Shown here piece after piece: positions 1-40,145 of a DNA stretch of 40,145 nucleotides. Source of the DNA: Lachnospiraceae bacterium (GTDB lineage: Bacteria; Bacillota; Clostridia; Lachnospirales; Lachnospiraceae). Each line of letters begins with the position of its first letter. Position 1 is the first letter of the stretch. Both the position numbers and the translations under genes were made by a program. The notes below the pieces were generated by a model that saw nothing but the letters and a program-made list of their open reading frames with translations, was not told the DNA's origin and did no database searches. The stretch lies in NCBI GenBank assembly GCA_030524525.1, contig JAUNGI010000005.1, positions 73,047-113,191 on the forward strand, read 5' to 3'.

Positions 1-66
1 GCAAGCGATAAACGCCAAGCACCGGAGACCAAAGGCGGGTCTCCATGCCTTGCGTTTATCCCTTGC
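1..66. other. Long imperfect inverted repeat at the window edge
   Basis: Bases 1-30 pair almost fully with 37-66. GCAAG (1-5) pairs with CTTGC (62-66), GATAAACGC (7-15) with GCGTTTATC (52-60), and GGAGACC (24-30) with GGTCTCC (38-44), leaving a short loop. There is no T-run after it, so a simple Rho-independent terminator is not convincing. It could be the 3' hairpin of an upstream gene, a processed RNA, or an intergenic repeat cut by the window edge. Confidence 0.55.
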
Positions 67-135
67 TTGCTTTGCCTTCGCGCACATTATACATGGAACG
101 GTTCCTTTTTGCAAGCGGATACACAGAGGGGGCAT

Positions 136-789
136 ATGGACGGATTTGAGGAAGGAAAAAAGAAAATCAGCGAGGCGGTCATTCGGCGGCTTCCGCGTTA
201 TTACCGGTTTTTATCGGAGCTGCAGGGGCGAAACGTGGAACGGATCAGCTCGAAGGAACTGAGCCGGAGCATGGGGATCACGGCTTCGCAGGTGCGGCAG
301 GACTTGAATCAGTTCGGCGGCTTCGGGCAGCAGGGCTACGGCTACAACGTGGATTACCTGCGCCGCGAGATCGGCAGGATCTTAGGACTGAATCAGACGT
401 ATACGATGATTATTATTGGTGCCGGCAATTTGGGACGAGCCATCTGCAACCATCAGAATTTTGACCGGCGGGGCTTTCATATTGCGGCGCTGTTCGACAT
501 CGACCCGAAGATGACCGGCAAGGAGATCAATCGGGTCCCCGTGTATTCCATGGATTTTCTCGAAACGTATCTGCGGGAAAACCGGGCGGACATTGCGGCG
601 CTGTGCATCCCCAGCAGTCGGGCGCAGGAGGTTGCCATGCTGCTTTGCGGCTGCGGCATTAAGGGACTGTGGAACTTCTCCTCGATCGAGCTGCGGGTCC
701 CGGAGCAGGTAAAGGTGGAAAACGTACGTCTGACCGAAAGCTTGATGACGCTTTCGTTCGCCATTAAGGAAGCGGGCGGACCGCAGTAA
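136..789 (+). CDS. rex: Redox-sensing transcriptional repressor Rex
   Basis: Rex is a cytoplasmic homodimeric repressor. It senses the NADH/NAD+ ratio and releases its operators when NADH rises, controlling fermentation and respiration genes. The 217-residue product fits the family length of about 210. An N-terminal winged helix (about residues 15-75, with SKELSRSMGITASQVRQDL and the Rex signature FGGFGQQGYGY) is followed by a Rossmann fold with the dinucleotide loop GAGNLGRAI near residue 95. The start at 136 is chosen because AGAGGGGG (125-132) sits just upstream and the protein then begins at the usual place. An upstream in-frame ATG at 67 has no Shine-Dalgarno and would add a non-homologous leader. 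No clear Rex operator palindrome was seen upstream. Confidence 0.96.
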   Translation: MDGFEEGKKKISEAVIRRLPRYYRFLSELQGRNVERISSKELSRSMGITASQVRQDLNQFGGFGQQGYGYNVDYLRREIGRILGLNQTYTMIIIGAGNLGRAICNHQNFDRRGFHIAALFDIDPKMTGKEINRVPVYSMDFLETYLRENRADIAALCIPSSRAQEVAMLLCGCGIKGLWNFSSIELRVPEQVKVENVRLTESLMTLSFAIKEAGGPQ

Positions 790-916
790 GAGCTGTGCTT
801 GGCAGCGTATTGTTCAAACGACTCTTTGTGTCGGAGCGTCACAGGGAGCCGGTGGCAGATGGGAAACCGTAGGCGCGGACTTCCCGCTGCGGAAACGCTC
901 CGGAATGAGGATTCGT

Positions 917-2452
917 ATGAAAAACAGAACTCCGCTTATGACCGCAAAGGAGATGAAGCGGTTCGAGGAAGCCGCCATCGGGGAACAGGAGATCCCCTCG
1001 CTTGTGCTGATGGAGCGCGCGGGGCTGGCGCTGCGGGAAGCGCTTCCGAAAAACGGACGCGTGGCGATCGTCTGCGGACGCGGCAATAACGGCGCCGACG
1101 GCGTTTGTCTGGCGCGGCTGTTGGGAGAAACCGGAAGGGGCTGCGCGGTTTTTTTCCCGGAAGAAGGAAGGGAAACGCCGGAGATGCTTCACCAGAAGAA
1201 GCGGCTCATGCAGTCGAATTTTCCCGAAATTCGGTGTTTTTTTGGACAACAGGGGACGCCGGCGGCGCTGGATGCATATGATGTGATCGTAGACGCTCTG
1301 TTCGGCATTGGTCTGAGCCGGCCGGTGGAGGGCGCCGCAAGGGACTATATCCTTGCGATGAACTCCTGCCGGGAGAGAGGGGCGTTTGTACTTGCGGTCG
1401 ATATCCCGTCGGGCGTGGACGGCGGCTCCGGCAAGGTGCTTGGAGATGCCGTGCGCGCCACGCGGACCGTAACCTTTTCCGTGGAGAAGACCGGGCTTGT
1501 GCTGTTTCCGGGGCGGGAGCTGTGCGGAGAGCTGGTAACCGCGCCGATCGGGCTTCCCGTACCCGAAAAAAGCCTGTGGTACTGCTTTGGGGGCGCGCCC
1601 GGCGCGCTTATGCCGAAGCGTCCGGCGGATTCCCACAAGGGAACGTACGGCACGGTGGCGGTGATGGCGGGATGCCGGGAGATGCCGGGAGCCGCCACGC
1701 TCTGCACAAGGGCGGCGTATCGGAGCGGCGCGGGCATCGTCCGGCTGCTTTCGGAGGCGGAGGCGGCGGAGACGGTGCGGCGGACGGTGCCGGAGGTCAT
1801 TGCGCAGACGCTGCCCGAAGAGCTTTCGGAGGAGGCGTTTCGGGAGTGGGCGGATGCGGAGCTTTCCAAGGCTGCCTCTCTTGCGGCGGGACCGGGGCTT
1901 GGAAGCGGAAGGCTTGCCGAGCGGTGTTTGGACGCCGCGCTGCGTTTCGAAAAGCCGAAGGTGCTGGATGCGGACGCGCTGAACGGACTTGCCGGGCGGC
2001 TGAACGCGCGTGCCGCCTCGCTGCCGGAGCGGCTTGCGCTTCTTAACGAATGGCTTTCGCCGAACACGGTGCTGACGCCGCACAAAAAGGAGCTGTCCCG
2101 TCTGCTGGGCGTGCCGGTGCCGGAGCTGGCGGAGCGCTGGACGGAGCTTCTGATGCTGCTGCACGAGAGCATCCGCTTTGTGATGGTCCTGAAGGACGCC
2201 TGTACGGCGGTCGTATCTTCCGAGGGAATTTACCTGAACCGAAGCGGCAATTCGGGTATGGCGACCGGAGGGAGCGGCGACGTGCTGACAGGGATTCTGG
2301 GGGCGCTGCTTGCCGTGCTGCCGCCGAAGGAGGCTGCGGACTGCGCCGCTTACCTGCACGGCTGTCTTGGCGACGCGGCGGCCGAGCGGGGCGGGAAGCA
2401 AAGCCTGATGGCGTCGGATCTGATCGCCATGCTGCCGGAGCTGCTCCCGTAG
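917..2452 (+). CDS. nnr: Bifunctional NAD(P)H-hydrate epimerase / ADP-dependent NAD(P)H-hydrate dehydratase
   Basis: This repair enzyme restores damaged NADHX and NADPHX. The N-terminal YjeF_N domain (about residues 1-205) epimerises the hydrates. The C-terminal ribokinase-like domain (about 225-505) dehydrates the S form using ADP. Visible signatures are GRGNNGADG in the epimerase nucleotide loop, [42 protein letters not shown] and the kinase-like [12 protein letters not shown]. The usual epimerase loop is GNNGGDG; here one Gly is Ala. The start at 917 is favoured because TGAGG (906-910) lies 6 nt upstream; an in-frame ATG at 905 is possible. It follows rex by about 130 bp and precedes the endoA gene by 65 bp. 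Confidence 0.95.
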
Positions 2453-2517
2453 GAAAAGAAAGTATACTCACGCAAAATCAGGAAATACTACTAAAAAATG
2501 TATGGAGTGTGAGTGTT

Positions 2518-2865
2518 GTGACAGTAGTACGGGGAGATATTTATTATGCGGATCTGCATCCGGTAGTCGGTTCCGAGCAGGGAGGCGTTCGGCCGGTTCT
2601 GATCATTCAGAACGATACGGGCAATAAGCACAGCCCCACGGTGATCTGCTCGGCGATCACGTCGCGGACGAATAAGGCGAAGCTTCCGACGCATGTGGAG
2701 CTGTCGTCAAAACGCTATCATCTGCTGAAGGATTCCGTGATCCTTTTGGAGCAGATACGAACCATTGATAAATCTCGTCTTCGGGAAAAGGTATGCCACC
2801 TCGATACCGAGATTATGATACAGATCAATAAGGCGCTTTTGATCAGTCTTGGGATTGATACATAA
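2518..2865 (+). CDS. ndoA: EndoA/MazF-family mRNA interferase (PemK-like toxin)
   Basis: Ribosome-independent RNase of the MazF/PemK family, 115 residues, closely resembling the Bacillus EndoA type. [10 protein letters not shown], the core [34 protein letters not shown] and [16 protein letters not shown] are all family hallmarks. I place the start at GTG 2518, ten bases after GGAG (2504-2507), which gives the expected N-terminus; GTG 2509 is an alternative. In Bacilli an antitoxin gene precedes it, and in related Clostridia alr often does. Here the 65-bp gap after nnr cannot encode an antitoxin. The CBS-domain gene follows after 30 bp, probably in the same operon. Confidence 0.92.
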
Positions 2866-2895
2866 GCGGAAAAGGAAAGGAAGGAAACAAATTCT

Positions 2896-3732
2896 ATGGA
2901 AGAACAAGCGGGCTCCAGTCTGGGAGGCAGACTGCGCCGGAGGCTGTTGAAAAAACGAGAGGAGGAGAAAAAGGACGAGGAGATCCTGTCCATCGTTAAG
3001 GACTATCAGGAACAGGGGGCGCTTCTGGAAGAAGAAGCGGAGATGATCTCCAATATTATGGAGTTTTCGGATACACAGACCGGCGACATTATGACGAACC
3101 GTACCCGGATCGACGCCATCTCCTGCGAGGAAACTTTGGAAAACGCCCTGCTACATATGCTGCACGGAAATTTCTCGCGTTACCCGCTTTACCGGGAAAC
3201 GCTGGACGATATCGTGGGGATGCTGTACCTGAAGGACGTTATGGTCGAGTATATGGAGGGCGAAAGAAACTGTCCTCTTGAGCGAATTGCGCGGGAGCCG
3301 ATGCGGGTCCCGGAGACGCTGCCGATCGACACGCTGTTTGCGGACATGCAGGCAAAAAAAATGCAGCTTGCCGTTGTCATTGACGAATATGGACAGACCG
3401 CAGGCATCGTTTCGATGGAAGATGTTCTGGAGGAGATCGTCGGGGACATTATGGATGAGTACGATCAGGAGGAGAAGGAAGCCGAAAATACCGGAAAGGA
3501 GCTGATCGTTTCCGGCAGGATCCCCTTGGAGGAGCTGCACGAGCTGATTTCCGTTGCCTACGAAGAGGAGGACGAGGAGAATTTCGATACGCTCAACGGT
3601 CTGCTGATCGCGAAGCTCGGTCATATTCCGGAGGACGGCGAACAGGCCGTGATCGAATATCAGGGATATCGTTTTGTGATCCTGAATTGCGAAAACCGTA
3701 TGATCGACCGTGTTCGGATCGAAAAAATATAA
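2896..3732 (+). CDS. CBS-domain/CorC_HlyC protein (hemolysin-like family, cytosolic form)
   Basis: The protein has 278 residues. A basic, charged N-terminus (to about residue 40) is followed by a paired CBS (Bateman) module (about 60-185, with SDTQTGDIMTNRTRIDAI, YRETLDDIVGMLYLKDVM, AVVIDEYGQTAGIVSMEDVLEEIVGDIMDEYD). A CorC_HlyC transporter-associated domain (about 195-278, ending in FVILNCENRMIDRVRIEKI) completes it. It has no DUF21 membrane domain, so it matches the short CorC/YbeX-like form rather than the full YhdP/CNNM type. Adenine nucleotides usually bind such CBS pairs, and roles in Mg2+/Co2+ handling or ribosome maturation are reported for the family. The exact role here is not deducible. 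A strong Shine-Dalgarno (AAGGAAGGAAA) precedes the ATG. Confidence 0.88.
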   Translation: MEEQAGSSLGGRLRRRLLKKREEEKKDEEILSIVKDYQEQGALLEEEAEMISNIMEFSDTQTGDIMTNRTRIDAISCEETLENALLHMLHGNFSRYPLYRETLDDIVGMLYLKDVMVEYMEGERNCPLERIAREPMRVPETLPIDTLFADMQAKKMQLAVVIDEYGQTAGIVSMEDVLEEIVGDIMDEYDQEEKEAENTGKELIVSGRIPLEELHELISVAYEEEDEENFDTLNGLLIAKLGHIPEDGEQAVIEYQGYRFVILNCENRMIDRVRIEKI

Positions 3733-3738
3733 AGAAAA

Positions 3739-3769
3739 AACGCAAGCAGGGGGATGCTTGCGTTCTTTC
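3739..3769 (+). terminator. Rho-independent terminator after the CBS-protein gene
   Basis: AACGCAAGCA (3739-3748), loop GGGGGA, then TGCTTGCGTT (3755-3764) followed by CTTT. The A-rich 5' side (AAAGAA) extends the pairing. It closes the nnr-endoA-CBS transcript. Confidence 0.8.
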
Positions 3770-3924
3770 CGGTATTGCTACCGTACATCATTACACTTGC
3801 GTGTATTATTGGGTGGGAGTAGAAAGTATTAACTTAACTTTCAATACGGAGTATACCGGGAAATTGTGATGAAATTGTGTTTGATTCTGGAAGAAAAAAT
3901 AAAGAGAGTATAAACGGGGTGTAT

Positions 3925-4404
3925 ATGAACATTACGGTTTTGTGCGTCGGAAAGGTCAAGGAGTCTTATTTCTGCGACGCTATTCGGGAGTACGGGAAAC
4001 GGCTGTCGCGGTACTGCAAGCTGGAAATTGTCGAGGTGCCGGACGAAAAAACGCCGGACGGCGCTTCCGAGGCGGAGGAAAACAAGATCCGTGAGACCGA
4101 AGGAAAGCGGCTGCTGAAGCATATGAAGCCGGATGCTTATCGGATCGTTCTTGCGATCGACGGAGCGATGCAGGATTCGGTCGCCTTTTCCCGGACGATG
4201 GAAAGGATCGGGGTTCGGGGCTACGGGCAGATCCAGTTTGTGATCGGCGGCTCTCTTGGTCTGTCTCCGGAGGTGCTTTCGCAGGCGGACGAAAGGCTGA
4301 GCTTTTCCAAGATGACGTTTCCGCATCAGCTGATGCGCGTGATCCTGCTGGAACAGATTTACCGGGCGTTTCGAATTTCGGCAAACGAACCGTACCACAA
4401 GTAA
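3925..4404 (+). CDS. rlmH: 23S rRNA (pseudouridine1915-N3)-methyltransferase RlmH
   Basis: SPOUT-family methyltransferase that methylates N3 of pseudouridine 1915 in helix 69 of 23S rRNA on the assembled 70S ribosome, using S-adenosylmethionine. At 159 residues it is exactly the family size. The signature elements are MNITVLCVGKVKE, IVEVPDEK, VLAIDGAM, the knot segment QFVIGGSLGLSPEVL and the C-terminal MTFPHQLMRVILLEQIYRAFRI..EPYHK. The start at 3925 has ACGGGGTG upstream; an in-frame ATG at 3877 would add 16 non-family residues. About 190 bp separates it from the previous gene, so it probably has its own promoter. Confidence 0.97.
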   Translation: MNITVLCVGKVKESYFCDAIREYGKRLSRYCKLEIVEVPDEKTPDGASEAEENKIRETEGKRLLKHMKPDAYRIVLAIDGAMQDSVAFSRTMERIGVRGYGQIQFVIGGSLGLSPEVLSQADERLSFSKMTFPHQLMRVILLEQIYRAFRISANEPYHK

Positions 4405-4504
4405 TTTTTTGGTTTTTGCAAAGCAGATACGTTCCGAGGCGGAAAGAGAGAGTCTGAAAAAAAGCGCCGATTTTTATATGAAAAAAAGCGAGGAAAGCAT
4501 ACCT

Positions 4505-5044
4505 ATGAAACTGATCCGAAAAATTTTGCCCGTCGTGCTGATGATTTGGCCGTATTTGTTCGTTGCGTATTTTTTGCTGGCAGGAGGCGAAAGCAAGGCG
4601 CTGCCCCCCGCCGTGGAACGAAACTTCGTTCCCGTGTACTGTCTTCTGACCGCTGTTGTCTATGGGCTGAATATATGGAACGCGCTTACTTGGCCGCAGG
4701 AGGACGCGGGGAAGGCGCTGACGTTTTATGACATGACGGTGAAGCTGGTACATATTCCGTTTTATATTTTCGTTTTTTTGTGCGGCGTCGCTCTTTTGTT
4801 TTCGATGGTCGTCCCTGCGCTTTTGTTCATTTCGCCGTTTTTGATTCTGTGTCTGGTCGTTGTGGATTTCTTTCTGATGCTGACCTCGTCCATGTACGGC
4901 ATCAGCGCGGCGCTCCGAATGTCGCAGAAGAATATCCTGTCAAAAAATGCGGCGACGCTGTTCATTGTGCTGCATCTGCTTTTTGTGGCGGATGTTTTCG
5001 GCGCGGTCGGGCTGTTTGCAAAAAGGAAAGGAGAGCGGTCGTGA
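4505..5044 (+). CDS. Multi-pass membrane protein of unknown function
   Basis: 179-residue protein with about four predicted membrane segments: ILPVVLMIWPYLFVAYFLLA, FVPVYCLLTAVVYGLNIW, FYIFVFLCGVALLFSMVVPALLF with ISPFLILCLVVVDFFLML, and AATLFIVLHLLFVADVFGAVGLF. No catalytic motif is recognised. The start at 4505 is preferred because GAGGAAAG (4490-4497) lies 7 nt upstream. Longer in-frame starts at 4409 and 4478 exist, but the first lies 4 nt after rlmH with no ribosome site. Its stop overlaps the GTG start of hisA, so the two are probably translationally coupled. Confidence 0.75.
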   Translation: MKLIRKILPVVLMIWPYLFVAYFLLAGGESKALPPAVERNFVPVYCLLTAVVYGLNIWNALTWPQEDAGKALTFYDMTVKLVHIPFYIFVFLCGVALLFSMVVPALLFISPFLILCLVVVDFFLMLTSSMYGISAALRMSQKNILSKNAATLFIVLHLLFVADVFGAVGLFAKRKGERS

Positions 5045-5829
5045 AATTTCGCCCCTGTATCGACATCCATAACGGAAAGGTAAAGCAGATCGTCGGCGGC
5101 AGCCTGACGGATCGGCAGGACTATGCGAAGGAAAACTATATTTCGGAGGAGTCCGCGGCGGATTTCGCCAGACGCTACCAAGAGGACGGTCTGTCCGGCG
5201 GGCATGTGATTTTATTGAACGGCGCGGACAGCCCCTATTATCCGGAAACCAAGCGGCAGGCGCTTTCGGCGCTTTCGGCGGCGCCCGGCACTTTACAGGT
5301 CGGCGGCGGCATAAACGACGAAAACGCCGGGGAATTTTTGAATGCCGGAGCTTCCCATGTGATTGTGACCTCGTTTGTGTTTCGGGACGGGAAGCTTTAC
5401 CGCGACAATTTGCGGCGGCTCAAGGAGCGGATCGGCAGAGAACGGCTCGTGCTGGATCTGAGCTGCCGGAAACGGGAAGACGATTATTTCATCGTGACGG
5501 ATCGCTGGCAGCGCTTTACCGAGGAAAAGGTGACGCCGGGGCTGATTTATGCGCTGGCGGATTCGTGCGACGAATTTCTGATCCACGCGGTGGACGTGGA
5601 GGGAAAGCAAAACGGCGTGGAGCGGGAGCTTCTGCAAATGCTGGGAACGGTTTCGGGAGTTCGGATGACCTATGCGGGCGGCATCCGCAGCGAGGAGGAT
5701 ATCCGTCTGTTGGCGGAGCTGGGGAAAGGACGCGTTGATTTTACGGTCGGAAGCGCTCTGGATCTGTTCGGGGGAACGCTTTCCTATGAACGGCTGGCGG
5801 CGCGGTACGGAACCGGGCGCGGCGTATAG
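5041..5829 (+). CDS. hisA: Phosphoribosylformimino-AICAR ribotide isomerase, eukaryotic-type HisA
   Basis: A (beta/alpha)8-barrel isomerase that converts ProFAR to PRFAR in histidine biosynthesis. The 262-residue sequence follows the plant/fungal-type HisA rather than the usual bacterial one: FRPCIDIHNGKVKQIVGGSL at the N-terminus, GGHVILLNGAD, LQVGGGINDENA, SHVIVTSFVFRDGKL, FLIHAVDVEGKQNGV and MTYAGGIRSEEDI. The aspartate of the first strand (CIDIH) and that of HAVDVEG are the expected catalytic pair. The start is GTG 5041 with AAAGGAGAG just upstream and a 4-nt overlap with the preceding stop. No other his genes are present nearby. Confidence 0.93.
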   Translation: MKFRPCIDIHNGKVKQIVGGSLTDRQDYAKENYISEESAADFARRYQEDGLSGGHVILLNGADSPYYPETKRQALSALSAAPGTLQVGGGINDENAGEFLNAGASHVIVTSFVFRDGKLYRDNLRRLKERIGRERLVLDLSCRKREDDYFIVTDRWQRFTEEKVTPGLIYALADSCDEFLIHAVDVEGKQNGVERELLQMLGTVSGVRMTYAGGIRSEEDIRLLAELGKGRVDFTVGSALDLFGGTLSYERLAARYGTGRGV

Positions 5830-5922
5830 ACGCATCGCTCGCCGCGTTTTGACGGCAGCATTTGCCGGTAGAAGGTCCGGCTGCGCGCACCGGAGGCAGA
5901 CTCTGCCGGAAGGCGGTGAGAT

Positions 5923-6765
5923 TCAGCGCATCGGCCGCACGGTTCTCCGGTCGGAATATTTTTCGAGCAGGTCGTCGATCTCCTCGTTCACGCTGTAGAG
6001 CGGGGCGAAGGAGATCGGATATTTCTTGCCCTTGGATTCCAGAAAGCGGTAGGCGATCGTAAAGGTCGTTTCGTTAAAACGGGTCAGATATTTGCGATTG
6101 ATGCGTTCCACGGCTTCTTCCACGGTCTGTTCCGGCGAGCGGCAGATATCGGAGAAGACGCGGTCGAAGGAATCGAACACGATCTGTTCCTGAACCTGAA
6201 AATCCGAGGAGATGCTCTGCATCTGGAAGGCGCTCAGATACGCCTTGAGCCAAGACGTGCCGTTGGCGTACCAAGCGGAAATCGTTTCGTAATCCTCGGT
6301 CATATCCCGAATCTCCTCCGCCCAGTCTGCGGACAGATAGGAGCCTTCCACGATCCGGTCGATCTCGTCCTCGGTCAGATTCAGTCCATGGGTTTCGTTG
6401 AAATCCGCAACGATCTTTCTCCGCTTTTTGGAAGCGGACGGAATCCCCGGATACGAGGCCGCTCCGCCGGTTTGTGAGGTGCTTCTCTTGGAAGAAGTCC
6501 GTTTGCCGGCAGGAGAGGCGTTCCGGGCGGCGGTATCGGTCTTTTTACGGGAATCCGATTTCTTCGGTTTTTTTTCTTCGGAGCTGCGGGAGAACAGCAG
6601 CCCGATAAGGATCAGAACAAACAGAGGACTCAGCCCGATAAAACCGCTGAGCAGAAGACCGACAAAGAGAAACGGTAAAATCGGACCCCAGCCCTGTTTC
6701 GGGTCAAAACCGGCGATCTTTTTGATGATGGCAATGCAGATGCAAAAGCAGACGAATTGAAACAT
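5923..6765 (-). CDS. Membrane-anchored protein of unknown function
   Basis: 280-residue protein. Residues 1-60 form two to three hydrophobic segments (FQFVCFCICIAIIKKIAGF; WGPILPFLFVGLLLSGFIGL; SPLFVLILIGLLFS). Next comes a Lys/Ser/Thr-rich linker (about 62-115) and a soluble alpha-helical C-terminal domain of about 150 residues (VADFNETHGLNLTEDEIDRIVEG, YETISAWYANGTSWLKAYL). I do not recognise the family. It is transcribed away from serS, has a strong ribosome site (AAAGGGGGAG) and a good promoter (6789-6817). About 90 bp without an obvious terminator separates it from the convergent hisA. Confidence 0.72.
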   Translation of the reverse strand: MFQFVCFCICIAIIKKIAGFDPKQGWGPILPFLFVGLLLSGFIGLSPLFVLILIGLLFSRSSEEKKPKKSDSRKKTDTAARNASPAGKRTSSKRSTSQTGGAASYPGIPSASKKRRKIVADFNETHGLNLTEDEIDRIVEGSYLSADWAEEIRDMTEDYETISAWYANGTSWLKAYLSAFQMQSISSDFQVQEQIVFDSFDRVFSDICRSPEQTVEEAVERINRKYLTRFNETTFTIAYRFLESKGKKYPISFAPLYSVNEEIDDLLEKYSDRRTVRPMR

Positions 6766-6788
6766 GAATAGCTCCCCCTTTGTTTGAC

Positions 6789-6817
6789 AGTATACAACAG
6801 ACGATACGGGGTTTCAA
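6789..6817 (-). promoter_or_regulatory. Promoter of the leftward membrane-protein gene
   Basis: On the minus strand, TTGAAA (complement of 6812-6817), a 17-nt spacer and TATACT (complement of 6789-6794) form a near-consensus sigma-A promoter about 24 nt upstream of the start codon at 6765. Confidence 0.7.
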
Positions 6818-6849
6818 ATGAATTTTAGATGAATTTCCGGAATCCGGGG

Positions 6850-6878
6850 TTGTAATTTACCGGGAAGCTATGTATAAT
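6850..6878 (+). promoter_or_regulatory. Promoter of the serS T-box transcript
   Basis: TTGTAA (6850-6855), a 17-nt spacer and a perfect TATAAT (6873-6878) point to transcription starting near 6885, immediately ahead of the T-box leader. Confidence 0.8.
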
Positions 6879-6884
6879 AGTAGC

Positions 6885-7098
6885 GTATCTGTGAGGATCG
6901 AAGCTACGGTTCTTTTTCCTTATTTCAGAGACCCGGCGGGCGGTGCGAGCCGGGAAAGGCGGAACCCTTCCACTTCGGGAGCAGCCGGTGAAAGCCGGAG
7001 GAGTACCCTTTATCGTACGCAATGAGAGGCCGGAAGGCAAGTTGGGTGGCAACGCGGAGTTCATTCGTCCCATGGAAAGGGATGCGTGGGCTTTTTTT
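6885..7098 (+). promoter_or_regulatory. T-box riboswitch leader controlling serS
   Basis: A T-box RNA senses uncharged tRNA and chooses between antiterminator and terminator. The conserved T-box core TGGGTGGCAACGCG is at 7043-7056. A stem I apical element (CAGAGA then CCCGGC...GGTGCGA...GCCGGG) is at about 6926-6951. The terminator uses CGTCCC (7066-7071) and GGGATG (7079-7084), followed by a T-run (7092-7098). A candidate specifier is TCC (serine) at 6969-6971 followed by A, placed by position only. Position upstream of serS supports a tRNA-Ser-responsive switch. Confidence 0.88.
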
Positions 7099-7130
7099 GT
7101 TTTATAGGAAACTCTTTTCTTAATAATAAA

Positions 7131-7167
7131 AACGCTCCGCCGAGGATCGCACTGCGGCGGAAAGGAA
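7131..7167 (+). repeat. GC-rich intergenic repeat, copy 1
   Basis: Begins AACGCTCCGCCGAGGATCGC and continues ACTGCGGCGGAAAGGAA. It is nearly identical to the copy at 7262-7297 and contains self-complementary CCGCCG/CGGCGG. It lies between the T-box terminator and serS. Flanking sequence is also loosely repeated, giving units of about 110-130 bp. Confidence 0.75.
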
Positions 7168-7229
7168 GCTGCTGCCGACGCAGCCTGCCGCGGGCTAAGA
7201 ATTTCACAAAGCAAGGAACTTGATTCTTA

Positions 7230-7256
7230 TTTCATAGGAAAGAGCATCCTATGAAA
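7230..7256. repeat. Perfect 10-bp inverted repeat between the GC-rich repeats
   Basis: TTTCATAGGA (7230-7239) and TCCTATGAAA (7247-7256) form a perfect 10-bp stem around the 7-nt loop AAGAGCA. Related TATAGGAAA sequences occur at about 7103 and 11,080, each beside a terminator. Confidence 0.7.
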
Positions 7257-7261
7257 CAAAA

Positions 7262-7297
7262 AACGCTCCGCGGGGATCGCACTGCGGCGGAGAGGAA
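7262..7297 (+). repeat. GC-rich intergenic repeat, copy 2
   Basis: Second copy of the 7131-7167 element, beginning AACGCTCCGCGGGGATCGCA and differing by a few substitutions and one missing base. A hairpin-forming segment follows it (GTCGCTGGGGCGAC, then GAATCTCGCAAGCGAGATTC) before the serS ribosome site. Confidence 0.75.
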
Positions 7298-7379
7298 TTG
7301 TGTCGCTGGGGCGACCCGCCGCAGGCGGAGAATCTCGCAAGCGAGATTCTATGTTCTAATAATGGAAAGGAAAAATGAT

Positions 7380-8663
7380 ATGTTGGATTTACGGTTTGTA
7401 AGAGAAAATCCGGAGCTGGTAAAGCAGAATATCCGGAATAAGTTTCAGGATCAGAAGCTGCCGCTGGTGGACGAGGTCATCGCGCTGGATGAGCAGAGCC
7501 GCAGGGCAAAGCAGGAGGCGGACGGCCTGCGGGCGGAACGGAACCGGATCAGCAAGCAGATCGGCGGGCTGATGGCAAAGGGACAGAAGGAAGAAGCCGA
7601 GGCAATGAAGCGGAAGGTCAATGAATTTTCCGCGCATCTGGTGGAACTGGAGCAGCAGGAGGCGGAGCTTTCCGAAAAGATCCGCAAGATCATGCTGACG
7701 ATCCCGAACATCATCGACCCCAGCGTGCCCATCGGCAGGGACGATTCGGAAAACGTGGAGATCGAGCGCTACGGCGAGCCGGTCGTTCCGGATTTTGAGA
7801 TCCCCTACCACACCGAGATCATGGAACGCTTCTCCGGACTCGATCTGGACAGCGCCCGGCGCGTTGCCGGAAACGGCTTTTATTATCTGATGGGCGACAT
7901 TGCCCGGCTGCATTCGGCGGTCATCAGCTACGCCAGAGACTTTATGATCGACCGGGGCTTTACCTACTGCGTGCCGCCGTTTATGATCCGCAGCGACGTT
8001 GTGACCGGCGTTATGAGCTTTGCGGAGATGGATTCGATGATGTACAAAATCGAAGGGGAGGATCTGTATCTGATCGGTACGAGCGAGCATTCGATGATCG
8101 GCAAGTTTATCGACACGATCCAGCCGGAGGAGAAGCTGCCGTACACGCTGACGAGCTATTCCCCGTGCTTCCGTAAGGAAAAGGGCGCGCACGGCATTGA
8201 GGAGCGCGGCGTTTACCGGATCCATCAGTTTGAAAAGCAGGAGATGATCGTTGTCTGCAAGCCGGAGGATTCGATGAAGTGGTACGATAAGCTGTGGCAG
8301 AATACGGTGGATCTGTTCCGCTCTCTGGACATTCCGGTTCGGACGCTCGAATGCTGCTCCGGTGATCTGGCGGATCTGAAGGTAAAGAGCTGCGACGTGG
8401 AGGCATGGTCGCCGAGACAGAAGAAGTATTTTGAGGTCGGAAGCTGCTCGAATCTGGGAGACGCGCAGGCAAGAAGACTGAAGATCCGTGTTGCCGGAGA
8501 AAACGGAAAGTATTTCGCGCATACGCTGAACAATACGGTGGTGGCGCCGCCCCGGATGCTGATCGCCTTTTTGGAGAACAATTTGCAGGCGGACGGTTCG
8601 GTTCGGATCCCGGAGAAGCTTCGTCCGTATATGGGCGGAAAGACCGAGCTGCGGGCAGAATAA
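7380..8663 (+). CDS. serS: Seryl-tRNA synthetase
   Basis: Class II aminoacyl-tRNA synthetase that charges tRNA-Ser (and tRNA-Sec) with serine in the cytoplasm. It has 427 residues, the normal size. An N-terminal antiparallel coiled-coil arm (about residues 25-105, rich in Lys/Glu/Arg) binds the long variable arm of tRNA-Ser. The class II core follows, with IGTSEHSMIG, motif 2 (CFRKEKGAHGIEERGVYRIHQFEK) and motif 3 (HTLNNTVVAPPRMLIAFLENN). The start is ATG 7380, with AAAGGAAA 6 nt upstream. In-frame ATGs at 7251 and 7362 lie in the leader repeat or lack a ribosome site. Regulation is by the T-box at 6885-7098. Confidence 0.96.
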   Translation: MLDLRFVRENPELVKQNIRNKFQDQKLPLVDEVIALDEQSRRAKQEADGLRAERNRISKQIGGLMAKGQKEEAEAMKRKVNEFSAHLVELEQQEAELSEKIRKIMLTIPNIIDPSVPIGRDDSENVEIERYGEPVVPDFEIPYHTEIMERFSGLDLDSARRVAGNGFYYLMGDIARLHSAVISYARDFMIDRGFTYCVPPFMIRSDVVTGVMSFAEMDSMMYKIEGEDLYLIGTSEHSMIGKFIDTIQPEEKLPYTLTSYSPCFRKEKGAHGIEERGVYRIHQFEKQEMIVVCKPEDSMKWYDKLWQNTVDLFRSLDIPVRTLECCSGDLADLKVKSCDVEAWSPRQKKYFEVGSCSNLGDAQARRLKIRVAGENGKYFAHTLNNTVVAPPRMLIAFLENNLQADGSVRIPEKLRPYMGGKTELRAE

Positions 8664-8688
8664 TAATTAGAAAAGAGGGAAAACGGAT

Positions 8689-8940
8689 ATGCTGGAATTT
8701 CGTTATGACACACAGCTTCTGATCGAAGGAAAGGATCTGGATGAGGATGCGATCACAAAGTATTTTGTCGAGCATTTTCAGGGGGACTGTCTGCTGGCAG
8801 TCGGCGACGAGGAGCTGATCAAGGTGCATTTTCATACGAACGAGCCTTGGAAGGTGCTGGAATACTGCGCCGGACTCGGCGAGATCTATGATATCGTTGT
8901 AGAGGATATGGATCGTCAGTCCCGCGGGCTGCATGGCTGA
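8689..8940 (+). CDS. Stand-alone FakA/DAK2 C-terminal-like domain protein
   Basis: An 83-residue protein. It matches the end of the third domain of fatty-acid-kinase FakA and related DAK2/DhaL proteins: EFRYDTQLLIEG, DEDAITKYFVEHFQGDCLLAVGDEELIKVHFHTNEPWKVLEYC, GEIYDIVVEDMDRQ. It lacks the DhaL kinase domain and the DegV-like partner, so it cannot be a kinase by itself. A clear ribosome site (AAAGAGGGAAAA) shows it is expressed on its own. It lies 25 bp after serS and overlaps an alternative start of the next gene. Function unknown. Confidence 0.8.
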   Translation: MLEFRYDTQLLIEGKDLDEDAITKYFVEHFQGDCLLAVGDEELIKVHFHTNEPWKVLEYCAGLGEIYDIVVEDMDRQSRGLHG

Positions 8941-8959
8941 GGATCGGGAAGGATTTGGG

Positions 8960-9643
8960 ATGGAAACTGAAATTGCAGATGCGTTGATCGCCAATCTGTT
9001 TACGACGGAGGAGACGCTCGCGAAGGAGCTGTTCGAAGGACGACGCTATCCGTGGGAGGTGCTTCCGCTGATTCGCGAGTTTATTCTGCGGCTGGGGGAG
9101 ACGCTTCCTGCCGGGGAGTACGAACGGCGCGGAGAAGCGATCTGGGTCGCGAGGGACGCAAAGGTGGCGGAGAGCGCGTTTCTTGCGGGGCCGTGCATCA
9201 TCGATCACGAAGCCGAGGTGCGGCACTGCGCTTTTGTCCGCGGCAGCGCGCTGATCGGGAAACAAGCGGTGGTCGGCAACTCGACCGAGCTGAAAAACGT
9301 GATCCTGTTCAATCGCGTGCAGGTTCCTCATTATAACTATGTCGGGGATTCTATCCTCGGTTTTCGGTCGCATATGGGCGCGGGCTCGATCACTTCCAAC
9401 GTGAAATCGGACAAAACCAACGTGGTGGTGAAGCAGGGCGACGTCCGGCTGGAAACCGGAATGCGCAAGTTCGGCGCAATGCTCGGCGATTATGTGGAGA
9501 TCGGCTGCGGCAGCGTGCTGAATCCGGGAACGGTCGTCGGGCGGAACAGCAGCGTTTATCCGCTGTCGAGCGTGCGCGGGGTGATCCCGCCCGGCCGAAT
9601 CTACAAAAATCAGGGCGAGATCGTGGAAAGACAGACGCGGTAA
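8960..9643 (+). CDS. Left-handed beta-helix (LbH) acyltransferase-like protein, UDP-GlcNAc pyrophosphorylase-related
   Basis: A 227-residue protein with hexapeptide-repeat (left-handed beta-helix) character from about residue 60 on: AIWVARDAKVAESAFLAGPCIIDHEAEVRHCAFVRGSALIG..VVGNSTELKNVILF, GDSILGFRSHMGAGSITSNVKSDK, VEIGCGSVLNPGTVVGRNSSVYPLSSVRGVIP. The HMGAGSITSNVKSDK segment resembles GlmU-type C-terminal domains, but no pyrophosphorylase domain is present. The N-terminal 60 residues are helical. The start at 8960 has GGAAGG 7 nt upstream; ATG 8933, overlapping the previous stop, is an alternative. Acyl or nucleotide-sugar substrate unknown. Confidence 0.82.
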   Translation: METEIADALIANLFTTEETLAKELFEGRRYPWEVLPLIREFILRLGETLPAGEYERRGEAIWVARDAKVAESAFLAGPCIIDHEAEVRHCAFVRGSALIGKQAVVGNSTELKNVILFNRVQVPHYNYVGDSILGFRSHMGAGSITSNVKSDKTNVVVKQGDVRLETGMRKFGAMLGDYVEIGCGSVLNPGTVVGRNSSVYPLSSVRGVIPPGRIYKNQGEIVERQTR

Positions 9644-9686
9644 GGCAGAAGATAAATAAGGTTGTTACGTCATGGAGGAAAAAACG

Positions 9687-10784
9687 ATGGATCTGAATTT
9701 AAGACCTGCAAATGAATGCAGATACGACGCGGTTTCTTTGGGCGAGGTCATGCTTCGCCTCGATCCGGGCGAGGGGCGCATCCGAACCGCCCGCTCGTTC
9801 CGCGCATGGGAGGGCGGCGGCGAGTATAACGTCGTTCGAGGACTGCGCCGTTGCTTTGGGCTGAAAACCGGCGTGATCACGGCGTTTGCGGAGAACGAGA
9901 TCGGGCTTTTGATGGAGGACTTTATTTTGCAGGGCGGCGTGGACACCTCGCTGATCCGCTGGATGAAGACCGACGGGATCGGCAGGATCTGCCGGAACGG
10001 GCTGAATTTTACCGAGCGCGGGTTCGGCATCCGGGGAGCCGTCGGCTGCTCCGATCGGGCAAATACCGCGATCTCCAAGGCGACGCCCGAGGATTTTGAT
10101 TTTGACTACATTTTCGGCGAGCTGGGCGTTCGTTGGCTGCATACGGGCGGCATTTACGCGGCGCTTTCCGAGCAGTCGAGCGAGACCGTTCTTGCCGCCA
10201 TCAAAACGGCAAAGAAGTACGGCACGGTCGTTTCGTACGATCTGAATTACCGCCCGTCCATGTGGAGCGCCATCGGCGGGAAGGCAAAGGCGCAGGAGGT
10301 CAACCGGGAGATCGCCCAATATGTGGACGTGATGATCGGCAACGAGGAGGATTTTACCGCCTGCCTCGGCTTTGAGATCGAAGGCAACGACGAGAACCTC
10401 AAGGAGCTGAATCTGGAGGGCTATAAGAAGATGATCAACGAAGCCGCCAAGACCTATCCGAACTTCAAGGCGGTGGCAACGACGCTGCGGGAGGTCAAGA
10501 CCGCTACGGTCAACGATTGGAGCGCGATCTGCTGGGCGGACGGAGAAATCTACAAGGCGAAGGATTATAAGGGACTGGAGATCCTCGACCGGGTCGGCGG
10601 CGGCGATTCGTTTGCGTCCGGACTGATCTACGGGCTGATGACGAGCGGAGACGCAGAGCTTGCCGTGAACTACGGAGCGGCGCACGGCGCACTTGCAATG
10701 ACGACGCCGGGCGATACGACAATGGCGAGCAAAAAGGAAGTCGAGGCGATTATGGGCGGCGCAGGCGCGAGAGTGCAGCGCTAG
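9687..10784 (+). CDS. kdgK: PfkB-family sugar kinase, probable 2-dehydro-3-deoxygluconokinase
   Basis: Ribokinase-like carbohydrate kinase of 365 residues. SLGEVMLRLDPGEGRIRTA at the N-terminus and the C-terminal DRVGGGDSFASGLIYGL (catalytic-base Asp and anion hole) are visible. GEYNVVRGLRRCFGLKTGVITAF and SYDLNYRPSMW are typical of KDG kinases, which phosphorylate 2-keto-3-deoxygluconate in pectin/uronate catabolism. No KDPG aldolase or uronate genes are in the window, so the substrate is inferred from sequence style. GGAGG (9674-9678) dictates the start at 9687 rather than the ATG at 9672. A short hairpin (AAAGCC/GGCTTT, 10789-10806) follows the stop. Confidence 0.88.
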   Translation: MDLNLRPANECRYDAVSLGEVMLRLDPGEGRIRTARSFRAWEGGGEYNVVRGLRRCFGLKTGVITAFAENEIGLLMEDFILQGGVDTSLIRWMKTDGIGRICRNGLNFTERGFGIRGAVGCSDRANTAISKATPEDFDFDYIFGELGVRWLHTGGIYAALSEQSSETVLAAIKTAKKYGTVVSYDLNYRPSMWSAIGGKAKAQEVNREIAQYVDVMIGNEEDFTACLGFEIEGNDENLKELNLEGYKKMINEAAKTYPNFKAVATTLREVKTATVNDWSAICWADGEIYKAKDYKGLEILDRVGGGDSFASGLIYGLMTSGDAELAVNYGAAHGALAMTTPGDTTMASKKEVEAIMGGAGARVQR

Positions 10785-10806
10785 AACAAAAGCCGGTTGC
10801 GGCTTT

Positions 10807-10959
10807 GTGAGGAAATTATTGAACAAGGCGTTTAAGGAAGCCTGCGATCTGCTCTGTACGATCCCGATGGCGGAAAGCTCATATGCGTCCTCCTTTAACG
10901 TAAGCTGCGCGGCTTCCATTTTGATGTATGAGATCACGAGACAGCGGGAGGGCAGGTAA
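10807..10959 (+). pseudogene. Remnant of a TrmH/SpoU-family rRNA methyltransferase (C-terminus only)
   Basis: Reading from 10807, about 50 codons end at TAA 10957. They match the C-terminal knot of TrmH/RlmB methyltransferases: KEACDLLCTIPM, then SSFNVSCAASILMYEITRQR. The S-adenosylmethionine-binding knot loop IPM and the SxNVSxAA..LxYExxRQR pattern are intact, but the rest of the enzyme is missing. There is no clear ribosome site, so this is a decayed fragment left between kdgK and the ICE. Confidence 0.75.
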
Positions 10960-11022
10960 GCAGATTGGGAGAATGATGATTCTAAGGCTTCCGTGTGAAA
11001 TCCTACCTTGCAAAATAAGAGA

Positions 11023-11075
11023 AGCCGTCGCCCCATAGACCTTGACGGATCTATAGGGCGGCGGCTCCTTTTTTT
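11023..11075 (+). terminator. Strong Rho-independent terminator at the chromosome/ICE transition
   Basis: AGCCGTCGCCCCATAGA (11023-11039) pairs with TCTATAGGGCGGCGGCT (11050-11066), with two mispaired or wobble positions, and is followed by CCTTTTTTT. It is the last recognisable chromosomal element before the leftward integrase. Confidence 0.85.
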
Positions 11076-11221
11076 CTTCTATAGGAAACTTAGCTGCTCT
11101 CAGAACTTCCCTGCGTTGGCAGCTTCCTCGATGGAAACAGTACACCTTGATTCTATTGACTTTTTCGGCATTTTTGTTAGTTATGTGAATGCTACTACGG
11201 TAATCGCAAGGAAATGCTTAC

Positions 11222-12280
11222 TTATTTTATTTTTTGAATTTCCTGTTGCAACTGCTCCATTGTTCTGTGTGTGTATACCCTCTCGGTAATATCCTCGATA
11301 GCATGACCAACGATAAGCTTCAGGATATAATCGTTCATGCCAGATTCCTTGGCTAAAGTAATGAATGTGTGCCGGGTATCATGTGGTCGATGAGAAAGCC
11401 CTAGCTTTTTATTGATTTTGTCAAATCTACCACGATATTTATCATAGGTCAGGTGAGTTCCCTGTTGACCGTTTGGATCATTAAAAAGATATTTACTGCC
11501 AAGGCTCTGAGCCAGCTTGTAGTTGTTAGCTACCAAGTCTCGGATACGTGGATGTATAGGAACACATCGATTGCGCCCTGCATCTGTTTTTAGCCCACCG
11601 TAACATGTCCAGTTTATCAAATCTATGTCGCTTATTTGCAAAATTGCTAGTTCTTGAGGACGCCAACCGCTGTATATCCCAATCAGTACCATATCCACAA
11701 AAGGGAAGTCAACATGATCCCATAATAATTGTATTTCGTCATTGCTGTATGGAATTCGGATAATCTTTGGGCTTTCACTTTTCAATCTGTCGCATAGTGC
11801 AGCATAGTCCTTGTCTACGATATCACACTTAAGGCAGTATCTGTACATGAGATTGTATAAGCTTTTCATCCTTTGCTTAGTGCTGTTGCCAACATTCGCG
11901 TTCTGGATGCAGCCCTCAAGATGGTTTGCGCGGATATCACGCATACGCATTTTGTGCAGTGGTTTCGAATGATTAAAAGCGCTAACCCAAGTACGCCTTG
12001 CACTTGGGACAATGGAAGGGAAATGTATCGAGCTCCACCGTTCATAAACTTCTGCAAAGGTTATAGAATCTGTCTTGATATCATAAGGATTTTCATTGTA
12101 ATTTACAAGAGCAGCCAGAGCGGCCTGTTTAGTAGGGTAGTATCCAATAGTTATATATCTTTGTTTGGTGTTTCCAGTAACTTCGTCGATTTCCCATCCG
12201 GTAGTTTTGCGAGCAATCCAAGGATTACGCCGGTTCCCTGATAATTTGTATACACTTCCGAATCCATTTGGTAATTTCAC
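11222..12280 (-). CDS. int: Tyrosine-type site-specific integrase
   Basis: Lambda-family recombinase of 352 residues that would integrate and excise the element. An N-terminal arm-binding part (VKLPNGFGSVYKL; TIGYYPTKQAAL) and a core-binding part (about 70-170) precede the catalytic domain. Catalytic residues are Arg207 (GWRPQEL), Lys231 (GLKTDAG), His300 and Arg303 (HDTRHTF), His326 (VGHA) and Tyr336 (RVYTH). I start it at GTG 12280. AAGGACGG lies 5-8 nt upstream, and the promoter -10 (12316-12321) shows that the in-frame ATG at 12325 would lie upstream of the transcription start. Its promoter carries an operator copy also found at the XRE gene. Confidence 0.95.
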   Translation of the reverse strand: MKLPNGFGSVYKLSGNRRNPWIARKTTGWEIDEVTGNTKQRYITIGYYPTKQAALAALVNYNENPYDIKTDSITFAEVYERWSSIHFPSIVPSARRTWVSAFNHSKPLHKMRMRDIRANHLEGCIQNANVGNSTKQRMKSLYNLMYRYCLKCDIVDKDYAALCDRLKSESPKIIRIPYSNDEIQLLWDHVDFPFVDMVLIGIYSGWRPQELAILQISDIDLINWTCYGGLKTDAGRNRCVPIHPRIRDLVANNYKLAQSLGSKYLFNDPNGQQGTHLTYDKYRGRFDKINKKLGLSHRPHDTRHTFITLAKESGMNDYILKLIVGHAIEDITERVYTHRTMEQLQQEIQKIK

Positions 12281-12315
12281 AACAACACCGTCCTTAATTT
12301 TTTTCCATACTGTAA

Positions 12316-12345
12316 AGCATAACATAAAAATACAACTAAGTCAAA
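12316..12345 (-). promoter_or_regulatory. Integrase promoter overlapped by an operator
   Basis: On the minus strand, TTGACT (complement of 12339-12344), a 17-nt spacer and TATGCT (complement of 12316-12321) lead to a start near 12309. The operator TTTGACTTAGT (complement of 12335-12345) covers the -35. The same -35, spacing and -10 occur at the second XRE gene (13491-13520). Confidence 0.75.
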
Positions 12346-12404
12346 TGAAGATGCAGCAAAATGCACGATTGAGTATGACCTGAAATTGTATCTCCCCTAT
12401 CAAT

Positions 12405-12437
12405 TTTGACTGAGTCATGTGCAGAATTTGGCTGAGT
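12405..12437 (+). promoter_or_regulatory. Paired operators, degenerate promoter upstream of small-gene copy 1
   Basis: TTTGACTGAGT at 12405-12415 and TTTGGCTGAGT at 12427-12437 are spaced 22 bp, like the pair at 13538 and 13560. The rightward -35 hexamer that is TTGACA in the other copy reads ATCAAT here, and the -10 is CAGAAT, so rightward transcription from this copy is probably weak. Confidence 0.65.
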
Positions 12438-12456
12438 AGAAGAAGGGAGCAAGAAA

Positions 12457-12654
12457 ATGAGTGTTGATTTGGACTATCGAAGAGCCTTTATCAAGTTAAT
12501 AAATCAAATGAATGATGATGATGTGCAACGGATGTTGATCCATGCTTCTGGATATGAAGCCGGAAAAGTTGTGTGTGCAGTAAACAGGAATTTAAGTACT
12601 TTTACTCTCCCTTTTCTTTATGCTGAATTTCCAACAACTGATCGATCTGTTTGA
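12457..12654 (+). pseudogene. Degenerate copy 1 of the ICE small gene
   Basis: The first 37 codons (MSVDLDYRRAFIKLINQMND..., up to YEAGK) match the intact copy at 13590-13781 almost residue for residue, including the ribosome site GGGAGCAAGAAA. The remaining 28 residues are unrelated. They overlap, on the opposite strand, the 3' end of the frameshifted XRE gene, so the copy looks truncated by recombination. Whether the product is made is unknown; the upstream promoter also looks damaged. Confidence 0.65.
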
Positions 12655-12939
12655 GGACATACTCTTGATATTCTGGCTTTAGCTCTTTGAATGTTAAATA
12701 GGCTAACTCTGCTAATTGATTAGGTTGTTCGTTAAACATATCACCTTCACCATTTTTTACCATTCTTCTCTCACATTAAAAGCAGAAGAGATAAGTTTAA
12801 TAAGGCGGTCATTTACATTGCGGTTTCCTAATTCAATTCCGGCTATGTAGCCATTTGATATGGATATAGCTTTTGCAAATTTGGCTTGAGATAAACCCAT
12901 TTTTAAGCGTAATTCCTTGATTCTCTGATTGGCATTCAT
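12602..12939 (-). pseudogene. XRE-family regulator interrupted by a frameshift
   Basis: From ATG 12939 (ribosome site AAGGGGGTG) the reading frame encodes a helix-turn-helix, MNANQRIKELRLKMGLSQ, then AKFAKAISISNGYIAGIELG, and stops at 12757 right after REEW. The next frame continues from 12760 without interruption. It reads VKNGEGDMFNEQPNQ, then LAELAYLTFKELKPEYQEYV, and stops at TTA 12602-12604. Intact relatives carry EEW-x-x-NGEG in one frame, as does the neighbouring XRE protein (ANWVMNGEG), so a single G seems to have been lost at TGG(G)TA. Either it is a pseudogene, the 60-residue HTH alone works, or the base is a sequencing error. Confidence 0.72.
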
Positions 12940-13095
12940 CGCGACACCCCCTTCTCTTATGGCACTTACAATATCATAAAAGCAAAAAGAAAGGGTTGAC
13001 TCCAGATCGACCGGTACCAATGGCGGGCGGCGGACAAGCCGAAGCATCCGCCAAAAAAAAGACAGGGAACCGGAAGCAGAAAAAGGAATAGTAGT

Positions 13096-13464
13096 TTATA
13101 TACTTACATCTGATTTGTTTGGTTCAAAAAGAAATGCCTTTTTTACGCTGTCTAAGGAATTGGCAAAAGCTAGGAGGGCAACGATTTCTTCATCGGGCAT
13201 TTTATAGATTTTCTTTAAAAGTGCAGCTTTTGCAGCGGATAGTGAAGGAGAGATTTTTTCCGAACCCTCCCCATTCATAACCCAATTTGCCGAATAACCA
13301 TAAGTTTCCTCTATCAACTTCGCCAATGTATCTGAGATATTATTTTTTTTGCCTTTCACCAATAAATTTACATAGTTGGCACTTATTCCAAGACTCTCAG
13401 CAAATTCAACTTGCTTGATGTTACATTCTTGGATTATCAATTTTATCCTATCACTTAAGGTCAT
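13096..13464 (-). CDS. XRE-family transcriptional repressor of the ICE control region
   Basis: 122-residue phage-repressor-like protein. The helix-turn-helix spans about residues 5-60 (LSDRIKLIIQECNIKQVEFA, then ESLGISANYVNLLVKGKK), followed by GYSANWVMNGEGSEK and a helical C-terminus (AALLKKIYKMPDEEIVALLAFANSL). The start at 13464 has GAGGTGA upstream; the in-frame ATG at 13500 lies before the likely transcription start. It is divergent from the small-gene/HTH operon. The intervening operators TTTGACTNAGT overlap both promoters, so autoregulation plus repression of the rightward operon and the integrase is a reasonable inference. Confidence 0.85.
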   Translation of the reverse strand: MTLSDRIKLIIQECNIKQVEFAESLGISANYVNLLVKGKKNNISDTLAKLIEETYGYSANWVMNGEGSEKISPSLSAAKAALLKKIYKMPDEEIVALLAFANSLDSVKKAFLFEPNKSDVSI

Positions 13465-13490
13465 CCTAATTTCACCTCGATTCTGCATAG

Positions 13491-13570
13491 AGCATAGCAT
13501 ATAAAAACTACTTAGTCAAACAAAAACGCACTTGACATTTGACTGAGTTAGATATAGAATTTGACTGAGT
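13491..13570. promoter_or_regulatory. Divergent promoter-operator region of the ICE switch
   Basis: Leftward promoter: TTGACT (complement of 13514-13519), 17 nt, TATGCT (complement of 13491-13496). Rightward promoter: TTGACA (13532-13537), 17 nt, TAGAAT (13555-13560). Three copies of the operator TTTGACTNAGT are present: reversed at 13510-13520 over the leftward -35, at 13538-13548 inside the rightward spacer, and at 13560-13570 just after the rightward -10. The last two are 22 bp apart, about two helical turns. Confidence 0.78.
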
Positions 13571-13589
13571 AAAAGAAAGGAGCAAGAAA

Positions 13590-13781
13590 ATGAGCGTTGA
13601 TTTGGACAATCGAAGAGCCCTTATCAAGTTAATAAATCAAATGAACGATGATGACGTGCAACGGATGTTGGTCTATGCTGCTGGATATGAAGCTGGAAAA
13701 ATTGGTAAAATATGCTATTTGGAACAAAAAAGAAAGCAGCAAAATCTGGATGATAATTACAACAAAACAGGGGTGAATTAA
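13590..13781 (+). CDS. Small ICE protein of unknown function, intact copy
   Basis: A 63-residue acidic/basic helical protein starting MSVDLDNRRALIKLINQMND, with a lysine-rich tail (EQKRKQQN). It is first in the rightward operon, with the ribosome site AAGGAGC 8 nt upstream, and is followed after 2 nt by the small HTH gene. Copy 1 at 12457 shares its 5' part and operators. I do not recognise a family. Its place opposite the repressor suggests a control role, but this is inference only. Confidence 0.75.
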   Translation: MSVDLDNRRALIKLINQMNDDDVQRMLVYAAGYEAGKIGKICYLEQKRKQQNLDDNYNKTGVN

Positions 13782-13783
13782 AA

Positions 13784-13987
13784 ATGAAGAAAATAACACC
13801 AGAACAGGCGGCTGCGGTTATGGGTTGTAGTCCACAATTTGTGCGAATCGGTTTGCAGCGAGGCATTTTGGATATCGGTGATGCGGTGCAGATGTCAACG
13901 CAGTTTACATACAATATTAGTCCCGCAAAACTGGCAGAACGTCAAGGGATCACCTTGGAACAACTGGAAAAAATGGTAAATTCCTGA
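13784..13987 (+). CDS. Small helix-turn-helix DNA-binding protein (excisionase-like)
   Basis: A 67-residue protein with a MerR/excisionase-type HTH: ITPEQAAAVMGCSPQFVRIG, then LQRGILDIGDAV. This is the pattern of HTH_17 proteins, where a recognition helix follows the turn at G-C-S. The C-terminus (SPAKLAERQGITLEQLEKMV) is helical. Its size and position in the operon facing the repressor fit a recombination directionality factor or a small regulator of excision. It does not sit beside the integrase. It starts 2 nt after the preceding stop and is probably coupled to it. Confidence 0.75.
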   Translation: MKKITPEQAAAVMGCSPQFVRIGLQRGILDIGDAVQMSTQFTYNISPAKLAERQGITLEQLEKMVNS

Positions 13988-14008
13988 TGGAGTGGAAAAG
14001 AATGGGTT

Positions 14009-14057
14009 AGCAGCGCTTCGGAGCGGACGGGCGTAAGTCCGGCTCTTCGGCGCTGCT
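14009..14057 (+). ncRNA. Structured RNA element 1 (acceptor-like stem with long hairpin)
   Basis: AGCAGCGC (14009-14016) pairs perfectly with GCGCTGCT (14050-14057). Inside, TTCG faces TTCG, and GAGC-GGAC pairs with GTCC-G-GCTC around the loop GGGCGTAA. The outer stem is nearly the same as the acceptor-like stems of the elements at 14352 and 14717. The following GCTGCTATAAAACTGCATAT is identical to that after element 2. It lies in the 130-bp gap between two small genes. Not a known family to me; no T-arm is present in this copy. Confidence 0.6.
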
Positions 14058-14117
14058 ATAAAACTGCATATGGGATTGTGATTGTTGACAGCAGACCATG
14101 GAGGAAGGAGTAAGGGC

Positions 14118-14345
14118 ATGAATAAATCCAGAAGGAAACAACTCACTGAAGCGTCTAAATTGATCGTATCAGCTCAGGCGATTATCGAAAGCGTAAGAGA
14201 TGCCGAACAGGAAGCTTTCGACAACATGCCGGAATCTATTCAGCAGTCGGAGCGAGGGGAAACAATGGAGGAATATATTGATACGTTGGACGATGCATAT
14301 GAACAGTGTGACGATCTGCAACAACTTATCGAGGAAATGCAATAA
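14118..14345 (+). CDS. Small acidic coiled-coil protein common in phages and ICEs
   Basis: A 75-residue highly charged helical protein with a recognisable but functionally uncharacterised pattern: KLIVSAQAIIESVRDAEQEA, FDNMPESIQQSERGE, and an acidic coiled-coil tail (TMEEYIDTLDDAYEQCDDLQ). The start at 14118 is set by GGAGGAAGGAG upstream; an ATG at 14082 in the same frame is not preceded by a ribosome site. RNA elements lie on both sides of the gene. Confidence 0.78.
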   Translation: MNKSRRKQLTEASKLIVSAQAIIESVRDAEQEAFDNMPESIQQSERGETMEEYIDTLDDAYEQCDDLQQLIEEMQ

Positions 14346-14351
14346 CAAGGC

Positions 14352-14411
14352 GCAGCGTTCGCGGGAAGTGGTCTCTTCGGAGGTCATCGGGGTTCGAGTC
14401 CCCACGCTGCT
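14352..14411 (+). ncRNA. tRNA-like element 2 (acceptor stem and T-arm, no anticodon arm)
   Basis: A 7-bp acceptor-like stem pairs GCAGCGT (14352-14358) with ACGCTGC (14404-14410), and T follows at the discriminator position. A perfect T-arm has GGGG (14389-14392), the loop TTCGAGT (14393-14399) and CCCC (14400-14403). Between them, the D-loop-like AAGTGGT (14366-14372) and variable-loop-like GGTCATC remain. Instead of an anticodon arm there is a hairpin capped by TTCG (14369-14388). The total is 60 nt, too short for a canonical tRNA, and no CCA is encoded. Best read as a tRNA-derived structured RNA. Confidence 0.68.
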
Positions 14412-14443
14412 ATAAAACTGCATATGGACTTGTGCTTAAAAAA

Positions 14444-14690
14444 GCCTTGTATATTAGGCGGTACACGATGACATTGAAAAGTCAACGATACAAAAGAAAG
14501 TGATTCGTCCCGTTACAGTGGGGCGCTGGGTAATAGTTAGGGAACGCCCCTATCAACCCCAGTTACCGAGACACGATATCTGTGTTAGCATCGGTTATAA
14601 AATGCAGCATACTGTAAACCATCCAAAGGTTAGGAAAAAATGACACGCTGCCGACGAAAGCGTGTAACAAATAGGTCGGTTTTATTATCT
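14444..14690 (+). ncRNA. Structured noncoding region with an H-type pseudoknot
   Basis: No coding frame of note spans this stretch. Pairings seen are GCCT/AGGC (14446-14459), GGGGCG/CGCCCC, GGTAA/TTACC, ACAC/GTGT around GATATCT and AACC/GGTT. Most striking is ACACGCT (14643-14649) with AGCGTGT (14659-14665), whose loop CCGAC (14651-14655) is complementary to GTCGG (14675-14679), a classic H-type pseudoknot. TTTTATT follows. It lies between tRNA-like elements 2 and 3, upstream of parA. It could be a regulatory RNA, a copy-control RNA or part of a replication origin. Confidence 0.5.
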
Positions 14691-14716
14691 GGACAAATCA
14701 AATTGTTGGGATAAAA

Positions 14717-14770
14717 GCAGCGTTTGGGATAAACGGGGTTCCCGGCGGGGTTCGACGCCCCGGCGTTGCT
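14717..14770 (+). ncRNA. tRNA-like element 3 (acceptor stem, one hairpin and T-arm)
   Basis: GCAGCGT (14717-14723) pairs with GCGTTGC (14763-14769), including GU pairs, with T at 14770. A 5-bp T-arm CGGGG/CCCCG (14746-14750, 14758-14762) carries the canonical 7-nt loop TTCGACG (14751-14757). The only other arm is GGGA...TCCC (14726-14743). At 54 nt there is no room for D and anticodon arms. It ends 35 nt before the parA start codon. Confidence 0.68.
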
Positions 14771-14805
14771 ATACTGATATAAAAATCAATCCAAAGGAGG
14801 ACACT

Positions 14806-15591
14806 ATGGGAAAGATTATCGCAATCGCAAATCAAAAAGGCGGTGTCGGGAAAACCACGACAACAAGCAACTTGGGCATTGGACTGGCAAAGCAAGGCAA
14901 GAAAGTCCTGCTGATCGATGCGGATGCACAGGGCAGCCTGACTGCGAGCTTAGGCTTTGCGGAGCCGGACAAGCTGGCGATCACGCTTGCAACGGTTATG
15001 GCAAATACCATCAACGACATTGATATGTCAGCCGGATACGGTATCTTTGAGCACGAAGAAGGGATATCGCTGCTGCCGGGCAATATCGAGTTGTCCGGCT
15101 TGGAGGTCTCGCTTGTAAACGCCATGAGTCGGGAACTGGTGCTGCGGGCGTATCTGGAGCGCATAAGAGAGGATTACGACTATATCCTGATCGACTGTAT
15201 GCCGTCGCTCGGTATGATCACCATCAACGCCTTTGCCTGTGCCGACAGTATCCTGATCCCTGTACAAGCGGCATATCTGCCTGTCAAAGGGCTGGAGCAG
15301 CTCATAAAAACCATCGGCAAAGTCAAGCGGCAGATCAATCCAAAACTGGAAATCGAGGGCATCCTGCTGACGATGGTAGACAGCCGCACCAACTATGCAA
15401 GGGATATCAGTGCTTTGCTGGTTGAGAGCTATAGCAGTAAGGTGCGGATCTTCCGCAGCAGCATCCCGCTCTCTGTTCGGGCGGCGGAGATATCTGCGGA
15501 GGGGTGCAGCATTTACCAGCACGACCCAAAAGGCAAGGTGGCAGTAGCCTACCAATCGCTTACGGAGGAGGTGCTTAAAAATGGGCATTAA
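14806..15591 (+). CDS. parA: ParA-family partition ATPase
   Basis: 261-residue deviant-Walker-A ATPase of the ParA/Soj type. The N-terminal IIAIANQKGGVGKTTTTSNL holds the deviant Walker A with its signature lysines. LLIDADAQGSLTASLGF and DYILIDCMPSLGMITINAF are the A' and B motifs. It would position or stabilise the excised circular form together with ParB by ATP-dependent binding to nucleoid DNA. The strong ribosome site AAAGGAGGA precedes the start. Its 3' end overlaps parB by 11 nt, so the two are coupled. Confidence 0.95.
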   Translation: MGKIIAIANQKGGVGKTTTTSNLGIGLAKQGKKVLLIDADAQGSLTASLGFAEPDKLAITLATVMANTINDIDMSAGYGIFEHEEGISLLPGNIELSGLEVSLVNAMSRELVLRAYLERIREDYDYILIDCMPSLGMITINAFACADSILIPVQAAYLPVKGLEQLIKTIGKVKRQINPKLEIEGILLTMVDSRTNYARDISALLVESYSSKVRIFRSSIPLSVRAAEISAEGCSIYQHDPKGKVAVAYQSLTEEVLKNGH

Positions 15592-16516
15592 GATCGGGAG
15601 CGCAGCAAAGGTCAAGATTAACAGCTTCGATGATCTGTTTGGAATGGATGAGTCCCGTGAGGCGCAAGGCTTGAGTGAGATCCGGGAGATCCCACTTGAT
15701 GAGATCGACAGCTTTCCGGGACATCCATTCCAAGTTTTGGTCAACGAGGACATGGCACAGCTCGTTGAGAGCATACAGCAAAACGGCGTTATGACTCCTG
15801 CTACGGTGCGGCAAAAAGAGGATGGACGGTATGAGTTGATTAGCGGACACCGGCGTAAATTGGCGTGTGAGCTTGCAGGGCTTTTGACGATGCGATGTGA
15901 GGTCAAGGAGTTGAGCAACGATGATGCAATAATCGCGATGGTTGAGAGCAACTTACAACGATCGGAGATCCTGCCAAGCGAAAAAGCGTTTGCCTATAAG
16001 ATGCGGCTGGAGGCGATGTCCCGGCAGGGGAAAAGGACGGATTTAACTTTGTCCCCAATGGGGACGAAGTTGCGAAGCGACAGTGAACTTGCCGAGAAAG
16101 TTGGTGTAAGTCGTAATCAAATACAACGCTATATCCGCCTGACCGAGTTAATTCCGGATCTGTTACAGCTTGTGGATGATAAGCGGATGGGGTTTCGACC
16201 GGCAGTGGAAGTCTCATATTTGACGAAGGAAGAACAAAATTGGCTGTTGGACGCCATGGAGCGGACGGATTGCTCACCGACAATCGCTCAAGCGGGGAAG
16301 CTCAAGGAGGTTAGTAAGCAGGGCGGGCTGACGGAAAATAGGATTTTTCTTATCTTACAGGAACAGGAAAAGGAAAAGTCAGCGTTCCGGGATAAGCGGA
16401 TTACGGAGCTGATTCCGAAGTCGATTCCCAAAGGACAGGAGACGGATTATGTAATCAAAGCGTTGGAGTTTTATAACAAGCGTTTGGAGGCGTCGGAGGG
16501 AAAGGAAGGGCAATAA
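15581..16516 (+). CDS. parB: ParB/Spo0J-family partition protein
   Basis: 311-residue centromere-binding partner of ParA. The ParB N-domain (about 35-130) shows EIPLDEIDSFPGHPFQV, LVESIQQNGVMTPATV, the CTP-binding box ELISGHRRKLACELAG and VESNLQRSEILPSEKAFAY. A helix-turn-helix follows (about 165-200, SELAEKVGVSRNQIQRYIRL), then a C-terminal dimerisation part. GGAGGTG within the end of parA serves as ribosome site. No parS-like palindrome was recognised by eye. Confidence 0.94.
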   Translation: MGIKIGSAAKVKINSFDDLFGMDESREAQGLSEIREIPLDEIDSFPGHPFQVLVNEDMAQLVESIQQNGVMTPATVRQKEDGRYELISGHRRKLACELAGLLTMRCEVKELSNDDAIIAMVESNLQRSEILPSEKAFAYKMRLEAMSRQGKRTDLTLSPMGTKLRSDSELAEKVGVSRNQIQRYIRLTELIPDLLQLVDDKRMGFRPAVEVSYLTKEEQNWLLDAMERTDCSPTIAQAGKLKEVSKQGGLTENRIFLILQEQEKEKSAFRDKRITELIPKSIPKGQETDYVIKALEFYNKRLEASEGKEGQ

Positions 16517-16517
16517 T

Positions 16518-16982
16518 ATGGCGGAGCAAAAAAAAATTATGATGGCAAGGTTGGCGCCGACACAAGAAGAGCCGATTGCATACCAGGTTGGAGAAATAAA
16601 TGAAGCCGAATACGGCGAAGAATGGGACGGGAACGTTTTCGGATATGTGAGAAATGCCATAGAAGATTGGGACGACGCGGAATTGGTAAAGTATTCTGAA
16701 TCGAACATTACGGTTTACGAACCTGCGTTCGGCGATATCATAGGTGATATTTATATTCTCATGTGCGGCGGCACCCCATGCGAGATTTACTGGTGCGAGA
16801 AAGTGCCAGAGATTGAGGCACAGGTAGAGGATCTTAACGATGTAGAACTTTGCCAGCTGGCTGTGGTCGAGGCGGGACGATATTCCGGGCGTCGGAGAGA
16901 AACGTCGCCCAGCGCTGATGGCAGAAAGGCCGCTGCTGCCGGAGAAAAGCGGGAGAAGCGGCACATACATGGGAAAAGATAG
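16518..16982 (+). CDS. Hypothetical ICE protein downstream of parB
   Basis: A 154-residue acidic protein with a basic tail. The body (PIAYQVGEINEAEYGEEWDG, NVFGYVRNAIEDWDDAELVK, FGDIIGDIYILMCGGTPCEIYW) looks globular with several aromatic and acidic residues. After residue 120 it becomes Arg/Lys/Ala rich and probably disordered (RRRETSPSADGRKAAAAGEK). No family is recognised. It begins 1 nt after the parB stop, so it is in the partition operon. Its only visible ribosome site (GGAGGGAAAGGAAGG) lies in the end of parB. Confidence 0.72.
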   Translation: MAEQKKIMMARLAPTQEEPIAYQVGEINEAEYGEEWDGNVFGYVRNAIEDWDDAELVKYSESNITVYEPAFGDIIGDIYILMCGGTPCEIYWCEKVPEIEAQVEDLNDVELCQLAVVEAGRYSGRRRETSPSADGRKAAAAGEKREKRHIHGKR

Positions 16983-17003
16983 GAGAGGAGGCGAACTACA
17001 TTA

Positions 17004-17306
17004 ATGAACAAAGGAAACGAGCCGGTATCTTATTTGCGTGACAGTGGTTTGTCACTGCGCGCGAAGGGGTTGCTGGCAACGATGCTGTCCTATCCTGAGG
17101 GGCGTAGGGTCACGGCGGACACATGGGCGGAGCTTTCCGGCGGCAGCATCCGTACAATCTACAACGTCATCAAGGAGCTGGAGAAAAAAGGGTATCTGAC
17201 GCAGCGACGCTGTCAGGACAACAATGGATACTATAAAGGCGGGATCATATACGCATTATACCCTAGGGGTAAGGCAACATCCCCGAAAAGGGTGATTGGG
17301 ATATGA
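17004..17306 (+). CDS. Helix-turn-helix (HTH_36-like) protein
   Basis: A 100-residue winged-helix protein, NEPVSYLRDSGLSLRAKGLL, then ATMLSYPEG, TADTWAELSGGSIRTIYNVI and KELEKKGYLTQRRCQDNNGY. This resembles the N-terminal DNA-binding domain of phage and plasmid replication-initiation proteins (HTH_36/RepA_N-associated). The replication C-terminal domain is absent, and the protein ends shortly after the wing (IIYALYPRGKATSPKRVIGI). AGGAGAGGAGGC upstream is a good ribosome site. It could be a regulator or a truncated replication protein. Confidence 0.75.
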   Translation: MNKGNEPVSYLRDSGLSLRAKGLLATMLSYPEGRRVTADTWAELSGGSIRTIYNVIKELEKKGYLTQRRCQDNNGYYKGGIIYALYPRGKATSPKRVIGI

Positions 17307-17352
17307 GACAGCTATATATAAAGGAAGAAGCAAAAATACAGAAAGGGGAAAA

Positions 17353-18345
17353 ATGATGAAAAGATGGATATTATTTATGGTTTCTTTGGTTGGCGGCGGT
17401 CTTATTCTTATACTCCTAATTGTGCTTGGAGGCGGCAAGTCGCTTTCGCGGGATGCGGAGGTTTGTCTTGGCGCTGTTTGTGTAGTCTGGATGTTGGCGG
17501 AGGCTGCATATATGATGTTCCTCTTGATAACGGATGGAGAGGAAAGCCTTTGGGGATTTATACGCAGCTGGCAAATTGAAAAAACAGAAAAGCGGGAAAC
17601 CGGGTTGCTTGCGACAAGCACCACGTCAGATGATGGGGAGCAAGCAGAGGAGCAGCCGGATGAGGCGCTGGCTCTGGCTCGGCAAAACTGGGAAACGATT
17701 TGTGCACAGTGTCACGATTGTGGCTGTGATCTGTTTCCCTACGGGGAGCAGCAGCTTTTTCTGCGGGACGCTCTAAAAGAGGCTATACGCGTCGTACTCT
17801 ATACAAAATATCAGGCGCGCATAGAGGCTCTGAGCATCTACTTTATTATTAAAAAAGGCGAGCCGGGGTTCCGAATTTCCTACATCCGCAGCAGTGTTGT
17901 TAAGCGGGAGCAATTTATCTTTCCCAAATTCGCCGGTAAGCCGTCCGACGACGAGCTGATGGTGCTGCTAATACAGGGCGCGGTGGAACGTTGGAGGGTC
18001 ATCCGAGATGCCTTTGCAGAATGGGGCATTATTACATCTTCGGCAAATACGTTTTCTGCTGATAACAGGGTGTTGACAAGAGACGAGGTATTGAAGCTGC
18101 AAGACGAAAACGCAGAGCTGCGGAAGGTGAACGAAGAACTTCGGGAGATGAACAAGACGCTCTTGGAACATAACACAAAACTGCAATCGGAACAAAATAA
18201 ACTCCAGAAAGAGCTTGACGATCTGGCGGCAGATTATAAGATGCTGCGTGCACGTTACGATATGCTGGACACCAAGACACGAACACTTACGGATACAATC
18301 CAACAACTAAATATAGATTTTCTATCCGGCTCTATCCGGCAGTAA
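17353..18345 (+). CDS. Membrane-anchored coiled-coil protein of unknown function
   Basis: About 330 residues. Two N-terminal membrane segments (WILFMVSLVGGGLILILLIV; AEVCLGAVCVVWMLAEAAYM) are followed by a soluble alpha/beta region (about 95-235, with ALARQNWETICAQCHDCGCD and GFRISYIRSSVVKREQFIF). A long heptad-repeat coiled coil occupies residues about 240-320 (LKLQDENAELRKVNEELREM, KTLLEHNTKLQSEQNKLQKE). Start ATGs at 17353 and 17356 are both possible after GAAAGGGG; the second has better spacing. No enzymatic motif is seen. It sits next to a tiny membrane protein and a CAP lipoprotein, which hints at an envelope role. Confidence 0.72.
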   Translation: MMKRWILFMVSLVGGGLILILLIVLGGGKSLSRDAEVCLGAVCVVWMLAEAAYMMFLLITDGEESLWGFIRSWQIEKTEKRETGLLATSTTSDDGEQAEEQPDEALALARQNWETICAQCHDCGCDLFPYGEQQLFLRDALKEAIRVVLYTKYQARIEALSIYFIIKKGEPGFRISYIRSSVVKREQFIFPKFAGKPSDDELMVLLIQGAVERWRVIRDAFAEWGIITSSANTFSADNRVLTRDEVLKLQDENAELRKVNEELREMNKTLLEHNTKLQSEQNKLQKELDDLAADYKMLRARYDMLDTKTRTLTDTIQQLNIDFLSGSIRQ

Positions 18346-18385
18346 AAATGATGAAAAAGTGCCTGACATTTGATCCGGAGTGATT

Positions 18386-18404
18386 GCACAAAATGTGCTT
18401 CTTT
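18386..18404 (+). terminator. Weak hairpin terminator
   Basis: GCACA and TGTGC around AAA form a 5-bp stem at about 18386-18399, followed by TTCTTTT. It lies between the coiled-coil gene and the next promoter, where an operon boundary is expected. The short stem makes the call tentative. Confidence 0.45.
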
Positions 18405-18408
18405 TCCG

Positions 18409-18436
18409 TTGACGCGGAGGGGATATATAGTATAAA
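18409..18436 (+). promoter_or_regulatory. Promoter ahead of the small membrane protein and CAP lipoprotein
   Basis: TTGACG (18409-18414), a 16-nt spacer and TATAAA (18431-18436), directly upstream of a GAGGGGGGA ribosome site. Confidence 0.6.
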
Positions 18437-18453
18437 ATGAGGGGGGAAAATAC

Positions 18454-18627
18454 ATGAAAATTTCAGCAGCGTTTTGGGTTTTCTTGGGCAATATGCTTGT
18501 TGTGACTGCCTGCGTTATTCTCACAGTTTTTGGTGCTGCAGTGGAGACAATCACGTTTATACTGACGGCTACTGGAGAGATATGTGTTATAACCGGATTG
18601 ATAAAGGAGTGGAAAAATGAAGCATAG
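18454..18627 (+). CDS. Small two-segment membrane protein
   Basis: A 57-residue ORF with a very strong ribosome site (GAGGGGGGAAAA). Two hydrophobic helices are visible: AAFWVFLGNMLVVTACVILT and ETITFILTATGEICVITGLI. The tail is KEWKNEA. Its stop lies inside the next gene (start 18617), a 4-codon overlap that suggests coupling to the CAP lipoprotein. No family is recognised. Confidence 0.65.
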   Translation: MKISAAFWVFLGNMLVVTACVILTVFGAAVETITFILTATGEICVITGLIKEWKNEA

Positions 18628-19612
18628 AAATTTATCGCTGCTCAGCTTGCTGCTGGCAACGATCTTACTATTCGCCGCCTGTGGCAAAAAGCAAGAACCG
18701 GCTTCCGGCGCTGCTGCCGCTACGCCGTCAGGGATCGGTGCAGCTGGGGAAGCTTCCGGCACGCCGACCACCGACAGTAACCTCTCGTCGGCTCCGGGAA
18801 CCCCGACGCCCATTGGACTGACCACGCAGCCCACACAGGGCGCGGCGGCAACGCCGGACATTGACTCAGTTACACCAACAATCACACTGAGTGATCCTAC
18901 GATTATACCAAGCGGCGCAGCGACGCCGTCTCCGGACACCAAGCAGCCGGAACCGTCCTCGGCGGCAAATCCGGGCACGGCAACGCCGATCCTGACTACA
19001 GCCGCAGGAAAGACGCCGACGAAGGCTGCGGGGAATACGTCTACACCGACGCTAACGCCGAAAAAGAGTTCGGGCAACACGTCTACGCCAAGTCCGACAC
19101 CAAGCAAAAAGCCGGGAAATACCTCGACGCCCAGCCCGACGCCTACGCCGGAGCCGGTCGTGTGGGATGAACCGTGGGAGGATGCGGTTTGTCGGGACGA
19201 TATTGCGGCGGCGCTGATGCAAAAGGTCAATGCATATCGGGTAAATAAGGGGATTCCGGCGTACGAAGATCCTTATGATTGTCGTGCATCGGTAGCGGAT
19301 TATCTATTTAATGCAGCGCATCGTGTTGCAAGAGAACAAGTACTTCTGCGAGATGCCCGGCATGAAAATAACCAGATTGGTACTGGCGTCGTTTGGTATA
19401 CGACTGGAAAAGATGCAGATTTCATAGACACTATCGCGGAAACGGCATTTTCACACTGGTACAATTCCAAGGCGCATAACGCAAACATGCTTGATGATAG
19501 CTCCCCTTATTACATTGATGTCGCAGTTATGGCGGTCTATGAATGGTACGATGGGATGTTCTACTATTATACCTGCATTATGGGAAGTTCGACGACATCG
19601 GTTCGGAATTAA
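18617..19612 (+). CDS. CAP (SCP/PR1-like) domain lipoprotein with Pro/Thr-rich stalk
   Basis: A 331-residue exported lipoprotein. The signal peptide ends in the lipobox LLFAAC with the lipidated Cys22. Residues about 25-175 form a low-complexity Pro/Thr/Ser/Gly stalk with repeats such as GNTSTPSPTP and GNTSTPTLTP, likely a wall-spanning linker. The C-terminal CAP-type domain (about 185-331) shows MQKVNAYRVNKGIPAYEDPY, FIDTIAETAFSHWYNSKAHN, ANMLDDSSPYYIDVAVMAVY. The A..A..W..S..HN.NML pattern is diagnostic. CAP proteins are secreted and act variously as proteases, lipid binders or defence/adhesion factors; the role here is unknown. Confidence 0.85.
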   Translation: MKHRNLSLLSLLLATILLFAACGKKQEPASGAAAATPSGIGAAGEASGTPTTDSNLSSAPGTPTPIGLTTQPTQGAAATPDIDSVTPTITLSDPTIIPSGAATPSPDTKQPEPSSAANPGTATPILTTAAGKTPTKAAGNTSTPTLTPKKSSGNTSTPSPTPSKKPGNTSTPSPTPTPEPVVWDEPWEDAVCRDDIAAALMQKVNAYRVNKGIPAYEDPYDCRASVADYLFNAAHRVAREQVLLRDARHENNQIGTGVVWYTTGKDADFIDTIAETAFSHWYNSKAHNANMLDDSSPYYIDVAVMAVYEWYDGMFYYYTCIMGSSTTSVRN

Positions 19613-19643
19613 ACAGAGTACCCCAATTGAATAGCTAGCTAAG

Positions 19644-19675
19644 AGAGAAGCAAAACCTCCTTGCTTCTCTTTTTT
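19644..19675 (+). terminator. Rho-independent terminator after the CAP lipoprotein gene
   Basis: AGAGAAGCAA (19644-19653) pairs perfectly with TTGCTTCTCT (19661-19670), loop AACCTCC, and is followed by a T-run. Confidence 0.88.
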
Positions 19676-19692
19676 GCGCCTATTTTTCAACG

Positions 19693-19717
19693 AAACAACC
19701 CGCTTCGGCGGTTGTTT
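19693..19717 (+). promoter_or_regulatory. Hairpin in the leader of the adhesin operon
   Basis: AAACAACC (19693-19700) pairs with GGTTGTTT (19710-19717). An inner GC/GC pair carries a TTCG tetraloop, with C19701 bulged. It sits 30 nt before the adhesin start and could be a second terminator, an RNA stabiliser or a processing site. Confidence 0.5.
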
Positions 19718-19747
19718 ATATAACAAACTAAGAAAGGAAGGATGCTT

Positions 19748-22078
19748 ATGAAAAAGCACAAAATCATCTCGCTGGTTCTGGCGGCGCTGCTTTTGCTGTC
19801 CAGCGCTTCCAGCGGCTTGGGCATTGCACAGGCGGCGAACACCGGAACCACCGAGAACAAGCAGTCTGCCGCGTATTTTTTAGTAAAAGAGACGTCAGAC
19901 GGCAGTTGGCTTACAAAGTACAACTGGATTCACTACATCACGATCGGCGGTACGAAGTACCCGGCGTACTGCGTGGAATCCAGCCGTACCAATCCGTTAG
20001 ACGGTGCGACCTACGAGCAGATCGACAGCAGCTCCATGGGGTATTCCTCGACGGCGCTGTCAGGGCTGCGGGAAATCGTCAGGAACGGCTATCCGTACAG
20101 CACGAAGATCAATGGTACAAGCCTGAGCGCGGAACAGGCACAGGCAGCCACCCAGATGGCGATCCGCATGTGGCTCTCTTACCGCAAGGAGCAGGAGGGC
20201 GCGAGCTACAACGTCTCCGGCATGTACAACCCGGAACCGGCAGCCGGAAATGTCCGTATCAAAGCCGGGACCGCGTCCGGTGCGACGGACGTTTACAACG
20301 CGGCGATCGCCTTGTACAAGATCGCCAAGTCCGGGAGTACGACAACGTTTAGTGTGGCAGCAACAAGTACCGGCAGCGTGACGTTCCCGACCAGTACCAG
20401 CGATCCGTATTATCATGTACAGATCAGGGTCACAATGACCGGCTGTGACTACGCAACTCTTACGGGATTGCCGTCGGATGTTACCATACTGGCGGTAACA
20501 TCCGGTACAAAAACACAGATTAAAAACGGAGCAGTGGTAACGCTACAGGTTCCTGAAAGTTATGCCGGCAAGACGTTACAGTATACGCTGACCGGTTACA
20601 GTAATAAAGGAAATACGTCCCTACAGTTTTATCGATCGAGCAATTCGCCGAACAGCTATCAACGGCTGTTTGTACCTGTGTCGAGCTATGCGTCGGTAAC
20701 GGGGAGCGGCGGGACGTATGCAATGCCGACTTATTCGCGCGGATCGCTGAAAATTCATAAGACAGATGTTGACACTGGAACGGCACTGTCTGGGGCGGTG
20801 TTTGCCTTTTATGAGTGGTCGGCAAGCAAAAACAACTACGTGCTCTCCGAGGACTACGTAATCCAAGAAACGGAGGAAAAAGGAACTTATACCTTGTTTT
20901 TGGCTGGTAATAGTGACGGAAAAGCCCAAATCCTCTACACCACCGAAAACCTCGGTAAGATCAAAGTCGTCGAGACCAAAGCGCCCGCCGGTTACTCCAA
21001 CATCGACCCCGCCACTGGGCAGCCCTACGAGTGGGAGCGGCAGTTCACCAACGACGGCGAGGTACATACCATCACGATCGATGCGGTGAACGAACGTGCG
21101 GAAACCGATGCCTACCTCTGCCTGTACAAGGAGAGCGACGCCAATCAGCCGCTTTCGGGCGTCAAGTTTAGCGTCTACTCCGACGAGGTGTGTAAGACCC
21201 TCTTGCAGACAATCAGTACCGACGCCTCCGGCTACGCCATCAGCACGGCGATCCCTGTCCAGATTGGCGAGGAACGCACCGTCTACGTCCGGGAACTGTA
21301 TCAGGGTGGCAGCTATGGCGGCGGCTACTATCTGCCGGACGATACGGTCTATACGGTGACGCTGACAGAAGCAAACACAGAGGATAACCCCGCGCGCGTG
21401 GGCGGCGAGGACTTCGTGATCGTCAACCAGCGGCGGCTTGCCTATCTGGAGCTGACCAAGCTGCGGGACGATACGGACGCGCCGATCAAGGGCGTTCGCT
21501 TTAAGATCTCTCAGACGGCGACGATGGACGCAGTGATCGAGACGATCACCACCGACGCTAACGGCTACGCCAAGAGCGCGGCGATCAACATCCCTGCCGA
21601 GGGCTATACGGTCTATGTGCAGGAGGTACCGCAGGACGGATATGTCCCGGACGACACGGTCTATGCGGTCAAGTTGTACTCGGATCGGATCGCGGTCGTA
21701 AACGACGGCCCGATCTACAACACGCCGACCAAGGTCGAGCTCAGTAAGACCGATCTTGTGACCGGACAGGAGATCCCGGATGCAAAGATGCGACTATGGG
21801 AAGTCGTGCAGCTTGGCAGCATGACGGCGCGGCAGATCGTTACGGTCACGACTGAGGACGGGCAGACCGGTACGAGCTGGATCACCACCGGCGAAGTAAC
21901 AAAGATCTATGCGCAGCTCAAGGCAGGGGCGACCTATATCTTGGAGGAGATCGCCGCACCGGACGGCTACCTGATCGCACACGAGGTGGAGTTTACCGTC
22001 AATGCAGACGGCAGCATCACCAAGGTGCATATGGAGGATGACTGTACGAAGGTGCTTGTGCGCAAGGTTACAAAGTAA
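19748..22078 (+). CDS. Secreted thioester-domain adhesin with SpaA/Cna-B-type repeats
   Basis: 776 residues with a cleavable signal peptide (ending ...SGLGIAQA). A thioester domain (about 35-190) has the Cys75 motif YPAYCVE and the partner Gln136 in ATQMAIRMW, expected to form an internal Cys-Gln thioester that can bond host amines. At least four Cna-B/SpaA-like domains follow (from about 330). Each has a strand-A lysine (LKIHKTD, LCLYKES, LELTKLR, VELSKTD) and a late E-x-x-APxGY-like element (VVETKAPAGY, EEIAAPDGY), the setting for isopeptide bonds. The C-terminus (TKVLVRKVTK) has neither LPxTG motif nor membrane helix. GGAAGG places the start at 19748. It heads a three-adhesin operon. Confidence 0.88.
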   Translation: MKKHKIISLVLAALLLLSSASSGLGIAQAANTGTTENKQSAAYFLVKETSDGSWLTKYNWIHYITIGGTKYPAYCVESSRTNPLDGATYEQIDSSSMGYSSTALSGLREIVRNGYPYSTKINGTSLSAEQAQAATQMAIRMWLSYRKEQEGASYNVSGMYNPEPAAGNVRIKAGTASGATDVYNAAIALYKIAKSGSTTTFSVAATSTGSVTFPTSTSDPYYHVQIRVTMTGCDYATLTGLPSDVTILAVTSGTKTQIKNGAVVTLQVPESYAGKTLQYTLTGYSNKGNTSLQFYRSSNSPNSYQRLFVPVSSYASVTGSGGTYAMPTYSRGSLKIHKTDVDTGTALSGAVFAFYEWSASKNNYVLSEDYVIQETEEKGTYTLFLAGNSDGKAQILYTTENLGKIKVVETKAPAGYSNIDPATGQPYEWERQFTNDGEVHTITIDAVNERAETDAYLCLYKESDANQPLSGVKFSVYSDEVCKTLLQTISTDASGYAISTAIPVQIGEERTVYVRELYQGGSYGGGYYLPDDTVYTVTLTEANTEDNPARVGGEDFVIVNQRRLAYLELTKLRDDTDAPIKGVRFKISQTATMDAVIETITTDANGYAKSAAINIPAEGYTVYVQEVPQDGYVPDDTVYAVKLYSDRIAVVNDGPIYNTPTKVELSKTDLVTGQEIPDAKMRLWEVVQLGSMTARQIVTVTTEDGQTGTSWITTGEVTKIYAQLKAGATYILEEIAAPDGYLIAHEVEFTVNADGSITKVHMEDDCTKVLVRKVTK

Positions 22079-22091
22079 AAGGAGGGCGAAG

Positions 22092-22265
22092 ATGAAACGC
22101 AGCAAAGAAGAAATCACCGCGGAGATTGCCAAAGTGGAAAAAGCTCGGCAGGCTGCAAGCCGAAAGGAAGCCCGCTGTATCCGGCGTCTGGTGGAATTGC
22201 ATCAGGAACTGGAGGAAGCCAACGAGGTTATGCAGCGCTTGGCAGAATTGTGCAGCCGGAGCTGA
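22092..22265 (+). CDS. Small coiled-coil protein inside the adhesin operon
   Basis: A 57-residue, highly charged helical protein, EEITAEIAKVEKARQAASRK then RRLVELHQELEEANEVMQRL. It has heptad spacing and no signal peptide, so it is cytoplasmic. The ribosome site is GGAGGGCGA. It lies between two exported SpaA-type genes. No function is recognised. Confidence 0.68.
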   Translation: MKRSKEEITAEIAKVEKARQAASRKEARCIRRLVELHQELEEANEVMQRLAELCSRS

Positions 22266-22321
22266 AAAAGCAGAGCAAGGCAGTTATGCCATAGGAAATT
22301 TTGAAAGGAAGGAAACATACT

Positions 22322-23053
22322 ATGAAAAAGAAGATCTTACTGATCATTTTATCTCTGACCCTGATCTTAGGGTCTGTATCTGTTGCAGTCGCAGCCGTTA
22401 CCGGCGGCGAAGAAAAGAATGAGGCGGCGAAAGCCGCCGACGCAGCGGCAACCGGCTCGGACAAGGGCGCGGAAACCAAGGCTCCGCAGTACGAAGTCAC
22501 GATGCTGCACAGCGTAGTCTCCGGGGCGGCCGTGATCGGATCGCACTTGCAGATCCTCGATAAAGACGGGGACATTATGGACGACTGGATCACCGACGGT
22601 ACCGACCATGTGATCAACGCAAGGCTGATCGCCGGGGAGACGTACACGCTGCACGAGGTATCGGCTCCGGCGGGCTATGTGCTGGCGCCGGATGTGACTT
22701 TCACCGTCAGCGAAGACGGCAGCATCGACGAGATTGTGATGCAGGACGATTACACCAAGATCCAGTTTGTTAAGATTTCCGAGCTGACGGGTGAGCTGCT
22801 GGCGGACGTGCATATGCAAGTCTGGGACAAGGACGACAAGGTGATCTTGGATTGGATCACCGACGGCACGATCGCACAGGCGGACGGGCTGCTGGTCGCC
22901 GGAGAGACCTATACGCTGCATGAGGTGTCCGCGCCGAACGGCTATGTGCTGGCGGACGACGTGACCTTTACGGTCGGTACGGACGGCGAGCTGCAGACGA
23001 TCACGATGACCGACGATTACACCAAGGTACGGATCAAGAAGACGACGAAGTAA
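22322..23053 (+). CDS. Secreted SpaA-like (Cna-B) protein without a sorting signal
   Basis: 243 residues. A signal peptide (MKKKILLIILSLTLILGSVS, then VAVAA) and a short Ala/Glu linker precede two SpaA-type domains (about 62-150 and 150-243) that are near repeats of each other. Each repeats DWITDGT, AGETYTLHEVSAP(A/N)GYVL, VTFTV and DDYTK. The lysine in FVKISELTGE and the glutamate in LHEV are candidates for an intramolecular isopeptide. There is no LPxTG motif or membrane anchor. The ribosome site is AAGGAAGG. The same domain style occurs in the genes before and after, suggesting duplication within the operon. Confidence 0.85.
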   Translation: MKKKILLIILSLTLILGSVSVAVAAVTGGEEKNEAAKAADAAATGSDKGAETKAPQYEVTMLHSVVSGAAVIGSHLQILDKDGDIMDDWITDGTDHVINARLIAGETYTLHEVSAPAGYVLAPDVTFTVSEDGSIDEIVMQDDYTKIQFVKISELTGELLADVHMQVWDKDDKVILDWITDGTIAQADGLLVAGETYTLHEVSAPNGYVLADDVTFTVGTDGELQTITMTDDYTKVRIKKTTK

Positions 23054-23138
23054 GGGTCAGAGAGAATCGCTTTTGGCGGAGAGAGGGGGATAGTCCCAAG
23101 GGACAGGACTCCAAGGGACACAACCCAAGAAGAGAAGC

Positions 23139-23168
23139 ACCGGGCGGGGCGAGAAGCTCTGTCCCGGT
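23139..23168 (+). other. Stem-loop between the second and third adhesin genes
   Basis: ACCGGG (23139-23144) pairs with CCCGGT (23163-23168). An inner GGGGC/GCTCT extends the stem around GAGAA. No T-run follows, so it may be an intra-operon attenuator or stabiliser rather than a terminator. The 150-nt gap also contains a direct repeat CCAAGGGACA about 20 nt upstream. Confidence 0.5.
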
Positions 23169-23202
23169 TTGAAAAAAATCAAAAAGAAAGGACTGAGGCA
23201 AA

Positions 23203-23979
23203 ATGAAAGCATTTACAAAACGGCAGAGCCGTCTGTTGCTGACCGGTCTGCTGGTCGGTGTTTGTCTGCTGACCGCCGGTTTGCTGGGGCATTACAGCCG
23301 TGCGGCAGAGAGCCAAGCCGTCACGATGCAGGGGCACTCGTACGAGATCCGCACCGGCGAGCCGGTGATCGGCGCAGTGCTGCATCTGCTGACGGCGGAC
23401 GAGACGCTGATCGCCGAGCTGGTGACGGACGGCGGAGACATCGTCTTTGACGCGGAGCTGACCGCCGGGGAGACGTACATTCTGCGGGAGGTCGCAGCGC
23501 CGCCCGGCTATGTGCTGGCGGAGGATGTGATCTTTACCGTGAGCGCAGACGGCAGTATCGACGAGATCGTGATGGAGGACGATTACACCAAGGTGGAGAT
23601 CGTCAAACTCGACGGACGGGATCAGCCGCTGGCGGGCGTGCCGTTTGAGCTTTGGGACAAAGACGGCAACGTGGTCGAGGAATGGATCACGACCGAGGAG
23701 CCGCATCGGATCTGCGCAAAGTTGATCGCCGGAGAAACGTACACGCTGCACGAGGTCAAAGCGCCGGAAGGGTATCTGCCGGCTGACGACCAGACGTTTA
23801 CCGTGAGCGAGGACGGCAGCATCGACCGGCTGACGGTCTACAACATCCGGAGCGATACGCCGCAGACCGGCGACCATAGCCCGATCTTTTGGCTTGTGGT
23901 GATCGGCGCGGCGGACGTGGTATTTTTTATCGGCGCGGGGCTTTGGATTGCATGGCGGAGGCGCAAAGAGACGGTATAA
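23203..23979 (+). CDS. Cell-wall-anchored SpaA-like (Cna-B) surface protein with TPQTG sorting signal
   Basis: 258 residues. The signal peptide (LLLTGLLVGVCLLTAGLLGH, then YSRAAES) is followed by two SpaA domains (about 40-125 and 127-215) of the same type as the previous gene: TAGETYILREVAAPPGYVLA and IAGETYTLHEVKAPEGYLPA. A sortase signal follows: SDTPQTGDHSP, a hydrophobic helix (IFWLVVIGAADVVFFIGAGL) and a basic tail (WRRRKETV). TPQTG is a variant of LPxTG/NPQTN; no sortase is encoded in the window. This is the only protein of the operon with an anchor. Confidence 0.88.
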   Translation: MKAFTKRQSRLLLTGLLVGVCLLTAGLLGHYSRAAESQAVTMQGHSYEIRTGEPVIGAVLHLLTADETLIAELVTDGGDIVFDAELTAGETYILREVAAPPGYVLAEDVIFTVSADGSIDEIVMEDDYTKVEIVKLDGRDQPLAGVPFELWDKDGNVVEEWITTEEPHRICAKLIAGETYTLHEVKAPEGYLPADDQTFTVSEDGSIDRLTVYNIRSDTPQTGDHSPIFWLVVIGAADVVFFIGAGLWIAWRRRKETV

Positions 23980-24005
23980 ACAAAAGGGTAAAAGGGCAAA
24001 AGGGC

Positions 24006-24035
24006 TTGTGCCCAAACGGTGGCTTATGGTACAAT
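24006..24035 (+). promoter_or_regulatory. Promoter of the holin-like toxin
   Basis: TTGTGC (24006-24011), an 18-nt spacer and an extended -10 (TGG then TACAAT, 24030-24035), directly upstream of the toxin leader. Confidence 0.65.
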
Positions 24036-24080
24036 GGGCGTGGTGGGAACGGTTGCCCCTTGAGAAAGGGGGAGTTGCCT

Positions 24081-24176
24081 ATGTATGTTACATATGATGC
24101 GTTGATCCAGTTTGGGTTGCTCATAGTTGCGTTAATAGGTCTTGTATACAAGATATGCCATAAAGACAAAAAATAA
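24081..24176 (+). CDS. Putative holin-like type I toxin
   Basis: A 31-residue hydrophobic peptide (YVTYDALIQFGLLIVALIGL, then VYKICHKDKK) with one membrane helix and a basic tail. It fits the Hol_Tox/TxpA-like pattern of aromatic residues, then IQFGxLIVALIxLV and lysines. In related Firmicutes these peptides damage the membrane and are silenced by a convergent antisense RNA. Here AAAGGGGGAG is the ribosome site, a promoter lies upstream and an antisense promoter lies downstream. The pair probably stabilises the element. Confidence 0.82.
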   Translation: MYVTYDALIQFGLLIVALIGLVYKICHKDKK

Positions 24177-24259
24177 ACCGCCCCTAGCCTGAGAAACTTG
24201 GACGGTTTATTTTAGTTCTGTTTACTTAGCAAGGGGTACAGCCAAGTACCACCTTTTCT
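24165..24259 (-). ncRNA. Antisense RNA antitoxin to the holin-like toxin
   Basis: The minus-strand promoter TTGATT (complement of 24289-24294), a 17-nt spacer and TATATT (complement of 24266-24271) would start transcription near 24259. The RNA would run left across the toxin 3' end and stop at the shared terminator hairpin 24171-24212. The 3'-overlap layout is that of TxpA/RatA and BsrG/SR4. Ends are inferred from promoter and terminator positions only. Confidence 0.62.
24171..24212. terminator. Bidirectional terminator shared by toxin mRNA and antisense RNA
   Basis: AAATAAACCGCCC (24171-24183) pairs with GGACGGTTTATTT (24200-24212), with one mispaired position. A T-rich tail lies on the plus side and an A-run on the other, so it can work in both directions. 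Confidence 0.8.
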
Positions 24260-24265
24260 ACTTGC

Positions 24266-24294
24266 AATATACCACGCCCCTACAAAAAAATCAA
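24266..24294 (-). promoter_or_regulatory. Promoter of the antisense RNA
   Basis: Near-consensus -35 TTGATT and -10 TATATT, with exact 17-nt spacing, on the minus strand downstream of the toxin gene. Confidence 0.72.
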
Positions 24295-24312
24295 TAGCTT
24301 TTTACTACTCTA

Positions 24313-24347
24313 CAGTCAAGCAAAAAATTTTGTTTGACTGTTTTTTT
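24313..24347 (+). terminator. Strong Rho-independent terminator
   Basis: CAGTCAAGCAAAA (24313-24325) pairs with TTTTGTTTGACTG (24328-24340), 13 bp with one GU, followed by seven T. It separates the toxin locus from the transfer-region genes. Confidence 0.85.
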
Positions 24348-24404
24348 ATGCGCAAATGGCAGATGCACCACTGGCGCACCTGCAGAAAGGAAAAGGAGCA
24401 ACAT

Positions 24405-25607
24405 ATGAATTTTATCTTGGAGCGAGGACGGCAGATCGCCAGCTTTGCGGAGCCCGAAGAGGCGAAAGAATATTTGGAAAACAAAAAGGGCAGGATTTTC
24501 CGCGCGCGGTTTGAAAGCTGGCACGAATCCTATAAAAAAGATCACTCGATGGATGTTTTGTCTGAGATCCCCAGCAACGAACGGGATCACGCTGCTCGCC
24601 AAATCGAAAAACAGGTAGAGACAGATTACCGTCTGGTGCTGGGAGAAGCGGAGATCCCAGCATGGGAGACGCCGGATCCGGCGCGAGGAGGAAAAAACCA
24701 GCAGACAAAAGAAGATTTTGTGAAGCTAATCAAGGGGATGCTGGAGATTGCTCATTATCGCTGGAAAGTGGAGGTGATCGATGTGGTAGAACAGGAGCGG
24801 GTGAAACAAAAACTGGTGATATACCACGAAGATACCCCGCAGCATGGAACCGTTTTTTCGTTGGATGTGCTTTACGACGAATATCGGAGCGGAATTGATC
24901 CGGAGGATATCATGCAGAAAGCGGCAAAAATTGCAAAGCAGGAGGAGCGGTATGTGGTGGTAGAAAATGGAAAGCCCATCGCCAGTTTCCTGACTCAGCA
25001 GGACGCCAAGGACTTTTTGTTTTGGATAAAAAAGCCACAGCAGCGGGATGCAAGGTGGGTAACTATAGCAAAAAAATTCGAAGAGAGCGGAGAGTATGAG
25101 CCTCTCAATGAATCAGATGAAATAATCCCACTGATGCAGCCGTACCTGCCAGCAATCAGAGCCGAAGTGGATCAAATGTATCAAATAGAAGATACACAAG
25201 AACCGAATTGGCGACAGTCGCAGTCGGTAACTCTGGTAACCGAATACGGTTGTCCGGTCGCTGGTTTTGTTGCTGCGGAGGATGCAGATGCATGGAGGCG
25301 CCGAAAAGTGCAGGCAGAACACGATGATCGGTGGAAACGATGGGTCGATACGGTGAAAGAAAAAAGAAACATTGAATCTGCCCTTGACATCCCGAAAGAA
25401 GAGGCAAGACGAATGGGCGACGAAATCCAAGCGGCAGCAGAATTTAAGTATGGTTTGCGGCAGCAAAAACCGTCCGAAAGCTTGTCATCGCAGAAAACGA
25501 TCGATTGGCAGCCGGCAACACCGGAAAAGGCTGCCTCGGAGGACAAGCAAGAGCCACCCGATAAGGGCAAACAAGATAGGGAGCGACCAAAACGCAAGGG
25601 TCGTTAA
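24405..25607 (+). CDS. DUF5688-like protein with three repeats of an unknown 75-residue module
   Basis: 400-residue cytoplasmic protein. A DUF5688-like segment (about 100-180: TKEDFVKLIKGML...KLVIY..., SLDVLYDEYRSGIDPEDIM) is flanked by three copies of a module at about residues 7-79, 187-260 and 280-351. Each begins G(R/K/C)(Q/P)(I/V)A(S/G)F, has an acidic DA or EA followed by an aromatic, then R..RW/W...K and a helical end closing in Y.L/Y..I/Y.L. The last 50 residues are charged and disordered (DKGKQDRERPKRKGR). The start is set by AAAAGGAGC. The function of DUF5688 proteins, frequent in ICEs, is unknown. Confidence 0.75.
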   Translation: MNFILERGRQIASFAEPEEAKEYLENKKGRIFRARFESWHESYKKDHSMDVLSEIPSNERDHAARQIEKQVETDYRLVLGEAEIPAWETPDPARGGKNQQTKEDFVKLIKGMLEIAHYRWKVEVIDVVEQERVKQKLVIYHEDTPQHGTVFSLDVLYDEYRSGIDPEDIMQKAAKIAKQEERYVVVENGKPIASFLTQQDAKDFLFWIKKPQQRDARWVTIAKKFEESGEYEPLNESDEIIPLMQPYLPAIRAEVDQMYQIEDTQEPNWRQSQSVTLVTEYGCPVAGFVAAEDADAWRRRKVQAEHDDRWKRWVDTVKEKRNIESALDIPKEEARRMGDEIQAAAEFKYGLRQQKPSESLSSQKTIDWQPATPEKAASEDKQEPPDKGKQDRERPKRKGR

Positions 25608-25774
25608 CTATAAATGCACGTTAACGTACAAGGTGTAGATTATCACGGATCACAGCCATGGCGTTACCTGCTATCCGGGCTGCGGGGGCAGTGATACAAA
25701 AAATTTACTCGGTGTAAGTGTAAAAAAGTCTGCCCTCGAAGCCCATGCTTAGAAACGAAAAGAGAGGTGCAATA

Positions 25775-26578
25775 ATGAAAAAATATGAGTTTACAGGGGA
25801 AACAGAGGAACTTATCGGCGGTACTGTCCTGCGGCGGATAAGGGCGGTCAGAGATTTTGGGCACGTCAAGCGTGGCGAGTTAGGAGGCTGGATTGAAAAA
25901 GACGAAAACCTATCGCATGAGGGCAGCGCATGGGTCGGAGAGGAAGCAGTAGTTTGGGGCAATGCGCGAGTCGAGGAGCATGCGCAGGTAAGGGATCACG
26001 CGCAAGTTTACGGAGATGCACAGATCCGGGGCATGGGGCGTGTTTGGGATCGGGCGGTCGTTTGTGAAAATGCCAAGGTTGACGGTCGGGCAGTTATCTG
26101 TGATTTTGCCCGAATGTTTGAGCGGTCGAGGATCAGTGACGACGTGGAGGTGAGCGGCACAATGCAGCTTGTTGACGACGAGTGCTATGGCGGCGAGCAG
26201 ATCATCACAAACAAGTATCCGCTTACCAGAGATCAGGAGCGGATGCTGCGCTATGTACTGTTACACCCGGACGACGGCAGAACTATCAGCTGGCTGCCGA
26301 TCAACAAATATCTCAGCATCCAACACAACGCGGGCGAAAAAACGCTGCTGTCCATCAACGAGCGCGGAGATATCTTTGATGCTGCAACCACCGAAATGAT
26401 CGCCAAAGGGAGTATGCGGGACGGACAGGAAAAATGGGAGGGACTGCGGAGGCTGTTTCCGGGCAGCTATCAGGAGCAGCTTGACCGTATATCGGAGCGT
26501 AGGGAAGCGCTTTTGAAAGAGCAGGAAAGAAAGGAGCAGCAAGGTGGCAGAAATCATCGAACCAAAGGTCGTCGCTGA
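25775..26578 (+). CDS. Left-handed beta-helix protein (YdcK/polymer-forming-like) of the ICE
   Basis: 267 residues. After KYEFTGETEELIGGTVLRRI and GELGGWIEKDENLSHEGSAW, hexapeptide-like repeats dominate (about 50-150: VGEEAVVWGNARVEEHAQVR, DHAQVYGDAQIRG, DRAVVCENAKVDGRAVICD), predicting a beta-helix. The C-terminal part (about 160-267) is different: NKYPLTRDQERMLRYVLLHP, then a charged helical tail. This protein type accompanies phages and ICEs without a settled role. The ribosome site is GAGGTG. Its end overlaps the next gene by 35 nt. Confidence 0.78.
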   Translation: MKKYEFTGETEELIGGTVLRRIRAVRDFGHVKRGELGGWIEKDENLSHEGSAWVGEEAVVWGNARVEEHAQVRDHAQVYGDAQIRGMGRVWDRAVVCENAKVDGRAVICDFARMFERSRISDDVEVSGTMQLVDDECYGGEQIITNKYPLTRDQERMLRYVLLHPDDGRTISWLPINKYLSIQHNAGEKTLLSINERGDIFDAATTEMIAKGSMRDGQEKWEGLRRLFPGSYQEQLDRISERREALLKEQERKEQQGGRNHRTKGRR

Positions 26579-27506
26579 ATTAAAGCAGATCGATCTGCTT
26601 ACCTATCTGCAGACCTGTGAGCCGGACAATCTCGTGCGGGTCGGCTCTAATATTTTCTCTACCAAGGAGCATGATTCGATGCGGATCTCCAACGGCAAGT
26701 GGTGTTGGTGGTCTCACGGGATCGGCGGCAGCACCGCGCTCGATTACCTGATCAAGGTCAGGGATATGCCGTTTTTGACGGCGGCGCATCATCTTGCGGA
26801 CGTCTTTCATGGGCGCAGCGTGAGTGCCGTCTCGGTACGGCAGCCAGCGCACGAACAGGTACGGAAGCTGCAGCTGCCGCCGAAAAACGCGACGCATGGC
26901 CGGGTAGAGGCATATCTAAAAAAGCGGGGGATCGCCCCGGAGGTCATCGACCATTGCATCCAGTCCGGCAGCCTGTACGAGTCCGCCGACTATCATAACG
27001 CCGTGTTTGTAGGTTTTGACCGATCCGGCGTCCCAAGGTACGGATTTAAACGTAGCACCGGGGCGACGCGGTTTGTTGCGGACTGCGCCGGATCATCAAA
27101 GCAGTATGCCTTTTGCATGGATGGAGGGAGCGGGGAGGATGTGCATCTGTTTGAGTCGGCGATCGACGCTTTGAGTTTTGCAACGCTTTTGCTGCTGCAT
27201 CGCAGGGATTGGCGCGCGGAAAACCTGTTGTCGTTATCTGGGATCTATACGCCAAAGGATGGCAAGCTGCCGGCTGCGCTTGCGCAGTACCTAGTAGACC
27301 ATCCGGGGATCCGGTCGCTTACGCTGCATCTTGACAACGACGCGCCAGGGCGCATCGCAGCACAGGCAATCGCGACGATCGCAAAAAAGCAGGGGCTGCG
27401 GTGCGAGGACTGCTGTCCGAAGCATAAGGACGTCAACGAGGATCTTTGCCTGTTTAGGGGTTTGGGGCTGCCGCCAAAAAGCCGTCCGCCGGGGCGAGGA
27501 CGATGA
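26544..27506 (+). CDS. DUF3991/TOPRIM domain protein (primase-like)
   Basis: 320 residues. A short zinc-finger-less N-terminus (TYLQTCEPDNLVRVGSNIFS, WCWWSHGIGGSTALDYLIKV) resembles the CHC2-derived region of ICE primases. DUF3991 (about 120-190) includes YLKKRGIAPEVIDHCIQSGS and NAVFVGFDRSGVPRYGFKRS. The TOPRIM domain (about 190-290) has the glutamate motif HLFESAIDALSF and the acidic LHLDNDAPGR. Such proteins are linked with DNA priming during transfer replication. The start is GTG 26544 with AAGGAGC upstream, overlapping the previous gene. A clear polymerase domain is not present. Confidence 0.85.
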   Translation: MAEIIEPKVVAELKQIDLLTYLQTCEPDNLVRVGSNIFSTKEHDSMRISNGKWCWWSHGIGGSTALDYLIKVRDMPFLTAAHHLADVFHGRSVSAVSVRQPAHEQVRKLQLPPKNATHGRVEAYLKKRGIAPEVIDHCIQSGSLYESADYHNAVFVGFDRSGVPRYGFKRSTGATRFVADCAGSSKQYAFCMDGGSGEDVHLFESAIDALSFATLLLLHRRDWRAENLLSLSGIYTPKDGKLPAALAQYLVDHPGIRSLTLHLDNDAPGRIAAQAIATIAKKQGLRCEDCCPKHKDVNEDLCLFRGLGLPPKSRPPGRGR

Positions 27507-27638
27507 TCGCCGCCCCTTTCTTTTTGGAAGGTGGTTTTCCTCGATTTTTTCGAGGTGCGCGGGCGGTACGGAGGTGCTCGTGCTGGTGAAGCCGGGGCGC
27601 ACTGCGGCGGTAGCCGGGAGACTTGAAATTTGTACTAG

Positions 27639-27697
27639 CAAGCAATGACTTTTGATATCACAACATCAAAAGTCGCTTGTTAGGGGATGCCCCTAAG
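27639..27697. other. Putative origin of transfer (oriT)
   Basis: ACTTTTGAT (27648-27656) and ATCAAAAGT (27665-27673) form a perfect 9-bp inverted repeat around ATCACAAC. CAAGC (27639-27643) and GCTTG (27675-27679) add an outer arm. A second small repeat GGGGATGCCCC (27683-27693) follows, and CTTAGGGGC on the complementary strand is a plausible nick region. It lies directly upstream of mobC and the relaxase region, as oriT does in related ICEs. The nick position is not proven. Confidence 0.68.
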
Positions 27698-27738
27698 ACC
27701 CCGGTTAGAAAAGAAAGGTTGACCAAAAGGAGAAAAGA

Positions 27739-28095
27739 ATGGGAGCACGAAATTGCGGATTTGTCTTACGTTTGACAGCGGAGGAGCTGGCACATTTGGA
27801 TGCCATGGTCGCGCGAACAAATCTATCGCGCGAGGAGTTTTTACGCAAAATGATTGCCGGCTATACCATTGTCGAAAAGCCGGACATCGATTACTTTGAG
27901 GTGATCCGGCAGCTGCGTTACATTGGCAACAACCTACGGCAGATGGCGATCCGGGCGCACGCGCTCTACCTGATCGATGCCGACCGGGTTATGCAGCGGA
28001 CGGATGAGGTGATCGCGATTACAAATCAACTTGCGGCAGCGGTCAACCGGCATCTGCCTCCGGCACAAAAACGCAAGGAAAAAATACAAGAATAG
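27739..28095 (+). CDS. mobC: MobC-like relaxosome accessory protein
   Basis: 118-residue ribbon-helix-helix-type protein that helps the relaxase open oriT. FVLRLTAEELAHLDAMVART, then NLSREEFLRKMIAGY (about 8-42) gives the RHH DNA-binding fold, and VIRQLRYIGNNLRQMAIRAH is the conserved MobC core. AAAAGGAGAAAAG precedes the ATG. The gene starts 40 nt after the oriT-like repeat and 20 nt before the giant helicase gene, so it belongs to the relaxosome operon. Confidence 0.88.
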   Translation: MGARNCGFVLRLTAEELAHLDAMVARTNLSREEFLRKMIAGYTIVEKPDIDYFEVIRQLRYIGNNLRQMAIRAHALYLIDADRVMQRTDEVIAITNQLAAAVNRHLPPAQKRKEKIQE

Positions 28096-28114
28096 ATAGG
28101 GAGGTGTTTTACTG

Positions 28115-31100
28115 ATGGCAAGAAAATATGACTTGATTACCGAATTGTATAATCGCACCTGTAAAACGGTTATACAGTATCCGCAGAGCTGGGAAGCATT
28201 TTTGCGGGCTGCCTGTTGGAATTATAGACTGCGTTTTGATGAGCAGCTACTTGTCTATGCACAAAGACCCGATGCGACGGCGGTACTGGAAATCGAACGA
28301 TGGAACAAAAGCTTTGGGCGCTGGGTAAATCGTGGCGCACAGGGAATTGCGGTATTTGAGGATGCGGATAGGAGCAAGCAGCGTCTTATCTACTATTTTG
28401 ATATTTCTGATACCCATGAAAGCCGGCACTCACGTCCGGTGCCGAGCTGGCAGATGAAGCCAGAATACAGCGGTGAGATTATTGATACACTTGAAAGCAC
28501 CTTTGGAGAACTTGATAATAAAGCCAGTCTGGAAGATGCGATCATGAGCGCTGCAAAAAATGCCGTTGAGGATAATATTATTGACTATTTGCCCGATCTG
28601 CTCTACTCGGTGGAGAATAGTCTTTTGGATGGGGTCAGCGCTGAAGAAATATCGTTTATTTACAGGGAAACGGTGCGGAATAGCGTGGCATATATGCTGA
28701 TGTCCCGACTAGGGATGGATACCAGTAATTGTTTTGAGCTGGATGATTTCCGGGGCGCTGTGAGTTTTACGACGCCGGAAACGCTGAATGCCCTTGGCAT
28801 TGCTACAAGCGACATTGCCAAAGTGGGACTGGCGGAAATTTCCCGTACGGTTAATGCGCTCGACAAAAAAGATCGCATCATTGACGGAAATAAAAAGGTT
28901 GGTTACAATATTAAAAAAGATAACGAGGAAAGGAGTTCCAAAAATGAACGAGATCAAATACACGATGCAGGGCGATTACAGCCTACCGAACCTGATCATG
29001 CCGGAACAGCCGGAGGTGAGCTTGGGAAGATACGCCCAGATGAGAAGAACATTTCTCAAGGAACATCACAAAGTACGCTATTACAACCTGCTGACGAGCT
29101 GCAAACTGAACGCACACTTGGTGGAAACCGAGCAGAGAGCCTTGACGCTGGAGGAGACATTGATCCAGCAGATGGCGGCACAGGAAGGAATAACAGAGAG
29201 TCTGAAAGCGGCGGATATGATGTCGTGGGTTCGGAAGATGAACAATTTGAAGAACCGGGTGCAGGAGATCGTGAAAGCGGAAGTAATCTTCGCTTAGTCT
29301 ACGACCGCCAGTACGAGGATAAAAGCCTTCCCTTTTTCGGCAAAGATGAGGTTATCAATGAAATGCTTGGAACGACGCCGCACCTGAAAGCGTCAAAGGG
29401 CGAAATTAGAGCCTTTTATGAAAACACTCTCGACGATACCGCTCGAACCGAATATATCAAGGGTATTTTCAATGACGATTACACCGAACTTATCCTGAGC
29501 GATGGCAGGCGTGTCGGTTACAAAACCTTTGAGAATGTGCTGCATTTGTGGGAGGGCAGCTATTTACAAAGAACAGCACAAGGCTATTATGATTGGGGGG
29601 TTATCGCAAAACATTTTGAAGCAATGCGGCTTTTGGGAGAGCTGCAAGATAGCATTAAACCATTACCGTCGCTGGACGGACAGCTCACACTGATGTTTGA
29701 GGCAGAGGACAAAAAATCCTCTGCCTTTACCTTTTCTCAGGAGATTATTGACGCTGTTTTCCGGTCAGCGGAATCCGGGAGGAAAATGCGTATTAATGAG
29801 CAGTTTGAAAAGAGTCTGTCTGCAAAAGAAAACGCAGACTTCCTCAAAGCGGAATATGGTTTGGGCGGCTCCTATCCCGTCATTGCTGGCACAGGGATTC
29901 ACGAGAAGCACGATGGAAAAGGGATCAGCCTTTCCAAGGAGATTGGCAGTGACGAGCTGCATATTTTGCTCAACTGGAAACAGGTTGAGAAACGCATTGA
30001 CGAGCTTATCAAACTGGACAGATACCTGAATCCAAAAGAAAAGGCACAGTATCCCGAATGGATTGAGAAGCAGGAAGCAAGACGAGCCGAGCTTGCAGGG
30101 CAACAGAAAAACCGTGAAATCCTCTCTCTTGATGATGAACAGGTAAGGCTCTATGATACTGAGCAGAGTCTTATTGGTATAGTTACACCTGACCTTGCTA
30201 CTCGTCTGACTATGCTTGTGAAAGATTTAGATTACTATGGCTATCAAGACAATATGGAGTTAGGTGATACGGATGAAGATATAGTTGCTCAAGTCAGAGG
30301 TTTTCTGGCTGATCCTGATGAAATTCCTGTTATTCTTAATTATCTCAATGATATTGATAGAGATGATCTAACAGCGGAAGATCAGAAAGAACTTCGTGAA
30401 TTGATAGCTTCCCTACAGGACTTAGAGCATAAAATTCCGGTCAATGAGATTTCCGAGCATAACGAAATCGCAAAAGCTTTGGAGCCTGTTATTCCTGCTT
30501 GGGAGCAGAAGAAAAAGGAACGAATAAGAAGCTATGATCTTCACCCTGAAATTCCGATGGTGGAACGACATGATTTCAATCTCAGAGAAAATGAGGTGGA
30601 AATCGTCGGCAAAAAAGAACGCTTCCACAGAAACCTTATGGCAATCCAACTGCTCAAAAAGTGTCAGGAAGAAAATCGGTTTGCCACGCCTGACGAGCAG
30701 GAAATCCTTTCAAAGTATGTTGGCTGGGGCGGCATTCCCGAAGCCTTTGACGAAAACAATTCCGCTTGGACAACAGAGTTTTTGGAGCTGTCTGCCGTGC
30801 TTGCGCCGGAGGAATATGAGAGTGCAAGAGAGTCTGTCTTAACGGCATTTTATACACCGCCGGTGGTCATTGCAGCAATCTATAAGGCGCTGGCGCAGAT
30901 GGGGTTCCATGAGGGGAATATCTTAGAACCGTCGTGCGGTATCGGAAGCTTTATTGGTATGCTGCCGGAATCCATGAAAGGCAGCAGAATGTATGGTGTA
31001 GAAATTGATACAGTCTCGGCGGGCATTGCGCAGCAGCTTTATCAGAAAACCTCAATTGCAGCACAGCCGTTTGAGGAGGCAAATGTTCCGGACAGCTTCT

Positions 31101-34100
31101 TTGACGCTGTTGTGGGGAATGTGCCGTTTGGAGATATTCGTATCAACGACAGGCGGTACAATAAACACAACTTCCTGATCCATGATTACTTTTTTGCTAA
31201 GTCCCTTGATAAGCTCAGACCGGGCGGCGTAATGGCGCTTGTGACGAGCAAAGGCACGATGGATAAGGAAACCCCTGCTGTTCGAAAATATATCGCACAG
31301 AGAGCCGATCTGCTCGGTGCGATCCGATTGCCAAACAACACTTTTAAGGGTAATGCCGGAACGGAGGTCGTTTCCGATATTCTGTTCTTGCAGAAGAGGG
31401 ACAGGCTTGTGAATATTGAGCCGGATTGGGTTTATCTTGATACCGATGAGAATGGAATTAAGATGAACTCGTATTTTGTCCAGCACCCCGAAATGATACT
31501 TGGCGAGATGAAAATGGTAAGTGGGCGCTTCGGTATGGAGAGTACCTGTGAGCCGTATGAAAACGCTGATCTGAAGGCGTTGCTTGAAGAAGCGGTACCG
31601 AATATTCACGGAGAAATAACAGCGTATGCAATCGAAGAACTGGAGGAGGAAGATAACTCTATTCCCGCCGATCCGAATATACGCAATTACTCCTATACGG
31701 TGGTAGACGAGAAAATCTACTATCGGGAAAACTCCAGAATGACGCCTGTAGGGTGTTCTGCTACAGCGGAAAATCGCATGAAGGGAATGATGGATATCCG
31801 AGATTGTGTGCGGCATTTGTTGGAAATGCAGACGGAGGATTATCCAGATGAAGAAATCAAAGCCGAGCAGGGACGCCTGAATCGTCTCTACGACAAGTTC
31901 ACAGAAAAATATGGTTTGATTAACAGCCGCGCGAATGTATCTGTTTTTTCGCAGGACAGCTCTTTTGTGCTGCTGTCCGCACTGGAGGTGCTTGGAGAAG
32001 GAGGCGAGCTGGAGCGTAAGGCGGATATATTTACCCGCAGAACGATCAGGACGCATAAGCCGGTTACTTTTGTAGATACGGCAAGCGAAGCACTTGCCGT
32101 ATCTATGGGGGAAAAAGCGCATGTAGATATGGAATATATGCAGCAGCTTACGGGAAAGAGTGAACGGGAGATCTTTGCAGAATTGAAAGGTGTTATCTAC
32201 CTGAATCCAATGTACGGCGATGCGGAGAGCACTGAAGCAAAGTATCTGATGGCGGACGAATATCTTTCTGGCAATGTGCGAGAGAAGCTCGCTTGGGCGA
32301 GAAAGTCCGCCGAGGTTTATCCTGAAGATTTCAAAATCAATGTAGAGGCGCTTGAAAAAGTGCAGCCGACAGATTTAACAGCCAGTGAGATTTTTGTGCA
32401 GCTTGGTACGACTTGGCTACCCGAAGAAATCGTGCAGCAGTTTATCCATGAATTTTTGGATACGCCGATATGGGCAAGGTATAACATTAAAGTCCACTAC
32501 TCAAAATTCACAAGCGAATGGAATGTGGAGGGGAAGTCCTACGATCGATCCAATGTAAAAGCATACAGCACCTACGGCACAAGCCGAATCAACGCCTATA
32601 AAATTATTGAAGAAACGCTGAATATGAAGGATGTCCGTATCTTCGATTATGTCGAGGACGACGAGGGCAAAAAGAAAGCGGTTCTCAACAACAAGGAAAC
32701 GCAAATCGCACAGGCAAAGCAGGAGCTTATTAAGCAGGGCTTTAAGGATTGGATATGGAACGATCCTAAACGCCGGGAAAAGTTGGTCAGACTCTACAAT
32801 GAAAAATTCAACAGTATCCGTCCCCGTGAGTATGACGGAAGCCATATCATATTCAGTGGAATGAATCCTGAAATCGAGCTGCGGGAACATCAGAAAAATG
32901 CCGTTGCCCATATCCTTTATGGAGGAAATACGCTTTTGGCTCATACCGTAGGAGCAGGAAAAACCTTTGAAATGACAGCCGCCGCAATGGAATCCAAACG
33001 GCTCGGACTGTGCAGTAAATCCCTGTTCGTTGTCCCGAATCATCTGACCGAGCAATGGGCGGCGGAGTTCTTGCAGCTCTACCCGGCGGCAAACATTTTA
33101 GTCGCAACGAAAAAAGACTTTGAATTGAAAAACCGCAAGCGTTTTTGCGGCAGGATTGCAACCGGAGACTACGACGCTGTAATTATCGGGCATTCTCAGT
33201 TTGAAAAAATTCCGATAAGCCTTGAGCGTCAGAGAGTGGTTTTACAGCAGCAAATCCGGGATATTACAAACGGAATCCGAGATCTGAAAGCAAACAGGGG
33301 AGATCAATTCTCTGTAAAGCAGCTTGAGCAGACAAAAAAGTCTTTGAATGTAAAGCTGGAAAAACTGAATGATCAATCGAGAAAGGATGATGTGGTTACT
33401 TTTGAAGAACTTGGAATAGATAGGCTTTTCGTTGATGAGAGCCACTACTATAAGAACCTTTTTTTGTATACCAAAATGCGAAATGTGGGTGGTATCGCTC
33501 AGACAGAAGCACAAAAAAGCTCAGACCTCTTTATGAAGTGTCGTTACCTAGACGAGATTACGGGAGGACGCGGTATTGTGTTTGCAACGGGGACGCCGAT
33601 TTCGAATTCGATGACAGAACTCTACACCATACAGCGGTATCTGCAATACGGTACACTTGAAAAACATGATCTTCAGCATTTTGATGCGTGGGCTGCCAAC
33701 TATGGCGAAACGGTAGTCGTAACAGAACTGAAGCCTGAAGGTACGGGGTATAGAGCAAAAACTCGCTTTGCACGGTTCAACAATCTCCCGGAACTCATGG
33801 CGATGTTCAAGGAAGTGGCGGACATTAAGACTGCAGATATGCTTAAACTGCCTGTACCGGAGGTTGAGTATCATAACATCGCCGTAAAGCCTACACAGAT
33901 CCAAAAAGAAATGGTTGCAGAGCTTGCAGAACGAGCGGAAGCTATCCGTGGGGGAGGTGTAAATACAAGTGTCGACAACATGCTGAAGATTACCAACGAC
34001 GGAAGAAAGCTTGCTCTTGACCAGCGTATGATAAATGAAATGCTGCCTGATGATGAAGGCAGCAAGGTCAACGCTTGTGTCAACGAAGTGTACCGTATTT

Positions 34101-35347
34101 GGGAGGAAACCACGGATAAGCGGTCAACGCAGTTGGTCTTTTGTGATCTTTCGACACCGAAGGGCGAGGGATTTTTTTCAGTTTATACCGATATGCGAAA
34201 AAAGCTGATTGGTAGAGGGATTCCCGAATCAGAAATTAAGTTTATCCACGAAGCGGACACGGAAGCCAAAAAGCAGGAACTTTTCAAAAAAGTTCGTAAG
34301 GGCGAGGTGAGAATCCTTATCGGCTCAACGGCGAAGATGGGAGCAGGAACGAATGTACAAAACAAGATCATTGCTTCCCATGATATTGATTGTCCGTGGC
34401 GACCAAGTGATCTGGAACAGCGAGCAGGAAGAACCGTCCGGCAGGGAAATGAAAATTCAAAGGTACATCTTTATCGTTATGTTACGGAGGGCACCTTCGA
34501 CGCCTATTTGTATCAGCTTGTAGAGGGAAAACAGAAGTTCGCAAGTCAGATCATGACGAGCAAATCGCCTGTCCGCTCCTGCGAGGATATCGACGAAACG
34601 GCGCTTAGCTTTGCTGAAATAAAAATGCTCGCAACAGGTAATCCGCATATCAAGGAAAAGATGGACTTAGACATTCAGGTATCGAAGTTACGGTTACTTA
34701 AATCCAGCTATCTCTCTGAAAAATATGCTTTGGAGGATAAGGTCGTTAAATATTACCCAAAGAGAATCGCACAGATAAAAGAGTCTATTTCAAATCTTGA
34801 AAGCGATTTCAAACGGGCAAGCGAACACCCGAAACCAACCGATGACCACTTTGTCGGTATTGAGATTCAGGGTATCGCCTTCCTCCAGAAGGCGGACGCA
34901 GGGCAGAAAATCATTGAAGTCTGCAAGGGAATGACATCTCCGGATCCGATTCCTCTTGGTAAGTATAGAGGTTTTGATCTGGAGCTTTTCTTCGAGATTT
35001 TCGAACAGGTTTATAAAGTGAAAATCAAGGGAGATGCTTCGCGGACTGTCACATTGGGTACGGATGCTATCGGTAACATTACCCGGATTGATAACGCCAT
35101 TGAGAAAATTGCTGAACGACTAGTGGCGCAGCGACAGGAGCTTGCGGAAACCGAGAAACAGCTTGTTAATGCCAGAAAAGAGGTGGAGAAACCGTTTGCC
35201 TATGAAAGTGAATTAAAGGAAAAAACGGAACGTCTGAATGCTCTCAACATTGCGCTGAATCTGCATGAAAAGGATATGGTTGTTGTTGATGATGAGCCTG
35301 TGCAGGAGGGAAAAATCCAGAAGCCTCAAAGGAAACATATCCGTTAA
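28115..35347 (+). CDS. Giant ArdC-like / N6-adenine methylase / SNF2-type helicase protein
   Basis: 2,410 residues. An ArdC/LtrC-like N-terminus (WEAFLRAACWNYRLRFDEQL, about 26-90) is followed by a charged linker (about 277-395). The N6-methylase domain (about 860-1090) carries the SAM motif EPSCGIGSF (about 938) and the catalytic motif NVPFG (about 1002; family form NPPY/F). The SNF2-like helicase has Walker A HTVGAGKTF (about 1612), the DESH box (about 1773), GTPISNSMTELYT and motif VI EQRAGRTVRQGN (about 2102). In related ICEs such proteins accompany conjugation and may protect or remodel entering DNA. The linker region also encodes tnpV in another frame (28944-29297). The start at 28115 has GGGAGGTG upstream. 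Confidence 0.92.
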   Translation: MARKYDLITELYNRTCKTVIQYPQSWEAFLRAACWNYRLRFDEQLLVYAQRPDATAVLEIERWNKSFGRWVNRGAQGIAVFEDADRSKQRLIYYFDISDTHESRHSRPVPSWQMKPEYSGEIIDTLESTFGELDNKASLEDAIMSAAKNAVEDNIIDYLPDLLYSVENSLLDGVSAEEISFIYRETVRNSVAYMLMSRLGMDTSNCFELDDFRGAVSFTTPETLNALGIATSDIAKVGLAEISRTVNALDKKDRIIDGNKKVGYNIKKDNEERSSKNERDQIHDAGRLQPTEPDHAGTAGGELGKIRPDEKNISQGTSQSTLLQPADELQTERTLGGNRAESLDAGGDIDPADGGTGRNNRESESGGYDVVGSEDEQFEEPGAGDRESGSNLRLVYDRQYEDKSLPFFGKDEVINEMLGTTPHLKASKGEIRAFYENTLDDTARTEYIKGIFNDDYTELILSDGRRVGYKTFENVLHLWEGSYLQRTAQGYYDWGVIAKHFEAMRLLGELQDSIKPLPSLDGQLTLMFEAEDKKSSAFTFSQEIIDAVFRSAESGRKMRINEQFEKSLSAKENADFLKAEYGLGGSYPVIAGTGIHEKHDGKGISLSKEIGSDELHILLNWKQVEKRIDELIKLDRYLNPKEKAQYPEWIEKQEARRAELAGQQKNREILSLDDEQVRLYDTEQSLIGIVTPDLATRLTMLVKDLDYYGYQDNMELGDTDEDIVAQVRGFLADPDEIPVILNYLNDIDRDDLTAEDQKELRELIASLQDLEHKIPVNEISEHNEIAKALEPVIPAWEQKKKERIRSYDLHPEIPMVERHDFNLRENEVEIVGKKERFHRNLMAIQLLKKCQEENRFATPDEQEILSKYVGWGGIPEAFDENNSAWTTEFLELSAVLAPEEYESARESVLTAFYTPPVVIAAIYKALAQMGFHEGNILEPSCGIGSFIGMLPESMKGSRMYGVEIDTVSAGIAQQLYQKTSIAAQPFEEANVPDSFFDAVVGNVPFGDIRINDRRYNKHNFLIHDYFFAKSLDKLRPGGVMALVTSKGTMDKETPAVRKYIAQRADLLGAIRLPNNTFKGNAGTEVVSDILFLQKRDRLVNIEPDWVYLDTDENGIKMNSYFVQHPEMILGEMKMVSGRFGMESTCEPYENADLKALLEEAVPNIHGEITAYAIEELEEEDNSIPADPNIRNYSYTVVDEKIYYRENSRMTPVGCSATAENRMKGMMDIRDCVRHLLEMQTEDYPDEEIKAEQGRLNRLYDKFTEKYGLINSRANVSVFSQDSSFVLLSALEVLGEGGELERKADIFTRRTIRTHKPVTFVDTASEALAVSMGEKAHVDMEYMQQLTGKSEREIFAELKGVIYLNPMYGDAESTEAKYLMADEYLSGNVREKLAWARKSAEVYPEDFKINVEALEKVQPTDLTASEIFVQLGTTWLPEEIVQQFIHEFLDTPIWARYNIKVHYSKFTSEWNVEGKSYDRSNVKAYSTYGTSRINAYKIIEETLNMKDVRIFDYVEDDEGKKKAVLNNKETQIAQAKQELIKQGFKDWIWNDPKRREKLVRLYNEKFNSIRPREYDGSHIIFSGMNPEIELREHQKNAVAHILYGGNTLLAHTVGAGKTFEMTAAAMESKRLGLCSKSLFVVPNHLTEQWAAEFLQLYPAANILVATKKDFELKNRKRFCGRIATGDYDAVIIGHSQFEKIPISLERQRVVLQQQIRDITNGIRDLKANRGDQFSVKQLEQTKKSLNVKLEKLNDQSRKDDVVTFEELGIDRLFVDESHYYKNLFLYTKMRNVGGIAQTEAQKSSDLFMKCRYLDEITGGRGIVFATGTPISNSMTELYTIQRYLQYGTLEKHDLQHFDAWAANYGETVVVTELKPEGTGYRAKTRFARFNNLPELMAMFKEVADIKTADMLKLPVPEVEYHNIAVKPTQIQKEMVAELAERAEAIRGGGVNTSVDNMLKITNDGRKLALDQRMINEMLPDDEGSKVNACVNEVYRIWEETTDKRSTQLVFCDLSTPKGEGFFSVYTDMRKKLIGRGIPESEIKFIHEADTEAKKQELFKKVRKGEVRILIGSTAKMGAGTNVQNKIIASHDIDCPWRPSDLEQRAGRTVRQGNENSKVHLYRYVTEGTFDAYLYQLVEGKQKFASQIMTSKSPVRSCEDIDETALSFAEIKMLATGNPHIKEKMDLDIQVSKLRLLKSSYLSEKYALEDKVVKYYPKRIAQIKESISNLESDFKRASEHPKPTDDHFVGIEIQGIAFLQKADAGQKIIEVCKGMTSPDPIPLGKYRGFDLELFFEIFEQVYKVKIKGDASRTVTLGTDAIGNITRIDNAIEKIAERLVAQRQELAETEKQLVNARKEVEKPFAYESELKEKTERLNALNIALNLHEKDMVVVDDEPVQEGKIQKPQRKHIR
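28944..29297 (+). CDS. tnpV: TnpV family protein, overprinted inside the giant helicase gene
   Basis: A 117-residue TnpV protein in the +1 frame of the 2,410-residue gene. Family marks are MQGDYSLPNLIMPEQPEVSL, GRYAQMRRTFLKEHHKVRYY, NLLTSCKLNAHLVETEQ, EGITESLKAADMMSWVRKMN and the ending EIVKAEVIFA. It has its own strong ribosome site AAAGGAG (28929-28935), 8 nt before ATG 28944, which argues for independent translation. The helicase frame stays open throughout as a hydrophilic linker. A stand-alone homologue lies at 39517-39894. TnpV's biochemical function is unknown. Confidence 0.85.
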   Translation: MNEIKYTMQGDYSLPNLIMPEQPEVSLGRYAQMRRTFLKEHHKVRYYNLLTSCKLNAHLVETEQRALTLEETLIQQMAAQEGITESLKAADMMSWVRKMNNLKNRVQEIVKAEVIFA

Positions 35348-35363
35348 GAGAGGGGGTGATTTT

Positions 35364-36563
35364 ATCGCTTACACAAAGATCTGGGCGGTACATACCCGGC
35401 TGGATCATGTGATCGACTACGTCGAAAATCCAGAAAAAACTCGAAATCCGGACTATCAGGAGGCGGGCTATGAGGACTTGGAGACGGCGTTAACCGGCTT
35501 AACCGGCGGGACAGAATACCGCGCAGAAAAGGCGCTCTATGTAAGCGGATTAAACGTAGATCCAGCGACCGCTTACGAAAGTATGATGGCGACGCAGGCG
35601 CTGAGCAGCCGGGGAAAGATCCTTGCTTTTCACGGGATCCAGTCCTTTGAACCGGGGGAGGTGACACCGGAGGTCTGCCACGAGATCGGCGTAAAGCTTG
35701 CAGAGAGGCTGTGGGGAGATCGGTTTGAGGTGATCGTATCGACACACCTTGACGAGGAGCACCTGCATAACCACTTTGTTGTCAATGCGGTAAGCTTTGT
35801 GGATGGGCGGCGCTGGAAGCAGGACATCCATGCCCGCTGGGAGCTGCGGGATGCAAGCGACGAGCTGTGCCGCGAGTACGGCTTAAGCGTGATCGAGCAT
35901 CCGCGCAAAGGGCAGGGGCAAAATTACGCCGAGTGGCAAGCAGAGCAGGAGGGACGACCGACAAAAAGAGGTAGTATCCGGCGGGATATTGACGCCGCGA
36001 TCCGGGAATCGGGCAGCATGGACGAGTTTCTCCGGATCCTGCAAAAAAGAGGCTACCGTATCCGGCTGACCGGGAAGCATCCGGCAGTATTGGCGCCGGG
36101 TGCGGATCGCTGGAACCGGCTGTATAAGCTTGGTAGTGCTTATGAGCTGGAAGCCATTGCAAAGCGCATCCGCAATCGCCGCACACCGCCGCAGCATCCG
36201 GCAAAGCAGCGGTACCGGAACCATCGTTATCAGGTAAGCATTGGCAAGCTACTGTTTCCGGGGATACGGGGGTACTACTACCGTTTGCTTTACGATATCG
36301 GCGTATTGCCCAATAAGCGGGCGCGGCAGATCTACCGCCGACCGAAGGAGGATCGTCGGGCGGTCTACCGGCTGGATCGATACTCGGAGGAGCTGCGATT
36401 GCTATCAAAGTATCGCATCAGCGCCATCACCGAATTGCAAATGTTGGAAGGGAGGCTGAAAACGGAAAAAGAGGAACATCCGGAGCAGGCGAAAAGGATA
36501 CAGCGGGAGCTGCGAACCTGTAAGCGGATCCGGGAACGGTTTGAGAAAGACCGAGTACGTTAA
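35364..36563 (+). CDS. MobP-type conjugative relaxase with apparent ATC start
   Basis: About 399 residues. It cleaves oriT and attaches to the DNA end. AYTKIWAVHTRLDHVIDYVE, NPEKTRNP and LYVSGLNVDP are typical of Clostridial ICE relaxases. The metal-binding histidine triad is in STHLDEEHLHNHFVVNAVSF (about 125-144). The C-terminus is basic and helical (RRPKEDRRAVYRLDRYSEEL). The homologous start would be ATG-Ala-Tyr-Thr-Lys, but codon 35364 is ATC. AGAGGGGG (35349-35356) is spaced properly for it. The nearest in-frame ATGs (35265-35292) lie within the helicase gene without a ribosome site. It follows the helicase stop by 16 nt. Confidence 0.85.
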   Translation: MAYTKIWAVHTRLDHVIDYVENPEKTRNPDYQEAGYEDLETALTGLTGGTEYRAEKALYVSGLNVDPATAYESMMATQALSSRGKILAFHGIQSFEPGEVTPEVCHEIGVKLAERLWGDRFEVIVSTHLDEEHLHNHFVVNAVSFVDGRRWKQDIHARWELRDASDELCREYGLSVIEHPRKGQGQNYAEWQAEQEGRPTKRGSIRRDIDAAIRESGSMDEFLRILQKRGYRIRLTGKHPAVLAPGADRWNRLYKLGSAYELEAIAKRIRNRRTPPQHPAKQRYRNHRYQVSIGKLLFPGIRGYYYRLLYDIGVLPNKRARQIYRRPKEDRRAVYRLDRYSEELRLLSKYRISAITELQMLEGRLKTEKEEHPEQAKRIQRELRTCKRIRERFEKDRVR

Positions 36564-36597
36564 TGCACCAGAGGCAATACACCACTGGTGCATTTTT
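36564..36597 (+). terminator. Rho-independent terminator after the relaxase gene
   Basis: TGCACCA (36564-36570) pairs with TGGTGCA (36586-36592) and TTTTT follows. Shorter related sequences, TGCACCACTGGCGCA, occur at 24364-24378 and 38616-38630. Confidence 0.75.
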
Positions 36598-36644
36598 GCG
36601 TCCGGCAAAAAATGCTCGGACGTGCATCCCTGAGGAATTTAATT

Positions 36645-36752
36645 AAGGAGGAAAAAGTATGAGTATGGAATCGGAATCTGCCGAACAGGTAGTAAGCATG
36701 GGCTTAAAAGACGTAGAAGTCGGGACAGAACTTGCCGGTAAGGCTGTCATGG
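36645..36752 (+). repeat. Direct repeat, copy 1 (ribosome site and 5' end of pcfB)
   Basis: Starts AAGGAGGAAAAAGTATGAGT and matches 36894-37002 at roughly three quarters or more of positions, including the ribosome site and about the first 36 codons. It shows that the small chimeric gene arose by duplication of the pcfB 5' end. Confidence 0.8.
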
Positions 36753-36910
36753 GGAACGGCTCTTATGTTGTGACTGACCAAAAGGGCGAGCTGCTGCGAA
36801 TTGCCGGACTGCTGGAGAAACAGGGGTACCAGATCCGCGTGCTCGACCTGCAGTGCATGGCAAAGAGTCACGGCTATAACCCGTATTTTAGCAAGGAGGA
36901 AAAAGTATGA
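36659..36910 (+). CDS. Chimera of a PcfB N-terminus and a VirD4 coupling-protein fragment
   Basis: 83 residues. The first 36 (SMESESAEQVVSMGLKDVEV, GTELAGKAVMG) parallel the N-terminus of the following PcfB. The remainder (NGSYVVTDQKGELLRIAGLL, EKQGYQIRVLDL, SHGYNPYFSKEEK) matches the segment after Walker A in VirD4/TraG-type coupling proteins (SYVVTDPKGEL...KSHGYNPF). The Walker A itself and most of VirD4 are absent, so it cannot be a working coupling ATPase. It has a good ribosome site, and its stop overlaps the next ATG (ATGA). It may be a remnant that is still translated. Confidence 0.72.
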   Translation: MSMESESAEQVVSMGLKDVEVGTELAGKAVMGNGSYVVTDQKGELLRIAGLLEKQGYQIRVLDLQCMAKSHGYNPYFSKEEKV

Positions 36911-37002
36911 GCATGGAATCGGAATCTGCGGAACAGGTCGTAAGCATGGGGCTAAAGGGCGTAGAGGCTGGAGCGAGTCTCGCTGGCAAAGCGGCGGTAG
37001 GT
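36894..37002 (+). repeat. Direct repeat, copy 2 (5' end of the full pcfB)
   Basis: Partner of 36645-36752. This copy belongs to the full-length gene. Confidence 0.8.
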
Positions 37003-38598
37003 ACCAGCAAGGTGATCTTAGCGTTGTTTTTAGCCGCCGCGCGCAAGGTGGCGGAGGGGAAAAAACTGACGCCCGGCGAAAAGCGATTGTATCAGTTTTT
37101 GAAGGATGGTGACCCGATCCACATCTTTACCGTCAACAAGGACGATCTGGTTTTGGTAAAAGATGCAATGAAGGAATACGGTATTGCCTACACCGTGATC
37201 CATGATAAGTACGGGGACGGCACGATCGATATCCTGACACGCGAGAAAGATGCCGCACGGGCGGCAAGGGCGCTGGAACGGTATCAGATTGATGCAATAC
37301 AAAAGGTGCTTGACGATCGCGAAGATCTGGACAAGGTTTTGGAGGACGCCAACTTTACGAACGGGAAAAACTATACATTTACGGAGATCCTCGAAGACTG
37401 CTGCGGGTCGTTAGCAGAAGGTCAGGAAGTCTATATCTGCCATCCGGATCATCCGGATAACTATATTCGTGCCGTCACACAGGAAGCGGTCTATGACGAC
37501 CGCACATGCTATGAAACGGAGTTTGCTGTGCATCGGGACGGAGAGCCGCAACGGTGCGAGCATTTTAAGCACGGGCGTTTCCTGCGGCGAACCGACGCGG
37601 CCGGAAACAATACGTCCGGGAAAGGCGACGAGCATTGGGCGGCATTACAAGAAGAAATGCAGGAAAAAACCGGGATCCGAAATCTGGTCAAGGTATTTAC
37701 CGACAAAGAGAGTTACCTGCAGTATCGACAAGAGATCATGCAGCAGGTGCCGGAAAATAGCAGGGAAGCCGTTGAGACGATTGCGGAGCAGGTACTGGAA
37801 AACCCTCAAAGAGCAAAGACGGAAAGCGCAGCTCCGTCCGCGCAAAGCTCCTCGTCGCTGCGCAACGAAAATAAGGAGGCGGCAGAGTGGACGCCCGCCG
37901 AGCCGGAAGCGCCCCAGACGTGGATCCAGAATGGCAGAACCATGGGAGCAGCGGAGGCGGCGGAACGATGCTGCGGAAAAGAAATGGAAGGGCAGGAAGT
38001 CTATATCTGTCATCCGGATCATCCAGATAACTATATCCGTGCCGTCACACAGGAGACGATCTATGAGGGGCGCGTCTGCTATGAGACGGAGTTTGCCGTG
38101 TATAAGGACGGAGAGCCGCAGCGGTGCGAGCATTTTATGCACGGGCATTTCCTGCGCCGGACGGACGCCGCCGGAGACAACACGTCCAGTAAGGGAGACG
38201 AGCATTGGGTGGCGCTGCAAGAGGAAATGCAGGCAAAAACCGGGATGCGGGAGACGGTCAAGGTATTTGCCGACAAAGAGAGCTACCTGCAGTATCGACG
38301 AGAGATCATGCAGCAGCCGGGGAACAGTAGGGCAGCCGTTGAGATGATTGCGGATCAGGCACCGAAAAACCCCAGATCAGCCAAAACGGCAAGCGCGGAG
38401 CAAAATCGAAGCAGCCTCTTGCAGGAAAACCGGGCGCAGTCGAAAAATGTCGCTAAGGCTCCCAAGGCTCCCGCGCGAGAGCCGGTAAAGAAGCGTTTGG
38501 AGCGCTGCGATCAGGCAGCAAAGGCGGAGCTGGCCGAGCGCTTGGCAAAGCAGCTCTCGATTGAGCAGGTGCTGCAGCAAAAGGCGCAGAAAAAATAG
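36907..38598 (+). CDS. pcfB: PcfB-family (DUF3801) protein with duplicated C-terminal module
   Basis: 563 residues. The N-terminal 130 are a PcfB/DUF3801 domain (VILALFLAAARKVAEGKKLT, PGEKRLYQFLKDGDPIHIFT, VKDAMKEYGIAYTVI), the relaxosome/coupling-protein adaptor of many Gram-positive conjugation systems. After residue about 163 comes a module of about 117 residues, present twice (about 163-280 and 354-470): CCG...EGQEVYICHPDHPDNYIRAV, CYETEFAV, EPQRCEHF, HFLRRTDAAG, KGDEHW, ESYLQYR, EIMQQ. Linkers are Ser/Ala/Glu rich and the C-terminus is basic and helical. The ribosome site is AAGGAGG, with ATGA coupling to the chimera. Function of the duplicated module is unknown. Confidence 0.85.
   Translation: MSMESESAEQVVSMGLKGVEAGASLAGKAAVGTSKVILALFLAAARKVAEGKKLTPGEKRLYQFLKDGDPIHIFTVNKDDLVLVKDAMKEYGIAYTVIHDKYGDGTIDILTREKDAARAARALERYQIDAIQKVLDDREDLDKVLEDANFTNGKNYTFTEILEDCCGSLAEGQEVYICHPDHPDNYIRAVTQEAVYDDRTCYETEFAVHRDGEPQRCEHFKHGRFLRRTDAAGNNTSGKGDEHWAALQEEMQEKTGIRNLVKVFTDKESYLQYRQEIMQQVPENSREAVETIAEQVLENPQRAKTESAAPSAQSSSSLRNENKEAAEWTPAEPEAPQTWIQNGRTMGAAEAAERCCGKEMEGQEVYICHPDHPDNYIRAVTQETIYEGRVCYETEFAVYKDGEPQRCEHFMHGHFLRRTDAAGDNTSSKGDEHWVALQEEMQAKTGMRETVKVFADKESYLQYRREIMQQPGNSRAAVEMIADQAPKNPRSAKTASAEQNRSSLLQENRAQSKNVAKAPKAPAREPVKKRLERCDQAAKAELAERLAKQLSIEQVLQQKAQKK
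37396..37748 (+). repeat. Intragenic tandem-type repeat in pcfB, copy 1
   Basis: About 350 bp encoding CCGSLAEGQEVYICHP to EIMQQ. Highly similar to 37968-38317, with most differences silent or conservative, and separated by a 220-bp linker. Confidence 0.8.
37968..38317 (+). repeat. Intragenic tandem-type repeat in pcfB, copy 2
   Basis: Second copy, encoding CCGKEMEGQEVYICHP to EIMQQ. High similarity suggests fairly recent duplication or gene conversion between the copies. Confidence 0.8.
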
Positions 38599-38615
38599 AA
38601 TCAAAATCATAGGCG

Positions 38616-38635
38616 TGCACCACTGGCGCATTTTT
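38616..38635 (+). terminator. Short terminator-like hairpin after pcfB
   Basis: TGCACCACTGGCGCA, self-complementary with one mismatch, followed by TTTTT. Same 15-base sequence as at 24364-24378. The stem is short, so strength is uncertain. Confidence 0.5.
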
Positions 38636-38654
38636 GGAAAGGAGAGGAGACTTT

Positions 38655-39464
38655 ATGGCGTCAAACAAAACATCAGAGACATCAGAAAAAACTGAACAGG
38701 CTGACCTTTTGAATCAAGCCAGAGAAACGGAAAAAGAAGCGTTGTGCCGCATGATCGGCGAAGAACTTTTGGCGTGTCGGCAAACGGATCGCTTACGTAG
38801 CTTTTTGGAGCTGCTCGTGCGATTTCCACAGCTTACAACAGAAAATCTGTTGCTGCTGGCAAAGCAGGCGCCCGCAGCCACGCGGATCGGCACGGCGGAG
38901 AACTGGTTTGCCAGCGGCAACCCGATCCGAAAAGGTGCACGTGCGATCCGGCTGCTAAACGCTGAGGGAGCAGTGGAACGCTGGTACGATCTCTCACAGA
39001 CGATGGATGTGCCGGCAAGACGTCCGAAACATCCATCGGAGGGCGTCTTGGCAGGCGATGCGCCGAGAGACATGGATACGATCCGAGAGTTGATCGTATG
39101 CCTGATGTGTAATGCGCCGGTGCGCTTTACGGTGGTGTCGCCAAGCCCTTGGGAGAGCCGGTGTACGCCGTATCATCCGATCGATTGGGATTCCGGCAGC
39201 AACACGCTGCACATCTTACGGGGCGTGGAGGCGACGGAGCTGCTTTACAACGTCGCATGGATCCGCGCTGCCCGATGCCCGGCGGCGGAGGAGGCAGAAA
39301 AGCCGTCGGAGCAGATGGAGGCGCCGGAGGAGGTGGCGGACAAACCGCCGGACGAGCTGGCTTGGCTGACTGCGGCTCTGGCTGCCTATGTATTTTGTCG
39401 GAGGTGTGGCATGGATATGCCATACTTGTTCGTGAAGAGTTCAGTTGCCTTGAATTTATCATGA
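38655..39464 (+). CDS. ArdC-like antirestriction/ssDNA-binding protein, C-terminally truncated
   Basis: 269 residues. The N-terminal ArdC-like ssDNA-binding domain (about 40-120) shows [40 protein letters not shown] and [13 protein letters not shown]. It is a relative of the N-terminus of the giant helicase. A helical segment near the end ([20 protein letters not shown]) recalls the zincin-like C-domain of ArdC. The frame then runs into unrelated residues (KSSVALNLS) and stops, with no HExxH-type site. The ribosome site is AGGAGAGGAG. The tnpV/DUF6809 module directly follows, so the gene looks cut by that insertion. Confidence 0.78.
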
Positions 39465-39516
39465 ACAGGGACACGATCAACTGGATTCTGAAAAAACTGA
39501 ATACAGGAGGTCGAAC

Positions 39517-39894
39517 ATGGAGCATTTACCAAAGAAAATCCATCAAAACGGCATCAGCTACACGCTGGTGGGAGACTACTACATCCCCGATCTGAAGCTG
39601 CCGGAGGAAAGCCGCCCTATCGGACTGTGGGGCCGGATGCACAAGACGTTTCTGCAAGAACACCGGCCCGGCCAGTACAACGCCCTGCTTCTGTCGGGAA
39701 AACTCTGGACATATCTTGCTGACCTGAACGAACAGGCCGTTGACCGGCTAGCGTGTATCGTCTCGCAGATGCAGGAGGCGGAGGGCGTCACCGAGGAACT
39801 GAAAGCCCGTGACCAGCTTGCATGGGTCGGGGGTATGAACAGCATCCGCAGCCGGGCAGAGGAAATCATCCTCTCTGAGATGATTTTTGTCTGA
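39517..39894 (+). CDS. tnpV: TnpV family protein, stand-alone copy
   Basis: 125 residues: [92 protein letters not shown]. This is the complete family pattern, shared with the overprinted copy at 28944-29297. The ribosome site is CAGGAGG. The alternative frame that is open in the helicase copy is closed here by a stop at about 39721, so this one is not dual-coding. It is followed after 13 nt by a DUF6809 gene, its usual neighbour. Upstream, the ArdC-like gene appears disrupted. Confidence 0.88.
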
Positions 39895-39907
39895 GGGAGG
39901 TGGGCGC

Positions 39908-40145
39908 ATGATACTGGAAGAAATGTTTAACGGCAGATTTTATCCCTGTGAAACGGTGGTCGCTGATTCACCGAGATTCAAGCAGGCAGTCAAGGCCAGC
40001 GCCGATCTGATGGACACCTTATCGGAGCGTCTGAGCAAAGAGGACTATGCACTGGTCGAAGAACTGCGGGAGCAGGTGGCAATCGCTCAGTGTGAGGAAA
40101 ACGAAAGCCACTTCAAATACGGCTTTTCGGCGGGGCTGCTTGTCC
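39908..40145 (+). CDS. DUF6809 family protein, 3' end beyond the window
   Basis: Partial, 79 codons: ILEEMFNGRFYPCETVVADS, FKQAVKASADLMDTLSERLS, EDYALVEELREQVAIAQCEE, HFKYGFSAGLLV. The LY/MFNG-x-(I/F)YP start, the helical middle and the F..GFxxG end fit DUF6809 proteins, which often accompany tnpV in mobile elements of Clostridia. Ribosome site GAGGGAGG overlaps the preceding stop. Function unknown. Confidence 0.82.
   Translation, partial: MILEEMFNGRFYPCETVVADSPRFKQAVKASADLMDTLSERLSKEDYALVEELREQVAIAQCEENESHFKYGFSAGLLV

Follow-up and report, generated by a model that had tools for sequence, protein, structure and literature searches.

How can some 350 nt of a bacterial gene come to hold two complete reading frames, and which of the two products is under selection? 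The question is raised by a stretch of DNA of a Lachnospiraceae bacterium (assembly GCA_030524525.1, contig JAUNGI010000005.1, positions 73,047-113,191 of the forward strand). This stretch of 40,145 nt is called the window below; coordinates are window positions, and labels such as L010 and L201 denote individual loci compared in this analysis. A giant ORF of the window (28115..35347, plus strand, 2410 aa) showed the Pfam domains N6_Mtase (residues 910-1097), SNF2-rel_dom (1605-1781) and Helicase_C (2029-2111), a combination in one protein that identifies it as a methylase-SNF2 helicase of mobile elements. An ArdC-like ssDNA-binding domain was looked for in residues 1-528, which gave no significant match to Pfam; Listeria plasmid relatives of the helicase carry an ArdC-like annotation. 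A NikA/MobC-like mobilisation protein is encoded just 5' of the helicase (27739..28095, plus strand; PF21983 53.9 bits, PF05713 25.9 bits), and the 3' end of the helicase gene is overlapped by the ORF of a MobA/VirD2-type relaxase (35265..36563, plus strand; PF03432 127.4 bits), which as listed starts 83 nt before the helicase ORF ends (35265-35347). Surface proteins of the Thioester-domain and SpaA type are found in the same region (19742-22078, 22301-23053 and 23203-23979), together with ParA/ParB and a Toprim protein. On account of these neighbours the region is taken to be a mobile element.

The second gene, tnpV, lies wholly within the helicase gene in its +1 frame (28944..29297, plus strand, 117 aa; the ATG is at 28944 and the stop codon ends at 29297). 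In keeping with the original prediction of a complete TnpV-family protein with its own ribosome site, the product matched Pfam PF14198 over positions 1-111 of 111 (140 bits, E 3.8e-41, cut-off 27), which places it in the same protein family as TnpV of Tn4451, and the Shine-Dalgarno sequence AAAGGAG (28929-28935, plus strand) is situated 8 nt 5' of the ATG. Such start signals are the rule. Among 116 complete nested tnpV genes 114 start with ATG, and a Shine-Dalgarno match of at least 4 bases precedes 109 and one of at least 6 bases 85. The corresponding figures for 2911 out-of-frame ATGs elsewhere in the same helicases are 15.3% and 0.7%, and stand-alone tnpV genes (n=28) reach at least 4 bases in 21 and at least 6 bases in 10 cases. 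AlphaFold2 predicted TnpV as a beta hairpin and five helices with a mean pLDDT of 88.2.

In the helicase frame the same DNA (28943..29299, plus strand) corresponds to residues 277-395, which are open and read as the polar linker first described. In the AlphaFold2 model of residues 1-528 a central stretch, residues 254-402, had a pLDDT below 50 and hardly any secondary structure beyond one helix ending at 257; it lies between confidently predicted parts and covers the whole overlap, so that the linker is predicted to be disordered. The other stretches with a pLDDT below 50 are residues 54-111 and 514-528, and the rest of the N-terminal domain is predicted to be mostly folded. In an alignment of 20 helicases over residues 265-395 the only fully invariant columns were E272, R273, E376, Q377 and G384. 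E272 and R273, an invariant Glu-Arg, are the Shine-Dalgarno bases read in the helicase frame, and E376 and Q377 are made from the bases of the TnpV codons Met99-Asn100-Asn101. The odd polar linkers with their recurring ERS and DEQ motifs thus arise because the Shine-Dalgarno bases and the TnpV codons are read in another frame. The linker strings given for related helicases in the original prediction were matched in kind, for instance by GLSDSQPATD and GGPDEQLQ in L010.

Is the arrangement peculiar to this window? Relatives were sought with the helicase N-terminal domain alone (28115..28942, plus strand; alignment A1, window residues 1-276), which lies 5' of the tnpV ATG. No tnpV codons are contained in this query, yet each of its nine rows was taken from a locus with a nested tnpV, and a bias in favour of helicases of this kind is possible. 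The genome collection yielded at least 584 confirmed loci, of which the best 80 were fetched. In 78 of these best 80 a TnpV match was nested at offset +1 within an ORF that is open there; three of the 78 copies are cut by a contig end, and in the two misses the contig ends before the place of tnpV. All sources together provided 152 unique near-full N-terminal domains with at least 450 nt of 3' DNA (69 named genome loci, 8 viral contigs, 8 plasmids and 67 further genome loci), which as related sequences do not count as independent events. Left out before counting were identical sequences, proteins below 85 aa, tnpV genes incomplete at contig ends (4/120), helicase matches with less than 450 nt downstream (8/160) and matches of fewer than 200 model positions or 60 bits; the last limits excluded the Listeria locus L283.

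Disruption of the tnpV frame in relatives had been named as a finding that would speak against dual coding. Instead, 149 of the 152 relatives showed a TnpV match at the same place, all 149 in +1 phase and 148 of them over at least 80 codons, the remaining one (L203) being a fragment of 47 codons. The +1 phase was also found in 136/136 nested loci and in 150/150 unique complete proteins. The helicase frame continued past the tnpV stop in 147 of the 149, so that among the 152 relatives examined both frames are open over the same bases in 147 nested cases. In 95 no stop was met in all of the available sequence, and in 47 the frame stayed open for at least 500 nt; in the other five (L104, L167, L203, L205 and L211) it closes within 5-302 nt, and these look like shortened or broken helicases. 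Three relatives have no tnpV: L201, which lacks the linker as well, and L109 and L296, in which the N-terminal domain is present and the ORF stops after it. Nested copies occur in Clostridia, Erysipelotrichia and, on plasmids, Bacilli. The hosts include Oscillospiraceae, Lachnospiraceae, Eubacteriaceae, Christensenellaceae and Erysipelotrichaceae, and the plasmids come from Cohnella, Virgibacillus, Anaerococcus, Aerococcus, Ruminococcus, Listeria and Streptococcus. When ten of the most distant nested ORFs were compared with Pfam, eight exceeded the PF14198 cut-off; L018 fell below it (20.9 bits) and L190 had no PF14198 match, and both match the TnpV model built here. The main claim of the original prediction, dual coding across the family, is supported, and the overlap is more widespread than first claimed.

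The two frames were then compared for constraint. In the helicase flank, differences at codon positions 1, 2 and 3 amounted to 0.128, 0.090 and 0.367 (305 pairs). In the overlap of the same number of pairs the differences were 0.122, 0.096 and 0.238 at positions 1, 2 and 3 of the tnpV codons. The third position of tnpV is the first of the helicase, and the third position of the helicase is the least variable in the overlap. In 39 disjoint pairs the pattern was identical. An OLGenie-like count on these 39 pairs gave a dN/dS for TnpV of 0.21 (NS/SS; 95% interval 0.14-0.33) and 0.20 (NN/SN; 0.175-0.23), with all bootstrap limits below 0.34, and for the helicase frame of 1.02 (SN/SS; 0.71-1.53) and 0.97 (NN/NS; 0.87-1.12). 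With all 305 pairs the values were 0.17 and 0.22 for TnpV and 0.71 and 0.91 for the helicase frame. The flanking helicase N-terminal domain had a dN/dS of 0.129, and when the estimator was applied to this domain with a pseudo +1 frame, it returned 0.13/0.12 for the helicase and 0.86/0.83 for the pseudo-frame. Because the codon-position pattern is flipped and dN/dS is about 0.2 as against about 1.0, TnpV is the constrained, selected protein, and the constraint is lopsided: nested TnpV is under strong purifying selection, and in the overlap of the 39 disjoint pairs none was detected on the host-frame amino acids. Conservation of the linker in the helicase frame only, the outcome that was to tell against the original prediction, is the reverse of what was found.

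By dN/dS alone the helicase frame would look non-coding; the case for it is made by its openness, its composition and its conserved flanks. It might be supposed that the helicase is made as separate pieces and that the open frame across tnpV is not translated, and the annotation of NZ_OY725736.1, with entries for TnpV and for a helicase CDS that begins only downstream, agrees with this as does the linker dN/dS of about 1. Against this, the frame was free of stops over tnpV in 115 of the 116 complete nested cases and open through the tnpV stop in 114, the exceptions being L057, with an in-frame stop just before tnpV, and L168, with a stop inside it. In the third frame the 116 cases had 13.9 stops on average and never zero. 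When the codons of the 116 nested tnpV genes were permuted synonymously, the helicase frame was open in 7.0% of trials on average (median 2%), and with the codon usage of the flanking helicase in 0.33%; for the window's own tnpV the values were 12.5% with its own codons and 0% with flank usage. Stand-alone tnpV genes met stops in the equivalent frame in 59 of 60 cases, the exception being L231, in which the helicase frame is open over 162 aa by itself. The open helicase frame over tnpV is not due to chance. In the converse test, in which the helicase protein was kept, the tnpV frame came out open more readily, in 28.6% of trials with flank usage and in 9.3% with own codons. The open +1 frame alone is thus not decisive; decisive instead are the match to PF14198 and the constraint.

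The composition of the linker also argues against separate pieces. It is more acidic than synonymous shuffles (net 10.5 versus 5.5) and less hydrophobic (0.124 versus 0.139), with a hydropathy below the shuffles in 130 of 149 cases. Translation of stand-alone tnpV genes in this frame gives a basic and more hydrophobic sequence (net -14.1, hydrophobic 0.273). In other words, the linker amino acids are near neutral apart from openness and a somewhat acidic, polar composition, and it is very improbable that the helicase frame goes untranslated here.

Even less credible is the idea that the conserved element is DNA or RNA, such as an oriT or a regulatory structure, and not a second protein. It could account for strong nucleotide conservation where the helicase frame may vary freely, and also for the somewhat slow TnpV-synonymous sites, whose rate is about 0.66 of the flank synonymous rate (SN, 95% interval 0.59-0.74; SS 0.65, 0.41-0.96) and which at four-fold sites show 0.176 in the overlap as against 0.287 in the flank. 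However, the changes gather at tnpV third positions, those synonymous for TnpV are far commoner than non-synonymous ones, the ATG and the strong Shine-Dalgarno sequence are kept, and the TnpV family also occurs as free-standing genes without the helicase. The slow synonymous sites indicate that something besides the TnpV amino acids restrains them, and this extra restraint occurs although the helicase frame looks neutral. That the nested tnpV is left over from a recent insertion which the linker could tolerate has practically no chance of being right: tnpV genes do move and are frequent (some TnpV match, nested or not, was present in 76 of 196 class genomes), but the identical place and phase across the family, the co-inheritance with the helicase, the purifying selection and the nested copies in distant relatives refute it.

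We are thus left with dual coding. Judged on comparative grounds, about 350 nt of the helicase gene very probably encode two proteins in an old overlap of lopsided constraint. The +1 frame, with its own Shine-Dalgarno sequence and ATG, would produce TnpV, a small folded protein under purifying selection, while frame 0 would provide a disordered, mildly acidic linker that joins the N-terminal domain of the helicase to its methylase/SNF2 body. Both frames would presumably be translated from one mRNA. The helicase would mainly need this frame to be free of stops, and the residues of the linker, otherwise near neutral, would largely be set by the codons of TnpV and by its ribosome site. tnpV and the helicase have been passed on together across the Bacillota. 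The distances between nested TnpV proteins and those between the helicase N-terminal domains agree (Spearman 0.859 over 145 loci, a value reached in 0 of 500 permutations), which implies that the pair is inherited as a unit.

Which of the two came first? According to the original prediction an ancestral tnpV had entered the helicase gene in a frame that remained open. The data do not establish such an entry: among the helicases sampled the overlap appears to be the ancestral condition, and on the rootings tried stand-alone copies of TnpV fall within the nested diversity. A tree of 210 TnpV proteins (150 nested, 60 stand-alone; 118 columns, root not independently known) required at least 12 changes between the nested and the stand-alone state, five of them forced by starred branches. 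With midpoint rooting and with four nested rootings the root was nested in each case, and these five roots gave 8-11 exits from and 1-4 entries into the helicase gene. One clade of 49 rows (SH-aLRT 97) contained 48-49 stand-alone copies. That tnpV entered a linker already present in the helicase is unlikely. A birth of the TnpV family as an overprinted second frame of the helicase gene in an ancestral mobile element, followed by several escapes, is a possibility that we regard as somewhat less unlikely.

A third history has an even chance of being correct: a gene for the N-terminal domain and a methylase-helicase gene 3' of it may have been joined into a single ORF by reading through an intervening tnpV in the other frame. 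Such a fusion would make TnpV the older protein and the linker the new, overprinted one, and it is compatible with dual coding as set out above. It would fit with TnpV being the constrained, folded frame and the linker being near neutral and predicted disordered. A pointer in the same direction comes from the second, stand-alone tnpV of the window (39517..39894, plus strand, 125 aa; PF14198 148.6 bits), which has no overlapping gene and meets four stops in the equivalent frame, a closure that had been noted from the start. An ORF of 276 aa (38634-39464) without a Pfam match and weakly similar to the helicase N-terminal domain (21 bits) ends 52 nt 5' of it, giving the order N-terminal domain then tnpV, as in the helicase. 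Moreover, in L201 (655-3999), a helicase relative, the linker of about 115 aa and tnpV are jointly absent. L201 sits inside the tree of tnpV-bearing helicases, though beside a long branch, and suggests a natural case of a dispensable linker. Against a fusion it can be said that the unfused order of N-terminal domain, tnpV and helicase was not seen in the loci examined, that an ArdC-like ORF precedes tnpV only at the window's own copy (plus a 16-residue end match in L257), and that the midpoint and the four nested rootings all make the nested state the original one.

Two further observations concern stand-alone copies close to helicase genes. L205 (reverse strand, 1275-2168) has two successive TnpV-like ORFs, of which the first is nested in the +1 frame, with the helicase ORF ending 5 nt later, and the second is free-standing. 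In five helicase genes (L076 14191-14607, L081 14944-15313, L086 15490-15905, L094 7856-8272 and L099 15559-15975) the 11-bp sequence TTTTGCGGACA precedes the TnpV domain of a stand-alone tnpV by 53-55 nt. Close to it the helicase frame comes to an end, at a place corresponding to about residues 2102-2109 of the window helicase. The sequence matches the one that a passage of PMC9815147 reports at the flank of IMEs located in the snf2 genes of Streptococcus suis ICEs. Elements carrying tnpV thus seem to insert into a gene that also hides a tnpV.

What TnpV does may be approached through its partner. TnpV is strictly tied to the methylase-helicase, which suggests that it acts with this enzyme in processing DNA or in maintaining the element, and we tentatively propose, as a reading still short of probable, that TnpV is an accessory of these processes in the element, made together with the helicase, and not an excisionase. 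For TnpV of Tn4451 a function in excision has been postulated from its similarity to lambda Xis (PMC3158075, in the part dealing with that protein), and an excisionase or directionality factor for the element's recombinase would also agree with the large serine recombinases found among the neighbours of stand-alone tnpV genes (L231, L227 and L254). These recombinases made up three of the 20 neighbouring proteins scanned against Pfam, which came from 19 of 28 loci longer than 6 kb, but the others were a relaxase, Mob_Pre, RepA_N, YhcG nucleases, a methyltransferase and unrelated proteins. In addition, the predicted TnpV fold had no match at E 0.001 or better in searches of the PDB and of viral models, and no solved structure matched it usefully. 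We favour the accessory role and consider an excisionase improbable.

Few long gene overlaps on one and the same strand are known in bacteria, and they are disputed. Gene overlap as such is already known, and four cases were counted in E. coli in a passage of PMC4683798. The case of tnpV and the helicase is apparently unreported, as full-text literature searches found no description of it. The nearest bacterial parallel among the systems considered, nog1 in citC of enterohaemorrhagic E. coli, is likewise a protein of about 100 residues embedded in another frame; the passages of PMC4683798 devoted to it describe a -2 frame, a recent orphan that arose after the split of Escherichia and Shigella, and weak expression. 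The tnpV/helicase pair, on the other hand, is same-strand, is spread over the Bacillota and is of a known family; the purifying selection seen in it is strong, and the pair is known from sequence. Viral overprinted pairs (as treated in parts of PMC8227390) also obtain two proteins from one stretch in two frames, whereas here the setting is a bacterial mobile element and the varying frame is an internal linker of a giant enzyme. The TnpV homologues of Tn4451, Tn6104, Tn6105 and Tn6106 appear in the relevant part of PMC3158075 as genes in their own right; in the present case tnpV is wholly inside the helicase gene. In the S. suis ICEs TnpV and an SNF2 gene occur together as well, but TnpV there belongs to an inserted IME that interrupts snf2, and the passages of PMC9815147 concerned make no mention of a nested tnpV.

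Eight plasmid regions have annotated genes in the neighbourhood of the helicase. Not one of them records both genes for the overlap, in a gene table that describes itself as incomplete: TnpV is given in two (one with a helicase CDS starting downstream), the helicase alone in five and neither in one. Three further plasmid regions carry no annotation. A fault of annotation is thus indicated in the eight regions. The overlap itself is supported by scores of genomes, by a control family of free genes and by a measurable split of constraint between the frames, and because TnpV is tied to one specific partner gene its function becomes testable. If TnpV was indeed born in the helicase, the free-standing tnpV genes of transposons and plasmids, and with them a whole annotated family, would trace back to another gene's second frame.
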